Shown here one piece after another: positions 1-64,000 of a stretch of 64,000 nt of DNA. How positions within the stretch are numbered: position 1 is the stretch's first letter; the number at the start of each line of letters is the position of its first letter. This DNA comes from Nitrososphaerota archaeon. GTDB taxonomy: Archaea; Thermoproteota; Nitrososphaeria; Nitrososphaerales; Gagatemarchaeaceae. The stretch spans positions 1-64,000 of the forward strand of contig JAFLZH010000005.1 in the NCBI GenBank assembly GCA_029785615.1. Direction: 5' to 3'. The position numbers and the translations under genes were made by a program. Below the pieces are notes generated by a model. That model was not told where the DNA came from. It was given only the letters and a program-made list of their open reading frames with translations, and did not search any database.

Positions 1-84
1 TCAGTTCCGGAGACCATTGTGGGGCCGACTGCTATGGCCCGTCCCTTCTTCTCCTCTTTGATAATCACCATCTTCCCCGCCTCC
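1..84. repeat. Inverted duplicate of 1739..1822 (one mismatch)
   Basis: Positions 1-84 are the reverse complement of 1739-1822 except position 78; homology ends at 85. Confidence 0.95.
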
Positions 85-375
85 GCCCTTGACCAGGTTA
101 AGCCCGGCGTCAACCTGATCGGCACCGTCGATTACAAGGTCGACCGAGCCCTTGAACGGTACGAGCTCGACGCCACACCTCGCTGCCACAATCTCAATCT
201 GGGTCGAGGTCGGCACCCCCTTGATCACCTTCGATCTGGCCATTGCGAGGGGAGAAAGCTCCTCGAGGAGCGTCGCCACGGTCGAGCCGCTGCCAAGGCC
301 GAGGGTCATGCCCGAGGAGATGTCCTTGGCAAGCTCCTTGGCCACTCCCTTCAGGGCGTCCCTTGACCTGTCCAT
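1..375 (-). CDS. rpiA: Ribose-5-phosphate isomerase A, 3'-truncated at the window edge by a chimeric junction near position 80
   Basis: MTLGLGSGSTVATLLEEL...GVPTSTQIE...DLVIDGADQVDAGLNLVKGGGG is RpiA-like; residues after KGGGG come from an inverted copy of the PUA gene at 1739-1822. Confidence 0.8.
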   Translation of the reverse strand: MDRSRDALKGVAKELAKDISSGMTLGLGSGSTVATLLEELSPLAMARSKVIKGVPTSTQIEIVAARCGVELVPFKGSVDLVIDGADQVDAGLNLVKGGGGEDGDYQRGEEGTGHSSRPHNGLRN

Positions 376-1055
376 CAGCCTTCCTGCTGCTTCTTCTCGA
401 TGTCTATCTGTTCTAGCTTGGTGAGAGCATCCATCACTTCGTCCCTGATTACCTTGACCCGCTTCTCGGACTCGCTCATCTCAGGCTTCGCCCTCCTCTC
501 CACGGCGCGCTCTAGGTCGGTCGCCTTTTCGACCTTGGGGGTGACCTCCTTCCTTGCCGGCTGAGGAGCCGCAGGGCCCAGCCTCTGCTTCGCCACGTCC
601 AGCCTAGATTCGATGTTCCGTATCTTGCTCTCGAAGAGCGTCACCAGCTCTCCACGAAGTCCTTCGAGCTCTCCTACCTCGACGACGAGCTCAACGTCCT
701 TCAACTTGGCCTGGAGCTCTTTGATCTGGTCGCTGTACCGCTTGGATATCATCTCCCTCTCCTCGCGGGTTATCCTCCCTTCGCTCTCCGCTTCGTAGAG
801 CTTCATCATAGCTGACGAGAGAAGGTCTCTCTCGACCATGATCGTTCTCATATCTCTCCGAGAGCGCTCTAGGTCAGCGGTGGTCACGGTAGACTCGACG
901 GTCCTCCCTTGAGCATCCGCCCGTTTTACAGCCACCCTCGTTTGCTTCGGCCTAGTATAGAATACTACGTAGGATGCAAGTCCGCCGAGGCCGAGCCCGA
1001 CAACACCAGCGACCACCACTGTCAGAACATCGACCATGCGCGCCTTTCCTTGCAC
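375..1055 (-). CDS. Hypothetical protein, N-terminal TM helix plus coiled coil
   Basis: ORF with hydrophobic N-terminus (VLTVVVAGVVGLGLGGLASYVVFY) followed by charged heptad-like sequence. Confidence 0.6.
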   Translation of the reverse strand: MQGKARMVDVLTVVVAGVVGLGLGGLASYVVFYTRPKQTRVAVKRADAQGRTVESTVTTADLERSRRDMRTIMVERDLLSSAMMKLYEAESEGRITREEREMISKRYSDQIKELQAKLKDVELVVEVGELEGLRGELVTLFESKIRNIESRLDVAKQRLGPAAPQPARKEVTPKVEKATDLERAVERRAKPEMSESEKRVKVIRDEVMDALTKLEQIDIEKKQQEG

Positions 1056-1134
1056 GCGCTTGGGCGCCTTTGGTATAAAAGCAGATTCACTTGGGAGATG
1101 CTCATCCCGGAGAGCCCTGGAGGGGCGTGGTCCT

Positions 1135-1365
1135 TCAGGTCGGCGGAGGCGAAATCATGATTATGTTGTCCCCGCGCACAATCAGCGTCCCGAGGGAGTT
1201 CGGCTGGCCATCGTCGGACACCTCTTCAGCCTTCTCAAGAGCCAGGTTCATGTGCTGGTCGAACCCTTGCAGGCTGCCCCTGATGACCTTTCCTCCCTTC
1301 AACTTAATCAGGACGACCTTCCCGATGCTTTCGTCAAGGACCTTAACTGCCATGTCTACGGACAA
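1135..1365 (-). CDS. LSm/Sm-like archaeal protein
   Basis: VLIKLKGGKVIRGSLQGFDQHMNLALEKAEE...LGTLIVRGDNIIMISPP matches Sm1/Sm2 motifs. Confidence 0.95.
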   Translation of the reverse strand: MSVDMAVKVLDESIGKVVLIKLKGGKVIRGSLQGFDQHMNLALEKAEEVSDDGQPNSLGTLIVRGDNIIMISPPPT

Positions 1366-1427
1366 ACTGTTCCCTTGAACCTGCCGTCTGGATTCATTTA
1401 TTTAAGCAGTCATGCGCGCTTCCCCAG

Positions 1428-1907
1428 TTGAAGAAGTGGGTTCTGTCGCATCGGGATTCTGTATCGATGGTTGCGAAGTTGGAGAGATCCCTGGGCCTCT
1501 CGCTCACTCTGCCGAAGTCAGCCCAGGCGGAGTGCGCGGAGCCAGAAGAAGGCGTCGTCTTCGTTAGGCTCGAGGAGTACGAGTTCGTCCAGACAGGGGA
1601 CTCCTTCTTCCCATTTCTGGGCTCACAACCCACCCTTGCCCTCTTTCCCTCCGTCGTGGTCGACGAGGGCGCCATCAGATTCCTCATCAACGGGGCCGAT
1701 GTGATGCGACCCGGCATAAGGAAGATGGATGACTGGGGGGAGGCAGGGAAGATGGTGATTATCAAAGAGGAGAAGAAGGGACGGGCCATAGCAGTCGGCC
1801 CCACAATGGTCTCCGGAACTGAAGCTGGGCCGATGTCCCGGGGCAGTTGCGTGAAGAACCTGCACCATGTGGGGGACCACTACTGGAACGCCCACAAGTC
1901 CCTCTGA
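1428..1907 (+). CDS. PUA domain-containing RNA-binding protein
   Basis: C-terminal PUA-like VVDEGAIRFLINGADVMRPGI...GRAIAVGPTMVSG. Confidence 0.85.
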   Translation: MKKWVLSHRDSVSMVAKLERSLGLSLTLPKSAQAECAEPEEGVVFVRLEEYEFVQTGDSFFPFLGSQPTLALFPSVVVDEGAIRFLINGADVMRPGIRKMDDWGEAGKMVIIKEEKKGRAIAVGPTMVSGTEAGPMSRGSCVKNLHHVGDHYWNAHKSL

Positions 1908-2039
1908 CAGGTTTACTTTCACTCCTCCCTCTCCTTTTAAGCTAAGAACGAAATCTCTTCCCTGAGAACTAATCTCTACAACAGAGTCTAACTAATTCAC
2001 GACTGTGATAGAATTGCTTGCACCGCCCTACCCTTAATA

Positions 2040-2366
2040 ATGACCATGGGTCACGGAGAAACACTTCAAATGTCCGGCGTGATGCAGGCGAGGAATCTCG
2101 AAGGGAAGAGCAAAGAGATTCTTCTGAAGGCCTTGGCGCTCAAGAGCATCGAGGACCTGCCGAAGATTCAGGAGGACGTCTCCAACAAGACCATAGTGAT
2201 ACTCAAGGTGACTCCCCTGGCTCAGAAGAGTTTAGAGGAGCTGAAGTCTTCTGTCGAGCAGCTGTACGAGTTCGCCACTTCGGTCGGCGGCGATATCGCA
2301 AGGCTCGGGGACGAGCGAGTCGTCATCACCCCTCCTGGTGTACGAATCTGGCGCGGTCTCCAATAG
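2040..2366 (+). CDS. sepF: Cell division protein SepF (archaeal)
   Basis: DUF552-like sequence: IVILKVTPLAQKSLEELKSSVEQLYEFATSVGGDIARLGDERVVITPPGVRIWR. Confidence 0.8.
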   Translation: MTMGHGETLQMSGVMQARNLEGKSKEILLKALALKSIEDLPKIQEDVSNKTIVILKVTPLAQKSLEELKSSVEQLYEFATSVGGDIARLGDERVVITPPGVRIWRGLQ

Positions 2367-2689
2367 CGACCTGGTGCTCTAACCTGGTACTGGTCTCATG
2401 GAGGCCAAGAGCGGGCCCCCGGGGTTAATACGGTCCGCAGTCGGCTGCCAGCACGACCAGAAGGAAAACCTGATCCCGAAGCCGCGACGCAGTCGATGAG
2501 CCGGTCTACGGCTCTCTTGCGATTCCTCCTGGAAGGCGCCAGAAACCTGTTTCCGTCCTTTAGGACCAGCCCAATCGAAGATGCGTCGGTTTCTCTGGTG
2601 TAGTCCGACCCCAGCGTCCGAAGGTAGCTGGAGAGCTGGCCCAAAGTGAGCCCATACTGCTGCCAGCCTATTGGGTGACAGGAGTGGCT

Positions 2690-4603
2690 CTAGTAGACCC
2701 TGATTGCTTCCTGAACTGCGGGGTGGATCGCAGGTATACGGTATATCCTCTGTATGGCGTAAGCGAGGTTCTCGGTCTTCCTCTTCTCGCCGTGGTTCAC
2801 GAGCACCAACTGCAGCTTAGGCCTCACCTTCCCCACGAAGCGGACTATCTGGTTGTAGTCGCTGTGGCCGCTGAAGCCGTCCACCTTCTGGACCGAAGCC
2901 CTGACGTCTACGATCTTTATCTTCCCGTCCTGCCCCATTAGGCTCGCCTGGCTGCCGCCGTCGAGGACGCGCCTGCCCATGCTACCCTGCACCTGGTACG
3001 AGACGAAGATTATCTTGTTCTTCTCTGACGGGGCGAGGTGCTCGAAATAGTCAAGGACCGGCCCTCCCTCTAGCATCCCCGACGTCGCCATGATGATGGC
3101 AGGGCCTTCCCTGTACGCCTCCTCCCTGTCGCTGGGGTGCTCGACTTCAGTGAAGTACTCTGACTTGAACGGGTTCACCCCCTCCTCGAGTATCTTGGTT
3201 CTCAGCTCCCTGGAGAGATAATCGGCATAGGAGACGTGGATTGCCGTGGCTTCCGAGATCATCCCTTCGATGAAAACAGGCGCCTCCACGAGCGTCTTGC
3301 TCTTCATGTACTGGTCGAGGACCAAGAGTATCTCCTGGGCACGTCCGACTGCTGGGATGGGAATCAACACCTTCCCTCCGTTTTTGAGCGTGCCGTTGAT
3401 GGCGTTGACGAAGTTCATTTCCACCTCTTCGCGGACCGGCATGATGTCCTCCTTCGCTCCGTAGGTGCTTTCGGTGATCAGCGTCTCTACCCTCGGGTAG
3501 TTCCAGGTCGCCGAGTCGAAGAGCTGGGTCCTCCCGTACTTGTAGTCCCCAGTGTAGACTATGTTGTGTGCGCCTTCCCCGATGTGGAGATGGACCGTCG
3601 CCGACCCCAGTATGTGTCCGGCGTTGTTGAACACGAGCTTGATGTCCGGCGATATGTCTGTCACCATGCCGTATGGGAGCGTGATGGCATGCTGAATCTC
3701 GTCTCTGATGTCCTTCTGGTCGTAAATCAGCCTCCCTCCTTCGATCTGGGCGATCTTCACGAAGTCGTTCTGCAGCATGGTCATAAGAGGAAGGGTCGGC
3801 TCGGTGCAGTACACCGGTCCGTCGTAGCCGTACTTGTACATGGCGGGAACGAAGCCCTGGTGATCCAAGTGTGCATGACTGACCACTATTGCGTCTATCT
3901 CGCCCGGCGAAATGTCGGCCCAGTCGAGGCGCGGGTAGGCGTCCCAGGGGTTCCTCGAGCCGGGATGGATTCCGCAGTCCAGCAGTACCTTGCTCTCCGC
4001 CGTCTCAATCAGCACGCACGACCTGCCTACCTGTTGAAAGGCGCCGAGAGTCTTGATGGTGACGTGCTCCTCCGTGGCGATTCTCGGCCTGAATATGGCT
4101 TCGCCCAGCTCCCTGTAAAATTTCTCTCTTATCTCGGTCCCCGCTTTCAGGGCGAAGTATACGTTCTGGATGGCGGTGGATTTGATATGCGGTGCCTTCC
4201 GAACCTTGATTTTCCACCCCGTCTGTTCCATGGCGCTGCCAAGGTCGAAACCTGCCTCCTGTGAGAGCAGCCTGGGATTCTCCGCTTCGAGGGTTATCTC
4301 GCCCAGCGCGTCGTCGAAAAAGTAGTTGGACGCTCCCGCCTCGGGAGGGACTGCTCTCTCGAGGACCTGTCTGGCGTCGCTCTCCTGCTTCCTTATCGAC
4401 TTCTCCGTCCTAGTGACGACCCTCCTCTTCAGGGAGTTGACTATCTCTGATATGACATAGCTGTTCTTGTGCAGGTAGGCGGGGTTCTTGGTGTAGAGGG
4501 CTATTCTAGGGCCCTCGTACTCTATCCTTGTAATCTGAGCCTCCGCTGGGATGTTGTTCAGAATAGCGCTCATCAGGCTTACGCCGTTGGCTTTCTGTTC
4601 CAA
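2690..4603 (-). CDS. KH-domain beta-CASP ribonuclease, aCPSF1 type
   Basis: N-terminal KH region; MBL motif HAHLDHQG, beta-CASP ATSGMLEGGPV, C-terminal SGHSDY. Confidence 0.95.
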   Translation of the reverse strand: MEQKANGVSLMSAILNNIPAEAQITRIEYEGPRIALYTKNPAYLHKNSYVISEIVNSLKRRVVTRTEKSIRKQESDARQVLERAVPPEAGASNYFFDDALGEITLEAENPRLLSQEAGFDLGSAMEQTGWKIKVRKAPHIKSTAIQNVYFALKAGTEIREKFYRELGEAIFRPRIATEEHVTIKTLGAFQQVGRSCVLIETAESKVLLDCGIHPGSRNPWDAYPRLDWADISPGEIDAIVVSHAHLDHQGFVPAMYKYGYDGPVYCTEPTLPLMTMLQNDFVKIAQIEGGRLIYDQKDIRDEIQHAITLPYGMVTDISPDIKLVFNNAGHILGSATVHLHIGEGAHNIVYTGDYKYGRTQLFDSATWNYPRVETLITESTYGAKEDIMPVREEVEMNFVNAINGTLKNGGKVLIPIPAVGRAQEILLVLDQYMKSKTLVEAPVFIEGMISEATAIHVSYADYLSRELRTKILEEGVNPFKSEYFTEVEHPSDREEAYREGPAIIMATSGMLEGGPVLDYFEHLAPSEKNKIIFVSYQVQGSMGRRVLDGGSQASLMGQDGKIKIVDVRASVQKVDGFSGHSDYNQIVRFVGKVRPKLQLVLVNHGEKRKTENLAYAIQRIYRIPAIHPAVQEAIRVY

Positions 4604-4605
4604 GA

Positions 4606-5343
4606 CTAACTTTTAGTTGTAAACTGGGCCAGGAGCTTGTCCTTCTCCGCTTCCGTCAGTTCGCGGAACCCTTCCTTATCGATGATGCCCACATCGAAGT
4701 GATCCCCTGTCGCTACGTTCCTTCTGGTGGCCGCGATTATCGCCTTCGCAGCCAACGGATAGGCCTTGGCCACTGCTGTCCCTGCCTTGAACTCCGCCTC
4801 CAGCACCCCGTAGGCTACTGGCGACCCGCTCCCCGTGGCTATCATATTCTCCTGGTTGAGCGAACCGAAAATGTCGACGTTGAAAAGGGAACCACCGGTT
4901 GAGTCTACCCCTCCCACCAGGACGTCCGCTATCAGAGGATACAGCCTCGACGAGAAGAGCATGTTTGACACCACCTGGGCCGCGGCCTTAACGGGCATCG
5001 GCCTTCCCTTCTCTATCCTGTATGTGCTCGAATAGTACTTCGCGGTGTCGGTGACGTTCTGGGCGTCCGCTACACCGCCGGATATGGTCATAGCGATGTT
5101 GTCGTCGATCCTGATCAGCTTCTTGCCTCTCTTATGGGCGATGAACCCGCCTGCTGTGACCCGCGTGTCGGTCGCCAGAACTACCCCGTCGGAACAGACC
5201 AGCCCAACGGTAGTGGTGCCATGATACGTGGCAGACCCTAGCGTCTTCCCTCCAACCTGGCTATATTCTCTCGACATTTTGTCCACAAACCCCTCAGAAC
5301 GGACAAGGGCCGCGCCTCCTTGTTGCTTATTTAATCTTTCCAA
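4606..5343 (-). CDS. psmB: Archaeal proteasome beta subunit (true start may be internal)
   Basis: TTTVGLVCSDGVVLATDTRVTAGGFIAHKRGKKL...GSGSPVAYGVLE. Confidence 0.93.
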   Translation of the reverse strand: MERLNKQQGGAALVRSEGFVDKMSREYSQVGGKTLGSATYHGTTTVGLVCSDGVVLATDTRVTAGGFIAHKRGKKLIRIDDNIAMTISGGVADAQNVTDTAKYYSSTYRIEKGRPMPVKAAAQVVSNMLFSSRLYPLIADVLVGGVDSTGGSLFNVDIFGSLNQENMIATGSGSPVAYGVLEAEFKAGTAVAKAYPLAAKAIIAATRRNVATGDHFDVGIIDKEGFRELTEAEKDKLLAQFTTKS

Positions 5344-5358
5344 GCTCGGGTCCTCTTA

Positions 5359-6547
5359 CAGTAGATGCGAATAAGCGTGGATTGATTTCCTGCTCTACGA
5401 TCTTGGCTCTCTGAGGGTAGAGGAGGAGCCCACCCCGGAGCTTCTCATGACCAATGAGCTAGCCCATGGCTTCGACCCCATCCTGATGAGGTATCTGCCT
5501 GAGCTGTTGTGCTTCGAGGTGAAGCCCAACTCCGTCTACCCGAAGCTGGATTACATATCGCTGCTTGTCAAGGCTTCGATACTCGATGGTTGCGCCGAGG
5601 GAACGAGCAACGTATCGCGGAAGCTCCTCGGCTGCAGGAAGGGGAGCAGGAGGTTCCCCACAGGCGAGACTGCCCTGTCATACTTCAAGGGCCTCGACAG
5701 GTACGAGCTCCTTGGCTCCATGTCTGTCGTGCTGGAGGAGCAGGTCGGAGAGCTGAAAAGGGGGGCCTCCTGAACCGGCCCGTCCCCATAGCGTTCGATT
5801 GGCACGACCAGCTCTTCTACGGCGAGAAGGGTTCTGAGATGGTCCACGGCGTGAGGTCGAAGAACAGCTCCTCCTACGCCTACCAGTACCTAACGGCAAG
5901 CATCCTCCTCGACGGGAGGAGACTGACAGTGGTCCTCACGCCGATCAAGAGCAGGGCGCACATGCTCACCTTCATCGACGATGCTCTGAACAGGATCAGA
6001 AACATGGGGATAAGGGTCAGGCATCTCCTCTTCGACGCAGGCTTCACCTCGGTCGCCCTCCCCGTCCATCTTCAGGAGCGTGGGTACGCCTACGCTATCC
6101 GTTTCTCGTCGAATACCATAACGAAACGAATCGGCCTCAGGGACGGGGAGGAGGCGCCCTACCCCTGTGAGAAGCCTTTCAGGATCCTCAGGGCGGACGA
6201 CCTCGACGTGGGGAAGGGCTACCTCTTCGCCACCAACATGGACTGCACGCCGAAGAGGGCGCTCAGGCGGTACAAGATGAGGTGGGGCATCGAGACGTCC
6301 TACAGAGAGCATAACGTCTTCCTCCCCAGGACGACGTCGAAGGACTACACCGTAAGGTTCCTCTACTACGCGGTGGCGGTGTGCATCTACAATTCGTGGT
6401 GCGTCTTCAACGCGCAGTGTCATGGGAACGGCATGGTGACAGCACTCGAGGCGAAGGTCTCTGTCTTGCTCTTGGCGCTGGTGCCATCAAGACTAGAGCA
6501 AGACGAAAAGACTGACGACCATGGATGACGCTTATTCGCATCTAATG
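5359..6547 (+). mobile_element. Insertion sequence (IS4/ISH3-like) with ~20-bp TIRs and a 6-bp target duplication CTCTTA
   Basis: Left end CAGTAGATGCGAATAAGCGT, reverse complement of right end CATTAGATGCGAATAAGCGT (one mismatch); CTCTTA directly flanks at 5353-5358 and 6548-6553. Confidence 0.9.
5447..6528 (+). CDS. IS4-superfamily DDE transposase in two frames, joined by a -1 shift near 5756-5765 (programmed or degenerate)
   Basis: First frame ends ...VGELKRGAS* at 5773; second frame gives RPVPIAFDWHDQLFYG...HLLFDAGFTS...YKMRWGIETSYRE (DDE, YREK-like). Confidence 0.8.
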
Positions 6548-6683
6548 CTCTTAATTCCCCTGCATCCGGGGAGCGGGGTCGGGCGTCGGCGGCCGCCTGG
6601 CCGGGATGCCTCTGATGCCTCGCCTCGGACGGAAACCCGACTCACCGAAGTGGCCTTAAATCAGGAGACCTGGCGCCCCCAAC

Positions 6684-7721
6684 ATGAGCCCCGGCTACCA
6701 CCTGATGGAGCTCCCTACCAAGGTCCTGATAGGAGATGGGGTCATCGAGAAGCTGGGGGAGTTCGTGACCGACAAGGGCCCCCGGAAGACAGTGATATCG
6801 TCAGGCTCACAGGTCACATCAAAGGTGAGGGCCACCGTGGAATGCGCCCTAGGTCGGAAACCTGTCTGGGTCGAAGTGACAGCGGCCGACACGCAGAACG
6901 TCGACAAGGTGACGCGCGCGGCCCGGGGGGCCGGTAGGATAGTAGGCGTGGGAGGCGGCAAAAGCGTGGACGTTGGAAAGCTGGCTGCATTCCAGCTCGG
7001 GATCCCTTTCTACTCGGTCCCCACCAGTGCGTCCCACGACGGCATATCAAGCCCGTTCGCTTCGCTCAGGGGGCTTGACCGGCCTTACTCTGTGAAGGCC
7101 AAACCTCCTGTGGGAATCCTCGCTGACATAGAGGTAATCAGCTCCGCACCGAAGCGGCTCCTCGCCTCGGGGTGCGGGGACCTGGTGTCTAAACTGACAG
7201 CTGTCAAGGACTGGCAGCTGGCGCACGAGGTGACCGGGGAGTACTATGGAGGATACTCAGCGAGCCTGGCCCTGATGAGCGCGGACGTGGTCCTTGACGG
7301 GTCCAAGACCATGGGGAGGTTCGGGAAGGGCAGCGTCCGCGACCTTGTGGAAGCCCTCATCAGCACCGGTGTGGCCGCGGGCATAGCCGGCAGCTCCAGA
7401 CCGTGCTCAGGTTCCGAACACCTGTTCAGCCACTACCTTGATGTCTTGGAGCCGGGGGTCGGGCTTCATGGAGAGAAGTGCGGGATTGGGACGATAATGA
7501 TGGCACGGCTACACGGGCTCAACTGGAAGCGGGTGAGGAACGCACTCACGAACGTAGGGGCCCCAGTGAGGGCCTCGACCATCGGCATCGGTGATTCGCA
7601 GGTGGTCCAATCCTTGGTCAAGGCGAGTACAATCCGGCCGGACAGGTACACAATACTCTCGGAGAGGAAGCTCGATTATAGGAGCGCCTCAGCGCTGGCC
7701 AAGGCTACCGGCGTTATCTAG
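6684..7721 (+). CDS. egsA: sn-Glycerol-1-phosphate dehydrogenase
   Basis: GVGGGKSVDVGKLAA...SVPTSASHDGISSPFASL...SGSEHLFSHYLD...HGEKCGIGTIMM. Confidence 0.95.
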   Translation: MSPGYHLMELPTKVLIGDGVIEKLGEFVTDKGPRKTVISSGSQVTSKVRATVECALGRKPVWVEVTAADTQNVDKVTRAARGAGRIVGVGGGKSVDVGKLAAFQLGIPFYSVPTSASHDGISSPFASLRGLDRPYSVKAKPPVGILADIEVISSAPKRLLASGCGDLVSKLTAVKDWQLAHEVTGEYYGGYSASLALMSADVVLDGSKTMGRFGKGSVRDLVEALISTGVAAGIAGSSRPCSGSEHLFSHYLDVLEPGVGLHGEKCGIGTIMMARLHGLNWKRVRNALTNVGAPVRASTIGIGDSQVVQSLVKASTIRPDRYTILSERKLDYRSASALAKATGVI

Positions 7722-8509
7722 GCGGTCTCGCCCTGGTTCTCGGCCTTCGGGGGCGCCTTCTCAGCAGCCGGCTGCGCCTTCTCAGCACTGGTCTCTTCTT
7801 TCTTCTCCTCCGCCTTAGGGTGAGCCCTTTCGTTCTTGAAGTTCTCCACGAAGGCAAGCGACGAGACGGCCGGGACGAACTTGAACACGTCGTTGGCGAT
7901 TCCTCTCTTGATTATCTGGAGCCCTTCGACCAGAAACAGGTCTTCCGGGATTGTCACAGTCAGGCTACCGCCGTTCACATCGAACGTCGCTTTGCTCCCT
8001 TCACCTGCCAGTCTCCTGTCGATCAGCGCCCTTATCTTGTCGCCGTCGGATTCGACCTTACTGAGGACCTCGAAGTCGTAGATTATGGACTTCCCCGCCA
8101 GCCTGTGGTTGAAGTCTACTTGTGCCCTTCCTGACCCGACGAACCTCACGATGCCGACTCTGTTGTCCACGTCCACACTGTCGCCCACGGCTAGCTCATG
8201 CTCCCTCTCTCCGAACTTCCGGAGCGGAATCATGCGGAGTTGGGTCGGGTCCCTGTTGCCGAACGCCTTCTCCGGGGAGAGTTCGATCTCCTTCTTGTCC
8301 CCGACCGAGAGCTTTGCCACCTCGGCGTCCAGGCCGGAGATGAGCCACCCCTCGCCGACCGCTACGAGCCTAGGCTCGTATCTCCTTGCCTCCTCGTATA
8401 TCTTGAGCCGCTTGGCCTCGGACTCCACCGTGGACTCGATGCCTTCGCCGGTGTCCTTCACCCGTGCGGTGTAGTTGGTGAATATCAGGCTGCCCTTGTC
8501 AAACGCCAT
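7718..8509 (-). CDS. FKBP-type peptidyl-prolyl cis-trans isomerase (SlyD-like) with Ala/Glu/Lys-rich tail
   Basis: FTNYTARVKDTGEGIEST...LSVGDKKEIELSPEKAFGNRDP...VDFNHRLAGKSIIYDFEV. Confidence 0.93.
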   Translation of the reverse strand: MAFDKGSLIFTNYTARVKDTGEGIESTVESEAKRLKIYEEARRYEPRLVAVGEGWLISGLDAEVAKLSVGDKKEIELSPEKAFGNRDPTQLRMIPLRKFGEREHELAVGDSVDVDNRVGIVRFVGSGRAQVDFNHRLAGKSIIYDFEVLSKVESDGDKIRALIDRRLAGEGSKATFDVNGGSLTVTIPEDLFLVEGLQIIKRGIANDVFKFVPAVSSLAFVENFKNERAHPKAEEKKEETSAEKAQPAAEKAPPKAENQGETA

Positions 8510-8546
8510 GGATTTTGACCAGCCTCAGGGTTGGGTTTAAAGAGTT

Positions 8547-9650
8547 TCAGTTCCCGAAGGCGGTGAGGGTCTCCCCTATGGCGCGGAGCGTGGTCTCCAC
8601 ATAGGCCTCGTTGATCTGCCCCATACATCCGACCCTGAACACCTTGCCTGCGAACGGGCCGAAGCCGCCTGCAATCACGACCCCCTTGTCCTGGGCTAAC
8701 TCCTTCCTGAACTTCGAGTCATCCACCCCCTGGGGATAGTACGACGCGACTACTGTCTTGGACCTTACTGACTTCTCCGCGACCGCCCCAAGGCCCAGTT
8801 TCGCCAGGCCGTCGTATATGCCGACAGACATACGGTTGTGCCTTTCGACCCTCTTCTCTAGGCCCTCTTCGAGAAGCTCCTCCAGCGCTTCGTCCAATGC
8901 GTAATAGAGCGGGAGGGCCGGTGTGAATGGAGTCTGCCCCTTGGCGCCATACTCGAGGTACCTGGGCAGGTCGAAGTACCTGGTCTTTGGCGGGGAGTCT
9001 TTCAGGTACTCTGCCACCCTCTCGCTCACCGACAGCAGGGCCAGCCCAGGGGGGGCTGCGACGCACTTTTGGCTCCCGGTGATGCACATGTCCACTCCCC
9101 AGCGATCGACCGGGATGGCATAGCCTCCAAGGCTGGAAATGGCGTCAATCACCACGAAGGCCCCGTGGTCCCTGGCGATCTTGGTCGCCTCCTCGACGTA
9201 GGGGACCGCCACTCCGGTGCTGGTCTCATTGTGCACCAGGAACAGTGCCTTGACTTTCTCCTGCTGTTCCATCGCCAGCTTCAGCTGGTCGATTGTCGGA
9301 ATCTTCCCGAAGTCGGAAGCGACCCGAACCACCTTGCCCCCGGCCAGTTCCACGGTCTCCGCAAGCCTCATGCTGAACTCGCCGAAGACGGGGACCACGG
9401 CGACGTCCCCTGGCCGTATGAGGTTCCAGACTGCTGCTTCGACCCCCCCTGTGCCCGACGAGGATAGGATTACCACTTCCCCCTGCGTCTGGAAGAAGCG
9501 CTTCGTCTTGTCGAGGACCCCTTTGTACAGATCCCTGAACTCATCACCCCTGTGATTGATGATCGGGTTGAGCATCGCCCGCATGACCCTCTCTGACACG
9601 TTGGTGGGTCCGGGAAGCATAATCAGTTTCTGTCTATCCATGTCTGCCAC
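8547..9650 (-). CDS. Alanine-glyoxylate/serine-pyruvate class V aminotransferase
   Basis: MLPGPTNVSERVMRAM...HNETSTGV...VVIDAISSLGGYAIPVDRWGVDMCITGSQKCVAAPPGLALLSVS. Confidence 0.93.
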   Translation of the reverse strand: MADMDRQKLIMLPGPTNVSERVMRAMLNPIINHRGDEFRDLYKGVLDKTKRFFQTQGEVVILSSSGTGGVEAAVWNLIRPGDVAVVPVFGEFSMRLAETVELAGGKVVRVASDFGKIPTIDQLKLAMEQQEKVKALFLVHNETSTGVAVPYVEEATKIARDHGAFVVIDAISSLGGYAIPVDRWGVDMCITGSQKCVAAPPGLALLSVSERVAEYLKDSPPKTRYFDLPRYLEYGAKGQTPFTPALPLYYALDEALEELLEEGLEKRVERHNRMSVGIYDGLAKLGLGAVAEKSVRSKTVVASYYPQGVDDSKFRKELAQDKGVVIAGGFGPFAGKVFRVGCMGQINEAYVETTLRAIGETLTAFGN

Positions 9651-10170
9651 CCTTCAGGTCCTTACGGATAAGCGCTCTCACGCGTTCCACTCCGCCGAAC
9701 TTCTCCACTAAACTGGCCACCTGGACAGGCACCAGCGCTTTCCAGTCCTTGCGTTCAAGGATTCTGTCCCTCACATTGGTGGCCGAGTAGCTCTCTCTGT
9801 CGAGGTACGGCACTGCCTTCACTTGGATGCCTTCTTCTCTGAAGAGCAGGTATGTCAGCGTGTCGTTCGTGAATACCATGTCGAACTTCGGGACCATGGA
9901 TCCCACCGTGGACACCCATAGCGAGTGCGAGTCGGCGTCGGCGATGGGGATCGCCATCCACCTCGCAGGGTCCACTCCGTTTCCGTCCAGAGCGGCCTTG
10001 ATCATCGCAATTCTCTCGCCCGCTGTGAAGGGGTTGCCCCTTTCATGGCTCTTCTGCGCTGAGCCCACCACCACGTAGAGGTAATCCACTTCGCGCAGGG
10101 CGTACTTCACAGCTTCAAGATGACCAAGATGGAACGGCTGGAACCGGCCGACCAGGAGACCGACCCGCAT
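9634..10170 (-). CDS. Nicotinamide-nucleotide adenylyltransferase
   Basis: MRVGLLVGRFQPFHLGHLEAVKYAL...VVVGSAQKSHERGNPFTAGERIAMI. Confidence 0.93.
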   Translation of the reverse strand: MRVGLLVGRFQPFHLGHLEAVKYALREVDYLYVVVGSAQKSHERGNPFTAGERIAMIKAALDGNGVDPARWMAIPIADADSHSLWVSTVGSMVPKFDMVFTNDTLTYLLFREEGIQVKAVPYLDRESYSATNVRDRILERKDWKALVPVQVASLVEKFGGVERVRALIRKDLKGGRHG

Positions 10171-10255
10171 CCGATTTCGTTCGGCCCGCCTCGTCTGGTC
10201 TATTTAAGAAGACTAGCGTCACAGCTTAACAGGCTCCTGCCTGAAGCGGCGCGCC

Positions 10256-11293
10256 ATGGACTTCGTCGAGGTGGACGGCTCACAGGGCGAAGGAGGAGGA
10301 CAGATTCTCCGCTCGGCGGTGGCGTTTTCTGCGATCAGACGGGTTCCCGTCCGCGTGGTCAAAATCAGGGCTGGGAGGGAGGTCCCAGGGCTCAAGAGGC
10401 AGCACCTGTCTGCGCTCAGGGTCCTCGCTGAGGTTTTCGGCGGGGAGCTGGGCGGGGCGACCGAAGGCTCCCAAGAGGTGACGTTCGCCCCTGGGGTCCC
10501 GAGGCGCGACACCGTGTCGGCCGACATGGGGACGGCTGCCAGCATAACCTTGGTCCTCCAGGCCGTAGTCCCTGCGGTTGCCCTGAGCGGGTCTCGCCTG
10601 AGGCTGCAACTGGTGGGAGGGACAGACGTCCCCTGGAGCCCGACCTTTGACTACTTCGGCGAAGTCGCGAAAGTGGGGTACAGGGCGCTCGGCCTTGAGT
10701 TTGAAGCCAACGCGTCCCGGCGCGGCTACTACCCAAGGGGCGGTGGAATCGTCACGGCGTCCATCGAGCCTTGCGGGGGTGTCTCCGCCTTGGACCTGAC
10801 TTCCAGGGCTACGATGAAGTCTGTCAGGGTCATGAGCCGCTGCGGCAGCCTTCCGAAGGCAGTCGCCCAGCGCCAGGCGGACTCGGCGGTCGAAACCCTG
10901 CGAAGGGCGGGCATAGATGCGCAGTCTGAGGTGAGCACGGCTGAGTCTGATTCACCCGGCACCTCTGTGCTGGTCGCGCACGTCGACGGTGGCGTGTTTC
11001 TCGGCTCGGACGCCGTCGGAGCAAAGGGAAAGCCGGCCGAGGAGGTGGGGAGGGAAGCCGCTGAGAGGTTCCTGGCAGCCAAACAATCGGGCGGGTGCAT
11101 GGATGCGAACTTGGCGGATATGTTGCTCCCCCTCCTCTCGCTGGCGAAGCGCGAGTCGCGGGTGAAGATACCCGCAATGACCTCGCACCTCGAGTCGGGC
11201 CTCAGGTTAGCGAGGCTTTTCACCGGGTGCCGCTGGACGGCGGTGCCTTCGGGGGATGGAGTCCTCGCCACTGTGACTCCCGTCGAGGGTTGA
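10256..11293 (+). CDS. rtcA: RNA 3'-terminal phosphate cyclase
   Basis: MDFVEVDGSQGEGGGQILRSAVAFSAIRRVPVRV...GGTDVPWSPTFDYF...RRGYYPRGGG. Confidence 0.95.
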   Translation: MDFVEVDGSQGEGGGQILRSAVAFSAIRRVPVRVVKIRAGREVPGLKRQHLSALRVLAEVFGGELGGATEGSQEVTFAPGVPRRDTVSADMGTAASITLVLQAVVPAVALSGSRLRLQLVGGTDVPWSPTFDYFGEVAKVGYRALGLEFEANASRRGYYPRGGGIVTASIEPCGGVSALDLTSRATMKSVRVMSRCGSLPKAVAQRQADSAVETLRRAGIDAQSEVSTAESDSPGTSVLVAHVDGGVFLGSDAVGAKGKPAEEVGREAAERFLAAKQSGGCMDANLADMLLPLLSLAKRESRVKIPAMTSHLESGLRLARLFTGCRWTAVPSGDGVLATVTPVEG

Positions 11294-11353
11294 CGTCGCG
11301 CCGAAAGGCACAATGTCTAAAAGGACGGGCACAGGCGCCCCGCCAGATTTCCG

Positions 11354-11953
11354 ATGTCCTACGAGCAGTTCATGCCAGGGGCGACAGCCGTCGGCATCGC
11401 CTACAAGGACGGAGTCATCATGGGCGCGGAGCGGCGGATAACCCTCGGGAACTTCGTGAGAAGCAAATCTGGCAAGAAAGTCTTCAAGGTCACCGACAGC
11501 GTCGGCGCGGTCTGCGCCGGAATGGTGGCTGACATGCAAAACTTGGTGAAGGAGGTCTCTGTTTACTCTAAGCTGAAGGAGCTCGAATCAAGGAGGTCCA
11601 TGAGGCCCAACTCTGTCGCGAAGCTCATGTCGACCCTCATGTTCCAGAACAGGTACGCCCCTCTGCTGACGCAGGTCATTCTGGGAGGCATCGGTGACAA
11701 GCCAGTGGTCTTTGTCCTAGACCCGTTGGGCAGCGTGATTTCAGACCAGTACGCCACCGTCGGGACAGGCGAGGAGACTGCCATCGGGGTGATTGAAGCG
11801 GGGTACGACCCCAACATGACCCAGAAAGAGGCGCGCGACCTCGCTGTTTTGGCTATTAAGGCGGCAGTGGCCAGGGACGCCATGAGCGGCAATGGGATTG
11901 ACATCCTGACAGTCGACAAGACTGGCATCAAGGAAGAAGGCATAGACCTGTAG
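11354..11953 (+). CDS. Proteasome beta subunit (second paralogue)
   Basis: GATAVGIAYKDGVIMGAERRITLGNFVRSKSGKKVFKVTD...VGTGEETAIGVIE; lacks the TTT motif of the 4606 gene (GAT instead). Confidence 0.9.
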   Translation: MSYEQFMPGATAVGIAYKDGVIMGAERRITLGNFVRSKSGKKVFKVTDSVGAVCAGMVADMQNLVKEVSVYSKLKELESRRSMRPNSVAKLMSTLMFQNRYAPLLTQVILGGIGDKPVVFVLDPLGSVISDQYATVGTGEETAIGVIEAGYDPNMTQKEARDLAVLAIKAAVARDAMSGNGIDILTVDKTGIKEEGIDL

Positions 11954-11965
11954 GGGCGGTTCTCT

Positions 11966-12619
11966 TTGTGGACATACGAAGGCGTCAGGGTTCATTGGCT
12001 AGGGCATGACGGCTTTGTCCTGTCGGGGTCGAAGACCGTGATACTCGACCCCTTCAAGGCGAAGGGCGACTACAGGGCCGACGTGCTCCTGATCACCCAC
12101 GAGCACTTCGACCATCTGAGCGATGAAGACATCAGAAAGTTCGTCACTGCGGCCGCTACCATTGTCGCCCCCAAGATGTGCGAGGAACCCCTGAAGGCGT
12201 ACAAGCAAGAGAAACTATTCGTGAACCCAGGATCGACTGTCGTAGCAAAGGGCGTGAAGATAGAAGCCATCCCGGCGTACAACCTCAACAAGTTCAGGGA
12301 ACCAGGGAAGGTGTTCCATCCTAAGGAGGACGGCCGTGTGGGGTACATTGTCACAATCGATGGGGTGAGGTTCTACCACGCAGGAGACAGTGACGCCACC
12401 CCAGAGTTGAAGTCGGTGGACGTCGACGTAGCGTTCCTACCTGTCTCTGGCACCTATGTCATGACCGCAGAAGAGGCGGCCGGGGCCGCGAAGGGAATGA
12501 AGGCGAAGGTCGTCGTCCCGATGCACTTCCAGTCTATCGTGGGGACAAAGGCAGATGCCGAGAGATTCAAGCAACTAGTCGGGGCCTCGAAGGCCGTAGA
12601 AATACTCGAACAGGAATAG
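11966..12619 (+). CDS. MBL-fold metal-dependent hydrolase (UlaG-like)
   Basis: GHDGFVLSG...LLITHEHFDHLSDEDI...FYHAGDSDATPELK...VVPMHFQSIVG. Confidence 0.9.
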   Translation: MWTYEGVRVHWLGHDGFVLSGSKTVILDPFKAKGDYRADVLLITHEHFDHLSDEDIRKFVTAAATIVAPKMCEEPLKAYKQEKLFVNPGSTVVAKGVKIEAIPAYNLNKFREPGKVFHPKEDGRVGYIVTIDGVRFYHAGDSDATPELKSVDVDVAFLPVSGTYVMTAEEAAGAAKGMKAKVVVPMHFQSIVGTKADAERFKQLVGASKAVEILEQE

Positions 12620-12620
12620 G

Positions 12621-12767
12621 TTACTCAGGGACGCTATCTGAGTGGATTTTCCCATTCTCTAGCTTCACGAAGAGGTACCTGTTGTCTGCGAAGACGAGGG
12701 TCAATTCGTTCTCCTTCTCCTCCACGGTCAGCAGGGCCTTCCCTACGATGCCGTCGAACTTTGCCAT
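12621..12767 (-). CDS. Hypothetical small protein (48 aa)
   Basis: MAKFDGIVGKALLTVEEKENELTLVFADNRYLFVKLENGKIHSDSVPE*, read by hand; below the ORF-track cutoff. Confidence 0.5.
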   Translation of the reverse strand: MAKFDGIVGKALLTVEEKENELTLVFADNRYLFVKLENGKIHSDSVPE

Positions 12768-12816
12768 TGATGGGTCGGGAGGCTCAGCGGGTTCGTATTT
12801 CTGTCTTGCCGGTTCG

Positions 12817-13011
12817 TCACTCCGAGTACTTGGCCAGATCTTCCGCCCCCTGAGGGGGCTTCCCCACCGAGGTGCCAGTCGACTGCCTGATCATCTCTCG
12901 TATCACCTGGTCGACGCTTGCGCTCCTCCTCTTAGCCTTCAGCTGCATCAGCGCCCGGTGGGTGTCGTCATGGACCTTGACGCTCCTGCCCATCTGACTC
13001 ATCGCCAGCAT
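12817..13011 (-). CDS. Small RHH/antitoxin-like protein
   Basis: RSVKVHDDTHRALMQLKAKRRSASVDQVIREMI pattern. Confidence 0.6.
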   Translation of the reverse strand: MLAMSQMGRSVKVHDDTHRALMQLKAKRRSASVDQVIREMIRQSTGTSVGKPPQGAEDLAKYSE

Positions 13012-13019
13012 TGGCGCTA

Positions 13020-13817
13020 TTAATGTTGGGACGGATCCTCTCCTTGCTTCTCGGCAACGAGGTAGAAGCGCGAGGCGGTGACATCGAAGGATCCCACAGT
13101 CCGTATCTTCGAGTCAGCCTCCCTCAGGGGCCTCTCAAGTTTGGCGAGACTGGCCGCGTCGAACTCCAGAGGACCTACGGCCTTCAGATAATACGCCAGA
13201 GCTCCGATGTCAAGGAAGCTGGAGCGGACCTTCTCTTCGCCGCTCTCGGTCACACGCAGTCCAGCACCCCTGACCTGCCTCACGGCCTCGGCGAGGTCCC
13301 AACGCCCCCTCTCGTCTTCACGTTCGCCCAGAAGCAGGGCCAGCTCCTCGTCGTTGCCAGGACCAACCTGTTGCGTGACGAACGCCCCGCCTGGGCGGAG
13401 CACTCTCGCCGTCTCCTTGGCCACGAAGGCTTCGTGCCGACTGCTGACCAGGTCGATTGTCGCGTCTCTGAAGGGGAGCACCCCCCGCTGCATCCCTGTG
13501 GCAGCGTTATCGTCGCTAAAGGAGAAAACGACGTCCACGCCTCGGCGGTTCAGCCTCCTGAGCGCCACCTGAAGATTGGGCCGATACCCTTCGGTCGCCA
13601 CCGTTCGACGAGGTAGCGAAGCCATTGAGGACAAGAGCTCGCCGCCCCCTGTCCCAAGGTCAAGGTACGTTCCTGCCCCTGCCAGCCTCAACCCCAGCAG
13701 CCGCTCGTAGTTCCACGATGTCCTCCCTTCGACGTATCTTCCGTTGAGGAACTCGAAGTCCCACCCCTGGAACTGGCGGGTCCAGGCTTCAGCAACCAGC
13801 CGCTCGAATGTGTCCAA
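13020..13817 (-). CDS. Class I SAM-dependent methyltransferase
   Basis: YLDLGTGGGELLSS...EGYRPNLQVALRRLNRRGVDVVF...LPFRDATIDLVSSRHEAF...VLRPGGAFVTQQVG. Confidence 0.85.
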   Translation of the reverse strand: MDTFERLVAEAWTRQFQGWDFEFLNGRYVEGRTSWNYERLLGLRLAGAGTYLDLGTGGGELLSSMASLPRRTVATEGYRPNLQVALRRLNRRGVDVVFSFSDDNAATGMQRGVLPFRDATIDLVSSRHEAFVAKETARVLRPGGAFVTQQVGPGNDEELALLLGEREDERGRWDLAEAVRQVRGAGLRVTESGEEKVRSSFLDIGALAYYLKAVGPLEFDAASLAKLERPLREADSKIRTVGSFDVTASRFYLVAEKQGEDPSQH

Positions 13818-13983
13818 AAGCGCTCGGTCCTCGATTGTTTTTGACTCAGTATCGTCGCGAGATCATCATCTGTCCGGGAGCTTACTCCGGACTATGACTG
13901 GGACGGCGTTCACCTCATCGTCGGGAGTGTCAAGACAGGGCAGGAATTTAGCCTTTATTTGCGCAGCCCGGGCCGGGAGAACG

Positions 13984-15126
13984 TTGGGCTTCCTGGATGG
14001 CGTGAGGGTGGTCGACGCCACGCGGCTCCTCCCCGGAGGGTTCTGCACCATGATACTCTCTGACATGGGGGCAGAAGTGATCAAGGTGGAGCAGCCCGGC
14101 TTGGGGGACTACATGCGGGTCACCCCTCCTACCAAAGGCGGCAGGAGCCCCGTACACGCGACTGTCAACAGGAACAAGAAGAGCATCGGTATAGACCTGA
14201 AGTCTGCCGAAGGGAAAGCCGCGATGCAGCGTCTTCTCCGCACCGCCGACGTGTTCGTGGAGGGTTTTCGGCCTGGTGCCATGTCCAGGCTCGGGCTATC
14301 CTTCGCCCAGGTGAAGAAAGTGAACCCGAAGATTGTCTACTGCTCGATATCGGCCTACGGCCAAGAGAGCACGCTCAGCTCTATGCCTGGGCATGACATC
14401 AACTTCCAGTCTGTGACTGGGACGCTCGCATACTCCGCCAAGTCCGAGGTCCCGTTCCTCCAGCTGGGTGACATTGCCTCTGGGATGTACGCGGCCCTGG
14501 GGATCCTGGGGGCGCTCTCCGGTCGCAGGAGGCCTGTCTTCATAGACGTTCCAATAGTCGGCTCCCTGATGTCCTGGATGGTCCTCCCCGCTTCCGCCTA
14601 CCTGGCGACAGGCAAGGCCCCCAAGGAGGGGGACAGCCTCATCTTCGGCTCAACGCCCTACTACAACGTGTATCGGACCTCCGACGGCAAGTACGTCGCT
14701 GTCGCTGCCATCGAACCTGTCTTCTGGCGGAACCTGGTGGGTGCGCTCGGCCTCCCTGAGCTCGAGCCGCTGCGATTCGGGACTGTCGAGGAGAGGGCGC
14801 GCGTCACCTCAGAGTTGGAGCGCACCTTCGTGACGAGGACGAGGGACGAGTGGGCGAAGGCGCTCATGGACAAGGACACCTGTGCGACGCCTGTCCTGAC
14901 CGTAGAGGAGGCGCTTGCCAGCGACTGGGCCAAACGCCTCGGGATGCTGGTGGGAATCGGGCGCGAAGAGGTTCTCAACAGTCCGATCAGGACAATCCCA
15001 GCCATGAGGAAAAGGCCTTACACCGCAGCCCCCCGCCTGGGAAAAGACACAGCTTCCGTCATGAAAGCCCTAGGCTACTCCCGTGCAGACACGCAGAGAC
15101 TGAAGTCGAAGGGCGTAATCCAGTAG
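13984..15126 (+). CDS. CaiB/BaiF-family CoA transferase (likely TTG start)
   Basis: LDGVRVVDATRLLPGGFCTMILSDMGAEVIKVEQPGLGDYMR...RNKKSIGIDLKSAEGK...DVFVEGFRPGAMSRLGL. Confidence 0.92.
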   Translation: MGFLDGVRVVDATRLLPGGFCTMILSDMGAEVIKVEQPGLGDYMRVTPPTKGGRSPVHATVNRNKKSIGIDLKSAEGKAAMQRLLRTADVFVEGFRPGAMSRLGLSFAQVKKVNPKIVYCSISAYGQESTLSSMPGHDINFQSVTGTLAYSAKSEVPFLQLGDIASGMYAALGILGALSGRRRPVFIDVPIVGSLMSWMVLPASAYLATGKAPKEGDSLIFGSTPYYNVYRTSDGKYVAVAAIEPVFWRNLVGALGLPELEPLRFGTVEERARVTSELERTFVTRTRDEWAKALMDKDTCATPVLTVEEALASDWAKRLGMLVGIGREEVLNSPIRTIPAMRKRPYTAAPRLGKDTASVMKALGYSRADTQRLKSKGVIQ

Positions 15127-15129
15127 TGT

Positions 15130-16323
15130 CTATGCCCTCTGCATCAGCACGGCGAACCCCTGCCCGCCTCCCACGCAGAGTGTGGCCATGCCGTACTCCT
15201 TCCCGCCCCGGTGGAGTTCCCTCGCGAGCGTACCAACGAGCCTAGCCCCAGACGCGCCGAGCGGGTGTCCGATGGCTATCGCCCCTCCGTGGACGTTGAC
15301 CTTCGTCGGGTCGAGCCGCAGCTCCCGGATTGCATAGAGCACCACGACGGCGAACGCCTCGTTGATCTCCCACACGTCCACCTGATCTGCGCTGAGCCCA
15401 GCCTTCGCAAGCGCCTTCTGGGACGCAGGCACGGGGCCCTTCCCCATGACGCTCGGCTCGACCCCGGCCCAGCCCATGGACACGATCTTGGCCAGAGGTC
15501 GGACTCCGTACTCCTCGAGCTTCTCCTTCGATGCGAGGGCCAACATGGACGCCCCAGCATTAAGAGGAGAAGAGTTCCCGGCCGTGATGAGTCCACCTGA
15601 CTTGAATGATGGCTGGAGGGCAGCCATTTGCTCCAGGGTAGTGCTCCTCCTTATGCTCTGGTCTGCCTCGATGACCCGCTCTTCCCCTTCGAACTCTACC
15701 TTCATCGGCAGCAGCTCGCCCCCGAACCATCCCTCGTCCACTGCCCTCGCCGCCTTCACATGCGAATCCACGGAGAACCTGTCCATCTCCTCCCTGGTGA
15801 ACCCCTCCATCTCGGCGAGCTTCTCAGCAGTGAGCCCCATCGAGTAGCCTGTGTTCATCTGATACTTCATGTACTCCGGCCTCGTGAGAAGCCGCGTGTT
15901 CGGCGCCAGAGCGGGGTTGTTCGACATCGGGACGTGAGTGAGGTGCTCCATCCCTCCGGCGAGGACGACCTCAGAGTTCCCGGTCATGATTTCCATGGCC
16001 CCTTCCGCCGCAGCGTTCATTGACGACGCGCACGCCCTATCCATACCCATGGCCGGGACCGACACCGGGAGGCCGGCGAGGAGGACCGGGTGCCTCCCGC
16101 CGTAGAGCCAGTTCTCCCCCGTCTGGAAGGCGCAACCTGTGACCACGTCTCCGACCTCTTCAGGCTTGAAGGTCGTCCTCTCTAGGACCCTGCGTATGAG
16201 GAGACTCAGGGCCTGATCCATCCTGACCGAGTTATACACGTCCTTCTCAGGCTGAGAAGGTCTCGACCTAGAGAAAGGGACTCTCAGGTAGTCCGCTACA
16301 TACGCATCTTTGAGCTCTACCAC
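15130..16323 (-). CDS. Acetyl-CoA acetyltransferase/thiolase
   Basis: MGMDRACASSMNAAAEGAMEI...EINEAFAVVVL...NVHGGAIAIGHPLGASGAR...CVGGGQGFAVL. Confidence 0.95.
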   Translation of the reverse strand: MVELKDAYVADYLRVPFSRSRPSQPEKDVYNSVRMDQALSLLIRRVLERTTFKPEEVGDVVTGCAFQTGENWLYGGRHPVLLAGLPVSVPAMGMDRACASSMNAAAEGAMEIMTGNSEVVLAGGMEHLTHVPMSNNPALAPNTRLLTRPEYMKYQMNTGYSMGLTAEKLAEMEGFTREEMDRFSVDSHVKAARAVDEGWFGGELLPMKVEFEGEERVIEADQSIRRSTTLEQMAALQPSFKSGGLITAGNSSPLNAGASMLALASKEKLEEYGVRPLAKIVSMGWAGVEPSVMGKGPVPASQKALAKAGLSADQVDVWEINEAFAVVVLYAIRELRLDPTKVNVHGGAIAIGHPLGASGARLVGTLARELHRGGKEYGMATLCVGGGQGFAVLMQRA

Positions 16324-16329
16324 GCGACC

Positions 16330-18324
16330 TTACTTCCCTTTGAATTCCGGCTTCCTCTTGCCAAGGAACGCTGATATCCCTTCCTTCAGGTCCTCCGTCC
16401 CAAACAGGACGCCCGCAGCCATCTCCTCCATCTCTAGCCCAACGTCAGTAGGGACCTCGGACCCCTTGTTGAGCAGCTTCTTCGCCAGCATGACGGCTAC
16501 TGGCGCCTCCGAAGACGCTAGCTCCCGCGCGTACTTGACTGCTTGTTCGTCAGGTTCCACCGCCTGGATGACCCGGTTCACCAGACCCATCTCGTATGCT
16601 CGCTTGCCCGTGACGCTCTCGCAGGCGAGTATCATGGACGAAGCCCGCGATAGACCGACCAGCCTGCTAAGCCTCTGGGTCCCTGACCACGCAGGCACCA
16701 GGCCACGCGCGAGCTCTGGGAACTTCAGTTCCACGTCCTCGGTGGCGAGCCTGAGGTCGCAGGCCAGGGCTAGTTCGAGGCCTCCTCCGAGGGCATACCC
16801 CTTCAGGACCGCTATCGTGAGCTTGGGGATTTCGCTCAGGCGCCTCATGGTCCGCTCCCCCTTTCTGGCGAACTCCATCATCCCCGCCGCGTCCGAGACG
16901 AACTTCGTCATCTCGAAGCCAGCAGAGAAGACCGTTCCCTCCCCTGTCACCACAATGGCCCTGATTTCCCGGTCGTTCCACAAGTCGGTCAATACCCCGT
17001 TCAGGCCGTCGAGGACCTCGCCGTTGATCAGGTTCAGCCTTGGTCTGGCTATGACAACCTTGGCCACCCCTCCCTCGAGCCTTTCTAGGCGGATCGCCCC
17101 CCGCGTCGCCTCGGGTGCTGGGGCTCTAGCTTCGGTCGACGGACCAGCCTCGCCCGACATGGGATGAAGCCTCCCCTCTATGGCGTCGCGGAGCCTCCCT
17201 TCAGCTATCGAACGCGCCGGGGCGAACACGCCGCACTCATATTTGGCCGAGAGCTCTTCGAGCTTTGCCTTGACTTCAGCATTGCTCAAATCCTTGGCGA
17301 CAGAGATGGGCCCGAACGGCCTGTTCATCCCCAGGACGACCCCTCTTTCTATATCATCCGGCGTAGCCACCCCCTCTTCAAGCAGCTTCACAGACTCGTT
17401 GATCTCGAGGGCGAATATGTCCATGATCGAGACCTTGTCTGTAGGATCCGCTTTTGGAATCTCTGCCTTCCCGCTCGACCAGTCGTAGAACCCACGGCCG
17501 GTCTTCTTGCCTAGGCGGCCCTCCTTTACCATCTTAGCGAAGGTGGTCCCCTTGCCGTACTCCGGAGAGAGGGCCGATGCGAAGTACGCGAGGGAGTCCG
17601 CTCCCACGTCAACGCCGACGAAGTCAAGCAGCTCGTAGGGCCCCATCGGAAGGCCCTGTCCTCTGGCGAATCTGTCAACCTCCGAAGGGCTCGCGACCCC
17701 TCGGTCGAGGAGCAGGCAGAAGAAGAGGGTGTCAGCCGCATTGATCCTGTTGACTATGAATCCGGGCGAGTCCTTTTGCACCTTCACCGCCGTGCGCCCG
17801 AGCTTACCGCAGAGGTCGAAGACCTCCTGGGCAACGGCCGGGTCAGTCTTTGCCCCGGGAATCACCTCGACCAGCTTCATCAGCATGGGGGGGTTGAAGA
17901 AGTGCATCCCGACCACCCTGTGCGGCCTGTTGGCGGCTTCAGCCAGGTCCGATATCCTGATGTTCGAAGTGTTCGATGCAAAGATTGCTCCGGCGGGGGC
18001 AGACGCCGAGGCTTCCCTGATGACCCCCTTCTTCAGCTCGACCGACTCGGGGACAGCTTCCACCACCAGGTCCGCGGCCGATACCGCACCGCCAAGGTCG
18101 CCGGCGTACGCTATCTTCGATTTCGCCTCTGAGGACTGCTCCTTGGTCAGCTTCCCCTTCTCCACCAGCCTGTCCAGACTCGACGCTATCCTCGCCTGAG
18201 CCTTCTCCAACGCCTGTGGGAACTTGTCCACCAGCGTCACATGGAACCCATTGACCGCGAAGAGCTCTGCGATACCGTGACCCATGTCCCCTGCGCCGAC
18301 TACCGTCACCCGCTCGATGGCCAT
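16330..18324 (-). CDS. Bifunctional 3-hydroxyacyl-CoA dehydrogenase / enoyl-CoA hydratase
   Basis: N-terminal VTVVGAGDMGHGIAELFAVNG; HFFNPP; C-terminal crotonase-like AGFEMTKFV...LKGYALGGGLELALACDLRLATE. Confidence 0.95.
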   Translation of the reverse strand: MAIERVTVVGAGDMGHGIAELFAVNGFHVTLVDKFPQALEKAQARIASSLDRLVEKGKLTKEQSSEAKSKIAYAGDLGGAVSAADLVVEAVPESVELKKGVIREASASAPAGAIFASNTSNIRISDLAEAANRPHRVVGMHFFNPPMLMKLVEVIPGAKTDPAVAQEVFDLCGKLGRTAVKVQKDSPGFIVNRINAADTLFFCLLLDRGVASPSEVDRFARGQGLPMGPYELLDFVGVDVGADSLAYFASALSPEYGKGTTFAKMVKEGRLGKKTGRGFYDWSSGKAEIPKADPTDKVSIMDIFALEINESVKLLEEGVATPDDIERGVVLGMNRPFGPISVAKDLSNAEVKAKLEELSAKYECGVFAPARSIAEGRLRDAIEGRLHPMSGEAGPSTEARAPAPEATRGAIRLERLEGGVAKVVIARPRLNLINGEVLDGLNGVLTDLWNDREIRAIVVTGEGTVFSAGFEMTKFVSDAAGMMEFARKGERTMRRLSEIPKLTIAVLKGYALGGGLELALACDLRLATEDVELKFPELARGLVPAWSGTQRLSRLVGLSRASSMILACESVTGKRAYEMGLVNRVIQAVEPDEQAVKYARELASSEAPVAVMLAKKLLNKGSEVPTDVGLEMEEMAAGVLFGTEDLKEGISAFLGKRKPEFKGK

Positions 18325-18422
18325 ACTCCTAGAGGCGGCGCGGCCGACTTAAGGCTCTTTCCACTGGAAAGCGAGGTTACCAAAAGTAATCGCGTATATA
18401 CGACCAGAGGGGAGCCAATCCA

Positions 18423-19616
18423 ATGAGCACCATCTCGCCCAGTCCGTCAGACTATGTGATCACGGTTTCAGAGGAACAGGAGGCCTTCCGCCAAGCCGTC
18501 AGGGAGTTCGCCGAGAAGGAACTGGCGCCGGTAACACAGAGGATAGACAGGGAGAATCAGATGGACATGGGGCTGGTGAAGAAGGCAGCAGCCTTGGGCC
18601 TCTTCGGCGTCCCCTTCCCAGAAGAGTACGGCGGAGGAGGCGGGGACGACCTTTCCCTGGTCATCGCCACCGAAGAGATCGCCAGGTTTTCCGCAGCCTT
18701 CTCTGCCGTAGTCGGCGCCACCTACCTGGTCTCCACCCCAATCTTCTTGTTCGGGACCGAAGAGCAGAAGAGGAGATATCTCGTCCCGATCGCGAAAGGG
18801 GAGAAGATCGCCGCCCACGCTATGACAGAGCCTGGGACCGGCTCCGACGTGGCCGCCATCTCGACCAGCGCCAAGAAGGAGGGGGACAGGTACGTGATCA
18901 ACGGAAAGAAGATGTTCATTACCAACGGGGACAAGGCTGAGACGTTCCTGATATTCGCCAGGACCAGCCCCATGGAGGGGAGCAAGAGGCACCAAGGGAT
19001 CACCGCGTTCATCGCCGAGAAGGGGATGAAGGGGCTCAACGTCGGGCAGCGAACTGACGTCATCGGGCTCAGGGGGGACCAGCCGGTTGAGCTGGTGTTC
19101 GACGGCCTCGAGGTCCCAGAAGCCAACATTGTAGGCGAAGTCGGGAGGGGGGTGAGGATCGCACTGACCTGCTACGACCACGGGAGGGTCGGGGTCGCTG
19201 CCCAGGGTACGGGCCTTGCCCAGGGTGCGCTCGAAGCGGCGCTGCGGTATTCGACACAGAGGCAGACCTTCGGCAACTACCTCCTGAGCTACCAGCAGGT
19301 CCAGTTCAAGATAGCCGAGATGACAGCCGCAGTCCACACGGCCAGGCTCCTCACTTACTGGGCGGCCACCCTGACCAAGAAAGGGAAGGATTTCATCAAG
19401 GCGTCATCCATAGCTAAGATCACGGCCACCGAGGCTGCCGAGAAGAACGCCCACATGGCCATGTTGATCATGGGCGCCTACGGCGTCTCCACCGATAGCC
19501 AGGTTGAGAGGATGCTCCGAGACTCGCAGATCATCAAGACCTACGAGGGGACCAACGACATCCAGAGGCTCACCATAATGAAGGAAGTGGCCAAAGAGAT
19601 GGGCGTCCTGGGTTGA
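18423..19616 (+). CDS. Acyl-CoA dehydrogenase
   Basis: FGVPFPEEYGG...AHAMTEPGTGSDVAAI...KMFITNGDKAETFL...YEGTNDIQRLTI. Confidence 0.95.
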   Translation: MSTISPSPSDYVITVSEEQEAFRQAVREFAEKELAPVTQRIDRENQMDMGLVKKAAALGLFGVPFPEEYGGGGGDDLSLVIATEEIARFSAAFSAVVGATYLVSTPIFLFGTEEQKRRYLVPIAKGEKIAAHAMTEPGTGSDVAAISTSAKKEGDRYVINGKKMFITNGDKAETFLIFARTSPMEGSKRHQGITAFIAEKGMKGLNVGQRTDVIGLRGDQPVELVFDGLEVPEANIVGEVGRGVRIALTCYDHGRVGVAAQGTGLAQGALEAALRYSTQRQTFGNYLLSYQQVQFKIAEMTAAVHTARLLTYWAATLTKKGKDFIKASSIAKITATEAAEKNAHMAMLIMGAYGVSTDSQVERMLRDSQIIKTYEGTNDIQRLTIMKEVAKEMGVLG

Positions 19617-19671
19617 ACGCCCTTCCAGGGGAATCAAGAGCTGGGCCATCGACCTCCGGGGCGTCTGCACG

Positions 19672-20832
19672 GTGACAAGGGTCGCCGTGGTTGGCATCGG
19701 CCACAGCCGGTTCGGAAGGCGGACAGATGTCAACATAGGCGAACTCGCCTTCGAGTCCATCAAGCAGGCCGTCGATGACGCCGGCGTCGACCGTAACGAC
19801 ATCGGTAACGTCGTGGTGGGGAGCGCTGGGGGGTGGTACGAGGAGTCGCTCCCTGCGGTCGTGGTTGGGGAGTATGCCGGCCTCAGCGGAGCCGGGACCA
19901 TGAGGGTAGAAGCTGCCTGCGCCAGCGGGAGCGCGGCGGTCAAAGCCGCCTACAACAGCATCCTCAGCGGCGAAACCGAGGTGGCCATGGCAGTCGGCGT
20001 GGAAAAGATGACTGAGGTGGACACTCCGACCTCAGTCGAGCTAATCGGGAGGGCGGGATCCTATACATGGGAGTTCGAAAACTATGGAATGACCTTTCCG
20101 GCCTACTACGCCCTCTATGCCGTAGCGCACATGAACGAGTTCGGGACTACCCAGGAGGACCTCTCCAGGATATCTGTGAAGGCGCACAAGTACGGCGCTA
20201 GGAACCCTCTGGCCCAGTTCCAGAAGGAGATCACACTGGAGAAGGCCATGCGCTCCCAGATGGTGGCCTGGCCACTGAAACTCTACGACGCATGTCCTCT
20301 GTCTGACGGGTCGGCAACGGTGGTCCTGGCCTCTGAAGAGGCGGCGAAAAGACTGACCGACACTCCGGTCTGGATCCGGGGGGTGGGTTACTCATCCGAC
20401 ACAGCGAACCTCAGCAGGAGGGACAGCTACGTCGGGCTCCGGGCGGCAGTCGACGCCGCTGCACGAGCATACTCTATGGCCAAGGTCGCGCCGGGGGACA
20501 TAGACATAGCCACCGCCCACGACTGCTTCACCATAGCAGAGTTGATGGCTTACGAAGACCTGGGGTTCTGCAAAAAGGGGGAGGGCGCAAAGATGGTGCG
20601 TGAAGGCGAGACCGAACTCGGCGGCAGGATACCGGTTAACTTGGACGGCGGGCTGAAGGCTAAGGGACACCCCATCGGGGCCACAGGGGTCTCCATGGCA
20701 GTCGAAATCACAAAACAGCTGAGGGGCGAAGCGGGGAACCGCCAGGCTCCGATCAAGAGGGGACTGGGGCTGACGCACAACATAGGGGGGACGGGTCACT
20801 ACGCCTACGTGACCGTCTACTCCCGGGACTGA
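19672..20832 (+). CDS. Thiolase family protein (SCP-x/acetyl-CoA acetyltransferase-like)
   Basis: VEAACASGSAAVKAAYNSILSG...ATAHDCFTIAELMAYEDLGFC...GGLKAKGHPIGATGVSM. Confidence 0.93.
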   Translation: MTRVAVVGIGHSRFGRRTDVNIGELAFESIKQAVDDAGVDRNDIGNVVVGSAGGWYEESLPAVVVGEYAGLSGAGTMRVEAACASGSAAVKAAYNSILSGETEVAMAVGVEKMTEVDTPTSVELIGRAGSYTWEFENYGMTFPAYYALYAVAHMNEFGTTQEDLSRISVKAHKYGARNPLAQFQKEITLEKAMRSQMVAWPLKLYDACPLSDGSATVVLASEEAAKRLTDTPVWIRGVGYSSDTANLSRRDSYVGLRAAVDAAARAYSMAKVAPGDIDIATAHDCFTIAELMAYEDLGFCKKGEGAKMVREGETELGGRIPVNLDGGLKAKGHPIGATGVSMAVEITKQLRGEAGNRQAPIKRGLGLTHNIGGTGHYAYVTVYSRD

Positions 20833-20835
20833 GGC

Positions 20836-21267
20836 GTGTCAGAAGCGCCTGCGCTGCATTCGAGGCGGCCACTCACCCTCCGGTTCGACATCCCAATATC
20901 CAGGACCCACGAGTTCTGGGACTCCTTACGGGCCGGGAAGTTCGTCACCACCAAATGCACGAAGTGCGGGAATGTCACCTTCCCGCCGCAGTCAGACTGC
21001 CCCAGGTGCATGGGGAGCGAATTCGAGTGGGTCGACCTAGGCCAGGACGCCACCCTGGTGACCTACACCCAGGTTATGACGGCCCCTGCGAGCTTTTCAG
21101 CCGAGGGCTCCTACACTGTGGCCATAGCCGGGTTTCGAGGAGGAGTCAGGGCCCTCGCCTGGCTCGAAGGGGTCAAGGCCGAGGACGCCAGGTCAGGGAT
21201 GAAGCTGAGGGTGGAGGCGAGATCCAGGCCGGACGGGAGCCCCTACTACGTCTTCGTCCGCGCTTAG
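20836..21267 (+). CDS. Zn-ribbon OB-fold protein (DUF35-like) associated with thiolase
   Basis: FVTTKCTKCGNVTFPPQSDCPRCMGSEFEWVDLGQDATLVTYTQV. Confidence 0.9.
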   Translation: MSEAPALHSRRPLTLRFDIPISRTHEFWDSLRAGKFVTTKCTKCGNVTFPPQSDCPRCMGSEFEWVDLGQDATLVTYTQVMTAPASFSAEGSYTVAIAGFRGGVRALAWLEGVKAEDARSGMKLRVEARSRPDGSPYYVFVRA

Positions 21268-21644
21268 AATTCCTTGGGGACGTCCTTCATGACCTCGGCG
21301 ACCCTGACCAGCCTGTCCCTGTACATTATGACCTTCGGGAGCGAGCCTTTGAACCTGAGCTGGCCTTTCAGGACGGCAGACTGGATGTCGACCTCCCCCT
21401 TGGCGACCTTGCACCAGGACTCGTAGGTCCCGTCGAACGAGAACTCCGCAGCGGTGCCTGGCTCCGCCTTCTGGAACGCCGTCGTCCCGTTCTCCACGGT
21501 CATCAGGAAGCTCTGGCTTGAGTCGGTGACGTTGAACGCGATGCTCGTCTTGAATCCCTTGGTGGTCTCGACCCATTTGGAGTCTGCCGCGAGCGTGGAT
21601 TGCACCTGCGCGATGTACTCGTCGCTCATGAACTTCGCCATCAA
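21264..21644 (-). CDS. SCP2 sterol-binding domain protein
   Basis: FQKAEPGTAAEFSFDGTYESWCKVAKGEVDIQSAVLKGQLRFKGSLPKVIMY. Confidence 0.85.
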   Translation of the reverse strand: MMAKFMSDEYIAQVQSTLAADSKWVETTKGFKTSIAFNVTDSSQSFLMTVENGTTAFQKAEPGTAAEFSFDGTYESWCKVAKGEVDIQSAVLKGQLRFKGSLPKVIMYRDRLVRVAEVMKDVPKEF

Positions 21645-21895
21645 GCCACCGCCTCTCTGGCTCGCTTTTTGAGGTTACCTACAGCGCCTGAGGTGAGAAC
21701 GGGTGCCATCTTCATCCCCCCGACCGCGCCTGCCCCGCAAGCTTCCCTTAGTCGCCGGGCGGACTCCACCGTCCCCTTGACTATCACCGCACGAGGGTTC
21801 CCGTCGACCCCGAAGACCTTCACGCAGTCGAACTCGCTCCTCAGCAGCTTCGCCAACGCCTTCATCTCTTCCTCTAGGACCGCTCTCTCGGCCAT
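21641..21895 (-). CDS. Hypothetical protein
   Basis: Compact ORF between SCP2 and the exosome-type RNA-binding gene; internal Met chosen as start. Confidence 0.5.
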   Translation of the reverse strand: MAERAVLEEEMKALAKLLRSEFDCVKVFGVDGNPRAVIVKGTVESARRLREACGAGAVGGMKMAPVLTSGAVGNLKKRAREAVA

Positions 21896-21920
21896 CAGCA
21901 GGAGATACCGCTTGGACGAC

Positions 21921-22352
21921 CTAGGACCCCTCCAGTTCCTTCGAGTAGAACTCCAGGGCCCCCTGCTGGAGGGCATGGAGCCTCGGCTTGACCTTCACCC
22001 TGATGGAGTCTGCCGTCCCGATCTCGGGGGACCCAGAGATCAGCCTCTGCTTGTCAAGGCGTAGGTACAGCGCCGAGTGCTCGTCGACGAAGGTTCCAAG
22101 CTCTCCTGCGATGGCATCCCGCACGTGAGGGGGGAGCGCAGCGACGATGTGCCTGAACGACGAGGCTGCCAAGTCTCCTGTCAGATGGGTCTTGGTCCTG
22201 ATAATCTGGTTTCCGAAATGCCCTTCGAGGGCCTCTGTCTGAAACGCGGGGTTACCGCCGAGGAGCCTGGCCACCGCTCTCTCGACCTTCTTCTCGTCCT
22301 CCGTCGCATGTATCAGGTATGAAACCTCGACGGACACGATGGGTGGCTTCAA
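21921..22352 (-). CDS. RNA-binding domain protein (COG1325, exosome subunit-like)
   Basis: VSVEVSYLIHATEDEKKVERAVARLLG...EGHFGNQIIRTKTHLTGDLA...LYLRLDKQRLISG. Confidence 0.85.
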   Translation of the reverse strand: MKPPIVSVEVSYLIHATEDEKKVERAVARLLGGNPAFQTEALEGHFGNQIIRTKTHLTGDLAASSFRHIVAALPPHVRDAIAGELGTFVDEHSALYLRLDKQRLISGSPEIGTADSIRVKVKPRLHALQQGALEFYSKELEGS

Positions 22353-22457
22353 CCTCTCTACTTAGGATGTCCACAGGTATAAGTTCGCAGAGCCGTGAAC
22401 GACCCTGGCTGGTGTATCGGGGTCAACGTTAACTATGCGACGCGCCGCGCTCCCGGT

Positions 22458-22979
22458 ATGCCGCGCAAGCTGACCGTGGAAGACGTACTATCCGACGAGC
22501 TGAAGAGGGAGATGAACCTCGACACTGACACGTTCGCGGTCCTGGACGACTGGGATTCCGTCATGAACAGCGTCTATCAGATGCCGATCGAATATGCTGG
22601 CTACACGAGGAAGGTGAGCGAGATGAAGCTGCTCAAGGAGATGATAGACACGCTGGCTGCTGCTGACTTTGATCAGGTGAAGCGGAGCGAGAGCAGGAAG
22701 AAGCAGCTGGCGCAATTCACCAAGACGCTCAGCATGTACTACAACGTCGTGTTCACGAGAAGAGAAAAGAAGATAGGCTACGGGGCGCTGATCCACTTCC
22801 CGAAGCTGAAATCTGACCCGGACCGGAGCGGAGGTATTGTGCTAGCGGCCAAGATCGTGTTCGAGGGAGGCAAGCACGCAGCCACCTTCGAGAGGGCTAA
22901 GTTCGAGGACTTCTTGGTCGAAGTCAAACCCTACGTCAACCTGTTGGGGGACCTCTACCGTCAGACGCGAAAGATGTAA
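22458..22979 (+). CDS. Conserved-looking hypothetical protein upstream of kae1
   Basis: Acidic/basic 173-aa ORF from internal ATG; stop lies 6 nt before the kae1 start. Confidence 0.6.
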   Translation: MPRKLTVEDVLSDELKREMNLDTDTFAVLDDWDSVMNSVYQMPIEYAGYTRKVSEMKLLKEMIDTLAAADFDQVKRSESRKKQLAQFTKTLSMYYNVVFTRREKKIGYGALIHFPKLKSDPDRSGGIVLAAKIVFEGGKHAATFERAKFEDFLVEVKPYVNLLGDLYRQTRKM

Positions 22980-22985
22980 CCAGAG

Positions 22986-23978
22986 ATGAAATGCCTAGTC
23001 ATCGGCGTGGAGAGCACCGCCCATACATTCTCAGTGTCAGTGGTCTCCTCCGACGGCGAGATCCTCTCCAACTCGAAGTCCGTCTACAAGGCCCCCCCTG
23101 GGGGTGGAATCCACCCCTTCGAGGCTTCCCAGAACCACCTCGCTGCCGCACCTTCGGTCCTGACGGAAGCGCTCCGATCCTCAGGGACAGAGCCGGGTGA
23201 CCTCTCCGCGGTCGCTTATGCCATGGGCCCCGGGCTCGGCCCTTGCTTACGCGTCGGCGCCGTCGCTGCCAGGACGTTGGCTGCTTCTCTGGGCGTCCCT
23301 CTCGTCCCAGTCAACCACGCCGTCGGGCACATCGAGCTTGGGTGCCTTCTGACCGGCGCCGAGGATCCGGTGGTCCTCCTCGTCTCCGGGGGGCATACCA
23401 TGATCATCGCCTACTCGGGGCTGAGGTGGAGGATTCTGGGAGAGTCGTTGGACCTCACTCTCGGACAGTTGCTGGACCAGTTCGGACGGCACCACGGCAT
23501 GGCGTCTCCCTGCGGGCGTGCCATCGAGGAGTCTGCGTCGAGGTCCGACCACTATCTCAGGCTCCCGTACTCGGTGAAGGGGAACGACGTGTCCTTCTCA
23601 GGGCTCCTGACTGCGTCAAAATCCCTTCTGGACCGTGGAGCCTCATTCGAGGATGTCTCCTACTCCCTGCAGGAGACTTCGTTTTCGATGGTGACCGAGG
23701 TGACTGAGAGGGCGCTGGCGTTCACAGGGAAGAAAGAGGTCATGATAGTAGGGGGCGTAGCGGCGAACAAGCGCCTGTCGCAGATGATGTCGGCCATGGC
23801 TGAGAGGCACTCGGCCAGGGTCCTGGCGGTCCCCCTCGAATACAGCGGTGACTGCGGCGCGCAGATTGCATGGACCGGCGTCCTGGCCTACGAGAGTGGA
23901 ATCGAAGTCCCGGTGGCCGAGTCGACAGTCAAGCAGTCATGGAGGCTCGATGTCGTTGACATCCCCTGGCGTGGATGA
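22986..23978 (+). CDS. kae1: KEOPS subunit Kae1 (tRNA t6A threonylcarbamoyltransferase)
   Basis: VIGVESTAHTFSVSVV...NHAVGHIELG...VLLVSGGHTMI...VMIVGGVAANKRL...YSGDCGAQIAW. Confidence 0.96.
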   Translation: MKCLVIGVESTAHTFSVSVVSSDGEILSNSKSVYKAPPGGGIHPFEASQNHLAAAPSVLTEALRSSGTEPGDLSAVAYAMGPGLGPCLRVGAVAARTLAASLGVPLVPVNHAVGHIELGCLLTGAEDPVVLLVSGGHTMIIAYSGLRWRILGESLDLTLGQLLDQFGRHHGMASPCGRAIEESASRSDHYLRLPYSVKGNDVSFSGLLTASKSLLDRGASFEDVSYSLQETSFSMVTEVTERALAFTGKKEVMIVGGVAANKRLSQMMSAMAERHSARVLAVPLEYSGDCGAQIAWTGVLAYESGIEVPVAESTVKQSWRLDVVDIPWRG

Positions 23979-24621
23979 GACAGTCCCCGGCCGCCTCCTG
24001 TACAGGGGCGCCGAGGCAGACGTGGTGCTGGGGGACTGGCAGGGACTCCCCGCCGTGTTTAAGGTCAGAAAGCCGCTGACCTACAGGCTGGCCGCCATCG
24101 ACCGGGAGATCCGGCGCCAAAGGACGGCACATGAAGCTGAGATGATCCGCCATGCGAAGCGGGCCGGGGTCGCGACTCCCTTCCTCTATCACCTCGACCT
24201 CCAGACGTCTACCATCGTCATGGAGTACGTCGGCGGCAAGATGCTCAGAGACCTGGCGGGTCAAATGACGGCGAATGACGCAGAGGAGCCGTTCTTCAAG
24301 TTCGGGGAAGGAGTCGCCCGCCTGCATGCGGCGGGGATGATGCACGGGGACCTCACCACGGCTAACCTCGTGTCCAGGGAGGGCACCCTCGTCTTCTTGG
24401 ACTTCGGTTTGGCCCACCGCACCAGCAGGCTGGAGGACCACGCCGTCGACCTCCGTCTGATCAAGGAGACGCTCGTGGGTGCCCATCCAGGCATAGCCAA
24501 GGCCGCCCTGGACGCGCTCTTCAGGGGTTACGAGGCCGTGGCTGGGACTCCGAAGTCCAGAAGGGTCCGAAGCCAGCTCCGGAACATCGAGCGGAGGGGG
24601 AGGTACGCCCGGGTCACTTGA
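23950..24621 (+). CDS. bud32: KEOPS-associated kinase Bud32
   Basis: GAEADVVLGDW...MEYVGGKMLRDL...GMMHGDLTTANLVSREGTLVFLDFGLAHRTSRLEDHAVDLRLIKETL. Confidence 0.95.
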   Translation: MSLTSPGVDETVPGRLLYRGAEADVVLGDWQGLPAVFKVRKPLTYRLAAIDREIRRQRTAHEAEMIRHAKRAGVATPFLYHLDLQTSTIVMEYVGGKMLRDLAGQMTANDAEEPFFKFGEGVARLHAAGMMHGDLTTANLVSREGTLVFLDFGLAHRTSRLEDHAVDLRLIKETLVGAHPGIAKAALDALFRGYEAVAGTPKSRRVRSQLRNIERRGRYARVT

Positions 24622-24685
24622 GATGAGGACCTGGCGGGCAACGTTTATCAGTTCAACCCGGAGGACTCGGCTGAACTTCTGAAGC

Positions 24686-25135
24686 ATGGCCCGAATCCAC
24701 TCTCACAGGCACGGGAAGTCTCACCAGACTAGACCACCCAGCAAGAGCAGCCCGAGCTGGGTGACCACCACCCCTGACGAGGCCAAGAACGCAATCCTAA
24801 AGCTCGCCAAGGAAGGGCTCACCCCGAGCAAGATAGGGCAGGCGCTCAGAGACGACTATGGGGTTCCGCTTTTCAAGCCCCTGGCAGGGAAGTCGCTGGG
24901 AAAGGTCCTGGCAGAGGGCAAGGTCGCTCCAAAGATACCCCAGGACCTGCAGGATTTGATTGAAAGGGCCCAGCGGGTTCAGGACCATCTCAACACGCAC
25001 AGCAGCGACAGGAAGAACGTGCATTCTCTCGAGCTCATCGAGGCCAAAATCTACCGACTCTCGAAATACTACAAAGACAAAGGCATCATCTCGAAGGACT
25101 TCAAGTACACCGCCGTCGTCGCACAGCTGGCCTAG
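24686..25135 (+). CDS. rps15: 30S ribosomal protein S15 (archaeal)
   Basis: MARIHSHRHGKSHQTRPPSKSSPSWVTTTPDEAKNAILKLAKEGLTPSKIGQALRDDYGVP. Confidence 0.97.
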   Translation: MARIHSHRHGKSHQTRPPSKSSPSWVTTTPDEAKNAILKLAKEGLTPSKIGQALRDDYGVPLFKPLAGKSLGKVLAEGKVAPKIPQDLQDLIERAQRVQDHLNTHSSDRKNVHSLELIEAKIYRLSKYYKDKGIISKDFKYTAVVAQLA

Positions 25136-25150
25136 GCCGGGGGCGGGCCC

Positions 25151-26557
25151 GTGACGAACATCGAAGGGCTCACCGCACGCTACAGGGCACTGGCTCCGAG
25201 CCTGTTGAAGATGGCCACCGACGGGAAGAGGATCCTCGTCGTGACACACATAGACGCGGACGGCCTCTGCAGCGGGTCGGCCGTGTTCGCCGCGCTCAAG
25301 CGAAAAGGCGCCAACGTCGCCCTCCGCACCGTCCCCGACCTCGACGCCAAGACTGTCCTGTCGCTGAAAGAACTGGGGCACGAGTTCCACATCTTCACAG
25401 ACCTCGGATCAACCTTGGTCAGGGAGCTCGAGGCGGCTTTCGGGGGGGACTTCCTCGTCATCGACCACCACCAGATTTCAGAGGCTGACATGGCAAACCG
25501 CAGCGTAATCAACGCCTGGGCTTATGGCTTCGACGGGGGGAAGGAGGCGTGCTCTTCGGCGATGGCCTACTTCTTCGCCGCAGCCCTCGACCAGGCCAAC
25601 GCGGACCTCTCGCCCCTCGCAGTCGTGGGGGCCGTAGCGGACCGCCAGGACGCCGGGCCCGGGAGGTCGCTGACTGGTCTCAACAGAGCCGCCCTTGGGG
25701 ACGCCCAGTCGCGTGGGCTGATGTCTGTGACCACAGACCTCATGTTCACCGGGCGAGAGACGAGGCCGGTCCACGAGGCGGTGGCGCTGACGTCCACGCC
25801 GCTCTTGAAGGGACTGACAGGCAGCAAGGACGCGGTCCTCGCTCTGCTGCACCAGTCCGGGCTCACTCTGAAGGATGGCGGTTCCTGGCGCACCGTCTCG
25901 TCCCTCTCCCAGGACGAGAAGAAGAGGCTCGTCGAGGCCCTCGCGGGGGTCGTGGGCCCTCAGGAAGGTGCAAGCGACGCGCTCGCGGGTATCTTCGGAG
26001 AGGTGTACACACTGCGGTTCGAGGATGCTTTCACGCCGTTGAGGGATGCGAGGGAGTTCGGAACGCTCCTGAACTCCTGCGGAAGGATGGGCGCTTCGGG
26101 GACAGGCATCTCGGTCTGCCTGGGAGACAGGTCCCAGGCCCTGAAGGCCGCCATGAAGTCCTTGTCCGAGTACAGGAGCGGGATAAACAAGGCGCTGAGC
26201 GGTCTCACCTCGGAGCCGTCGAGAATGGAGCGGCACGGCAGCCTTGTCTTCGTGAATGGAGAGGGACTGGTGGACGAAAAGCTGTTGGGTCCCGTGATTT
26301 CCATACTCACTTCCACCCCTGAGTTCAAAGACAAGGTGGTCGTGGGGAGGGCCACGGGGAGGGATGCGGAGGTCAAGATCTCATCCAGGGTGGGGGACGC
26401 CTTCGCCGGCGAGGTGAACCTGGGTCTGCTCATGAAGGAGGCAGCAGAGGCTGTGGACGGGGTCGGAGGAGGGCATGAGATGGCGGCCGGCGCCAAGATA
26501 CCTTCATCGAGGACGGATACATTCTCGAAGGCAGTACTGGCGAGGGTTGCCGGTTGA
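25151..26557 (+). CDS. DHH-family phosphoesterase (archaeal RecJ-like/GAN)
   Basis: VTHIDADGLCSGSAVFAALKRKG...DFLVIDHHQ...GVGGGHEMAAGAKIP. Confidence 0.92.
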   Translation: MTNIEGLTARYRALAPSLLKMATDGKRILVVTHIDADGLCSGSAVFAALKRKGANVALRTVPDLDAKTVLSLKELGHEFHIFTDLGSTLVRELEAAFGGDFLVIDHHQISEADMANRSVINAWAYGFDGGKEACSSAMAYFFAAALDQANADLSPLAVVGAVADRQDAGPGRSLTGLNRAALGDAQSRGLMSVTTDLMFTGRETRPVHEAVALTSTPLLKGLTGSKDAVLALLHQSGLTLKDGGSWRTVSSLSQDEKKRLVEALAGVVGPQEGASDALAGIFGEVYTLRFEDAFTPLRDAREFGTLLNSCGRMGASGTGISVCLGDRSQALKAAMKSLSEYRSGINKALSGLTSEPSRMERHGSLVFVNGEGLVDEKLLGPVISILTSTPEFKDKVVVGRATGRDAEVKISSRVGDAFAGEVNLGLLMKEAAEAVDGVGGGHEMAAGAKIPSSRTDTFSKAVLARVAG

Positions 26558-26808
26558 AGACTCAAGTCGAACTGCGGGTCGGTTGCAGGGACGACCTGAC
26601 GGTGAAGAGCCTGGCGTCCGTCCTCGCTCCTGATAACGAGGGCGCGCCTCGGGGGATGAAGCTGGTCTCGGCGGTGGAGGCGGACGGCCTGAAGTTCACT
26701 GTCGACTCCGACTCCGCCTCCAGCTCGCTATCGACTGCCCTGGCCGTCCTGAGGGACGCGACGCTCTTCGAAGAGGTATGGCTTTTATCGCAACCGAAGC
26801 AGGGTTGA
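26554..26808 (+). CDS. KEOPS subunit Pcc1-like protein
   Basis: 84-aa ORF: VKSLASVLAPDNEGAPRGMKLVSAVEADGLKFTVDSDSASSSLSTALAVLRDATLFEEV. Confidence 0.8.
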   Translation: MKTQVELRVGCRDDLTVKSLASVLAPDNEGAPRGMKLVSAVEADGLKFTVDSDSASSSLSTALAVLRDATLFEEVWLLSQPKQG

Positions 26809-26817
26809 GACAGCACA

Positions 26818-28098
26818 ATGTTAGACGTAAAGCTCCTGAGGGAAGACCCCGAAACAATCAGGGCAGATCTCAGGAAGAGGGGAATGTCCGACAAGCTGCA
26901 CCTCGTGGACGACGCCATCAAGGCTGACACTGAATGGAGAACGGCCAAGACCCAGGCGGAAGCTCTACGCCACGAGCTCAACGAGGCCAACCGGGTCATC
27001 GCCGACCTGGCCCGGAACAAGCAGCCCATACAGGCCGAGCAATCGAAGGTAGCTGAATTCTCGAAGCGCCTCGATGGCTTCGCGGAAGCGCAGGACGAGC
27101 AACAGCGGACCCTGGAGAGCATCTTGATGTCTCTCCCGAACATACTCCACGAGAGCGTGCCGGTGGGGAAGGACGACGCCGAGAATGTGACCGTCCGGAC
27201 CTGGGGGACGGAGCGGACATTCGAGTTCGAACCCAAGGACCACGTCGAAGTGCTCGCTGGCCTGGGTATGGTCGACATGGAGCGGGCGGCGAAGATCTCT
27301 GGCGCCCGCTTCTTCATCCTCAAGGGGGATGCGGTGAAGCTCGAACACGCCATCATGAGATATGCCATTGACGCCGTCTCTGCCAAGGGGTTCGTCCCAG
27401 TGGAGCCTCCATTCATGATGAGGCGCCAGCCCTACGGTGGGGTGACAGACCTGAGCGACTTCGGACCGGTAATCTACAAAGTGGAGGGGGAGGACCTGTA
27501 CATGATCGCGACATCTGAGCACCCCCTGGTAGCCATGCACTCCGACGAGATACTATCAGGAAGTGAGCTCCCACTGAAGTACTGCGGCTTCTCGCCCTGT
27601 TTCAGGGTCGAGGCCGGCGCCCACGGAAAGGACACCAAGGGGATCTTCAGGACTCACCAGTTCTACAAGGTCGAGCAGGTCGCCTTTGCCCGACCGGAGG
27701 AAAGTTGGGCCCTCCACGAGCAGCTGATAGCGAACGCCGAGGGTGTCTTCAAGAGCCTGGGGCTCCGCTACCGGGTGGTCAACGTCTGTACCGGGGACAT
27801 GGGGACCGTCGCTGCGAAGAAGTACGACCTCGAAGCTTGGATGCCCGTCCAGGGCAAGTTCAGGGAGATGGTGTCATGCAGCAACTGCACTGACTACCAG
27901 TCCAGGCGGCTGAAAATCCGGTTCCGAGACAAGCAGAGCGAGGCGACCAGGCTGGTCCACACCCTGAACTCCACGGCCGTCACTACCAGGGCCCTGGTTG
28001 CCATTGTAGAGAATTTCCAGCAGGAGGACGGCACAGTGACAATACCCGCGCCCCTCGTCCCATACATGGGGGGGATTGACCGCCTCCGCAGACGCTGA
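26818..28098 (+). CDS. serS: Seryl-tRNA synthetase
   Basis: MLDVKLLREDPETIRADLRKRG...FRVEAGAHGKDTKGIFRTHQFYKVEQ...REMVSCSNCTDYQSRRLKIRFR...LNSTAVTTRALVAIVEN. Confidence 0.97.
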   Translation: MLDVKLLREDPETIRADLRKRGMSDKLHLVDDAIKADTEWRTAKTQAEALRHELNEANRVIADLARNKQPIQAEQSKVAEFSKRLDGFAEAQDEQQRTLESILMSLPNILHESVPVGKDDAENVTVRTWGTERTFEFEPKDHVEVLAGLGMVDMERAAKISGARFFILKGDAVKLEHAIMRYAIDAVSAKGFVPVEPPFMMRRQPYGGVTDLSDFGPVIYKVEGEDLYMIATSEHPLVAMHSDEILSGSELPLKYCGFSPCFRVEAGAHGKDTKGIFRTHQFYKVEQVAFARPEESWALHEQLIANAEGVFKSLGLRYRVVNVCTGDMGTVAAKKYDLEAWMPVQGKFREMVSCSNCTDYQSRRLKIRFRDKQSEATRLVHTLNSTAVTTRALVAIVENFQQEDGTVTIPAPLVPYMGGIDRLRRR

Positions 28099-28756
28099 GA
28101 TTATAAGCGAGATTCGAAAGGGGCGCCTTGGTTTGCCAAAGAAAGTGGCGAAGATCAGGGACAAATGGAAGCTCAAGTCCTGGGTCACCGTGACCGCCTC
28201 CCCCTCCTTCGGGAACGCCCCGATAGCGCGCGTCCCACTCACGGACGTCGAGAGGCCCGCCGGGAGAGTCATAGAAACGACACTCTACGACATACTGAAG
28301 CAGGATCCGCAGCACTACGCCTTCAAACTCTTCTTCCAGATCGATAGGGTGGAGGGTGAGACCGCCTACACGGTGTTCAAGGGCCACGAATATTCGAGGG
28401 AGTTCCTCAGGAGCCTGATCCGAAGAGGCTCATCCATGTCGGATTTCATCAAGGACTATACCACCAAAGACGGATACGTTGTCAGGGTCTACTGCACTGC
28501 GCTCTCTCAGGGCAAGATGAACACCTCGAAGAAGCGCGACCTCAGGCTCATCATGGACAAAGTGATAGGTGAGAAGGCCGCAGGCATGAACTACGAAGGG
28601 TTCGCCCAGGAGCTGGTGCTCCAGAAGGTAGCCTCGGACGTCTACAACGAGGCCAAGAAGATCACCCACCTGAGACACGTCGGGGTGAGGAAGAGCAAAC
28701 TGATCGCGAGGCCGGAGCCGCGGAAGGTCGAGCAGCTAGCCCCTCTTGCCGCTTGA
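28076..28756 (+). CDS. rps3ae: 30S ribosomal protein S3Ae (eS1)
   Basis: KVAKIRDKWKLKSWVTVTASPSFGNAPIARVPLTD...RRGSSMSDFIKDYTTKDGYVVRV. Confidence 0.95.
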   Translation: MTASADAEIISEIRKGRLGLPKKVAKIRDKWKLKSWVTVTASPSFGNAPIARVPLTDVERPAGRVIETTLYDILKQDPQHYAFKLFFQIDRVEGETAYTVFKGHEYSREFLRSLIRRGSSMSDFIKDYTTKDGYVVRVYCTALSQGKMNTSKKRDLRLIMDKVIGEKAAGMNYEGFAQELVLQKVASDVYNEAKKITHLRHVGVRKSKLIARPEPRKVEQLAPLAA

Positions 28757-29941
28757 CACGATCTTCAGGATATCTCTGTTCTGCAGCCTGTAGTCTCCTG
28801 CCAGCCTCTTCCCGGTCCTAGCGTCGACCGCGTAGAGGAAGCCCTCGGCCAGGTCGCTGTGCACTGTCCGGGCAAGGTCGAGGGCTGTGGACCCGCCCTT
28901 CATCACGAACGCGTCAGGGAGCACCCTTCCATCTTTGTCGGTGAGCTTCGTCTCGTCTTCCACAGGGAACACCACTATGGCCTTCAGGAGCCCGAAGAAT
29001 GCCCCGTTGACCGCCTCTTGGACGCCCGTCCCGCCATAGACCCTCATCACTTTGTCTTCCACCATCCTCAGGGCTGCAGCCTGCGCCCCAGACAGCTTCC
29101 CTTGGTCTGGGACGGTGAACCCCTTGTCTCCAGGGGAGTAGGTGACAAGGCCACGCTCGGCTGCCCGGCGGAGCAGGAGCTCCGCCTCCGAAGCGCAGGG
29201 GATGACCTGCCTCCCAGTCCGTCTGAGACTCTCGATGTTCTGGGATGAAGTCGGAAGGTCAGCCTTGTTGGCTGCGATTAGAGAAGGCTTCGTCAGCTTC
29301 CTCGTCTCTATGACGAACTGCATGATCTGGTCGTCCGTCCAGCTGCTCGGTTTTTCTGTGCGGAGGCGTAAGCGGAGGACGACGTCCTCGACGTCCGCAA
29401 GCGTCACCGACAGGCCGGAAAGCCGCTCAGCCAGGTGGTCTGTCACCTTCCCCCCTGTCTGTTCCAGGGACCGGGTAGCCTTCTCCCAGTCCCGCTTCAG
29501 GATGCCGTACATCCACAGATCGAACTCACGTTCGACCATTTCGATGTCTTCTGCGGGATCATGGCTCCCAGGGGGGACCTTCCTGCCTTCGAGGTCGGTA
29601 GAACCTGAGGCGTCGATTACCTGGACCAGCGCGTCTGCCTGCCTCAGGTCATCCAGGAACTGGTTTCCTAACCCCTTCCCCTTGGAAGCCCCTTCCACCA
29701 GCCCGGCGACGTCGACCACCTTCACCGGGACCAGCCTCTTCCCGTCTACGCAGATCGAGCTCCTGGGGGTGTCTACCACGCCAAGCTCTTTGCAGACGCA
29801 CTGAGTGACGATGTGCGCTACGCCCATGTTGGGCTTGACCGTGGTGAATGGATAGTCCGCTATCTGCACATCCTTCAGGGTGGCGGCCGCGAAGAAGGTC
29901 GACTTGCCGACATTAGGTTTGCCGACGACTCCCACTAGCAC
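28736..29941 (-). CDS. ychF: YchF/Obg-family redox-regulated ATPase/GTPase
   Basis: LVGVVGKPNVGKSTFFAAATL...DVAGLVEGASKGKGLGNQFLDDLRQADALVQVID. Confidence 0.95.
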   Translation of the reverse strand: MLVGVVGKPNVGKSTFFAAATLKDVQIADYPFTTVKPNMGVAHIVTQCVCKELGVVDTPRSSICVDGKRLVPVKVVDVAGLVEGASKGKGLGNQFLDDLRQADALVQVIDASGSTDLEGRKVPPGSHDPAEDIEMVEREFDLWMYGILKRDWEKATRSLEQTGGKVTDHLAERLSGLSVTLADVEDVVLRLRLRTEKPSSWTDDQIMQFVIETRKLTKPSLIAANKADLPTSSQNIESLRRTGRQVIPCASEAELLLRRAAERGLVTYSPGDKGFTVPDQGKLSGAQAAALRMVEDKVMRVYGGTGVQEAVNGAFFGLLKAIVVFPVEDETKLTDKDGRVLPDAFVMKGGSTALDLARTVHSDLAEGFLYAVDARTGKRLAGDYRLQNRDILKIVSSGKRG

Positions 29942-29994
29942 GTTCCATCCGCCCGGTCCGCCTGTTATAACGTCTCAGTGAGCGGTCCGTCTCC

Positions 29995-31230
29995 ATGTCC
30001 AGGGTCCTGATAGTGGGAGGCGGCACCGCGGGCACTGCAGCGGCCGAGGAATGCGCCATGCAAGGGGCCGACGCCATGATCATCGACCGGCTGGAAGAAC
30101 CAGAGCCACCTTGGGCATCGTGGCCTGACTTCCTGTCGAGTCCCGAAGGCCAGGGCCGCGCTGTTTCCGGCCCGGTCACCAGGGTTGATGCTTGCGCCTC
30201 TGTCCGCGGGACCGAGATAATCGCAGTCCGCAAAGGAGAGGCGGTCGCCTCCAACGGGTCGCTCTTCCGCGCCGACTCTCTGGTCTTGGCTGCTGGCTCC
30301 CGCTTTGAGCCGCCCGTGGCCCAAGGACTCCGCAAGCCAGGCTCCTTCGTTCTGGACTCCGCCGCGCGGTACAAAGAACTTGGCTCCGCCAGCGCCTCGG
30401 CCGACCGGATACTCATCTGTGGCGAGGGCGCCAGAGGGCTCCAAGTCGCCGAGCGGCTCTCCGTTCGAGGCACGAAGGTTTCCCTGATGGTCTCGTGTTG
30501 GCAGCCGGCGAAGCCAAGCCCGCCGGTGTTGGAGGTCATCTCGGACGCGGCCCGTGCGAGGGGGATCAGCCTCGTTACCGGGAGAGTCCACAGGGTAGTT
30601 GGCCTCGCGCGCGCGGAGGCGGTGATCGCGGGTGGAGAGGTGGTCCCATGCGGGGCCCTCGCCTTCGTCCCCCGGCGGATTCCAGTGACGGTCCCGCTCG
30701 CCGGGCTTCTTGGTCGCAGCGGCGGGGTCATGGTCGACAGGTGCCTCAGGGCAAGCGTACCGGGGGTCTTCGCGGCTGGTGGATGTGCCGAACTAGACGG
30801 GTCCCTCCCGCCTGGAGTCGCGCTGGACGGTGAGGCAAGGCTGACCGGGAGGGCCGCGGGCGCAAACTCCGCCGGGGCGAACGTCCGCATCAGCGCGGTC
30901 CGCTCTTGGTGCCTGACGGTCTTTGGGCTTAGGTGGTCCAGGGCGGGCCCGGACGCGACGACCTGCGGGTCATTGGGTATGGACCTAAGGGCGATAGGGC
31001 GGCGGTGGCACGAAGACTCAGCGTGCGGCCTAGTCTATGAGAGGAACACTGGAAGGGTGATTGGTGCAGAGGTTGTCGAGCCTGCCGGCTCCCCCTCTGC
31101 AGGCCTTGGCTGCTCCGCCTCAGGCTCTGCTACGCTGAAGTCTTTGGCTTACGGGTGCACGGGTTCAAGCGATATATCTGCGATATCTGACACCGCCAGG
31201 CTGGGGCTTACGTCATGGTCAGGGTGCTAG
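29995..31230 (+). CDS. FAD/NAD(P)-dependent pyridine nucleotide-disulfide oxidoreductase
   Basis: VLIVGGGTAGTAAAEECAMQG...LVLAAGSRFEPPVA...GVFAAGGCAE. Confidence 0.8.
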   Translation: MSRVLIVGGGTAGTAAAEECAMQGADAMIIDRLEEPEPPWASWPDFLSSPEGQGRAVSGPVTRVDACASVRGTEIIAVRKGEAVASNGSLFRADSLVLAAGSRFEPPVAQGLRKPGSFVLDSAARYKELGSASASADRILICGEGARGLQVAERLSVRGTKVSLMVSCWQPAKPSPPVLEVISDAARARGISLVTGRVHRVVGLARAEAVIAGGEVVPCGALAFVPRRIPVTVPLAGLLGRSGGVMVDRCLRASVPGVFAAGGCAELDGSLPPGVALDGEARLTGRAAGANSAGANVRISAVRSWCLTVFGLRWSRAGPDATTCGSLGMDLRAIGRRWHEDSACGLVYERNTGRVIGAEVVEPAGSPSAGLGCSASGSATLKSLAYGCTGSSDISAISDTARLGLTSWSGC

Positions 31231-32126
31231 TTTGCGACCACGTCGAGATTGAGCGGCTCTCGCTGGGGCCGTCCTTCGAAGTGGACTACAGGCCAGCTCT
31301 GAGCAGAGAGGAGCTGCTCTCGGTCGCTGGCAACTACGAGGTGCTTGTCGTGAGGAGCAGGACCAAGGTTGACCGTGAGGTCCTGGAGAGGGCGAACCGG
31401 CTCAAGCTCGTCGCCCGCCCTGGGACTGGCCTGGACAACGTGGACGTGGGTTTCGCCAAGGAGAGAGGCGTAGCTGTCGTGAACAGCCCCGAATCCTTGG
31501 TGGAGGCAGTTGCGGAGCAGGTGGTCATGGTCATGCTTGCCCTTAGCAGGAAGCTGATACGAGCGGACACAGGCACCAGGTCAGGTAAGTGGGAGAAGAA
31601 CGGCCTGGTCGGCAGGGAAATGAAAGGGAAGGTCCTCGGGGTGGTAGGGTTCGGCAGGATCGGCAGGCGAATAGCCGAGGTAGGCAAGGCCTTGGGTATG
31701 TCAACACTTGCCTACGATGTCATCTCCGTCCCTCCGGATGTCCTGGGGCCTCTGAGCGCCAGGATGGTGTCCCTAGACGAGCTCTTTTCGTCCTCTGACT
31801 ACATAACACTCCACGTCCCCCTGACCCCTGAAACTGCGCACATGGTCGACGCCTCACGCATTGCCAGGATGAAGGACAGGTCTGTGCTGGTCAACATGTC
31901 AAGGGGCGGGGTGGTGGACGAAGACGCACTCGCTTCGGCTCTTAGGGAGGGGAGGCTCGGCGGGGCAGCGTTGGACGTCTTCGAGAAGGAGCCTCCCTCG
32001 GGGGCCATCCTCTCGGCCCCCAACGCAATCCTCACCCCTCACATAGGCGGCCAGACCGAGGAGGCACAGGAGAACGCCATCGAGGTCGTCGGGGAGAAGG
32101 TCAGGGCTTTCTTCAAAGCCCCCTGA
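31215..32126 (+). CDS. serA: D-3-phosphoglycerate dehydrogenase
   Basis: LVARPGTGLDNVDVGFAKERGVAVVNSPESLVEAVAEQVV...GVVGFGRIGRRIAEVGKALGM...LTPHIGGQTEEAQ. Confidence 0.95.
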   Translation: MVRVLVCDHVEIERLSLGPSFEVDYRPALSREELLSVAGNYEVLVVRSRTKVDREVLERANRLKLVARPGTGLDNVDVGFAKERGVAVVNSPESLVEAVAEQVVMVMLALSRKLIRADTGTRSGKWEKNGLVGREMKGKVLGVVGFGRIGRRIAEVGKALGMSTLAYDVISVPPDVLGPLSARMVSLDELFSSSDYITLHVPLTPETAHMVDASRIARMKDRSVLVNMSRGGVVDEDALASALREGRLGGAALDVFEKEPPSGAILSAPNAILTPHIGGQTEEAQENAIEVVGEKVRAFFKAP

Positions 32127-32172
32127 GACGCCCCGGGAACGTTTATTTGCCGACCGGGAACGAGGCGCCCAA

Positions 32173-32634
32173 ATGCCCATGTACAGCCAGATTTCCAAGA
32201 CCTGGCAGCAAATCTTCCACGAAAAGGGAGGGGATATGAAGACCAGGGCCGTCGAACTCAGAAGGCAGCCCGCTGCGGTCAGGGTAGATCGCCCCTGGAG
32301 GCTGGACAGGGCCAGGGCCCTCGGGTACAAGGCGAAGGAGGGGGTCATAGTGGTCAGGATGCGTGTCTCGCGAGGCGGGATGCGAAAGCAGAGGCCTACC
32401 TCGGGGAGGAGGCCGAAGCACATGGGGGTGCTCAAGATAAAATCTGCGGTGTCTTCGAAGCAGGTCGCAGAGAGGAGGATCCAGGAGAGGCATCCTAACA
32501 TGAAGGTCCTTGGGTCCTACCCTGTTTGGGAGGACGGGATGCACGCGTGGTATGAGTGTATCCTGGTCGACCCGCTGAATCCTGCAATCAGAAAGGACTA
32601 CGACTACAGGCGAGCGCTCGGGATAGTAAGCTAA
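32173..32634 (+). CDS. rpl15e: 50S ribosomal protein L15e
   Basis: RPWRLDRARALGYKAKEGVIVVRMRVSRGGMRKQRPTSGRRPKHMGV...WEDGMHAWYECILVDP. Confidence 0.96.
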   Translation: MPMYSQISKTWQQIFHEKGGDMKTRAVELRRQPAAVRVDRPWRLDRARALGYKAKEGVIVVRMRVSRGGMRKQRPTSGRRPKHMGVLKIKSAVSSKQVAERRIQERHPNMKVLGSYPVWEDGMHAWYECILVDPLNPAIRKDYDYRRALGIVS

Positions 32635-32636
32635 GC

Positions 32637-33632
32637 TTACTTTTTCATCTCGCTGCTGTGACCTGGGAACACCTTCGACCCTGGATCGACATAGGCTTTG
32701 GCGACGTTGACTGCCAGGGCCGCCTGGGCGTATCCCGTCGCGATCAGGTTCAGCTTTATCCCGTCCAGGGGGCCGGCTACATCTCCGGCGACATAGACTC
32801 CTGGGATATTGGTCTCCATCTTTCCGTTGGCCCTGATCTCCCTGCCGTCGATTTGTAGCCCCCAGTCCTTTATCGGGCCGAGGTCTGCCCTGAACCCTAT
32901 GTTGACGAGTATGGCGTCGACGTCCAGCACCGTCTCGGCCTTCGACCTGTTGTCGAAGACGACCGCCTGGGTCACCGTGGAGCCGTCTCCCTTCACCTGA
33001 CTGACTTCATAGAACAGTTTGAGGTCTATGCCCGACTTCATCAGTTCGGCGACGTTTCCCTCGTGCGCCCTGAAGACGTCCCTCCTGTGCACCAGGGTGA
33101 TCTTCTTGGCCGTGTCCTTCATGTTCAGCGCCCAGTCTACGGCCGAGTCCCCGCCTCCGACTATGAGCAGGTTCTTGTCTCTGAAGGCGCTCTTGTCTTT
33201 GACGAAGTAGTACACCCCCTTCCCCTCGTAGTCCTCTGCCCCCCGCGCTTCCAGCCTGTTGGGCGAGAAAGCCCCTACGCCTGCCGCTATGAGGACCGCC
33301 TTCGAGTAGTGTTTGGTCCCCTTGCTAGTCTCGAGCTCGAAGGTGCCGTCGTTCCTGCGGAGTGACGTCACCCTCTCACCGAGGACCACAGTAGCGCCGT
33401 ATTGGAACGCCTGTTCGACCAGGCACTTGACCAAGTCCTTGGCCAGTATCTTGGAGTATCCGGGGACGTCGAAGATGTACTTCTCAGGATAGAGCACCGC
33501 GACCTGCCCTCCGGGCTCTTCCAAGGCGTCGATTACCTTCGTCTTCATCTGTCTGAGCCCAGCGTAGAACGTCGCGAACAGGCCGCTCGGCCCGGCGCCT
33601 ACAATCGTGATGTCATAGACGTCGCCGGCCAT
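32637..33632 (-). CDS. Thioredoxin reductase-like / ferredoxin-NADP reductase
   Basis: DITIVGAGPSGLFATFYAGLRQM...LLIVGGGDSAVDWALNMKD...GVYVAGDVAG; no CxxC in the active-site region, favouring the FNR type. Confidence 0.9.
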   Translation of the reverse strand: MAGDVYDITIVGAGPSGLFATFYAGLRQMKTKVIDALEEPGGQVAVLYPEKYIFDVPGYSKILAKDLVKCLVEQAFQYGATVVLGERVTSLRRNDGTFELETSKGTKHYSKAVLIAAGVGAFSPNRLEARGAEDYEGKGVYYFVKDKSAFRDKNLLIVGGGDSAVDWALNMKDTAKKITLVHRRDVFRAHEGNVAELMKSGIDLKLFYEVSQVKGDGSTVTQAVVFDNRSKAETVLDVDAILVNIGFRADLGPIKDWGLQIDGREIRANGKMETNIPGVYVAGDVAGPLDGIKLNLIATGYAQAALAVNVAKAYVDPGSKVFPGHSSEMKK

Positions 33633-33678
33633 GGAACTCAGCCTTGGCCTCTGGACTCCACGTATAAGCGTTCATGGG

Positions 33679-34923
33679 TCAAGCCAACCCCGAGGCCGTG
33701 GGGTCGTCTGGCTTCAGGACTTCGCGGAGCAGGATGGTGGCGTACTGCCCTCTGGCCAGGGTGAAACGGAGAAGTGCGGTGTCCTCCCTGACTTCGAAGG
33801 CGCCGTCCTTCATCGCCAGGTGAGGCCGCCTGAATCCGCCTTCCGATGACACCTCCTGCATCTCTTTGACATAGAACGAACGCGGTTCTACCTCCTCCGA
33901 CGCGAGTGTCTCATTGATACAGGCGTCGAACCTGGAGCCGTAGTCTCTGTAGGCGTAGCCCGCCAGCTGGACCAGGGGGACCGCCCCCCGGGTAGGCGGC
34001 TCCTTCACCCCCCTTACGCCGTAGACGACCAACCCCCCGGGGCCGCTTTCCCCCCAGTTGTCCCCCGCGGCGTACTTCGAGATGTCCTCTCCCCTCTCCA
34101 GCGCCGCGCTGAGTGTCCTGTTGAAAATGAACGACTGATACGCCTGGACATAGAGCCGCCTGAGCCTGACTGGTATCGCCCTCATCGCCCTGACCCATTC
34201 TCCCGGCCTCGCCACGAGCGCCTTGGCGACCCTCCTCTCCACGTCCTTCCCAGGGGGGAGAATATCCAACAGTTCCCTGTACCTCCCCGCCGTGGCCGCT
34301 TCCCTGGTCTCGGGGCTCCCAGCCAGCAGCAGCCCCACCGCCTGCTCGAACCGGCCCTTGACCAGGGCTTTCCCCACCTCATGGGTCCCCCGACCAGACG
34401 CCCCGAACCTCTGGAGCCCAAAGTAGTTGGGGACCTTCCCCGCCGCAGCGAGCCCGAAGGCTTCAGACATCCTGCTCCCGACCTCGGGGCAGCACCCCCT
34501 GAGAACGACTTCGAACCTGTTCGCCAGCACCGAAGAGCGCGAAAGGGGCCGGGCGAGGAACCCGACGAGGGTCGCGGTGAACCTGTTTCGACTCACCAGC
34601 GCCGGACGCTCCGACCTCAAGCTCGTCGGTGTGGCATACTGGACCGCGACAGCTCTGCTGTCCTTCATGCCTGCGTAGCTCACCCTGCTCTTCAGGGCGG
34701 TGGATAGCTCTGCTGCCATGTGCATGGTGTCGACGGACTCCTTCTGAACCCTGTAGAGGGGGTACCTCCCGTCCGCCTGCTCGGCCGTCATCTCCGACAT
34801 GTCGATCACCTCTTCGACGCGGAAGTCCTCTGGGCTGCTCTTTGCCCTCCCTGCACATCTCGGACCGGCGGTCGCATAGCACAGAATCCCCACCTCCTTC
34901 TCCGCAGCCGCAGGCTGTGTCAA
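33679..34923 (-). CDS. truD: tRNA pseudouridine(13) synthase TruD
   Basis: [11 protein letters not shown]...[16 protein letters not shown]...NYFGLQRFG...[15 protein letters not shown]. Confidence 0.95.
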
Positions 34924-35267
34924 AGGAGCTTGAGCTTCCCGGTGATCGCGTCGACCTCTGCCTCGGGGGCGGGGCCTACCGCCAGGCAGGTGGTCGTCCC
35001 AGGCTCCACCTGGGTGAGCCCCCTGTCTTCCACCAGTGCGGCGGGGAGTCCCGCGCTCTTCGCCTTGCGGAAGAGTTCTCGCAGGGCCTCTTCAGAGTCT
35101 ACCTTCAAGACGATCTTGGCCTGACCCCCGTCCTTCCACCCTCCGTACCATCCGGGCCTCTTCTGTTGCGCCGCTTCGGCGGCGGAGAGCGACGCGTGTG
35201 CGGCCTGGGCGGCGACCTTCCCTTTGCCCATCCCGAGATCAGTTCGGACGACGATGGCTTGTTTCAT
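34920..35267 (-). CDS. pth2: Peptidyl-tRNA hydrolase Pth2
   Basis: [34 protein letters not shown]...[18 protein letters not shown]. Confidence 0.96.
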
Positions 35268-35327
35268 GCCTGGTGGTTTGCCAACGGTTATTACAAGTCC
35301 GATTAAGCCTTTGCAAAGTCCTGGCCC

Positions 35328-36476
35328 TTGTCCCGAACCTGCGACGTTGTTGTGGCCGGCGGGAGCATCGCAGGCCTGGTCTTCGCGTCGGAGGCCGCGA
35401 AGCTGGGGCTCAGCGTCCTGGTGGCCGAGGAGCACCCCGAAGTGGGCGAGCCCGAGAAGTGCGACGGCCTCGTGAGCCTGAAGGGCCTCAGGAAGCACGG
35501 CTATCCCCCAGAGGGGGGCACGATCCAGGATCAGATTGACTCAGCTGTCTTGCACTCTCCGTCGGGGAAGCGATTCACCGCCGACGCCGCGGCGCTGGAG
35601 GTGGTCGTGCTAGACAGGAGCGCCTACGACAAGCAGGTCGCAGCAGCCGCCGAGGCAGCGGGGGCAGCCGTCATGACCGGGTGCAGGGTAGGGGAGGCGC
35701 TGGAGATGGACGACTCCGTCAGGGTGAAGGTGGGGGAGGAGGAAGTCCAGGCGAAGTTCCTCGTGGATGCCACCGGGCCCGCCTCGAGCCCCAAGCATGG
35801 GATTCTGCCCGCTGCGAAGTACGAGGTCGAGGGCGAGTGGATAAGGCAACACGTCGTCGAAGTCTTCCTCGACGCCGGGAAGTATCCCGGGTTCTTCGCC
35901 TGGGTCATCCCCTTCGGGAAGCATAGGGCCAAGGTCGGTGCCGCTGGGCGCGGTGTCAACCCATTCAAGGCCCTGGACGAGTTCCTCGAAGGACGCAGCA
36001 CGACGGTGCTCAGGAAGGTGGCTGCGCCGATTTACATCGGTGGCCCGGCGCAGAGCTTCGTCAGGGGGAGGAGGATCTTCGTCGGCGAGTCCGCGGGACA
36101 GGTCAAACCCACTACCGCGGGCGGGATAATGACATCGATCGCCGGGGCTGCGACTGCGGCCAGGTGGGTCTCCTCCAGCATACACAAGAGTCGGCCGTCG
36201 CTGCTGGACGGCTACCAGAAAGAATGGGAGGGGGAATTCATGAAGGAGATGAAGACCATGATGAGGCTAAGGGGGGTCTTCGAGAAGCTATCAAACCAGG
36301 ACCTGGAGGGCGTCTTCTCGGTGCTCGCCGCCTCGAAGCTGGCCCAGAAGCTGTCCCAGACAGACTTCGACTTCCACGCCACCGCCCTCCTGGGCGCTCT
36401 GGGGATGCCTGGACTGCTGAAGATTGCAGGAGTGGTGGCTTCAGCAGAGGTGCGCTCCCTTCTGCCAGAACGGTGA
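35328..36476 (+). CDS. Geranylgeranyl reductase family flavoprotein
   Basis: [46 protein letters not shown]...[26 protein letters not shown]. Confidence 0.93.
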
Positions 36477-36532
36477 AGGCGCCCTCCTGCGCAGCAACCT
36501 ATATTTGTCGGGCCAGAAGGGGTTCCTGAGAA

Positions 36533-36715
36533 ATGTCGCAGGGCGTAGTGACGCTCCCTCTGTGCAACTCGTGTAACCGACCCGTAAAGCCTGCCGAGAG
36601 GGCGGTCCACTTCAACTGCCCAAACTGCCATGAGACGGTGATATGGAGGTCTGAGAAGTGCAGGAAGTTTTCAAGGCGGTACAAGTGCCTCAACTGCGGC
36701 TTTGAAGGGCCATAG
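36533..36715 (+). CDS. Zinc-ribbon RNA-binding protein (HVO_2753-type)
   Basis: 60 aa, four CxxC knuckles: LCNSCNRPV...FNCPNCHETVIWRSEKCRKFSRRYKCLNCGFEGP; directly before EF-1beta. Confidence 0.85.
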   Translation: MSQGVVTLPLCNSCNRPVKPAERAVHFNCPNCHETVIWRSEKCRKFSRRYKCLNCGFEGP

Positions 36716-36724
36716 GGAAACGTT

Positions 36725-37012
36725 TTGGGTTCCTACGTCATCAGGCTCAAGCTCCTGCCTCCTGATACCACGACGGACCATCAGAAGCTGGTGGACTCCG
36801 TGGCTGGGTTACTACCCGCGGCGGCCCAGATCAGAGCACACAAAATCGAACCGATCGCATTCGGACTCTCCGCAGTGGTTCTCGATCTGGTCGTCCCTGA
36901 AGAAGAGGGCGCGGTCGATAGGATTGAGGAGGCGGTGTCAAAATCTCCCCTTGTCAGCCAGTGCGAAGTCACCGGCGTGAGCCGGATGTCAAGCAAGCTT
37001 CCGCCGCAGTAG
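36725..37012 (+). CDS. Translation elongation factor 1-beta (aEF-1beta)
   Basis: KIEPIAFGLSAVVLDLVVPEEEGAVDRIEEAVSKSPLVSQCEVTGVSRM. Confidence 0.93.
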   Translation: MGSYVIRLKLLPPDTTTDHQKLVDSVAGLLPAAAQIRAHKIEPIAFGLSAVVLDLVVPEEEGAVDRIEEAVSKSPLVSQCEVTGVSRMSSKLPPQ

Positions 37013-37095
37013 GGCCGCCGTGACGCGTCGGCTGATACCTTTTATACCTCGAGGTGGCCCCTAAACGAGCCGTTTTCTCGCACGGTGTTGACCCG

Positions 37096-37344
37096 ATGAA
37101 ATTCCCTCTCAGATATACGATATACGAATGGATCAAGGAGAAGAAGAGCACGACGGATGACGATCTTCTAGAAGCCCTGAACAAGAACGGCAGCAGGTGC
37201 TCCCCGGACGAGCTTGACAAGGCGCTCATGCAACTCGAAATCCTGGGCCTAATCAGCATCAGGTGGGTCTCCAAGGACAAGCGCAGGCTAGAGTTCCAGG
37301 ACAAACCTGCCGAAGACCTACGCATGCCCCGCATAAGAGAGTAA
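37096..37344 (+). CDS. Small winged-helix-like conserved protein
   Basis: MKFPLRYTIYEWIKEKKSTTDDDLLEALNKNGSRCSPDELDKALMQLEILGLISIRWVSKDKRRLEF; internal Met chosen. Confidence 0.7.
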   Translation: MKFPLRYTIYEWIKEKKSTTDDDLLEALNKNGSRCSPDELDKALMQLEILGLISIRWVSKDKRRLEFQDKPAEDLRMPRIRE

Positions 37345-37383
37345 CCGAACCGATAAATCGGGCGGGTCGGGGTTCTCCGCTCA

Positions 37384-38414
37384 TGGGTGTAGACTTCGGC
37401 GACTCCATACCGAGGGAGAAGATTCAACTCGAGGACATCGCCGGGTGGACGCTCGCCGTCGACGGATACAACACGCTCTACCAGTTCCTCGCCATCATCC
37501 GTGGGATGGACGGCGGCCATCTCAAGGATGCACAGGGACGGGTCACATCGCACATCTCTGGGCTCTTCTACAGGAACGTCAATCTGCTGGAGCTCGGCAT
37601 GAAGCTGGTCTACGTATTCGACGGCCGGCCCCCTGAACTCAAGATGGAGGAGATTAGGAGGCGCTCCGAGCAGCGGAGGGAAGCCAAGGACCAGTACCTC
37701 CGCGCCCTCCAGGCGGGCGAGATGACTCAGGCGAGGAAGTACGCGGAGGCCTCCACGGTTCTTAGGAGGGACATGGTCTCAGACGCTAAGGCGCTCCTGG
37801 ACGCCATGGGGATACCATGGGTGGACGCGCCATCCGAGGGCGAGGCCCAGGCGTCGGTCATGGCGATTGAGGGGACAGTGAACGCCGTGGCATCCCAGGA
37901 CCACGACTCTATCGTCTTCGGGGCGCCGGTCCTTGTGCGCAACGTCACAGTGTCTGGCAAGAGGAGGCTCCCAAGCAAGGGTATTGTGATCAACGTGGTG
38001 CCAGAAAGGATAACCCTCGAGTCCGCGCTGACAGCCACAGGACTGTCCAGAGAGCAGCTGGTCGACTTCGCCATCCTGCTCGGGACGGACTTCAATCCAG
38101 ACGGGTTCGCGGGGGTAGGACCGGCCACGGCCCTCAAATACCTGAAGAAGTACGGCAGGCTTGAGGAAATCAAGGAGCTCGCAGGTCCCTTGCAGGGGAT
38201 CAACTACCCGGAGATAAGGAAGCTATACCTCGACGCCCCCTCAGTCAAGGGGGTGCGCCCTGAGTGGAAACCTCTGGACAAGGAGAGGGTCGTGTCCTTT
38301 CTGGTCGGGGAGCACTCGTTCTCCCGGGACAGGGTCGACGCTGCCATAGCCAGGGTCCAATCCTCGAAGGCCGACTCTCACCAGACGGAGACCCTGGAGA
38401 AGTGGTTCGGATGA
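37384..38414 (+). CDS. fen: Flap endonuclease 1
   Basis: VYVFDGRPPELK...GIPWVDAPSEGEAQASVMA...VASQDHDSIVFGAP...LLGTDFNPDGFAGVGPATALKYLKKYG...QTETLEKWFG PIP box. Confidence 0.97.
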
Positions 38415-38478
38415 GCTCCGAGGGCTGACCATCCGCCCTCTACATTTATCAACTCCGGGCGGGGCTCGTCTTACCTAG

Positions 38479-38967
38479 TTGGCGAAGTTGAAGGCCAAGG
38501 AGCCGGCAGAGTCTGAGATGACCACCGCACGGCTCATGATGCCCACCGACGCCAACGTGTTGGGAAACGTTTTCGGCGGGGCCATCATGAGATACATGGA
38601 TGAGATAGCCGCAATCGTCGCCTGGAGGCATGCCGGCAAGAACGTGGTCACGGCGTCCATAGACCGCATGAACTTCTATGCCCCTGTCTATGTCGGCGAC
38701 CTGCTGATACTCAAGGCCGCTGTGAACTACGTCGGTACCACTTCGATGGAGATTGGCGTGAGGCTGGAGGCCGTAGACCCTTCCACGCGCAAGGGGACGC
38801 ACACCGGCTCCTGCTACCTCACCTATGTGGCGCTGGACGAGAAAGGCAAGCCCACCCAAATACCTCGACTCAGCCCACGCACCAGCGTGGAGAAGAAGCG
38901 GTTCAACGAGGGTCTCGCAAGGCGGAGGCTCCGAGAAGCTACCCAGGCTGTCATGAACGGCTCCTGA
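38479..38967 (+). CDS. Acyl-CoA thioesterase (hotdog)
   Basis: MMPTDANVLGNVFGGAIMRYMDEIAAIVAWRHAGKNVVTASIDRMNFYAPVYVGDLL. Confidence 0.93.
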   Translation: MAKLKAKEPAESEMTTARLMMPTDANVLGNVFGGAIMRYMDEIAAIVAWRHAGKNVVTASIDRMNFYAPVYVGDLLILKAAVNYVGTTSMEIGVRLEAVDPSTRKGTHTGSCYLTYVALDEKGKPTQIPRLSPRTSVEKKRFNEGLARRRLREATQAVMNGS

Positions 38968-39049
38968 GATGCAACCTCTCTCTTTTGATTCCAGGCTCAA
39001 CAAAACTAGAGCATCCTGCACATAGGGGCGCTCTGCCCACGTCCACCCC

Positions 39050-39409
39050 TTGCACGACTTCTCTGAGGGGTTCAGCGTAGGCAAGATGAGAAGCGGAAAC
39101 GCGGCGGTCTATCAGCTGAGGGAACAGTTCGAGAAGTTCCCCACCTCCACACACAAGGTCGAGGCTTGCGAGTCCATCGCGTCCTGCTTCTTCCAGCTCG
39201 AACAGTACGGTGACGCTGCCGGCTGGTACGAGACGGCGGGGCGGCTCATACTCTCTGAGCCCAGCGCTTCCCCTGCGGTCAGGGCCATCAGCGCGCTGTG
39301 CGAGTACGAGAGGGCCCTGGACTGCTACCGGAAGAGCGACGATGAGGAGCGCCTCACGGAGTGCTCTGCTCTCATCCTGGAACTCAGGCGCACATGCGCT
39401 TCAGCCTGA
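39050..39409 (+). CDS. Hypothetical TPR-like protein
   Basis: Helical repeat-like ACESIASCFFQLEQYGDAAGWYETAGRL...YERALDCYRKSDDEERLTE. Confidence 0.6.
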   Translation: MHDFSEGFSVGKMRSGNAAVYQLREQFEKFPTSTHKVEACESIASCFFQLEQYGDAAGWYETAGRLILSEPSASPAVRAISALCEYERALDCYRKSDDEERLTECSALILELRRTCASA

Positions 39410-39628
39410 GTCCTTCCGCCCGTCTTCCTCCGCCTTGGCCTTTACCCTATTAGCCGTCTTCACATGACACTCTTCACATACAGGCTCGTCTTTCGGTCCC
39501 ACCTTGAACGTGTGCAGGGCAACTTCGAGCTCGGTGTCACAGAAGTAGCACTTCGGCCTCAGGAAATCCCTCCCCTGGCCGCATACACCCTCCTCCTGAC
39601 TATCTCTCCTTTCCCCTTGTAGTGCCAC
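39401..39628 (-). CDS. Small zinc-finger protein (CxxC...CxxC)
   Basis: KCYFCDTELEVALHTFKVGPKDEPVCEECHVKTANRVKAK; overlaps the end of the upstream resolvase-like gene, exact start uncertain. Confidence 0.65.
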   Translation of the reverse strand: MALQGERRDSQEEGVCGQGRDFLRPKCYFCDTELEVALHTFKVGPKDEPVCEECHVKTANRVKAKAEEDGRKDSG

Positions 39629-39909
39629 ACCTCGGCGTCACCATTCGCGCTTTTCCCCCACTCCGCCAGCTCCGCGAGCTCCTCCTTGGTGGCCCTTGCC
39701 CTCCCGCTCTTGACCTGCACCAACAGGACCTTGCCGCCCTTGGCTGCGAAGACGTCTACGGCGCCATGGGAGGCGGCGCTCCTGGACACCATCCATCCCT
39801 CTTTCTTCAATTTCGACATCGCTTGGTACTCGCGTGATCTGCCCTTCACATAGTTGCTATTCAGCTGAAACCAGCTCCGAGAGGTGCATGTGTTCTGCTT
39901 TCGAACCAC
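39559..39909 (-). CDS. Holliday junction resolvase Hjc-like nuclease
   Basis: KGRSREYQAMSKLKKEGWMVSRSAASHGAVDVFAAKGGKVLLVQVKSGR. Confidence 0.8.
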   Translation of the reverse strand: MVRKQNTCTSRSWFQLNSNYVKGRSREYQAMSKLKKEGWMVSRSAASHGAVDVFAAKGGKVLLVQVKSGRARATKEELAELAEWGKSANGDAEVWHYKGKGEIVRRRVYAARGGIS

Positions 39910-40189
39910 CGGCTGGAGTTAACTGGTATTTGGAGAAATCGGGCTGAGCGTGTGGACGTTGCGGGTTGTCTGGGCCATGGATGCCACATCTGTGCTCCCT
40001 GGCCGTCAATGTGCACACTCTCGATTCACGCTGATTGAACTCGCTGGCTGTCGCAGGCGAAGCACAGGTAGAGAGGCAGATAAAAGCCAACCCTGACGGC
40101 CGCCCGCGAGCTGGCCGGAGGACGCTAAAACTGCACGCACCAGAGGCCGGCGACCTGGCAGACTTAAGACGCGACGGTTTCCACCCTAG

Positions 40190-40822
40190 TTGAGTTTGGA
40201 CGCGGTCAGACGTTCCCTGAAGGCGACGGAGCTAAGGTTCTCTGGACAGCTCGAGCGTCGTGACCGGGTAATCAAGGGGAGCAGGGATGTCATCTCGGCG
40301 TCATCGCGGGCGATCATATCTGTCCATCTAGGAAAGATCAAGGACGGCGAAAGAGAGCTTTCGAAGGCGAAGTCGCTGCTGACAGAGCTCAAAAAGGGGA
40401 CAGACGGCTCCTTGTCGAGGTACATCATCTCCCCTGAAACCGAGGTGGTGGAGGCCTCCGTCGTGGTCTCACTCGCGAAGGGGAAACCCATCCCTTCCAT
40501 GGAGAGCATCGACTCATCCCCCGAGGCGTACCTGCTCGGGCTTCTGGATGCAGTGGGGGAGCTGAAGAGGCTGGTGTTAGACTCGATCCTAGGGAGAGAC
40601 CTCAAAGGCGCCAAGAAGTACTTCCAGGTCATGGAGGACCTCTACGCCGCATGCTCCCCCCTCGCAGTCTATGACCACGTCGTGAACGGGGTCCGGAGGA
40701 AGATTGACGTGGCGCGGATGCTCGTCGAGGACACCAGGGGGCTGCTCGCCGAAGAGATTGGGCGGAACTCTGTCAGCAGCTCCATGGCGCGGCTGGAGAA
40801 GAAACTCGGCCGTCCTACCTAG
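40190..40822 (+). CDS. Translin family protein
   Basis: RDVISASSRAIISVHLGKIKDGERELSKAKSLL...YLLGLLDAVGELKRLVLDSILGRDLKGAKKYFQVMEDLY. Confidence 0.9.
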   Translation: MSLDAVRRSLKATELRFSGQLERRDRVIKGSRDVISASSRAIISVHLGKIKDGERELSKAKSLLTELKKGTDGSLSRYIISPETEVVEASVVVSLAKGKPIPSMESIDSSPEAYLLGLLDAVGELKRLVLDSILGRDLKGAKKYFQVMEDLYAACSPLAVYDHVVNGVRRKIDVARMLVEDTRGLLAEEIGRNSVSSSMARLEKKLGRPT

Positions 40823-41418
40823 AAGTCATTCAGCAGCCTGCTCGTCTTGATGCCCGGGTAGGGGGAGTCGAGGCGCACCACCTTGAGCTTCATTCCCCTC
40901 TGGGCCGCCTCTCTCGCGATTTCCCCCTCCACGTGATGCTGGTCGTAACCTAGGGCGACCACGTCGGGACTCACCTTCTCGAGTGTGAGGTATATGTCCC
41001 CCTCGACCCCCAGTACGGCGGCGTCGATGTACCTGAGGGCCGAGAGCAGTTTCGCCCTATCGCCCTCACCAACGAGGGGTTCCCGATTCTTCCTCTTCCT
41101 GATCGTACTGTCCCGGGCGACGGAGACCACAAGCGCGTCTCCCAGAGCCCGAGCCTTCTCTATGGTGTACAGATGCCCGTAGTGTATCACCTCGAACCCA
41201 CCTCCTATGAAAACGACCCTGATCGCCCTCCTTCCGCGCGGAGTCAGCTCGGCTCCCTTGCTCCCGAGTCTCACCAGCCCGAGCCTCGACAGCTTCCCGA
41301 GTTCGTCCCTCGCTTCCTTCGGGCTAAGGTCGAGCCTCAAAGCGAGCTCCTTTGCTCCTGCCTTCCTCCCGGTGACCCCCAACGAATAGACGGCAGCGAG
41401 GACCCTCTTGCTTTTCAT
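40819..41418 (-). CDS. FAD synthase-like cytidylyltransferase with N-terminal wHTH domain
   Basis: HTH-like ELALRLDLSPKEARDELGKLSRLGLVRL then VVFIGGGFEVIHYGHLYTIEKARALGDALVVSVARDSTIRKRKNREPLVGEGDRAKLL...GYDQHHVEGEIAREAAQRG. Confidence 0.88.
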   Translation of the reverse strand: MKSKRVLAAVYSLGVTGRKAGAKELALRLDLSPKEARDELGKLSRLGLVRLGSKGAELTPRGRRAIRVVFIGGGFEVIHYGHLYTIEKARALGDALVVSVARDSTIRKRKNREPLVGEGDRAKLLSALRYIDAAVLGVEGDIYLTLEKVSPDVVALGYDQHHVEGEIAREAAQRGMKLKVVRLDSPYPGIKTSRLLNDF

Positions 41419-41421
41419 CTG

Positions 41422-42462
41422 TCACCAGTCTATCTTTGCCACACCCGCGAACGCCAGGGAGTCCAAAAGCCCTTCGGCGTATCCGACGCTCAGCATAGCC
41501 ATCTCGTCTTCTCCATTGGCCAAGAAGCTCTCGGCGTCTTTCATGTAGAGCTCCGCGTTCTCCACAACGTGCTCGTACTGCCCGCCCAGCTTCGGTTTCA
41601 ACGACCCTAACGCCTTCTTCGTCTTGGCCACGTACTTCGGGACGAGCACCTGGGCGGTTCTGAGCATACCCTCCGAGTTGCTCCTGACATCGTTAGCCGA
41701 GAGGGCGAATATGGCTGCGACAGCTTCGACCTCGGAGAAGTGCAGCCTTCCCGGGATTATGACGCTGTGGGGAGGCTCTCCGTACTCTCCCTTGGAAAGT
41801 TCACCGATGCTCCCGGCGGCTGACTTGTATCCTTCGCGGCCGAGCCTCGAGAGAACGATGGCGAACGTCTCCTCAGACACCACCCCGCGCTTGAAGTTCG
41901 CCTCGGCCAGTAGCAGCCCTGCCATGGCGCCCCCTGGAGTCACTCCGTCTCCGCTCTGGGCGTCGTACTCGAGCAGGAGAAGGGTATGTGCGCCCTCCAG
42001 GAGGTTTGAGTGGATGATGTGGTAGGCTTGGGTCAGCTTGCTCACTGACTCCCTTGTCACAGTGACAGTTCTGGCGAACTTGTACGAATGCAATCCGCTT
42101 TCGCTGGCGGCGGCGGAGGCGATGCTCGCCGAGTGCACGACGCGGCTTTCGATTCCCTTCTTGATGGCCCTCGCCCTGAGCTCGTCGTGGGTGGTTGCTA
42201 TCATCGGATCTCCCAGCGTCGCTAGCGCAACTCTCTTGGTCGCCGCCTCGTCCAATATCCTGCTCCCGCTCTCAACGAATTCCCTGTCCACAACTGTCAG
42301 TTCCTTCCCTGTGGCCCTCGTAATCTCCCTTAGAAGGGCGGGCTCATGAGGCGTGGTGTAGTATTCGAGGTATACGATATCGGCCGCCTTCAACTCGTCA
42401 AGCGCTTCTAGTGATGCTCCCCTGGGCCCGAGGCCCAGTCCGACGAACGCGAGACGGCCCAT
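41422..42462 (-). CDS. dphB: Diphthine synthase with C-terminal extension
   Basis: LAFVGLGLGPRGASLEALDELKAADIVYLEYYT...TLGDPMIATTHDELR...GLHSYKFARTVTVTRE. Confidence 0.92.
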   Translation of the reverse strand: MGRLAFVGLGLGPRGASLEALDELKAADIVYLEYYTTPHEPALLREITRATGKELTVVDREFVESGSRILDEAATKRVALATLGDPMIATTHDELRARAIKKGIESRVVHSASIASAAASESGLHSYKFARTVTVTRESVSKLTQAYHIIHSNLLEGAHTLLLLEYDAQSGDGVTPGGAMAGLLLAEANFKRGVVSEETFAIVLSRLGREGYKSAAGSIGELSKGEYGEPPHSVIIPGRLHFSEVEAVAAIFALSANDVRSNSEGMLRTAQVLVPKYVAKTKKALGSLKPKLGGQYEHVVENAELYMKDAESFLANGEDEMAMLSVGYAEGLLDSLAFAGVAKIDW

Positions 42463-42617
42463 GGGTCTGCCTGATGCGGCCCATTATATCAATCCAGGTT
42501 GGCTTCGTATGACGTCCATCTCTCGCTACGATACGTCGACCGCCTATCAGGCGTCACCTGGCTGGTAAATGGTATTGAGAACCCTTTTAATTCCGGCCAA
42601 TCGGCCGCATCTTCGGT

Positions 42618-42733
42618 GGGCCCTTGGCTCAGCCAGGTTAGAGCGGCTGGCTCTTAGCTAGCTGTGGGAGTCACCAGCATGCCGTGGGAGGCGCTAAAGT
42701 CGCCCGCGAGTTCGAATCCCACAGGGCCCGCCA
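42618..42733 (+). tRNA. tRNA-Lys(CUU), encoded CCA, inferred introns at about 42657-42672 (anticodon loop) and 42689-42710 (T-arm)
   Basis: Acceptor GGGCCCT/AGGGCCC, D-arm GCTC/GAGC, anticodon stem GCTGG/CCAGC around CTCTTA, variable ATGCC, T-stem GTGGG/CCCAC with loop TTCGAAT, then GCCA. Confidence 0.88.
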
Positions 42734-42840
42734 CCCCTTACGTCAGTCCATGATTCTGCCCGGTGGTTTCGCACGTTCCAAACCTGAGAATCGTCACGTT
42801 TCCTTATTAGCCCAACTTCGGGGCGCAAACTTTCAGAGAA

Positions 42841-44331
42841 TTGTCGCTCAAGACAGAGAGGACGGCCAAGTTCCCGTTCCCAAAACTGGACGCCGAGGCT
42901 AGGACTGGGAATTTCGAGGAAGTCCAGCTCCCCTACACCATGGAGCAGGCCATGGAGGAAGCCAGCCGGTGCGTCACCTGCGGGAATCCGGTATGCATGG
43001 ACGTGTGCCCGCTCCAGACGGACATCAGGGGCATGTGCGAAGCCGTGTCTAGGGGGGACTTGGCGACCGCCTACCGCAGGATACGGGAGACCAATCCTCT
43101 CCTGGGTACCACGGCCCGTTGCTGTCCTCAACTGGACAGCCTCTGTGAGACAGCCTGCGTCATTGGGACCAGAGGAGAACCTGTGGCTTCGGGGATGATA
43201 CAGCGCTTCGTTGCCGACTGGGAGAGGGCCGTGTCCAGGCAGCCCGACCCTGTCTCGAGGCCTCCTTCCGGCAAGAAAGTTGCGGTGGTCGGAGGGGGAC
43301 CCGCGGGGCTGGCCGCAGCGGAGCTGCTCACGAGGTTCGGCCATTCGGCGACCATCTACGACGAGCTCCCCCGCCTGGGAGGGACCGCTTGGTATGGGAT
43401 CCCGGACTACCACCTCCCCAAGGACGTCCTCCGCTACGAAGCTGCCAGGATAGTGGGGATGGGCGTGAATGCTAAGACAGGTACGAAGGTCGGGAGGGAT
43501 GTCAGGTTCGACGACCTCCGGGCGGACTACGACGCCGTGCTCATCGCCACGGGGGCCAAGGACGTGCCGAAGCCCGACACACCTGGGTCAGACCTGAAGG
43601 GGGTCTACGACGGGTACCAGTTCCTCGAAGACGTCTTTGCCGAAGGGGTCGACAGCTACCTCGAGCACCCGAGCTACGACCTCGGAAAGCGCGTCCTGGT
43701 CATAGGCGGAGGGAACAGCGCCCTGGACTGCGCCCGGGTCGCCCAGAGGCTGACGGGGGGCGAGGTCACGATTGTCTACCGGAGGACAGAGGCGGAGATG
43801 CCGGTCGACAAGATACTGGTCGAAGAGGGGAAGGAGGAGGGGCTCCGGCTTAGGCTCCTGCTCTCCCCGAAAGAGTACTCAGGGGAGGGAGGTAGGGTGA
43901 CCAAGGCGGCCATGTCGAAGATGAAGCTGGGTGAGGTCGACGCCTCCGGGAGGAGGAGCCCTGTACCCACCGGCGAGACAGTAGACCTCGAGTGCGACTC
44001 GGTCATCGTCGCCCTAGGCCGCGGCCCGAACTCGTTCATCGGAAAGCTGGCCGGCCTCAAGTCTGGCCGCAGGAACGGGATCGCAGTCGATGACCGTTCC
44101 ATGACCTCGCTCCCGGGCGTGTTCGCGGCGGGGGACGTGGTGACGGGAGAGAGCCTGGTCGTGGCAGCTATGGCCAAGGGGAGGGACGCAGGCCAGAGGA
44201 TTCACGAGTACCTGCTCGGGCTCGAGGCCAGGCACGTCTCTCTCTACGATTACTACTTCACAAGGCGGACCGCCGGGTGGTACTATCGCAAGATGATGGA
44301 TGGCAAGGACGAGGCCCCTCTCCCTGACTGA
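42841..44331 (+). CDS. Glutamate synthase small subunit-like NAD(P)-dependent oxidoreductase
   Basis: EASRCVTCGNPVCMDVCPLQTDI...VAVVGGGPAGLAAAELLTRFGHSATIYDELPRLGGTAWYGIPDYHLPKDVL...VLVIGGGNSALDCARVAQRL. Confidence 0.93.
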   Translation: MSLKTERTAKFPFPKLDAEARTGNFEEVQLPYTMEQAMEEASRCVTCGNPVCMDVCPLQTDIRGMCEAVSRGDLATAYRRIRETNPLLGTTARCCPQLDSLCETACVIGTRGEPVASGMIQRFVADWERAVSRQPDPVSRPPSGKKVAVVGGGPAGLAAAELLTRFGHSATIYDELPRLGGTAWYGIPDYHLPKDVLRYEAARIVGMGVNAKTGTKVGRDVRFDDLRADYDAVLIATGAKDVPKPDTPGSDLKGVYDGYQFLEDVFAEGVDSYLEHPSYDLGKRVLVIGGGNSALDCARVAQRLTGGEVTIVYRRTEAEMPVDKILVEEGKEEGLRLRLLLSPKEYSGEGGRVTKAAMSKMKLGEVDASGRRSPVPTGETVDLECDSVIVALGRGPNSFIGKLAGLKSGRRNGIAVDDRSMTSLPGVFAAGDVVTGESLVVAAMAKGRDAGQRIHEYLLGLEARHVSLYDYYFTRRTAGWYYRKMMDGKDEAPLPD

Positions 44332-44460
44332 TCCGGGTCCTCCCCCGGCAGCCCCTTCCCCCGGCCTCAGGATGCCGCGTGCAAAATTCGGCAATCGCTC
44401 AACTATGGCCCAAACTAAACATATTGTCCTCAGGCCTATATTGGAACTATGGGTGAATAG

Positions 44461-44668
44461 GTGTCGCGCGTGAAGTCAAGAGACGTCGCTGCCGCCGTCT
44501 TGATTCTTATCCCGTTCATCTTCCTCTTCGGTGTCCCGTTCTACAACGTCGTGAATCCCGAGTGGGGAGGCGTCCCATTCTTCTGGTGGTACCAGATGGT
44601 CTGGCTGGTCATATGCGGCGTCCTGTTCTTCGTGGCTGCCAACCTGCTGGGGAGGAAGTCCTGGCATG
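44461..44668 (+). CDS. DUF3311-like small membrane protein; the frame runs on to 45024, apparent loss of native stop
   Basis: DVAAAVLILIPFIFLFGVPFYNVVNPEWGGVPFFWWYQMVWLVICGVLFFVAANLLGRKS, then non-membrane read-through sequence. Confidence 0.65.
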
Positions 44669-46204
44669 CTAGCCATCGACGGAATGGTCACCTTCCTGGC
44701 GCTCTTCGTGGTCTTCGTGTTCCTTGGTCTCTAGGGAGGCAGATGGAGGAGAGGGGACATGAACAACCTGGGCGAGTGGGCCTAGGCTGGGAGGCGGCTG
44801 GGGACCGTCCTGGTCTGATTCCTGGTGGGTGCAGACCTGTACACCGCGTACACATTCATCTCCGTGCCTTCCGGAGCCTACGCTGGCATATTCGGCGTTC
44901 CAGGAACGGGGGCGTTCTACTTCTTCGCTGTACCTTACGTCGCTCTAACGTTCGGCATTGCCATCGTGGTTATGCCGAAGCTACGGAAGGTCGCACACGA
45001 GAAGGGCTACGTAACGGCCGCTGACTTCGTGAAGGGGACCTTCAACAGCAGGACTTTGGCCATGTTGGTGGCAATCGTCGGGATAATCGCAGAGCTTCCT
45101 TACATCGCGCTGCAGATAGTGGGGATGCAGGCTGTCATCATCGCCATGATTCACGGCATGGGCGACGTGACCACCATCTCCGAGCTCGCCCTGATCGTCG
45201 CTTTTATCGTCCTGGCCGCCTTCACATATGCCAGCGGCCTCCGCGGCGCGACACTGAAAGCAGTTATGAAAGACATCCTCATCTTCTTGGGGATTATCGG
45301 GGTCCTGGCTGTCGTAGTCTCGTCAGGAGGCTTCAGTAGCGCCTTCTCCGCAGCAGCAAGTTCGAAGGCTGTGCTGCCGACCCTGCCGGTAACGCTCACT
45401 AATACATACTGGAGCACCTTCCTCGTGAGCGCCCTAGCGCTGTACCTCTATCCGCACGCTGTAAACGGCGTTCTCAGAGCCCAGGACTCCGAGAAGCTCC
45501 GCAAGAGCACCTCGCTCCTGCCATTCTATGGCCTCGGGCTCGGGGCGCTAGCGATGTTCGGCGTCCTAGCATATGGCAACAGCGGGGCGCTGTCGTTCCT
45601 GCACCAGTATCCGGCAGCCTCCCAAGGAATCCTGGTCGTCCCGGCCATGATCCTTAGCACCCTGCCTTCTTGGTTTGCCGGGGTTGCCCTCCTGGGGATA
45701 TTCATCGGCGGGCTCGTCCCAGCCGCGATCATGGCCATCGCCCAGGCTAATCTGCTGACCAGGAACATAGTGAGGGAGTTCAGGCCGAACATGACTTCTC
45801 GGGGCGAGACACAGCTCTCGAAGTGGGTCTCAGTCGCCTTCAAGTTCATCGCCCTCGGCTTCGTGTTCGTAGTGGCCACCACCTATGCCACACAACTGCA
45901 GCTCTTCGGCGGCATCATGATCGTCCAAACGCTTCCGGCTGTCTTCATCGGTCTCTTCACCACACGGATGAACAAGCATTCTCTTATCACCGGCCTCCTC
46001 GTGGGCGAGGCAGTCGGCGTGTGCCTGATGGAGCTGAAGAACAACTTCTCAATCTGGCACTATTCGACTTACGCCCTGCCTTCTCCTCTGGGGGTTCTCT
46101 ACATCGGCCTGGTCGCCCTTGCAATCAACCTGGCCATCGTGTTCGCGTGGAGCCTCGTGTTGCCGCCAAAGCGCACGGCAGCGGCGCCAGCGGTTCCAGC
46201 ATAG
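44666..46204 (+). pseudogene. SSS-family sodium:solute (MctP-like) symporter with three in-frame stops near the N-terminus (intact ORF 44825..46204)
   Basis: In one frame from ATG 44666: [71 protein letters not shown]...; stops TAG 44732, TAG 44783, TGA 44816. Confidence 0.8.
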
Positions 46205-46237
46205 TCCTAAGTACGACCCTTCTCTGATTCGCAGGGA

Positions 46238-47257
46238 TTGAAAGCGGCAAGATACCACAGCCCAGGGGGGCCTGAGGCGCTCAAGCTCGAGGGAGCCCCG
46301 GACCCTGAGCCTGGTCCGGGCGAGGCGCTGATCAGAGTATTGGCCTGCGGCGTCAACAGAATCGATGTCTGGGCCAGGAGCGGGAGGTACAAGACGCCCC
46401 TTCCACACATCCTGGGGGCCGACATCGCCGGAGAGGTCGTCTCCATTGGCCTGGGCACCAAGGAGGTCGAGCCAGGGGCAAGGGTCTTGGTTTACCCGGT
46501 CCTTACAGACGGCACCTGTGTCTACTGCCGCCTGGGCAAGCCGAACCTCTGCCTGGCCAGGGGGTTCGTCGGGATCGCGACCGACGGGGGGTACGCAGAG
46601 CTGGTGAAGGTCCCTGCCACGAACCTCCTCCCTCTGGGAGACCTCGAGCCGAAGGCTGCAGCGGCCCTCCCGGTCAACTTCGGGACCGCCTGGAACGGCC
46701 TCGTGACAAAGGCCAACGTAGGCGAGGGGGACACGGTCTTGGTCTGGGGGGCCGCAGGTGGGCTCGGCCACGCTGCGGTCCAGGTCGCCAAGCACCTCGG
46801 TGCCAGGGTCATCGCAGCAGTGGGGGATGAGAAGAAGAGGCAGTTCGTGGAGTCTCTGGGCGCAGATGCGGTGGTGGACTCGAGGTCTCACGACTTCGTT
46901 GAGCGGGTCCGCTCGCTAACCGACGGGTTCGGGGCTTCTGTCGTATTCGACCACGTAGGGGGGGACACTTGGCCAACCAGCTTCGATTGCCTTGCCAGAG
47001 GAGGGAGGATGCTGACACTCGGCCTCACTTCAGGGGCGAAGTCCGAGGTCGACGTCCGCAAGGTGTACCAGGAAGAGCTGAAGCTGATGGGCGTCTACGG
47101 TCAGTCCAAAGAGGATATCAGGAGCGTCATGGAGCTGACGTCCGCAGGCAGGCTCAAGCCCTTCATCTACAGGGAGCTCCCTCTCAGGGCGGCAAAGGAA
47201 GCCCACGAGATCGTCGAGTCCCGTGAAGTGCAGGGTAAGATCCTCCTGACGCCCTGA
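46238..47257 (+). CDS. Zinc-binding alcohol dehydrogenase / quinone oxidoreductase family
   Basis: YHSPGGPEALKLE...GADIAGEVVSIG...CVYCRLGKPNLC...VLVWGAAGGLGHAAVQVAKHLGARVIAAVGDE. Confidence 0.93.
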   Translation: MKAARYHSPGGPEALKLEGAPDPEPGPGEALIRVLACGVNRIDVWARSGRYKTPLPHILGADIAGEVVSIGLGTKEVEPGARVLVYPVLTDGTCVYCRLGKPNLCLARGFVGIATDGGYAELVKVPATNLLPLGDLEPKAAAALPVNFGTAWNGLVTKANVGEGDTVLVWGAAGGLGHAAVQVAKHLGARVIAAVGDEKKRQFVESLGADAVVDSRSHDFVERVRSLTDGFGASVVFDHVGGDTWPTSFDCLARGGRMLTLGLTSGAKSEVDVRKVYQEELKLMGVYGQSKEDIRSVMELTSAGRLKPFIYRELPLRAAKEAHEIVESREVQGKILLTP

Positions 47258-47311
47258 GCCAAGTCAAGATTTCGCTTCATTTATAGGCCGAGCCAGGCCG
47301 ACTCCAGCACG

Positions 47312-47824
47312 TTGTACACCAGCACAGTGGTCGACGACGAGGCCCACGCCATGACAATCATGAGGGGGATGGAAGAGGCGTGGGGGCGCAAGGACGAGTC
47401 GTATTTCATCGAAGTCCTCAGGAACGAGCCGAGCCTGGTCCTCCGTGTCCACGCCGTCTGCATCTTGGCGGAGGTCGGAGGGGAGGGGTCTGTCCCAGCC
47501 CTGGCGGACGTCTTGCTCCATGATCCAGACCCCTTGGTCCGCCATGAGGCGGCTTTCTCCCTTGGCCAAATCGGGCTCTCGGAGGGGAACAAAGCGCTGG
47601 CCAAGGCGGTCATCGAAGACAAGGATCCAATCGTCCGGCACGAGTCGGCGGCAGCCCTGGGCTCAGTCGGGAGCGCAGATTCGGAGGATGTCCTCGTAAA
47701 GGCAGAGTCCGACTCGGACGAGATGGTCAGGAACTCGGCGAAGGCTTCGCTCTTCAACATACGGTTCCTGAGACAGTACGCCTCTGCCGGCGCGACGGCC
47801 AGGGAAAGGGCGCCTAGGCCCTAG
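47312..47824 (+). CDS. HEAT-repeat protein with paired His-Glu motifs (deoxyhypusine hydroxylase-like half)
   Basis: DPLVRHEAAFSLGQIG...DPIVRHESAAALGSVG...MVRNSAKASLFNI. Confidence 0.85.
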   Translation: MYTSTVVDDEAHAMTIMRGMEEAWGRKDESYFIEVLRNEPSLVLRVHAVCILAEVGGEGSVPALADVLLHDPDPLVRHEAAFSLGQIGLSEGNKALAKAVIEDKDPIVRHESAAALGSVGSADSEDVLVKAESDSDEMVRNSAKASLFNIRFLRQYASAGATARERAPRP

Positions 47825-47847
47825 CCTCTAACCCTTAAGTCAGGGAA

Positions 47848-48615
47848 ATGGACTCGTCGGGCCGCTTGAGGCTAGAGGGCAAGAGGGCCCTTGTCACCGG
47901 CTCCTCGCAGGGGATAGGCGCGGAGGTGGCCAGGCTCTTCGCGAGGGAAGGGGCGACTGTGGCAGTCAACCACCGTGGAGGCCCTCCTCACCGGGAGGCC
48001 GTGCTCAGAACCATCGAAGGCGCCGGGGGGAATGCCTTCGTTGTCCATGCGGACGTCTCAGACAGTTCCAGCGTAGACGCGATGTTCGAGGAAGTAAGAA
48101 GAAAGTTGGGGGGGCTGGACATCTTGGTCAATGCCGCGGGCTTGGCAGACCCAAAGCTCTGGAACCTCCGTCTGGAAGACACCACCCTTGAGATGTGGAA
48201 GCGGGTCTTCGCCGTCGATACGTTCGGAACCTTCCTCTGCGTCCGAGGGGCAGTCAGGCTGATGAAGCAGGGCTCCTCCATCGTCAACGTAGCTTCGATA
48301 CCAGCCCTTGTGGGGGATACCGACGGTCTGATCTACGCCTCAGCCAAGGGGGCTGTCGTCTCCATGACCAAGATGCTGGCGAAGATGCTCGCCCCTAAGG
48401 TCAGAGTGAACTGCATGGCCTTCGGGTCGATTGAGACTGCCTGGGTAGAGTGGCTTGGCAGGGAACAAAGGCGCTCCTACGTCGGCGCCATCCCCATGGG
48501 CAGGTTCGGAAAGCCGTCGGAGGCCGCCAGCCTCGCGCTCTTCCTAGCCAGCGAAGAGTCCAGTTTCATCACAGGGCAGGTCGTGTCGCTCGATGGTGGA
48601 GAAGCGGCCCGCTAG
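47848..48615 (+). CDS. SDR-family oxidoreductase
   Basis: LEGKRALVTGSSQGIGAEVARLFAREGATVAVNHRGG...DILVNAAGLADP...YASAKGAVVSMTKMLA...SSFITGQVVSLDGG. Confidence 0.95.
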   Translation: MDSSGRLRLEGKRALVTGSSQGIGAEVARLFAREGATVAVNHRGGPPHREAVLRTIEGAGGNAFVVHADVSDSSSVDAMFEEVRRKLGGLDILVNAAGLADPKLWNLRLEDTTLEMWKRVFAVDTFGTFLCVRGAVRLMKQGSSIVNVASIPALVGDTDGLIYASAKGAVVSMTKMLAKMLAPKVRVNCMAFGSIETAWVEWLGREQRRSYVGAIPMGRFGKPSEAASLALFLASEESSFITGQVVSLDGGEAAR

Positions 48616-48824
48616 GCCCCGGCTGCGCGATAGAGCCCGCCTGCTTTCTCAAGCTTCGCCAATGCGGCTTCCACGCTGTCCGTCTCGCCGACCACCCTGT
48701 TCTCGATCGCCTTCTCCCAAAGGCCGATGAACGTCTCCAGGCCCTCTTTCACCTGGCCGTCCTTTCGGGCCTTGGTCCTTTCTAGCTGCCGCAGGTAGTC
48801 GCGGACGCTGGCGCCTTCGCTCAC
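48612..48824 (-). CDS. Hypothetical small helical protein
   Basis: 70-aa ORF ending next to the upstream GHMP gene on the same strand (4-nt overlap). Confidence 0.55.
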   Translation of the reverse strand: MSEGASVRDYLRQLERTKARKDGQVKEGLETFIGLWEKAIENRVVGETDSVEAALAKLEKAGGLYRAAGA

Positions 48825-49771
48825 AGGATCCTCGCCTCGCCGCCGACTCCGGAGAGGTAAGACCTGTAGCCGAGCTTCTCCATGGCATTCAGCACCTTGT
48901 TCTGATGCTTCTCGTCGGTGTTGACGAAGACCGACGGCCCGGTCTGCATCGAGTAGTACGCCTTCACCCCGTCTCCCCGTAGATCCCTCACCTTTCGGAT
49001 GATCCTGATCGAGTCCTCGGTCATTATGACCAGACCGCTGTCACCGGTCATGGTCAGACTGTGGAGCTCGAGCGTGTCCCGTTCCGCCAGCCTGCCCACA
49101 GCATCCAGGTCGTTCCCTCGGATGGCCCTCTCCATCTCGTCACACCGCTTCTGCGCGGACTCAACCCTTGCCTGAAAGAAGGGGGACGTGAGAACCTCCC
49201 GATGCGCATCTTCGGTCCTTATCCTGGACGGCAGTGGCACGACCACCATGCGAAGGTCCATCGCCTTGGCGTCGGCGAACCTCTCAGCGTAGGTGCTTTC
49301 GTCATCCTTCCCAGCATACAGCCTCGAAAAGCCGCCTACCAGAGACCTGGAGGCAGAGGCTGCGAAGAGCCGAGCCGTCCTGGACAGCCTGGGAAGGTCG
49401 GTGGACTCCCCCGAGAGCAGCCTGTGGGTCAGGAGGGTCAGCGCCGCGCCTGCGGAAGACGAGTAACCTATCCCCTTCGCCTTTCCCGTGGGGACGTTCC
49501 GACTGTCAATCCTGAAGTCGGTCGCCTTCTTTGAGGGGTCAATCCTGGAGACGACGCCCTGGAGCCGCGCGTTGGCAGAGTCGTTCTGTTTCCCTCCTAT
49601 GAACACGCCTCCCTTCTCGGAGTCTGTGATAGAGGCCTCGGTCTTCATGCAGGTCGTGTTGACTGAGATGCTGTCGTGGTAGGGGAGCCTCAACTTCCAG
49701 TCCTTGAGGCCGTGGTACTTCACCAGCGCCTGCATGGTGAACGCTTCAGCCCTGAATCTCGCCAACGTCAC
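48821..49771 (-). CDS. GHMP-type (diphospho)mevalonate decarboxylase-family protein
   Basis: ALVKYHGLKDWKLRLPYHDSISVNTTCMKTEASI...GKAKGIGYSSSAGAALTLLTHRL...YYSMQTGPSVFVNTDEKHQNKVLNAM. Confidence 0.85.
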   Translation of the reverse strand: MTLARFRAEAFTMQALVKYHGLKDWKLRLPYHDSISVNTTCMKTEASITDSEKGGVFIGGKQNDSANARLQGVVSRIDPSKKATDFRIDSRNVPTGKAKGIGYSSSAGAALTLLTHRLLSGESTDLPRLSRTARLFAASASRSLVGGFSRLYAGKDDESTYAERFADAKAMDLRMVVVPLPSRIRTEDAHREVLTSPFFQARVESAQKRCDEMERAIRGNDLDAVGRLAERDTLELHSLTMTGDSGLVIMTEDSIRIIRKVRDLRGDGVKAYYSMQTGPSVFVNTDEKHQNKVLNAMEKLGYRSYLSGVGGEARIL

Positions 49772-50232
49772 CCCACCTCTATCTCGAGCACCCCTGTCGC
49801 CGCGGGGCTCGTAAGCAGCCTGACCATGTCCCTGGGGATGTCCTTCGCGGCCGCGCTCGCCCCCACGGCCAGCGTCCTATCGCTGACGAATTCGCTCTTC
49901 CTGATCACGATATCGTGGGGGTGGGACAGCTTGAGCCTGACGTCCCCCCGAGCCACAGTTTGGAACGTGCGGTCGCCAACGCTGATCCTGATTGTGACCT
50001 TCGCCCCCGACTTCCGTAGCCCCTCTTTAACAGCCGGGTTGATCCCGAAACACCCTTTGTCCGCCCTGACGCCTATGATGCAGTCACCGTTCTCGGTCAG
50101 GTGCTCTTCGGTGGTGACCTCCATGGTCGTCGCATGGGTGGACCTCACCATCGGGTGCCCCCGGAAGCTCACTTCCTCCCTGGCAAGTCTACCTTTCTGC
50201 GCCGATGAACCTTCTCTGCCGGTGGTCAACAT
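49768..50232 (-). CDS. DUF371 family protein
   Basis: VSFRGHPMVRSTHATTMEVTTEEHLTENGDCIIGVRADKGC...LKLSHPHDIVIRKSEFVSDRTLAVGASAAAKDIPRDMV. Confidence 0.88.
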   Translation of the reverse strand: MLTTGREGSSAQKGRLAREEVSFRGHPMVRSTHATTMEVTTEEHLTENGDCIIGVRADKGCFGINPAVKEGLRKSGAKVTIRISVGDRTFQTVARGDVRLKLSHPHDIVIRKSEFVSDRTLAVGASAAAKDIPRDMVRLLTSPAATGVLEIEVG

Positions 50233-50295
50233 CGTGGCTCCGGCCCGCTGGCAACGTCTTTATAGTTTCGAGGCCCCGCTGGCCCGGAACGCCCA

Positions 50296-50547
50296 TTGAC
50301 CACGGAGTATGAGCAGTTACTCGCTAAGATGCTGGACGAAAAGAGGGCCAAGCTGGCCGAGCTGACGGGGAAGAAAGGGGCCGAGAAGGAGTCGGCGTTA
50401 CTGGCATCTGACATCAGATTTCTGGAAGTCGAGCTACAGCGGTATCAGCAGGGGATGGCGCTATTCAGGACGAAGAACCTCCCGCGGGTGGGCCGGTGGG
50501 GGACACCCGAGGCAGCGGAACACAAAGAAGAAGCGCAACGGGCTTGA
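50296..50547 (+). CDS. Hypothetical coiled-coil protein
   Basis: 83-aa ORF, EYEQLLAKMLDEKRAKLAELTGKKGAEKESALLASDIRFLEVELQRY. Confidence 0.5.
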   Translation: MTTEYEQLLAKMLDEKRAKLAELTGKKGAEKESALLASDIRFLEVELQRYQQGMALFRTKNLPRVGRWGTPEAAEHKEEAQRA

Positions 50548-51485
50548 CGCTGATCCTGTCGGAGGAGGACGTCGAGGGCCTCCTAGACATGGACGAGGTG
50601 GTGGGCGTCGTGGAAGAGGCCTTCCGGAGGAAGGGGCAGGGCGAAGCGGAGAACTTCATGCGGACCAGGACGAGAGGCGCGTCTTCTGTGCTGAACGTGA
50701 TGCACGCCAGCATGCCTTACCTCGGCCGGGCCGGGGTGAAGGCCTACCTCTCCTCGAAGGCGGGGGCGAAATTCGTGGTCATCCTCTTCGACACCGCCGA
50801 TTCTGCGCCTCTAGCTGTGATAGCGGCGGACATGCTCGGCCGGTTCAGGACGGGAGCCGCATCAGCCGTGGCGACGAAGCACCTCTATCGAAAGACTTCC
50901 GCGGCAGTCGCAATCTTCGGCTCTGGGAAGCAGGCGCTTACCCAGATTCTAGCCCTCGGTTCTGTCATGTCGGTGGAGGAGGTGCGCGTCTGGAGTCCCA
51001 ATGAGAGGAGCCGAGGCGCCTTCGCCCAGACGTTGGGCCAGAAGGGCTTCGCCGCGAGGGCATTCGACTCTCCTGAACGCGCCCTCGGAGGCGCGCAGGT
51101 CGCGACCGCGATCACCTCAGCCCACGCGCCGTTCCTGGACGGGGGCATGTTGAGGGACGTCTCGCACGCCAACATCTGCGGCGCCAACGTCCCGACCCAC
51201 GCAGAAATCTCGACCGACGCTGTCGCGTCCTTTCAGACGGTGGCCGTGGACGACCTGGCCCAGGCCAAGTTCGAGTATGGAGAGCTGATGAGGGCCGCGG
51301 AAGCGGGGAGGTTCTCTTGGGACTCTGCGGTAGAGCTGGGCGAGGTGGTCGCGGGGAGGCGCCAACCCGAGGGGCGGACCCTATTCAAGTCCGGGGGAGT
51401 GGCCATAGAAGACGTGGCCGTAGCCAGCAAGCTATACGAGTTGGCGAAGACCGAAGGGAAGTTCCAAGACGTAAAGATACTCTGA
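50547..51485 (+). CDS. Ornithine cyclodeaminase/mu-crystallin family protein (start approximate)
   Basis: LTLILSEEDVEGLLDMDEVVGVVEEAFR...DMLGRFRTGAASAVATKHLYRKTSAAVAIFGSGKQALTQILAL. Confidence 0.92.
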   Translation, partial: TLILSEEDVEGLLDMDEVVGVVEEAFRRKGQGEAENFMRTRTRGASSVLNVMHASMPYLGRAGVKAYLSSKAGAKFVVILFDTADSAPLAVIAADMLGRFRTGAASAVATKHLYRKTSAAVAIFGSGKQALTQILALGSVMSVEEVRVWSPNERSRGAFAQTLGQKGFAARAFDSPERALGGAQVATAITSAHAPFLDGGMLRDVSHANICGANVPTHAEISTDAVASFQTVAVDDLAQAKFEYGELMRAAEAGRFSWDSAVELGEVVAGRRQPEGRTLFKSGGVAIEDVAVASKLYELAKTEGKFQDVKIL

Positions 51486-51494
51486 GCCCTTAAC

Positions 51495-53135
51495 CTACAT
51501 CGGCGGCATGCCACCCATGCCACCCATCCCTCCTCCAGGAGGGGCAGGGGGCGCCTTCATCTTGCTCGCCGCTATCACGTCATCGATCCTGAGGATCATG
51601 GACGCCGCCTCGGTGGCTGCACGGAGTATCTGGAGCTTGACGGCCAGGGGCTCCCACACAGACTTCGAGTACATGTCAGTCACCTTCCCGTTGAGAGAGT
51701 CGACGCCGTACCACTTCCCTTCCTTCCCATGCTTCGCCCTCAGGTCTACCTGGGTATCGATGGGGTCCATCCCAGCGTTCTCAGCGAGGGTGAGGGGTAT
51801 GCTCTCCATGGCGTCAGCGAACTTCAGAGCAGCCAGTTGCTCTCTCCCCGAGAGCTTCTGCGCCCAGCTGCGTAGCTGTATCGAGACCTCCTCTTCTGGA
51901 GCGCCTCCCCCGGCTACGACTGCAGGGAGTTCAACGACGTCTTTGGTCACCATCAGCGCGTCGTGAAGCGCCCTCTCAGCTTCGTCTACCACCCTCTGGG
52001 TTCCTCCTCTCACAAGGATGCTCACAGCCTTCGGGTTCTTGGCCCCTTCTAGGAACACCCACTTGTCATCTTCGATCTTCCTCTCTTCCACCACCTTCGC
52101 ATAGCCAAGGTCCTTCGAGTTGAGGTCATCGAGGTTGGTGACGATCCTGGCGCCTGTCGCCTTCGCCAGCTTGGTCATGTCGCTCTCCTTCACCCGCCTC
52201 ACCGTCAGAATCCCTGCCTTCGCGAGGAAGTGCTGTGCGAGGTCATCAATCCCCTTCTGGCATATCAGGACGGTCGCTCCAGCTGAATGGACCTTGTCCA
52301 CCATCCCCCTGAGGATGCTCGTCTCCTCATCCATGAACTGCTGCATCTGCTGGGGGTCGTTGATCCTTATCTCAGCCGAGAACTCCGTCTTCTCGATCTC
52401 GAGGGCAGAGTTCACCAGCGCAATCTTCGCCTCGTCAACGCGCTTGGGCATCCCGGAGTGGACCACTTCCTTGTCCAAGACCAGTCCCCTTATCATCTCG
52501 GTGTCTGTCAGTGCTCCGCCTGGCTTCTTCTCGACCTTCACGTTGTCGATGTCCACCTTGAACCCGTCCTCGCGCTTCTCAGCAACCTGAAGCACAGCGT
52601 CGACCACTATGCCAGCCAAGTGCGGCGAGTCCTCGCTCACTAGCTTCGTCATCATGCTTGTGTTCGCAATCTTCAGCAGGTCGGATCTGTTTTCGGGGTT
52701 GACCTTCTCTGCTATCGCCTCGAGAATCTCCTGGGCCTTCTCAGCGGCCCGCCCATACCCGTCCACCACCACCACTGGGTGCACGTCTTTGTTGATCAGT
52801 TCCTCGGCCTTCTCGAGCAGCGCCCCAGCCACCACCACGGCCGACGTGGTCCCGTCTCCGACTTCGTTGTCCGTGGCCTTGCTTATCTCGACCATCATCT
52901 TCGCGGCCGGATGCTGGACGTCGAGCTCCTTCAGCATCGTCGCGCCGTCGTTGGTGATGGTGACATCTCCCATGGAATCCACGAGCATCTTGTCCATGCC
53001 CCGCGGCCCGAGTGAAGTCCTAACAACCTCGGCGATGAGCTTCGCGGCGGTGACGTTGTTCCTCTGAGCCTCCCTCCCCCTAGACTCGCCAGAACCTTCC
53101 TTCAGAATTATGACAGGCTGTCCAGTCGCTGACAT
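51495..53135 (-). CDS. Thermosome (group II chaperonin) subunit
   Basis: NVTAAKLIAEVVRTSLGPRGMDKMLVDSMGDVTITNDGATMLKELDVQHPAAKMMVEISKATDNEVGDGTTSAVV; C-terminal GGMGGMGGMPPM. Confidence 0.98.
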   Translation of the reverse strand: MSATGQPVIILKEGSGESRGREAQRNNVTAAKLIAEVVRTSLGPRGMDKMLVDSMGDVTITNDGATMLKELDVQHPAAKMMVEISKATDNEVGDGTTSAVVVAGALLEKAEELINKDVHPVVVVDGYGRAAEKAQEILEAIAEKVNPENRSDLLKIANTSMMTKLVSEDSPHLAGIVVDAVLQVAEKREDGFKVDIDNVKVEKKPGGALTDTEMIRGLVLDKEVVHSGMPKRVDEAKIALVNSALEIEKTEFSAEIRINDPQQMQQFMDEETSILRGMVDKVHSAGATVLICQKGIDDLAQHFLAKAGILTVRRVKESDMTKLAKATGARIVTNLDDLNSKDLGYAKVVEERKIEDDKWVFLEGAKNPKAVSILVRGGTQRVVDEAERALHDALMVTKDVVELPAVVAGGGAPEEEVSIQLRSWAQKLSGREQLAALKFADAMESIPLTLAENAGMDPIDTQVDLRAKHGKEGKWYGVDSLNGKVTDMYSKSVWEPLAVKLQILRAATEAASMILRIDDVIAASKMKAPPAPPGGGMGGMGGMPPM

Positions 53136-53229
53136 AAAGCTCGGTATACAACCGACGGTTTATAAGAATTATTCCGGACAGAGATAGGGAATTCTTAAGT
53201 GGGGCCTGTTCGGAACTGCGCCGAACGTT

Positions 53230-53925
53230 TTGTCCACATCCCCGACCCTGTCGAGGAAGCTAGTGGCAGAGGCGGTGGGCACCTTCGTCTTCGTGCTCGT
53301 GGGCGCCGGGTCTGCGGTGGGTACGGCCAGCCTGGTCGGTCCCAACTCAGCAGCCGCCATACTCGTGGCGGCCCTTGCGAACGGGCTGGGGCTCGGAGTG
53401 GCGATTTCAGCCACCATGGCCGTCTCCGGCGGGGCGCTCAACCCTGCGGTCACCCTGGGTCTTTGGGTGGGGAAGAAGCTGAAGTCCAGAGACGTCGTCC
53501 CTTACATAATCGCGGAGCTCGTGGGGGCGACCGCCGCCGGACTCGCGCTGGAGGCTTCCTTCCCGTCGGCGCTCGGGGACAGCGTGAAGTGGGGTTCGCC
53601 AACCCTCAGCAGCGCCTTGAGCGCCGGTCAGGGGATGGCAATCGAGGGGCTCCTGACGTTCGTCTTGGTATTCGCCGTCTACGGGACAGCGGTCGACTCC
53701 AGGGCTCCCCACATCGGCGGGCTGGGCATAGGCCTCGTAGTGGTGGCCGACGTCCTGGTCGCCGGGAATCTCACTGGCGCAGCAATGAACCCCGCAAGGG
53801 CGTTCGGCCCGATGATCGCGTCCGGGTTCTATCCAGGCTACTGGTACATCTATCTCATCGGTCCGGTGCTTGGTGGAATCGCCGCCGGGCTAGTCTACCG
53901 GTATCTGATTGAGAGCGAAGCCTGA
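53230..53925 (+). CDS. MIP-family aquaporin/glycerol channel
   Basis: LVAEAVGTFVFVLVGAGSAVG...SGGALNPAVTLGLW (NPA)...GAAMNPARAFGP (NPA)...GYWYIYLIGPVLGG. Confidence 0.96.
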   Translation: MSTSPTLSRKLVAEAVGTFVFVLVGAGSAVGTASLVGPNSAAAILVAALANGLGLGVAISATMAVSGGALNPAVTLGLWVGKKLKSRDVVPYIIAELVGATAAGLALEASFPSALGDSVKWGSPTLSSALSAGQGMAIEGLLTFVLVFAVYGTAVDSRAPHIGGLGIGLVVVADVLVAGNLTGAAMNPARAFGPMIASGFYPGYWYIYLIGPVLGGIAAGLVYRYLIESEA

Positions 53926-53964
53926 AGGGTCGCGAATAAATAACTCGGGAGAAAGGCGAACAGG

Positions 53965-54441
53965 TTGAAGTCCGCGGCAGGAAGACTCAGCAGGGAGCAG
54001 GCAAAGGAGGTTCTCGTCGGCCTCGATTCCACGCTGGAAGGTTCCCGGGGGGAGGCTGCGAGGGGCGCCATCGTGAAGTTCCTGAACTCTTCCATACCGA
54101 CCTACTCGTGGGTGGGAATCTATGCAGTCGAAGGCAATGACTTGGTCCTTGATGCCTGGGCTGGGCCGTCGCCGACCGAGCACACCCGCATCCCCATCGA
54201 AAAGGGGGTGTGTGGGTTCGCAGCCAAGGCGGGGAGGACCGAGATAGTCTCTGACGTGGGGAAGGATCCGAGGTACCTGCAGTGCTTTCTTTCGACAAAG
54301 GCGGAGATAGTTGTCCCGATCCTGAGCGAGGGACGCGTCATTGGGGAGATAGACATAGACAGCGACCAGTTGGACGCCTTCTCGTCGGTCGACAAGGAGT
54401 TCCTCGAGGCCGTCGCCAGAAAAGTCAGCCTCGTCTGGTAG
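53965..54441 (+). CDS. GAF domain protein, free methionine-R-sulfoxide reductase-like
   Basis: SWVGIYAVEGNDLVLDAWAGPSPTEHTRIPIEKGVCGFAAKAGRTEIVSDVGKDPRYLQCFLSTKAEIVVPIL...GEIDIDSDQLDAFSSVD. Confidence 0.85.
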   Translation: MKSAAGRLSREQAKEVLVGLDSTLEGSRGEAARGAIVKFLNSSIPTYSWVGIYAVEGNDLVLDAWAGPSPTEHTRIPIEKGVCGFAAKAGRTEIVSDVGKDPRYLQCFLSTKAEIVVPILSEGRVIGEIDIDSDQLDAFSSVDKEFLEAVARKVSLVW

Positions 54442-54451
54442 CTCGAATTCA

Positions 54452-54465
54452 ATAACATACGTTAT
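54452..54465. promoter_or_regulatory. Candidate suf operator, ATAACATACGTTAT, upstream of a TATA-like ACTTAAATAC and sufC
   Basis: 14-bp near-palindrome whose exact reverse complement recurs at 55297-55310. Confidence 0.65.
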
Positions 54466-54503
54466 AATACTTAAATACGAACTGGCGGTCAGCAACTCAG
54501 ATT

Positions 54504-55289
54504 ATGCAACTTGAGATAAAGGAACTTCACGCTTCAGTAGAGGGTAAGGAGATCCTCAAGGGGGTCAACCTCACCATCGGCCAGGGTGAAACCCACGCCC
54601 TGATGGGCCCCAACGGCTCCGGCAAGAGCACCCTCGCATACACGGTCATGGGGCACCCCAAGTACCAGGTGACCTCTGGTGAGATCCTCATAGACAGAGA
54701 GAACATAGTCGGGCTCGCTCCAGACAAGAGGGTGAAGAAGGGCCTCTTCCTCGCATTCCAGTACCCCGTGAGCGTACAGGGCGTGAGCATGTTCTCCTTC
54801 CTTCGCGCCGCTTACAACAACTCCCGTCCCGCAGGCTCGGAGCCCCCTACAATATTCGAGTTCAAGGAAGTGGTCGCTGAGAAGCTGAAGATGCTGAGCA
54901 TGAACGACTCCTTCTTGAACCGGTACCTGAACGAAGGCTTCTCTGGCGGGGAGAAGAAGAGGGCCGAAATCCTTCAGATGGCGCTCATGCAACCGAAGTT
55001 CGCGGTCCTGGACGAGACCGATTCGGGACTGGACATCGACGCGCTCAGGATCGTAGCAGAGGGAATAAACAGGGTGTCCGGCCCTCAGACGGGCTCTCTC
55101 CTCATAACTCACTACCAGAGGATACTGAAGTACGTGAAACCCCAGTTCGTCCACGTGATGTTCGAAGGCCGGATAATCGAGTCGGGCGGGGAGGAGCTGT
55201 CAAGGCTCCTGGAGGAGAAGGGATACACTTGGATCAAAGGATACAGAGAGGAAGAGCAGGTTCCTCCTCAGACCGGGCAAACCTTATAG
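54504..55289 (+). CDS. sufC: Fe-S assembly ATPase SufC
   Basis: LEIKELHASVEGKEILKGVNLTIGQGETHALMGPNGSGKSTLAYTVMGHPKYQVTSGEILIDREN...FSGGEKKRAEILQMALMQPKFAVLDETDSGLDIDALRIVAEGIN. Confidence 0.98.
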   Translation: MQLEIKELHASVEGKEILKGVNLTIGQGETHALMGPNGSGKSTLAYTVMGHPKYQVTSGEILIDRENIVGLAPDKRVKKGLFLAFQYPVSVQGVSMFSFLRAAYNNSRPAGSEPPTIFEFKEVVAEKLKMLSMNDSFLNRYLNEGFSGGEKKRAEILQMALMQPKFAVLDETDSGLDIDALRIVAEGINRVSGPQTGSLLITHYQRILKYVKPQFVHVMFEGRIIESGGEELSRLLEEKGYTWIKGYREEEQVPPQTGQTL

Positions 55290-55296
55290 GGGGAAC

Positions 55297-55310
55297 ATAA
55301 CGTATGTTAT
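55297..55310. promoter_or_regulatory. Second candidate suf operator, ATAACGTATGTTAT, between sufC and sufB
   Basis: Exact reverse complement of 54452-54465; lies in the short sufC-sufB gap. Confidence 0.6.
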
Positions 55311-55325
55311 ACAAGAGTTCGCGAC

Positions 55326-56735
55326 ATGACTTCTAAGATCGACATCGTCGGCGACGACTACGCACAGAAGTACGGTTTCAGCGACCCCGTAGAAGAGTAT
55401 GCGGTAAGGAGCACCAAGGGCCTGAGCGAGCGGGTGGTGCAGGAGATCGTCAGGCTCCACGACGAGCCCGCGTGGATGGAACAGATCAGAATGAAGGCCC
55501 TGAAGCACTTCCTCGATCGAGAGCCTCCTTCCTGGGCCCCGGAGCTGAAAGACATCGACTATCAGGGTTTCTACTACTATGCCAACCCCACGAAGAAGGC
55601 AGCCCAATCTTGGGACCAGCTCCCTGAGTACATCAGGCGGACCTATGACAAGCTCGGAATCACCGAGGCTGAGAAGAAGTTCCTCTCGGGCGTAGGCGCG
55701 ATCTATGAGAGCGAGTCGGTCTACCACAGCATCCAGGGGGAGCTGGCGAAGCAGGGGGTCGTCTTCACAGACACCGTGACGGCCCTGAAAGAGTACCCCG
55801 ACATCATGAAAAAGTACTTCGGTACAGTGGTCCCCTACCAGGACAACTACATTGCCGCCCTCCAGACGGCGGTCTGGAGCGCAGGTTCCTTCGTCTACGT
55901 CCCTGAAGGCGTGAAGGTAAGCATGCCGCTGCAGGCATACTTCAGGATTAACGAGAAGAACATGGGCCAGTTCGAAAGGACGCTCATCGTCGCCGACCCC
56001 TACAGCGAAGTAGGCTATATCGAAGGTTGCTCTGCCCCCGTATATTCTTCGCAGTCATTGCATTCGGCCATAGTCGAGATTGTTGCCAGGAAAGGGTCGC
56101 TGGTGAAGTACACGACCCTTCAAAACTGGTCCAGGGATGTCCTCAATCTCGTCACCAAGCGGGCTCACGCGCACGAAGACGCGACCGTCTCTTGGGTGGA
56201 CTTCAACGGAGGCGCCAAGCTCACCAGGAAATACCCGTCTGTCTATCTGCTCGGGCCGAGGGCGAAGGCCGACATCATCTCGGTAGCCTACGCAGGTCCA
56301 GGCCAAGTCCAGGACACCGGCGCTAAGGCGATCCACCTGGCGAAGGACACCACGTCGAAGATTATATCTCGCTCGGTCTCGAAAGGGGGCGGCCACACCG
56401 CCTACAGAGGCCTCCTCCACATAGCCAAGGGAGCCAAGAACGTGAAGTCGACGGTCCGCTGCGACGCCCTCCTCGTGGACCCGATCAGCACCACCGCCAC
56501 CTATCCATACATGGAGATTCAGGAGGACGACGCCACGGTCACCCACGAGGCGAGCGTAGGCAAGGTGGGGGAGGAGCAGTTGTTCTATCTCATGGCCAGG
56601 GGGATATCAGAAGGGGACGCGCTGAGCATGGTCGTCAACGGGTTCATGGAACCCTTCGCAAAGGAGCTTCCTATGACATACGCGGTGGAGTTCAACCGCC
56701 TCATGTCGCTCGAAATGACGAACGCCGTCGGCTAG
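55326..56735 (+). CDS. sufB: Fe-S assembly scaffold SufB
   Basis: DPYSEVGYIEGCSAPVYSSQSLHSAIVEIVARKGSLVKYTTLQNWSRDVLNLVTKRA...VSKGGGHTAYRGLLHIAKGAKNVKSTVRCDALL. Confidence 0.98.
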   Translation: MTSKIDIVGDDYAQKYGFSDPVEEYAVRSTKGLSERVVQEIVRLHDEPAWMEQIRMKALKHFLDREPPSWAPELKDIDYQGFYYYANPTKKAAQSWDQLPEYIRRTYDKLGITEAEKKFLSGVGAIYESESVYHSIQGELAKQGVVFTDTVTALKEYPDIMKKYFGTVVPYQDNYIAALQTAVWSAGSFVYVPEGVKVSMPLQAYFRINEKNMGQFERTLIVADPYSEVGYIEGCSAPVYSSQSLHSAIVEIVARKGSLVKYTTLQNWSRDVLNLVTKRAHAHEDATVSWVDFNGGAKLTRKYPSVYLLGPRAKADIISVAYAGPGQVQDTGAKAIHLAKDTTSKIISRSVSKGGGHTAYRGLLHIAKGAKNVKSTVRCDALLVDPISTTATYPYMEIQEDDATVTHEASVGKVGEEQLFYLMARGISEGDALSMVVNGFMEPFAKELPMTYAVEFNRLMSLEMTNAVG

Positions 56736-56756
56736 GATCGACCGGAGTCGAGTGGA

Positions 56757-58169
56757 ATGTCTCAGGCGTCCCTGTCCTCCTTCAACGAGGACCTCCTGCG
56801 CTCCATCTCGGCTTCCTTGGCTGAGCCGTCGTGGTTGACCGACGTGAGGCTCGAGGCTTTCAGACAGTTCATTTCCCTCCCCTCTGAAAAGAACCCTCTC
56901 TACACGAAGTACTCGAGGACCTTCGACATCGCCTTGGACAGGTTCAAGCTGGCCCGGGACCGCACGGAGGTCGACTTCCGGAGCTTCTTCACGGGGTACC
57001 TGACCGGGACCGAGTCAGACATCCTCCTTCAGGGGAACGAGACCCAGGTCCACGCGGAACTGAGCAGGGACCTGGCCTCGAAGGGCGTGAACCTGATGTC
57101 CTTCCACGACGCCCTCCGCCAGGAAGAGGGAGCGGTCAGGAAACTGGTCGAGGGGAGGCTGGTGAAGTCGGAGACTGACAAGTACGCCGCATTCGTGAAT
57201 GCCTTTTTCAACTGTGGAACCTTCGTCAGAGTGCCGCGAGGGGTGGTCCTTGAGAAGCCGCTGCGTAAGATGCTCCTGCTTGACTCCCCACGAACGTCGG
57301 TGATCGAGCAGACCTTCGTCATAGCCGAGGAGGAGGCTAGGCTGGTCTATCTCGAGGAGCAGTACTCCAAGGGCACACCGTCGCCCGCGTTCGTCGCATC
57401 GACGGCCGAGGTCATCGCCAGGCCGAACTCTCACGTTGACTTCTCTTCCATCCAGCTCCTCGACGACCAGACCACGCACCTCTCGAACAGGGGGATCGAG
57501 GTCTCCAACGACGCCAGGGCGACAATGAGCTCTCTTTCCCTCGGAGCGTCTGTCTCGCGCTCAAGGACCAACTTCTACCTGAACGGGCGGGGCTCGTTCG
57601 CGGAGGGGTTCGAAATCTTCTTCACTGACGGGAAACAGCGCTATGACTACGAGACCAACCTGGTCCACAACTCCCCTGACTCCACTGGTTCCACCCAGGC
57701 AAGGGGGGTCCTGAAGGGGGAGTCCCAGTCGATATTCAAGGGGATGATCAAGATAGTGAACGCGGCCAAGAACTCTCGGTCCTATCTTGCACATCATGCC
57801 ATGATTTTGGAGAGGACTGCGAGGTCCGATGGTGTCCCCAGCCTTGAGATAGACAACAACGAGGTAAAGGCGACGCACTCCGCCTCCGTGGCCCAGATCG
57901 ACGAAGAGCAGCTCTTCTACCTAATGGCCCGCGGCCTGTCACCGGACGAAGCGAAGAAGATGGTGGTCCTGGGCTTCTTCGAGCCTGTCCTCTCTAGGAT
58001 TCCCATCGAACAGACCAGGGAGGGTGCCAGGTTCATGATTGAAGGCAAGTGGCATGAGGAGAAACGACGCCTTGTAGATCGGGAGACGCTTCTCGCTGCG
58101 ACGGGCGAACTCACCCCTGAGGTCAAGGAGTCAGAAGACATCTTCGAGCGCCACTACAAGTACAGGTAG
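56757..58169 (+). CDS. sufD: Fe-S assembly protein SufD
   Basis: SufB/D fold; TRSDGVPSLEIDNNEVKATHSASVAQIDEEQLFYLMARGLSPDEAKKMVVLGFFEPVLSRIP. Confidence 0.95.
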   Translation: MSQASLSSFNEDLLRSISASLAEPSWLTDVRLEAFRQFISLPSEKNPLYTKYSRTFDIALDRFKLARDRTEVDFRSFFTGYLTGTESDILLQGNETQVHAELSRDLASKGVNLMSFHDALRQEEGAVRKLVEGRLVKSETDKYAAFVNAFFNCGTFVRVPRGVVLEKPLRKMLLLDSPRTSVIEQTFVIAEEEARLVYLEEQYSKGTPSPAFVASTAEVIARPNSHVDFSSIQLLDDQTTHLSNRGIEVSNDARATMSSLSLGASVSRSRTNFYLNGRGSFAEGFEIFFTDGKQRYDYETNLVHNSPDSTGSTQARGVLKGESQSIFKGMIKIVNAAKNSRSYLAHHAMILERTARSDGVPSLEIDNNEVKATHSASVAQIDEEQLFYLMARGLSPDEAKKMVVLGFFEPVLSRIPIEQTREGARFMIEGKWHEEKRRLVDRETLLAATGELTPEVKESEDIFERHYKYR

Positions 58170-58174
58170 ATCGC

Positions 58175-58483
58175 TTGGGGGACTACCTGCCCGCCATGGG
58201 CGAGTCTGACCTTGCCGAGGGCTCTATGGCCACCGTGGACATCGGGGGGGAGCGGATACTCCTGTCTAAGATCGGCGGCGAGGTGTTCGCCGTGGCTGCC
58301 ACCTGCACCCACGAGGAAGCGGACCTAGGCCAGGGCTTCATCCTAGAGGACAGGGTGGTCTGTCCGCTGCACCTGTCACAGTTCGACCTTAGGACGGGGG
58401 ACGCAGTGAACCCACCTGCGACCGCCCCACTGCGGCGCTATAGGACCAGGGTCGACAAAGGGACGGTTTACGTTGAGGTTTAG
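58175..58483 (+). CDS. Rieske-type [2Fe-2S] ferredoxin
   Basis: CTHEEADLGQGFILEDRVVCPLHLSQFDLRTGDAVNPPATAPL (CxH...CxxH). Confidence 0.95.
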   Translation: MGDYLPAMGESDLAEGSMATVDIGGERILLSKIGGEVFAVAATCTHEEADLGQGFILEDRVVCPLHLSQFDLRTGDAVNPPATAPLRRYRTRVDKGTVYVEV

Positions 58484-58537
58484 GGAGTTCTTTTAAGCAG
58501 GCGAAGAAGCTTCGGGCTGTCGGAGTCTCATCAGACG

Positions 58538-59776
58538 TTGCTCGAATCCAAAGCCATAGATGTGGAGAGACTAAGGGCGGACTTCCCGATTCTCAGCAGG
58601 AAGGTCCGGGGAAAGAGACTCGTCTATCTGGACAACGCTGCCACTACCCAGAGGCCGCAGGTGGTAATCGACTCGCTCGTGAGATTCTACTCCAACTACA
58701 ACTCCAACGTCCACCGGTCGGTGCACACGCTGGGGGAAGAAGCAACGGCAGCGTACGAAGGCTCCAGGAAGAAGACAGCCGCTTTCGTAGGGGCGCGACC
58801 GCAAGATCTGGTCTTCGTCAGGGGGACCACCGAAGCCACCAACCTCGTGAGCTTCGCCTGGGGGGACAAGAACATGAAGAAGGGCGACGTGATTGTCGTC
58901 ACCACCATGGAGCATCACAGTAACATCGTCCCATGGCAGATGCTGGCAAAGCGCAGCGGAGCGATTCTGAAGTATGTCGGCCTCAACCCTGACGGGACGC
59001 TCGACCTAGGGAGCTTTGAGGCCTTGCTCAGGGAGGCACCACGTCTCGTCGCCTTCACTCACTGTTCCAACGTGCTGGGGACCATAAATGACGCGGCTAA
59101 GCTCTGCGCCATGGCGAAGGAAGCAGGCGCTACCACATTGGTCGACGGGGCACAGGCGGTCCCGCACATGCCGGTGGACGTTGGGGCGATAGACTCGGAC
59201 TTCTACGCGTTCTCAGGGCACAAGATGCTCGGTCCCACCGGGATAGGCGCCCTAGTCGCCAGGAGAGGTCTTCTGGAGGAGATGGACCCGTTCCAGACAG
59301 GCGGGGAGATGATAAGAGAGGTGTTCGACGACCACTCGACCTGGAACGACATACCATACAAGTTCGAAGCCGGGACTGTGAACATAGCCGATGGCATAGC
59401 CCTTGGAGCAGCCGTAGACTACCTCGAGTCCATAGGCATGGAGAGGGTCAGGGCGCATGAAGTCAGCCTGCTCGACTATGCTATGAACGAGCTCACTGCG
59501 ATCAGAGGGATCAGGCTCTATGGACCAATGGACACACGTCTCAGGGCTGGGGTGATCTCTTTCAACTACGCCGACGTCCACCCCCATGACCTCGCCACCA
59601 TACTCGACGAAGAGGGGGTCGCCATAAGGTCCGGACACCACTGCGCCCAGCCCCTCATGCGCTGGCTAGACGTTCCAGCCGCCAGCAGGGCGAGCTTCTA
59701 CGTCTACAACTCCCACGACGACGTGGACGCGCTGAAACTTGCCATAGAAAAGGCCGGGAGGATCTTCAAGGTATGA
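58538..59776 (+). CDS. sufS: Cysteine desulfurase SufS
   Basis: VYLDNAATTQRPQVVIDSLVRFYSNYNSNVHRSVHTLGEEATAAYEG...FSGHKMLGPTGIGALVAR...IRSGHHCAQPLMRWL. Confidence 0.97.
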   Translation: MLESKAIDVERLRADFPILSRKVRGKRLVYLDNAATTQRPQVVIDSLVRFYSNYNSNVHRSVHTLGEEATAAYEGSRKKTAAFVGARPQDLVFVRGTTEATNLVSFAWGDKNMKKGDVIVVTTMEHHSNIVPWQMLAKRSGAILKYVGLNPDGTLDLGSFEALLREAPRLVAFTHCSNVLGTINDAAKLCAMAKEAGATTLVDGAQAVPHMPVDVGAIDSDFYAFSGHKMLGPTGIGALVARRGLLEEMDPFQTGGEMIREVFDDHSTWNDIPYKFEAGTVNIADGIALGAAVDYLESIGMERVRAHEVSLLDYAMNELTAIRGIRLYGPMDTRLRAGVISFNYADVHPHDLATILDEEGVAIRSGHHCAQPLMRWLDVPAASRASFYVYNSHDDVDALKLAIEKAGRIFKV

Positions 59777-60192
59777 GCAGCGCCGACATATACAGGGAGC
59801 TAATCTTGGACTACTATCGCAATCCGAGGAACTTCGGCAAGCTCGAGAATGTCGACATATCCTCCCGCGACACCAACCCCCTCTGTGGGGACGAGATTGA
59901 GATCCAGGTCAGGGTAGGGGAGGACCAGAAGATAGAGGAAGTGAAGTTCACAGGGAAGGGGTGCGCCATCAGCCAGGCCTCCGCTTCCATGCTGACAGAA
60001 CTCGCGAAGGGAAAACCGCTCGAGTGGGTGAAGGAGCTGGTCAAGGAAGACGTGTTCGAGATGCTCGGCAACCCTGACCTGGGCCCCTCCAGGGTCAAGT
60101 GTGCGCTGCTTGGAATGAAGGTCCTGAAGACAGGGGTGTACGGATACCTCGGGGCCCACTACGAAGATCAGGACGCGTCCACGCCTCCTTAG
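59773..60192 (+). CDS. sufU: Fe-S scaffold/sulfur-transfer protein SufU (IscU-like)
   Basis: ELILDYYRNPRNFGKL...NPLCGDEIEIQVRV...FTGKGCAISQASASMLTELAKGK...RVKCALLGMKVL. Confidence 0.95.
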   Translation: MSSADIYRELILDYYRNPRNFGKLENVDISSRDTNPLCGDEIEIQVRVGEDQKIEEVKFTGKGCAISQASASMLTELAKGKPLEWVKELVKEDVFEMLGNPDLGPSRVKCALLGMKVLKTGVYGYLGAHYEDQDASTPP

Positions 60193-60270
60193 GCTGGAAT
60201 GCGGGTCCCGCCAAGGGGCTCAGGGCAAACTCCATTCGGGGAAGGGCTTTTACGCAGTCAAACTTGCCCC

Positions 60271-60993
60271 ATGTGCTGGAGACTGCCGTTGGCGCTAAAC
60301 TGGAAGACTCTGTTTCCATACGAGATTTTCGAGCCTAACTGGAGGTTCTGGTCGTTCGTCGGCATCCTGGTGGTCGGCTTCTGGGCGCTCCTCTCCTTCC
60401 CGGTTGCTGAATATGCTGGGTACATCGACCCGTTCTACAGCCCGACTATCTTGATAGTCCCTCTCCCCGGCCTCTTCAGGCTCACCTGCTACGCTTACAG
60501 GAAAGACTATCACCGCCACCTCTTCAAGCACCCGCTGGGCTGTTCCAACGCGGAACGAGGTGACTCCAGTAAGAGGCACTACACCGGAGAAAGGAACGGC
60601 TTGTTCCAGTTAGAGAACCTCCACCGATACTTCCTCTACGCCGGAATCGCTCTTCTCCCGTTCTTCTACTACGACTTCTACCATTCGCTTGTCTTCAGCG
60701 GCGTCTTTGAATTGCGGGTGGGGAGCCTGGTCCTCCTGGCGAATGCGCTTCTGCTCACGGCGTGGACAGGCTCATGCCATGCTTTCAGGCATCTCACAGG
60801 AGGGAACATCGACTGCTACAGTTGCGTCGCCGCTGGCGGTGCGAGGAAAGCCTTCTACGAGAGGCAGAGTTGGCTCAACAGGCACCACGAGACCCTCGCC
60901 TGGGCGAGCTTGCTCACCATCTTCTTCGCCGACCTCTACATCCGTGGTCTGGCCGCAGGACTCCCGCTCGACTTGACGCTGGTGAGGCTATAG
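60271..60993 (+). CDS. Polytopic membrane protein, probable succinate dehydrogenase membrane anchor (actinobacterial Sdh1-like)
   Basis: Several TM helices; TGSCHAFRHLTGGNIDCYSC...NRHHETLAWASLLTIFFADLYIRGLAAG; directly upstream of sdhA/B. Confidence 0.7.
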   Translation: MCWRLPLALNWKTLFPYEIFEPNWRFWSFVGILVVGFWALLSFPVAEYAGYIDPFYSPTILIVPLPGLFRLTCYAYRKDYHRHLFKHPLGCSNAERGDSSKRHYTGERNGLFQLENLHRYFLYAGIALLPFFYYDFYHSLVFSGVFELRVGSLVLLANALLLTAWTGSCHAFRHLTGGNIDCYSCVAAGGARKAFYERQSWLNRHHETLAWASLLTIFFADLYIRGLAAGLPLDLTLVRL

Positions 60994-60995
60994 GG

Positions 60996-61163
60996 ATGGC
61001 GTCCCGCGTCCCCAGAGCCAGGTACCCGTTGTTCGTGGCCGGACTCGCGATAATGCTCTTCGGTAGCCTTGCGGCCTACTTTGGAAACGCAGGCGTTTCG
61101 GCGACCGGAGGGATAGTCGGTGTTGGATTCCTCTTGATGATACTCTCAGTGACCATACGTTGA
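60996..61163 (+). CDS. Small 55-aa membrane protein in the sdh cluster
   Basis: MASRVPRARYPLFVAGLAIMLFGSLAAYFGNAGVSATGGIVGVGFLLMILSVTIR*; two hydrophobic segments, starts 3 nt after the upstream stop. Confidence 0.65.
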   Translation: MASRVPRARYPLFVAGLAIMLFGSLAAYFGNAGVSATGGIVGVGFLLMILSVTIR

Positions 61164-61272
61164 CCCTTCCGCGGTGCTTAGTCCAGATCGACCAGCCTCG
61201 CTTCGTCGACTCTCATCTTGCGTCCCGGTGCCAATGCGACGGGAGCTAAGGGAATCAGCTTATTATCGCCAA

Positions 61273-63066
61273 ATGAACGGGTCAATGGCATCTGGTGTGC
61301 TCGATTTGTGGGCTCCTCAACAAGAGAAAGAAAGCGTCGAAGTCAACGACCGGAGTTACGACGAAAGGGTCTGCGACGTCCTCATAATCGGAGCCGGAGG
61401 GGCCGGACTCAGGGCGGCCATAGAGTCGCACGACAGGGGGGCAAAGACCCTCGTGGTCTGCAAGTCCCTCCTCGGAAAGGCGCACACCGTGATGGCTGAA
61501 GGGGGGATAGCCGCGGCCCTCGGGAACGTCGACCCAAAGGACTCCTGGGAAGTCCACTTCTCCGACACCATCGTCGAGGGACAGCATCTCTCGAACTGGA
61601 GGATTGTGGAGATATTCGCCAAGGAGGCCATCGAAAGGGTCTACGAGCTCGAGAGATACGGGGCGGTCTTCGACCGGACCCCTGCCGGTAAGATAAGTCA
61701 GAGGCCCTTCGGCGCTCATACCTACAGACGCCTCTGCAACATCGGGGACCGGACGGGACTGGAGTTGATCCGCACGCTCCAGGATCAGGTTGTAGCCAGA
61801 GGGGTGCCATTCATGGACGAAGTCATGACCACCTGCCTCTTCAGAGACCCGAAGACCGGGAGGGCGGCGGGCGCGCTCGGCATCGACATAAAGACAGGGA
61901 AGCTTCTTCTGTTCAGGGCCAGAGCAATCATAATCGCGACGGGGGGGTCCGGGAGAGTCTATCAGGTGACTTCAAACTCCTATGAGAGCACCGGAGACGG
62001 GATAGGGATGGCATACAGGGCGGGGGCGGAGTTGATGGACATGGAGATGATTCAGTTCCACCCTACGGGTATGATCTATCCGCCAGGGGTGCGAGGGATG
62101 CTCGTCACAGAGGCTGTCAGGGGAGAGGGGGGAATCCTGACCAATTCTGAAGGAGAGAGATTCATGTCCAAGTACGACCCTAAGAGGATGGAGCTCTCCG
62201 CGAGGGACGTGGTGGCCAGGTCGATATACACAGAGATAATGGCAGGCAGGGGGAGCAAGGGCGGGGGCGTCTATCTAGACATCTCCCACAAGGGGGCGGA
62301 CCACATCAAGAAGAAACTCCCGAGCATGTACGACCAGTTCCTGGCATTCGCCGACATAGACATCACAAAAGACAAGATGGAGGTTGCTCCCACCGTCCAC
62401 TATCAGATGGGCGGCATCAGGGTCGACCCGGAGACAGCCGAGAGCAGCGTGAAGGGGCTCTACGCCGCGGGTGAAGTGGCGAGCGGTCTCCACGGGGCAA
62501 ACAGGCTAGGAGGAAATTCCCTTTCGGACATACTGGTCTTCGGGAAGAGGGCGGGGGATGCCGCTGCGAAGAGCGCCACGGCGGTGGACCTTCCATCAGT
62601 GGACAGTAAAGAAGTCGAGAAGGAGATATCCAGAGTGCTGTCTCCATTCTCCTCCACAGGCAGCGCGAACCCATTCCACATCAAGGAGGAGATAGCTTCT
62701 AACATGTGGGCGCACGTGGGCATTGTCAGGAACGCGGTGGACCTTGAGGCAGGTCTGGTCGAAATCGAGAGGCTCAGGAAGGATGCGAAGGGGTTGAAGG
62801 CCGTGGGACCGCGCGCATACAACCAGTCCTGGACAGACTCGCTCCAAGTCTTGGACATGCTGCTGATCTGCGAAGCGATGATTCGGTCGGCATTGGAGAG
62901 GAAGGAGAGCCGCGGGGCGCACACGAGGTCCGACTTCCCTGCCAAAGACCCGAAGTGGCTGGTGAACATAATCACCGTCCAGGAGGATGGGAAGATGGTC
63001 CGTCGAACGGTGCCTGTATCCACTCCGCCTCAGGAGCTCCAGAGGCTGATCAAGGAGGACGACTGA
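61273..63066 (+). CDS. sdhA: Succinate dehydrogenase/fumarate reductase flavoprotein subunit (start approximate)
   Basis: CDVLIIGAGGAGLRAAIESHDRGAKTLVVCKSLLGKAHTVMAEGGIAAALGN...RPFGAHTYRR...MIQFHPTGMIYPPGVRGMLVTEAVRGEGGILTNSEGERFM...HGANRLGGNSLSDILVFG. Confidence 0.97.
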   Translation: MNGSMASGVLDLWAPQQEKESVEVNDRSYDERVCDVLIIGAGGAGLRAAIESHDRGAKTLVVCKSLLGKAHTVMAEGGIAAALGNVDPKDSWEVHFSDTIVEGQHLSNWRIVEIFAKEAIERVYELERYGAVFDRTPAGKISQRPFGAHTYRRLCNIGDRTGLELIRTLQDQVVARGVPFMDEVMTTCLFRDPKTGRAAGALGIDIKTGKLLLFRARAIIIATGGSGRVYQVTSNSYESTGDGIGMAYRAGAELMDMEMIQFHPTGMIYPPGVRGMLVTEAVRGEGGILTNSEGERFMSKYDPKRMELSARDVVARSIYTEIMAGRGSKGGGVYLDISHKGADHIKKKLPSMYDQFLAFADIDITKDKMEVAPTVHYQMGGIRVDPETAESSVKGLYAAGEVASGLHGANRLGGNSLSDILVFGKRAGDAAAKSATAVDLPSVDSKEVEKEISRVLSPFSSTGSANPFHIKEEIASNMWAHVGIVRNAVDLEAGLVEIERLRKDAKGLKAVGPRAYNQSWTDSLQVLDMLLICEAMIRSALERKESRGAHTRSDFPAKDPKWLVNIITVQEDGKMVRRTVPVSTPPQELQRLIKEDD

Positions 63067-63067
63067 A

Positions 63068-63856
63068 GTGGAGACCCACGCGAGCGCGCAGCCAGACCAA
63101 AGGAAGACAATCAGATTGAGGATTCTGAGAGGGACCGGCGAGCGAACTTCGTCTCCGCACTACGACACCTTCGAGGTCCCGCGCGAGGAGGGGATGGTGG
63201 TGCTGAACGCCGTCCATTACATACAATCACACCTGGACCCGTCTCTTTCGATCAGGTGGAACTGCAAAGCAGGGAGATGCGGCTCCTGCTCGGCCGAGAT
63301 AAACGGCAGGCCGCAACTGATGTGCAAGACGAGGGTGGACTCGATCGAAGGAGAAATCACCATCGAACCCATGCAGGCATTCCCCAGGCTGAAGGATCTG
63401 GTCACAGACGTCACAGCGAACTGGAAGGTGGCGGCAACCATACCGCCATTTACCCCCAAGGCCAACGCAGGCGACATCTACACCTTCTATCAGGCGGACG
63501 TGGACAGGTCGAGGGAGTTCAGGAGGTGCATCGAGTGTTTCTTGTGCATGGACGTCTGCCACGTGATAAGGGAGCACGAGGCGGACTACATGGGCCCCAG
63601 GTGGGTCGTGAAGGCGGCGTCCCTGGATATGCACCCCATGGACGGCCTGAACAGATCGAAGTTCATGAAGGACGCCGGAGGCCTCGGCTACTGCAACATA
63701 ACGAAGTGCTGCCAAGAGATATGCCCTGAGCACATCGTGATCACCGACGACGCGATCATACCTGAGAAGGAGAGAGTTGTGGACAGGCATTACGACCCCA
63801 TCCTCTGGGTCTACAGGCGTCTCAAAGGGGGCGCCACGGCCGGGGAAACGAAGTAG
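63068..63856 (+). CDS. sdhB: Succinate dehydrogenase iron-sulfur subunit
   Basis: CKAGRCGSCSAEINGRPQLMCKT...CIECFLCMDVCHVI...CNITKCCQEICPEHI. Confidence 0.96.
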   Translation: METHASAQPDQRKTIRLRILRGTGERTSSPHYDTFEVPREEGMVVLNAVHYIQSHLDPSLSIRWNCKAGRCGSCSAEINGRPQLMCKTRVDSIEGEITIEPMQAFPRLKDLVTDVTANWKVAATIPPFTPKANAGDIYTFYQADVDRSREFRRCIECFLCMDVCHVIREHEADYMGPRWVVKAASLDMHPMDGLNRSKFMKDAGGLGYCNITKCCQEICPEHIVITDDAIIPEKERVVDRHYDPILWVYRRLKGGATAGETK

Positions 63857-64000
63857 AAGGCCTGACGGAATCCGAGTCATAGCTGAACCGGAGCCCAACC
63901 TCGAGCTTACGTGCGATGTTGGGAGTGCTAGGTGCGGTCGCGGCCCCGCCTTCCAGCGAATCGTGGCTGCGTAGAGACTGAAAACGGGGCAGCTGGATAG

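Follow-up and report, generated by a model that had tools for sequence, protein, structure and literature searches.

We identified, in a 64,000-nucleotide stretch of a Nitrososphaerota contig (JAFLZH010000005.1, positions 1 to 64,000; hereafter the window), a gene for a 170-amino-acid HEAT-repeat protein that carries exactly half of the active site of deoxyhypusine hydroxylase (DOHH). The gene is a concrete candidate, with predicted activity, for a hydroxylase that has never been identified in Archaea, and its family is near-universal in cultivable ammonia-oxidizing archaea. If active, the enzyme would be a di-iron oxygenase assembled from a small repeat protein present in two copies, and would suggest an origin for the two-half DOHH of eukaryotes.

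Hypusine, a rare amino acid that in humans is completed by DOHH on a translation factor, was reported in Archaea more than thirty years ago, and deoxyhypusine synthase (DHS) is found throughout. Sulfolobus acidocaldarius is an archaeon with confirmed hypusine (PMC5178350), and according to papers published in 2016 and 2018 no archaeon has a known DOHH orthologue (PMC5178350, PMC6105217). Our literature search, which mostly covered journals outside subscription, turned up no mention of an archaeal DOHH by name, no discussion of hypusine in Thaumarchaeota beyond listings of DHS and no report on the hypusine content of the archaea that carry the HEAT gene.

A HEAT protein with two invariant His-Glu dyads

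The gene and its product have the following features, all on the forward strand.

47280-47285, forward strand: TATA-like element (tttata), about 27-32 bases 5' of the TTG start, recognized from the sequence
47312-47824, forward strand: open reading frame of the half-DOHH-like HEAT protein (170 amino acids, TTG start)
47531-47572, forward strand: predicted helix 74-87, with the first dyad (AlphaFold2 model, mean pLDDT 90.8)
47543-47548, forward strand: first dyad, His78-Glu79, aligned to human DOHH H56-E57 and H207-E208; invariant in 115 of 115 sequences
47564-47569, forward strand: Gly85-Gln86 after the first dyad, aligned to DOHH G63-Q64 and G214-Q215; invariant in 112 of 112 sequences
47627-47668, forward strand: predicted helix 106-119, with the second dyad (AlphaFold2 model)
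47639-47644, forward strand: second dyad, His110-Glu111, aligned to human DOHH H89-E90 and H240-E241; invariant in 115 of 115 sequences

The TTG start is supported by relatives whose reading frames open with ATG, GTG or TTG at this codon (M/V/LYTS...), and by the TATA-like element at 47280, the spacing of which is consistent with a leaderless transcript. A Pfam domain scan of the protein returned HEAT_2 (E = 2.6e-27) and also HEAT_PBS. The dyads lie in VRHEAAFSLGQIG (residues 78-79) and, 32 residues later, in VRHESAAALGSVG (residues 110-111), followed by VRNSAKASL, exactly as described in the original prediction; the C-terminal tail is basic (ARERAPRP). The AlphaFold2 model, built from 75 natural sequences, has helices at residues 10-25, 29-38, 42-55, 58-70, 74-87, 90-102, 106-119, 124-131 and 137-156, which form one extra N-terminal helix and then four HEAT hairpins. 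Both dyads are near the N terminus of their predicted helices.

Loss of the HE residues among orthologues had been set beforehand as a reason to abandon the DOHH idea, and no such loss was found: both dyads are invariant, and always 32 residues apart, in all 115 distinct orthologues (112 of 112 in an earlier set), down to about 37% identity. Further invariant residues in the 112-sequence alignment are R45, L52, D71, G85, Q86, V108, R109, G117, G120, V139, S142 and A143. As a control we counted 157 helix-B starts in HEAT proteins from related archaeal genomes, including the two of the HEAT protein itself. The only two HE among them are its own dyads, leaving none at the 155 comparable positions of generic proteins. 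Because the dyads are invariant in both sets and absent from the control positions, strong constraint must act on them in this family, and they are not a general habit of archaeal HEAT repeats.

Relationship to human DOHH

The human DOHH sequence used for comparison is identical to PDB entry 4d4z over residues 1-289. The family profile matched its N-terminal half (residues 14-135) with 71.5 bits and, as a separate match, its C-terminal half (164-278) with 69.9 bits, placing HE on HE and LGQ on LGQ in both cases; the best generic archaeal HEAT control reached 55 bits. When the HE letters of DOHH were masked, the scores of the halves dropped into the generic range, at 52 and 50 bits (controls up to 55). 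The dyads and their register are the special part of the resemblance, as judged from the alignments. Because the masked scores are at the level of generic HEAT proteins, common descent with DOHH beyond the HEAT fold is not demonstrated and the dyads could be convergent; a separate common descent with DOHH is likely. The idea that the protein resembles half of DOHH thus stands at the level of the profile, where each DOHH half aligns over the four HEAT hairpins and the HE dyads coincide; the caution attached to it is that the similarity beyond HE is no better than that of generic HEAT proteins.

When 30 genomes were searched with human DOHH, the HEAT gene was the top match in each of the 18 carriers, with E-values of 4e-9 to 8e-15; the non-carriers among them gave no match better than E = 0.003. 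Raw E-values were rejected as proof of orthology, as HE masking removes the excess over generic HEAT proteins. Locally, the window protein is 29-34% identical to the DOHH halves, and a soil Bathyarchaeota protein reaches up to 50% identity over 114 residues; the two DOHH halves are 40% identical to each other. Sequence searches of solved structures returned DOHH as the best natural protein, the other matches at that level being designed alphaRep/HEAT proteins. With Foldseek, too, DOHH was the best natural protein (E = 7.3e-5, TM 0.70), with designed HEAT repeats ranking ahead. In a phylogenetic tree the DOHH halves group together on very long branches and without a resolved partner; we therefore set the tree aside as a test of the descent of DOHH from the archaeal family.

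In human DOHH, H56, H89, E90, H207, H240 and E241 have been assigned to iron, and E57, E90, E208, E241 and two glycines to the deoxyhypusine side chain, with G214 reported as substrate-binding (PMC9117371). The other glycine is printed as G65 in that paper, and residue 65 of our checked DOHH sequence is Met. The reported iron residues and the substrate residues E57, E208 and G214 align to conserved archaeal residues, and the substrate-side glycine (the G63/G214 position) is matched by the invariant G85 (112 of 112).

Like DOHH/Lia1 (human 4d4z), which has four HEAT hairpins per half, the archaeal protein is built of HEAT hairpins, and each DOHH half matches it over the whole repeat block. The two proteins also share the register of their HE dyads, two per half (H56-E57 and H89-E90), a Gly-Gln after the first dyad and an arginine and alanine of the preceding repeat. 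Unlike DOHH, in which two fused halves form a chain of 302 amino acids with four dyads, the archaeal protein is a single half with two; it also has the extra N-terminal helix, and its dyads are 32 rather than 33 residues apart. The chain that defines DOHH has two halves and eight repeats, and the AlphaFold2 model has one block of four hairpins plus the extra helix; for this reason we do not file the protein as DOHH by architecture. Four HE motifs would be brought together only in a homodimer. No natural tandem, full DOHH-like version of the family was found among the fetched archaeal loci. An apparent 468-amino-acid fusion in locus L029 was discarded, as its upstream part looks like a noncoding frame.

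Other HEAT-repeat families

The archaeal protein shares HEAT_2 and HEAT_PBS matches with CpcE, CpcF, NblB and YibA (HEAT_2/PBS-lyase HEAT-like proteins), but falls far below every curated NCBIfam cut-off (for example NblB, 37 of 300 bits; CpcE, 15 of 330) and, unlike the control repeats, carries HE dyads.

Ammonia-oxidizing archaea have a second HEAT family of about 170-230 amino acids (L048:4069-4770, L049:3446-3958, L184-L187 and L190). As in the 170-amino-acid family, there are two HE dyads; they are conserved in seven of the seven sequences seen, with a spacing of about 33 residues. The second family differs in forming a separate clade (support 100/100), in having an RWD motif and no LGQ, and in matching human DOHH more weakly. 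It may be another dyad metalloprotein.

The hypusine pathway in carrier genomes

Absence of the translation factor aIF5A or of DHS had been named as grounds for giving up the DOHH idea, and both are present: aIF5A in 16 of 16 genomes tested, and DHS in 8 of 8, including the genome nearest to the window, G001, which matches 100% of the sampled words and was used in place of the window's own assembly. The aIF5A loop KxGKHG(S/A)AK could be read in 15 of the 16 genomes; in the sixteenth the match is broken.

Most carriers (G006, G016, G037, G043, G045, G049 and G059) have two copies of DHS-like genes, which lie close together in G045 and G043. The product of the second gene may be another compound, such as homospermidine.

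Distribution, neighbourhood and oxygen

The contigs closest to the window are from Nitrososphaerota metagenome-assembled genomes (MAGs), and Candidatus Gagatemarchaeum (group 1.1c) is among the matches at 63% identity. More distant orthologues, 43-52% identical, are found in Nitrosotalea, Nitrosopumilus, Nitrososphaera, Nitrosocosmicus, Nitrosocaldus and soil Bathyarchaeota (family f72), with further orthologues in families f31 and f46. In aerobic Nitrososphaerales (group 1.1c and ammonia oxidizers), the HEAT gene belongs to the core genes. Searches for plasmid and viral relatives of the protein found none.

DOHH chemistry requires O2. In a phylum sample of 397 genomes, 91 of which have a strong orthologue, haem-copper oxidase subunit I (COX1) is present in 90 of 91 carriers versus 77 of 306 non-carriers (Fisher 5e-41, a value inflated by relatedness). 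Within Nitrososphaerales, all ten full-length carriers have the oxidase, and the HEAT gene is absent from all seven COX1-negative genomes (families f4, f7, f12, f13 and f15); six further genomes have the oxidase and lack the HEAT gene. In Bathyarchaeia, the class of f72, the gene is carried by 17 of 201 genomes, all in f72. The oxidase is present in 13 of these 17 versus 4 of the 184 others (the remaining four carriers are MAGs of 77-87% completeness), and f72 holds 14 of the 17 COX1-positive genomes in the Bathyarchaeia sample. The HEAT gene thus accompanies aerobic life in at least two or three lineages, and aerobic life does not require it.

Within genus g88 of f46, the HEAT gene is present in G132 and G216 and missing from G162 and G168, all four of which have COX1; this patchiness suggests recent loss or gene transfer.

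In genome searches the gene was absent from the aerobic Sulfolobaceae-like family f36, which we infer to be Sulfolobaceae on grounds that include its four oxidase copies, and a search of S. acidocaldarius gave no HEAT_2 protein above the limit applied. As Sulfolobus has hypusine but lacks the HEAT gene, its hypusine, if enzymatically hydroxylated, is made by something else, and the hydroxylation step may have more than one solution in Archaea.

We found no conserved neighbourhood of the HEAT gene with aIF5A or DHS. A dphB-like gene lies a few kb away in group 1.1c and soil Bathyarchaeota, with rad50/mre11-like genes instead in ammonia oxidizers. Lacking a tie to aIF5A or DHS, gene neighbourhood was set aside as evidence of function.

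Proposed function

In favour of a DOHH-type reading are the fold as predicted, the dyads that never vary and stand in DOHH register, the separate profile matches to the two DOHH halves, the occurrence of aIF5A and DHS in the genomes tested, and the link to aerobic genomes. Against it stand the masked scores, the tree, the absence from f36 and Sulfolobus, the lack of linkage to aIF5A or DHS, and the patchiness in g88. We consider it quite probable that the protein has the build of a DOHH half, depends on a putative metal and uses O2. That it is more specifically a half-length, homodimeric DOHH-type di-iron oxygenase, with deoxyhypusinated aIF5A as its most likely substrate, has in our judgement slightly better than an even chance, with iron, dimer, O2 chemistry and substrate all deduced by analogy with DOHH.

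In such an enzyme, each chain would fold into four HEAT hairpins. By alignment to DOHH, H78, H110 and E111 of each chain would be ligands for one iron, and E79 and G85 would lie on the substrate side. Two chains would pair face to face, like the two halves within one eukaryotic DOHH chain, and the resulting two-fold homodimer would rebuild the whole residue set and enclose a putative di-iron centre that activates O2. The deoxyhypusine side chain placed on aIF5A by DHS would then be hydroxylated to give hypusine. Going further, such a C2-symmetric homodimer with a di-iron centre could be the missing archaeal DOHH of aerobic Nitrososphaeria, Caldarchaeum-like lineages and soil Bathyarchaeota, an oxygenase that retains the unfused layout which gave rise, by duplication and fusion, to the two-half DOHH of eukaryotes; we offer this tentatively and regard it as possible, if on the unlikely side.

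The metal dyads and the link to oxygen would fit equally well if an O2-using HEAT enzyme of the same build, with di-iron or another metal, hydroxylated some other protein or a small molecule of aerobic Thermoproteota in place of aIF5A, or sensed iron or oxygen. The absence from Sulfolobus and the patchy distribution speak against a universal role in aIF5A modification, and the two-dyad family of ammonia oxidizers suggests that the chemistry may serve several substrates. However, the pathway partners DHS and aIF5A are present, gene linkage points to no other substrate, and we know of no characterized enzyme other than DOHH with such a dyad arrangement; a substrate other than aIF5A therefore seems rather unlikely to us.

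The two remaining explanations dispense with oxygenase chemistry. As HE dyads alone do not fix the identity of a metal, the fold and dyads of DOHH might hold a different metal or serve as a metal-dependent scaffold, but the aerobic distribution is hard to explain without O2 and makes this improbable. Very improbable, in our view, is a generic HEAT scaffold whose dyads are structural, or arose by chance in one lineage. Apart from its dyads the protein does have an ordinary HEAT sequence, and designed HEAT repeats score equally well or better; yet the H and E of both helices never vary among the 115 orthologues, against 0 of 155 in control repeats, and the dyads are kept across lineages from Nitrososphaeria to Bathyarchaeota.

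Other genes in the window

A TP_methylase protein fused to a C-terminal DUF357 is encoded at 41422-42462 on the reverse strand and is diphthine synthase-like by context; a few kb separate this gene from the HEAT gene in group 1.1c genomes and also in those of soil Bathyarchaeota. Two overlapping open reading frames at 44461-46204 on the forward strand appear to encode a small DUF3311-type membrane protein and then a sodium:solute symporter, the listed start of which (44825) overlaps the DUF3311-type frame by 200 bases and gives no Pfam match. At 48821-49771, on the reverse strand, the window encodes a protein that resembles diphosphomevalonate decarboxylase and has a further match to the mevalonate-3-kinase C-terminal domain.
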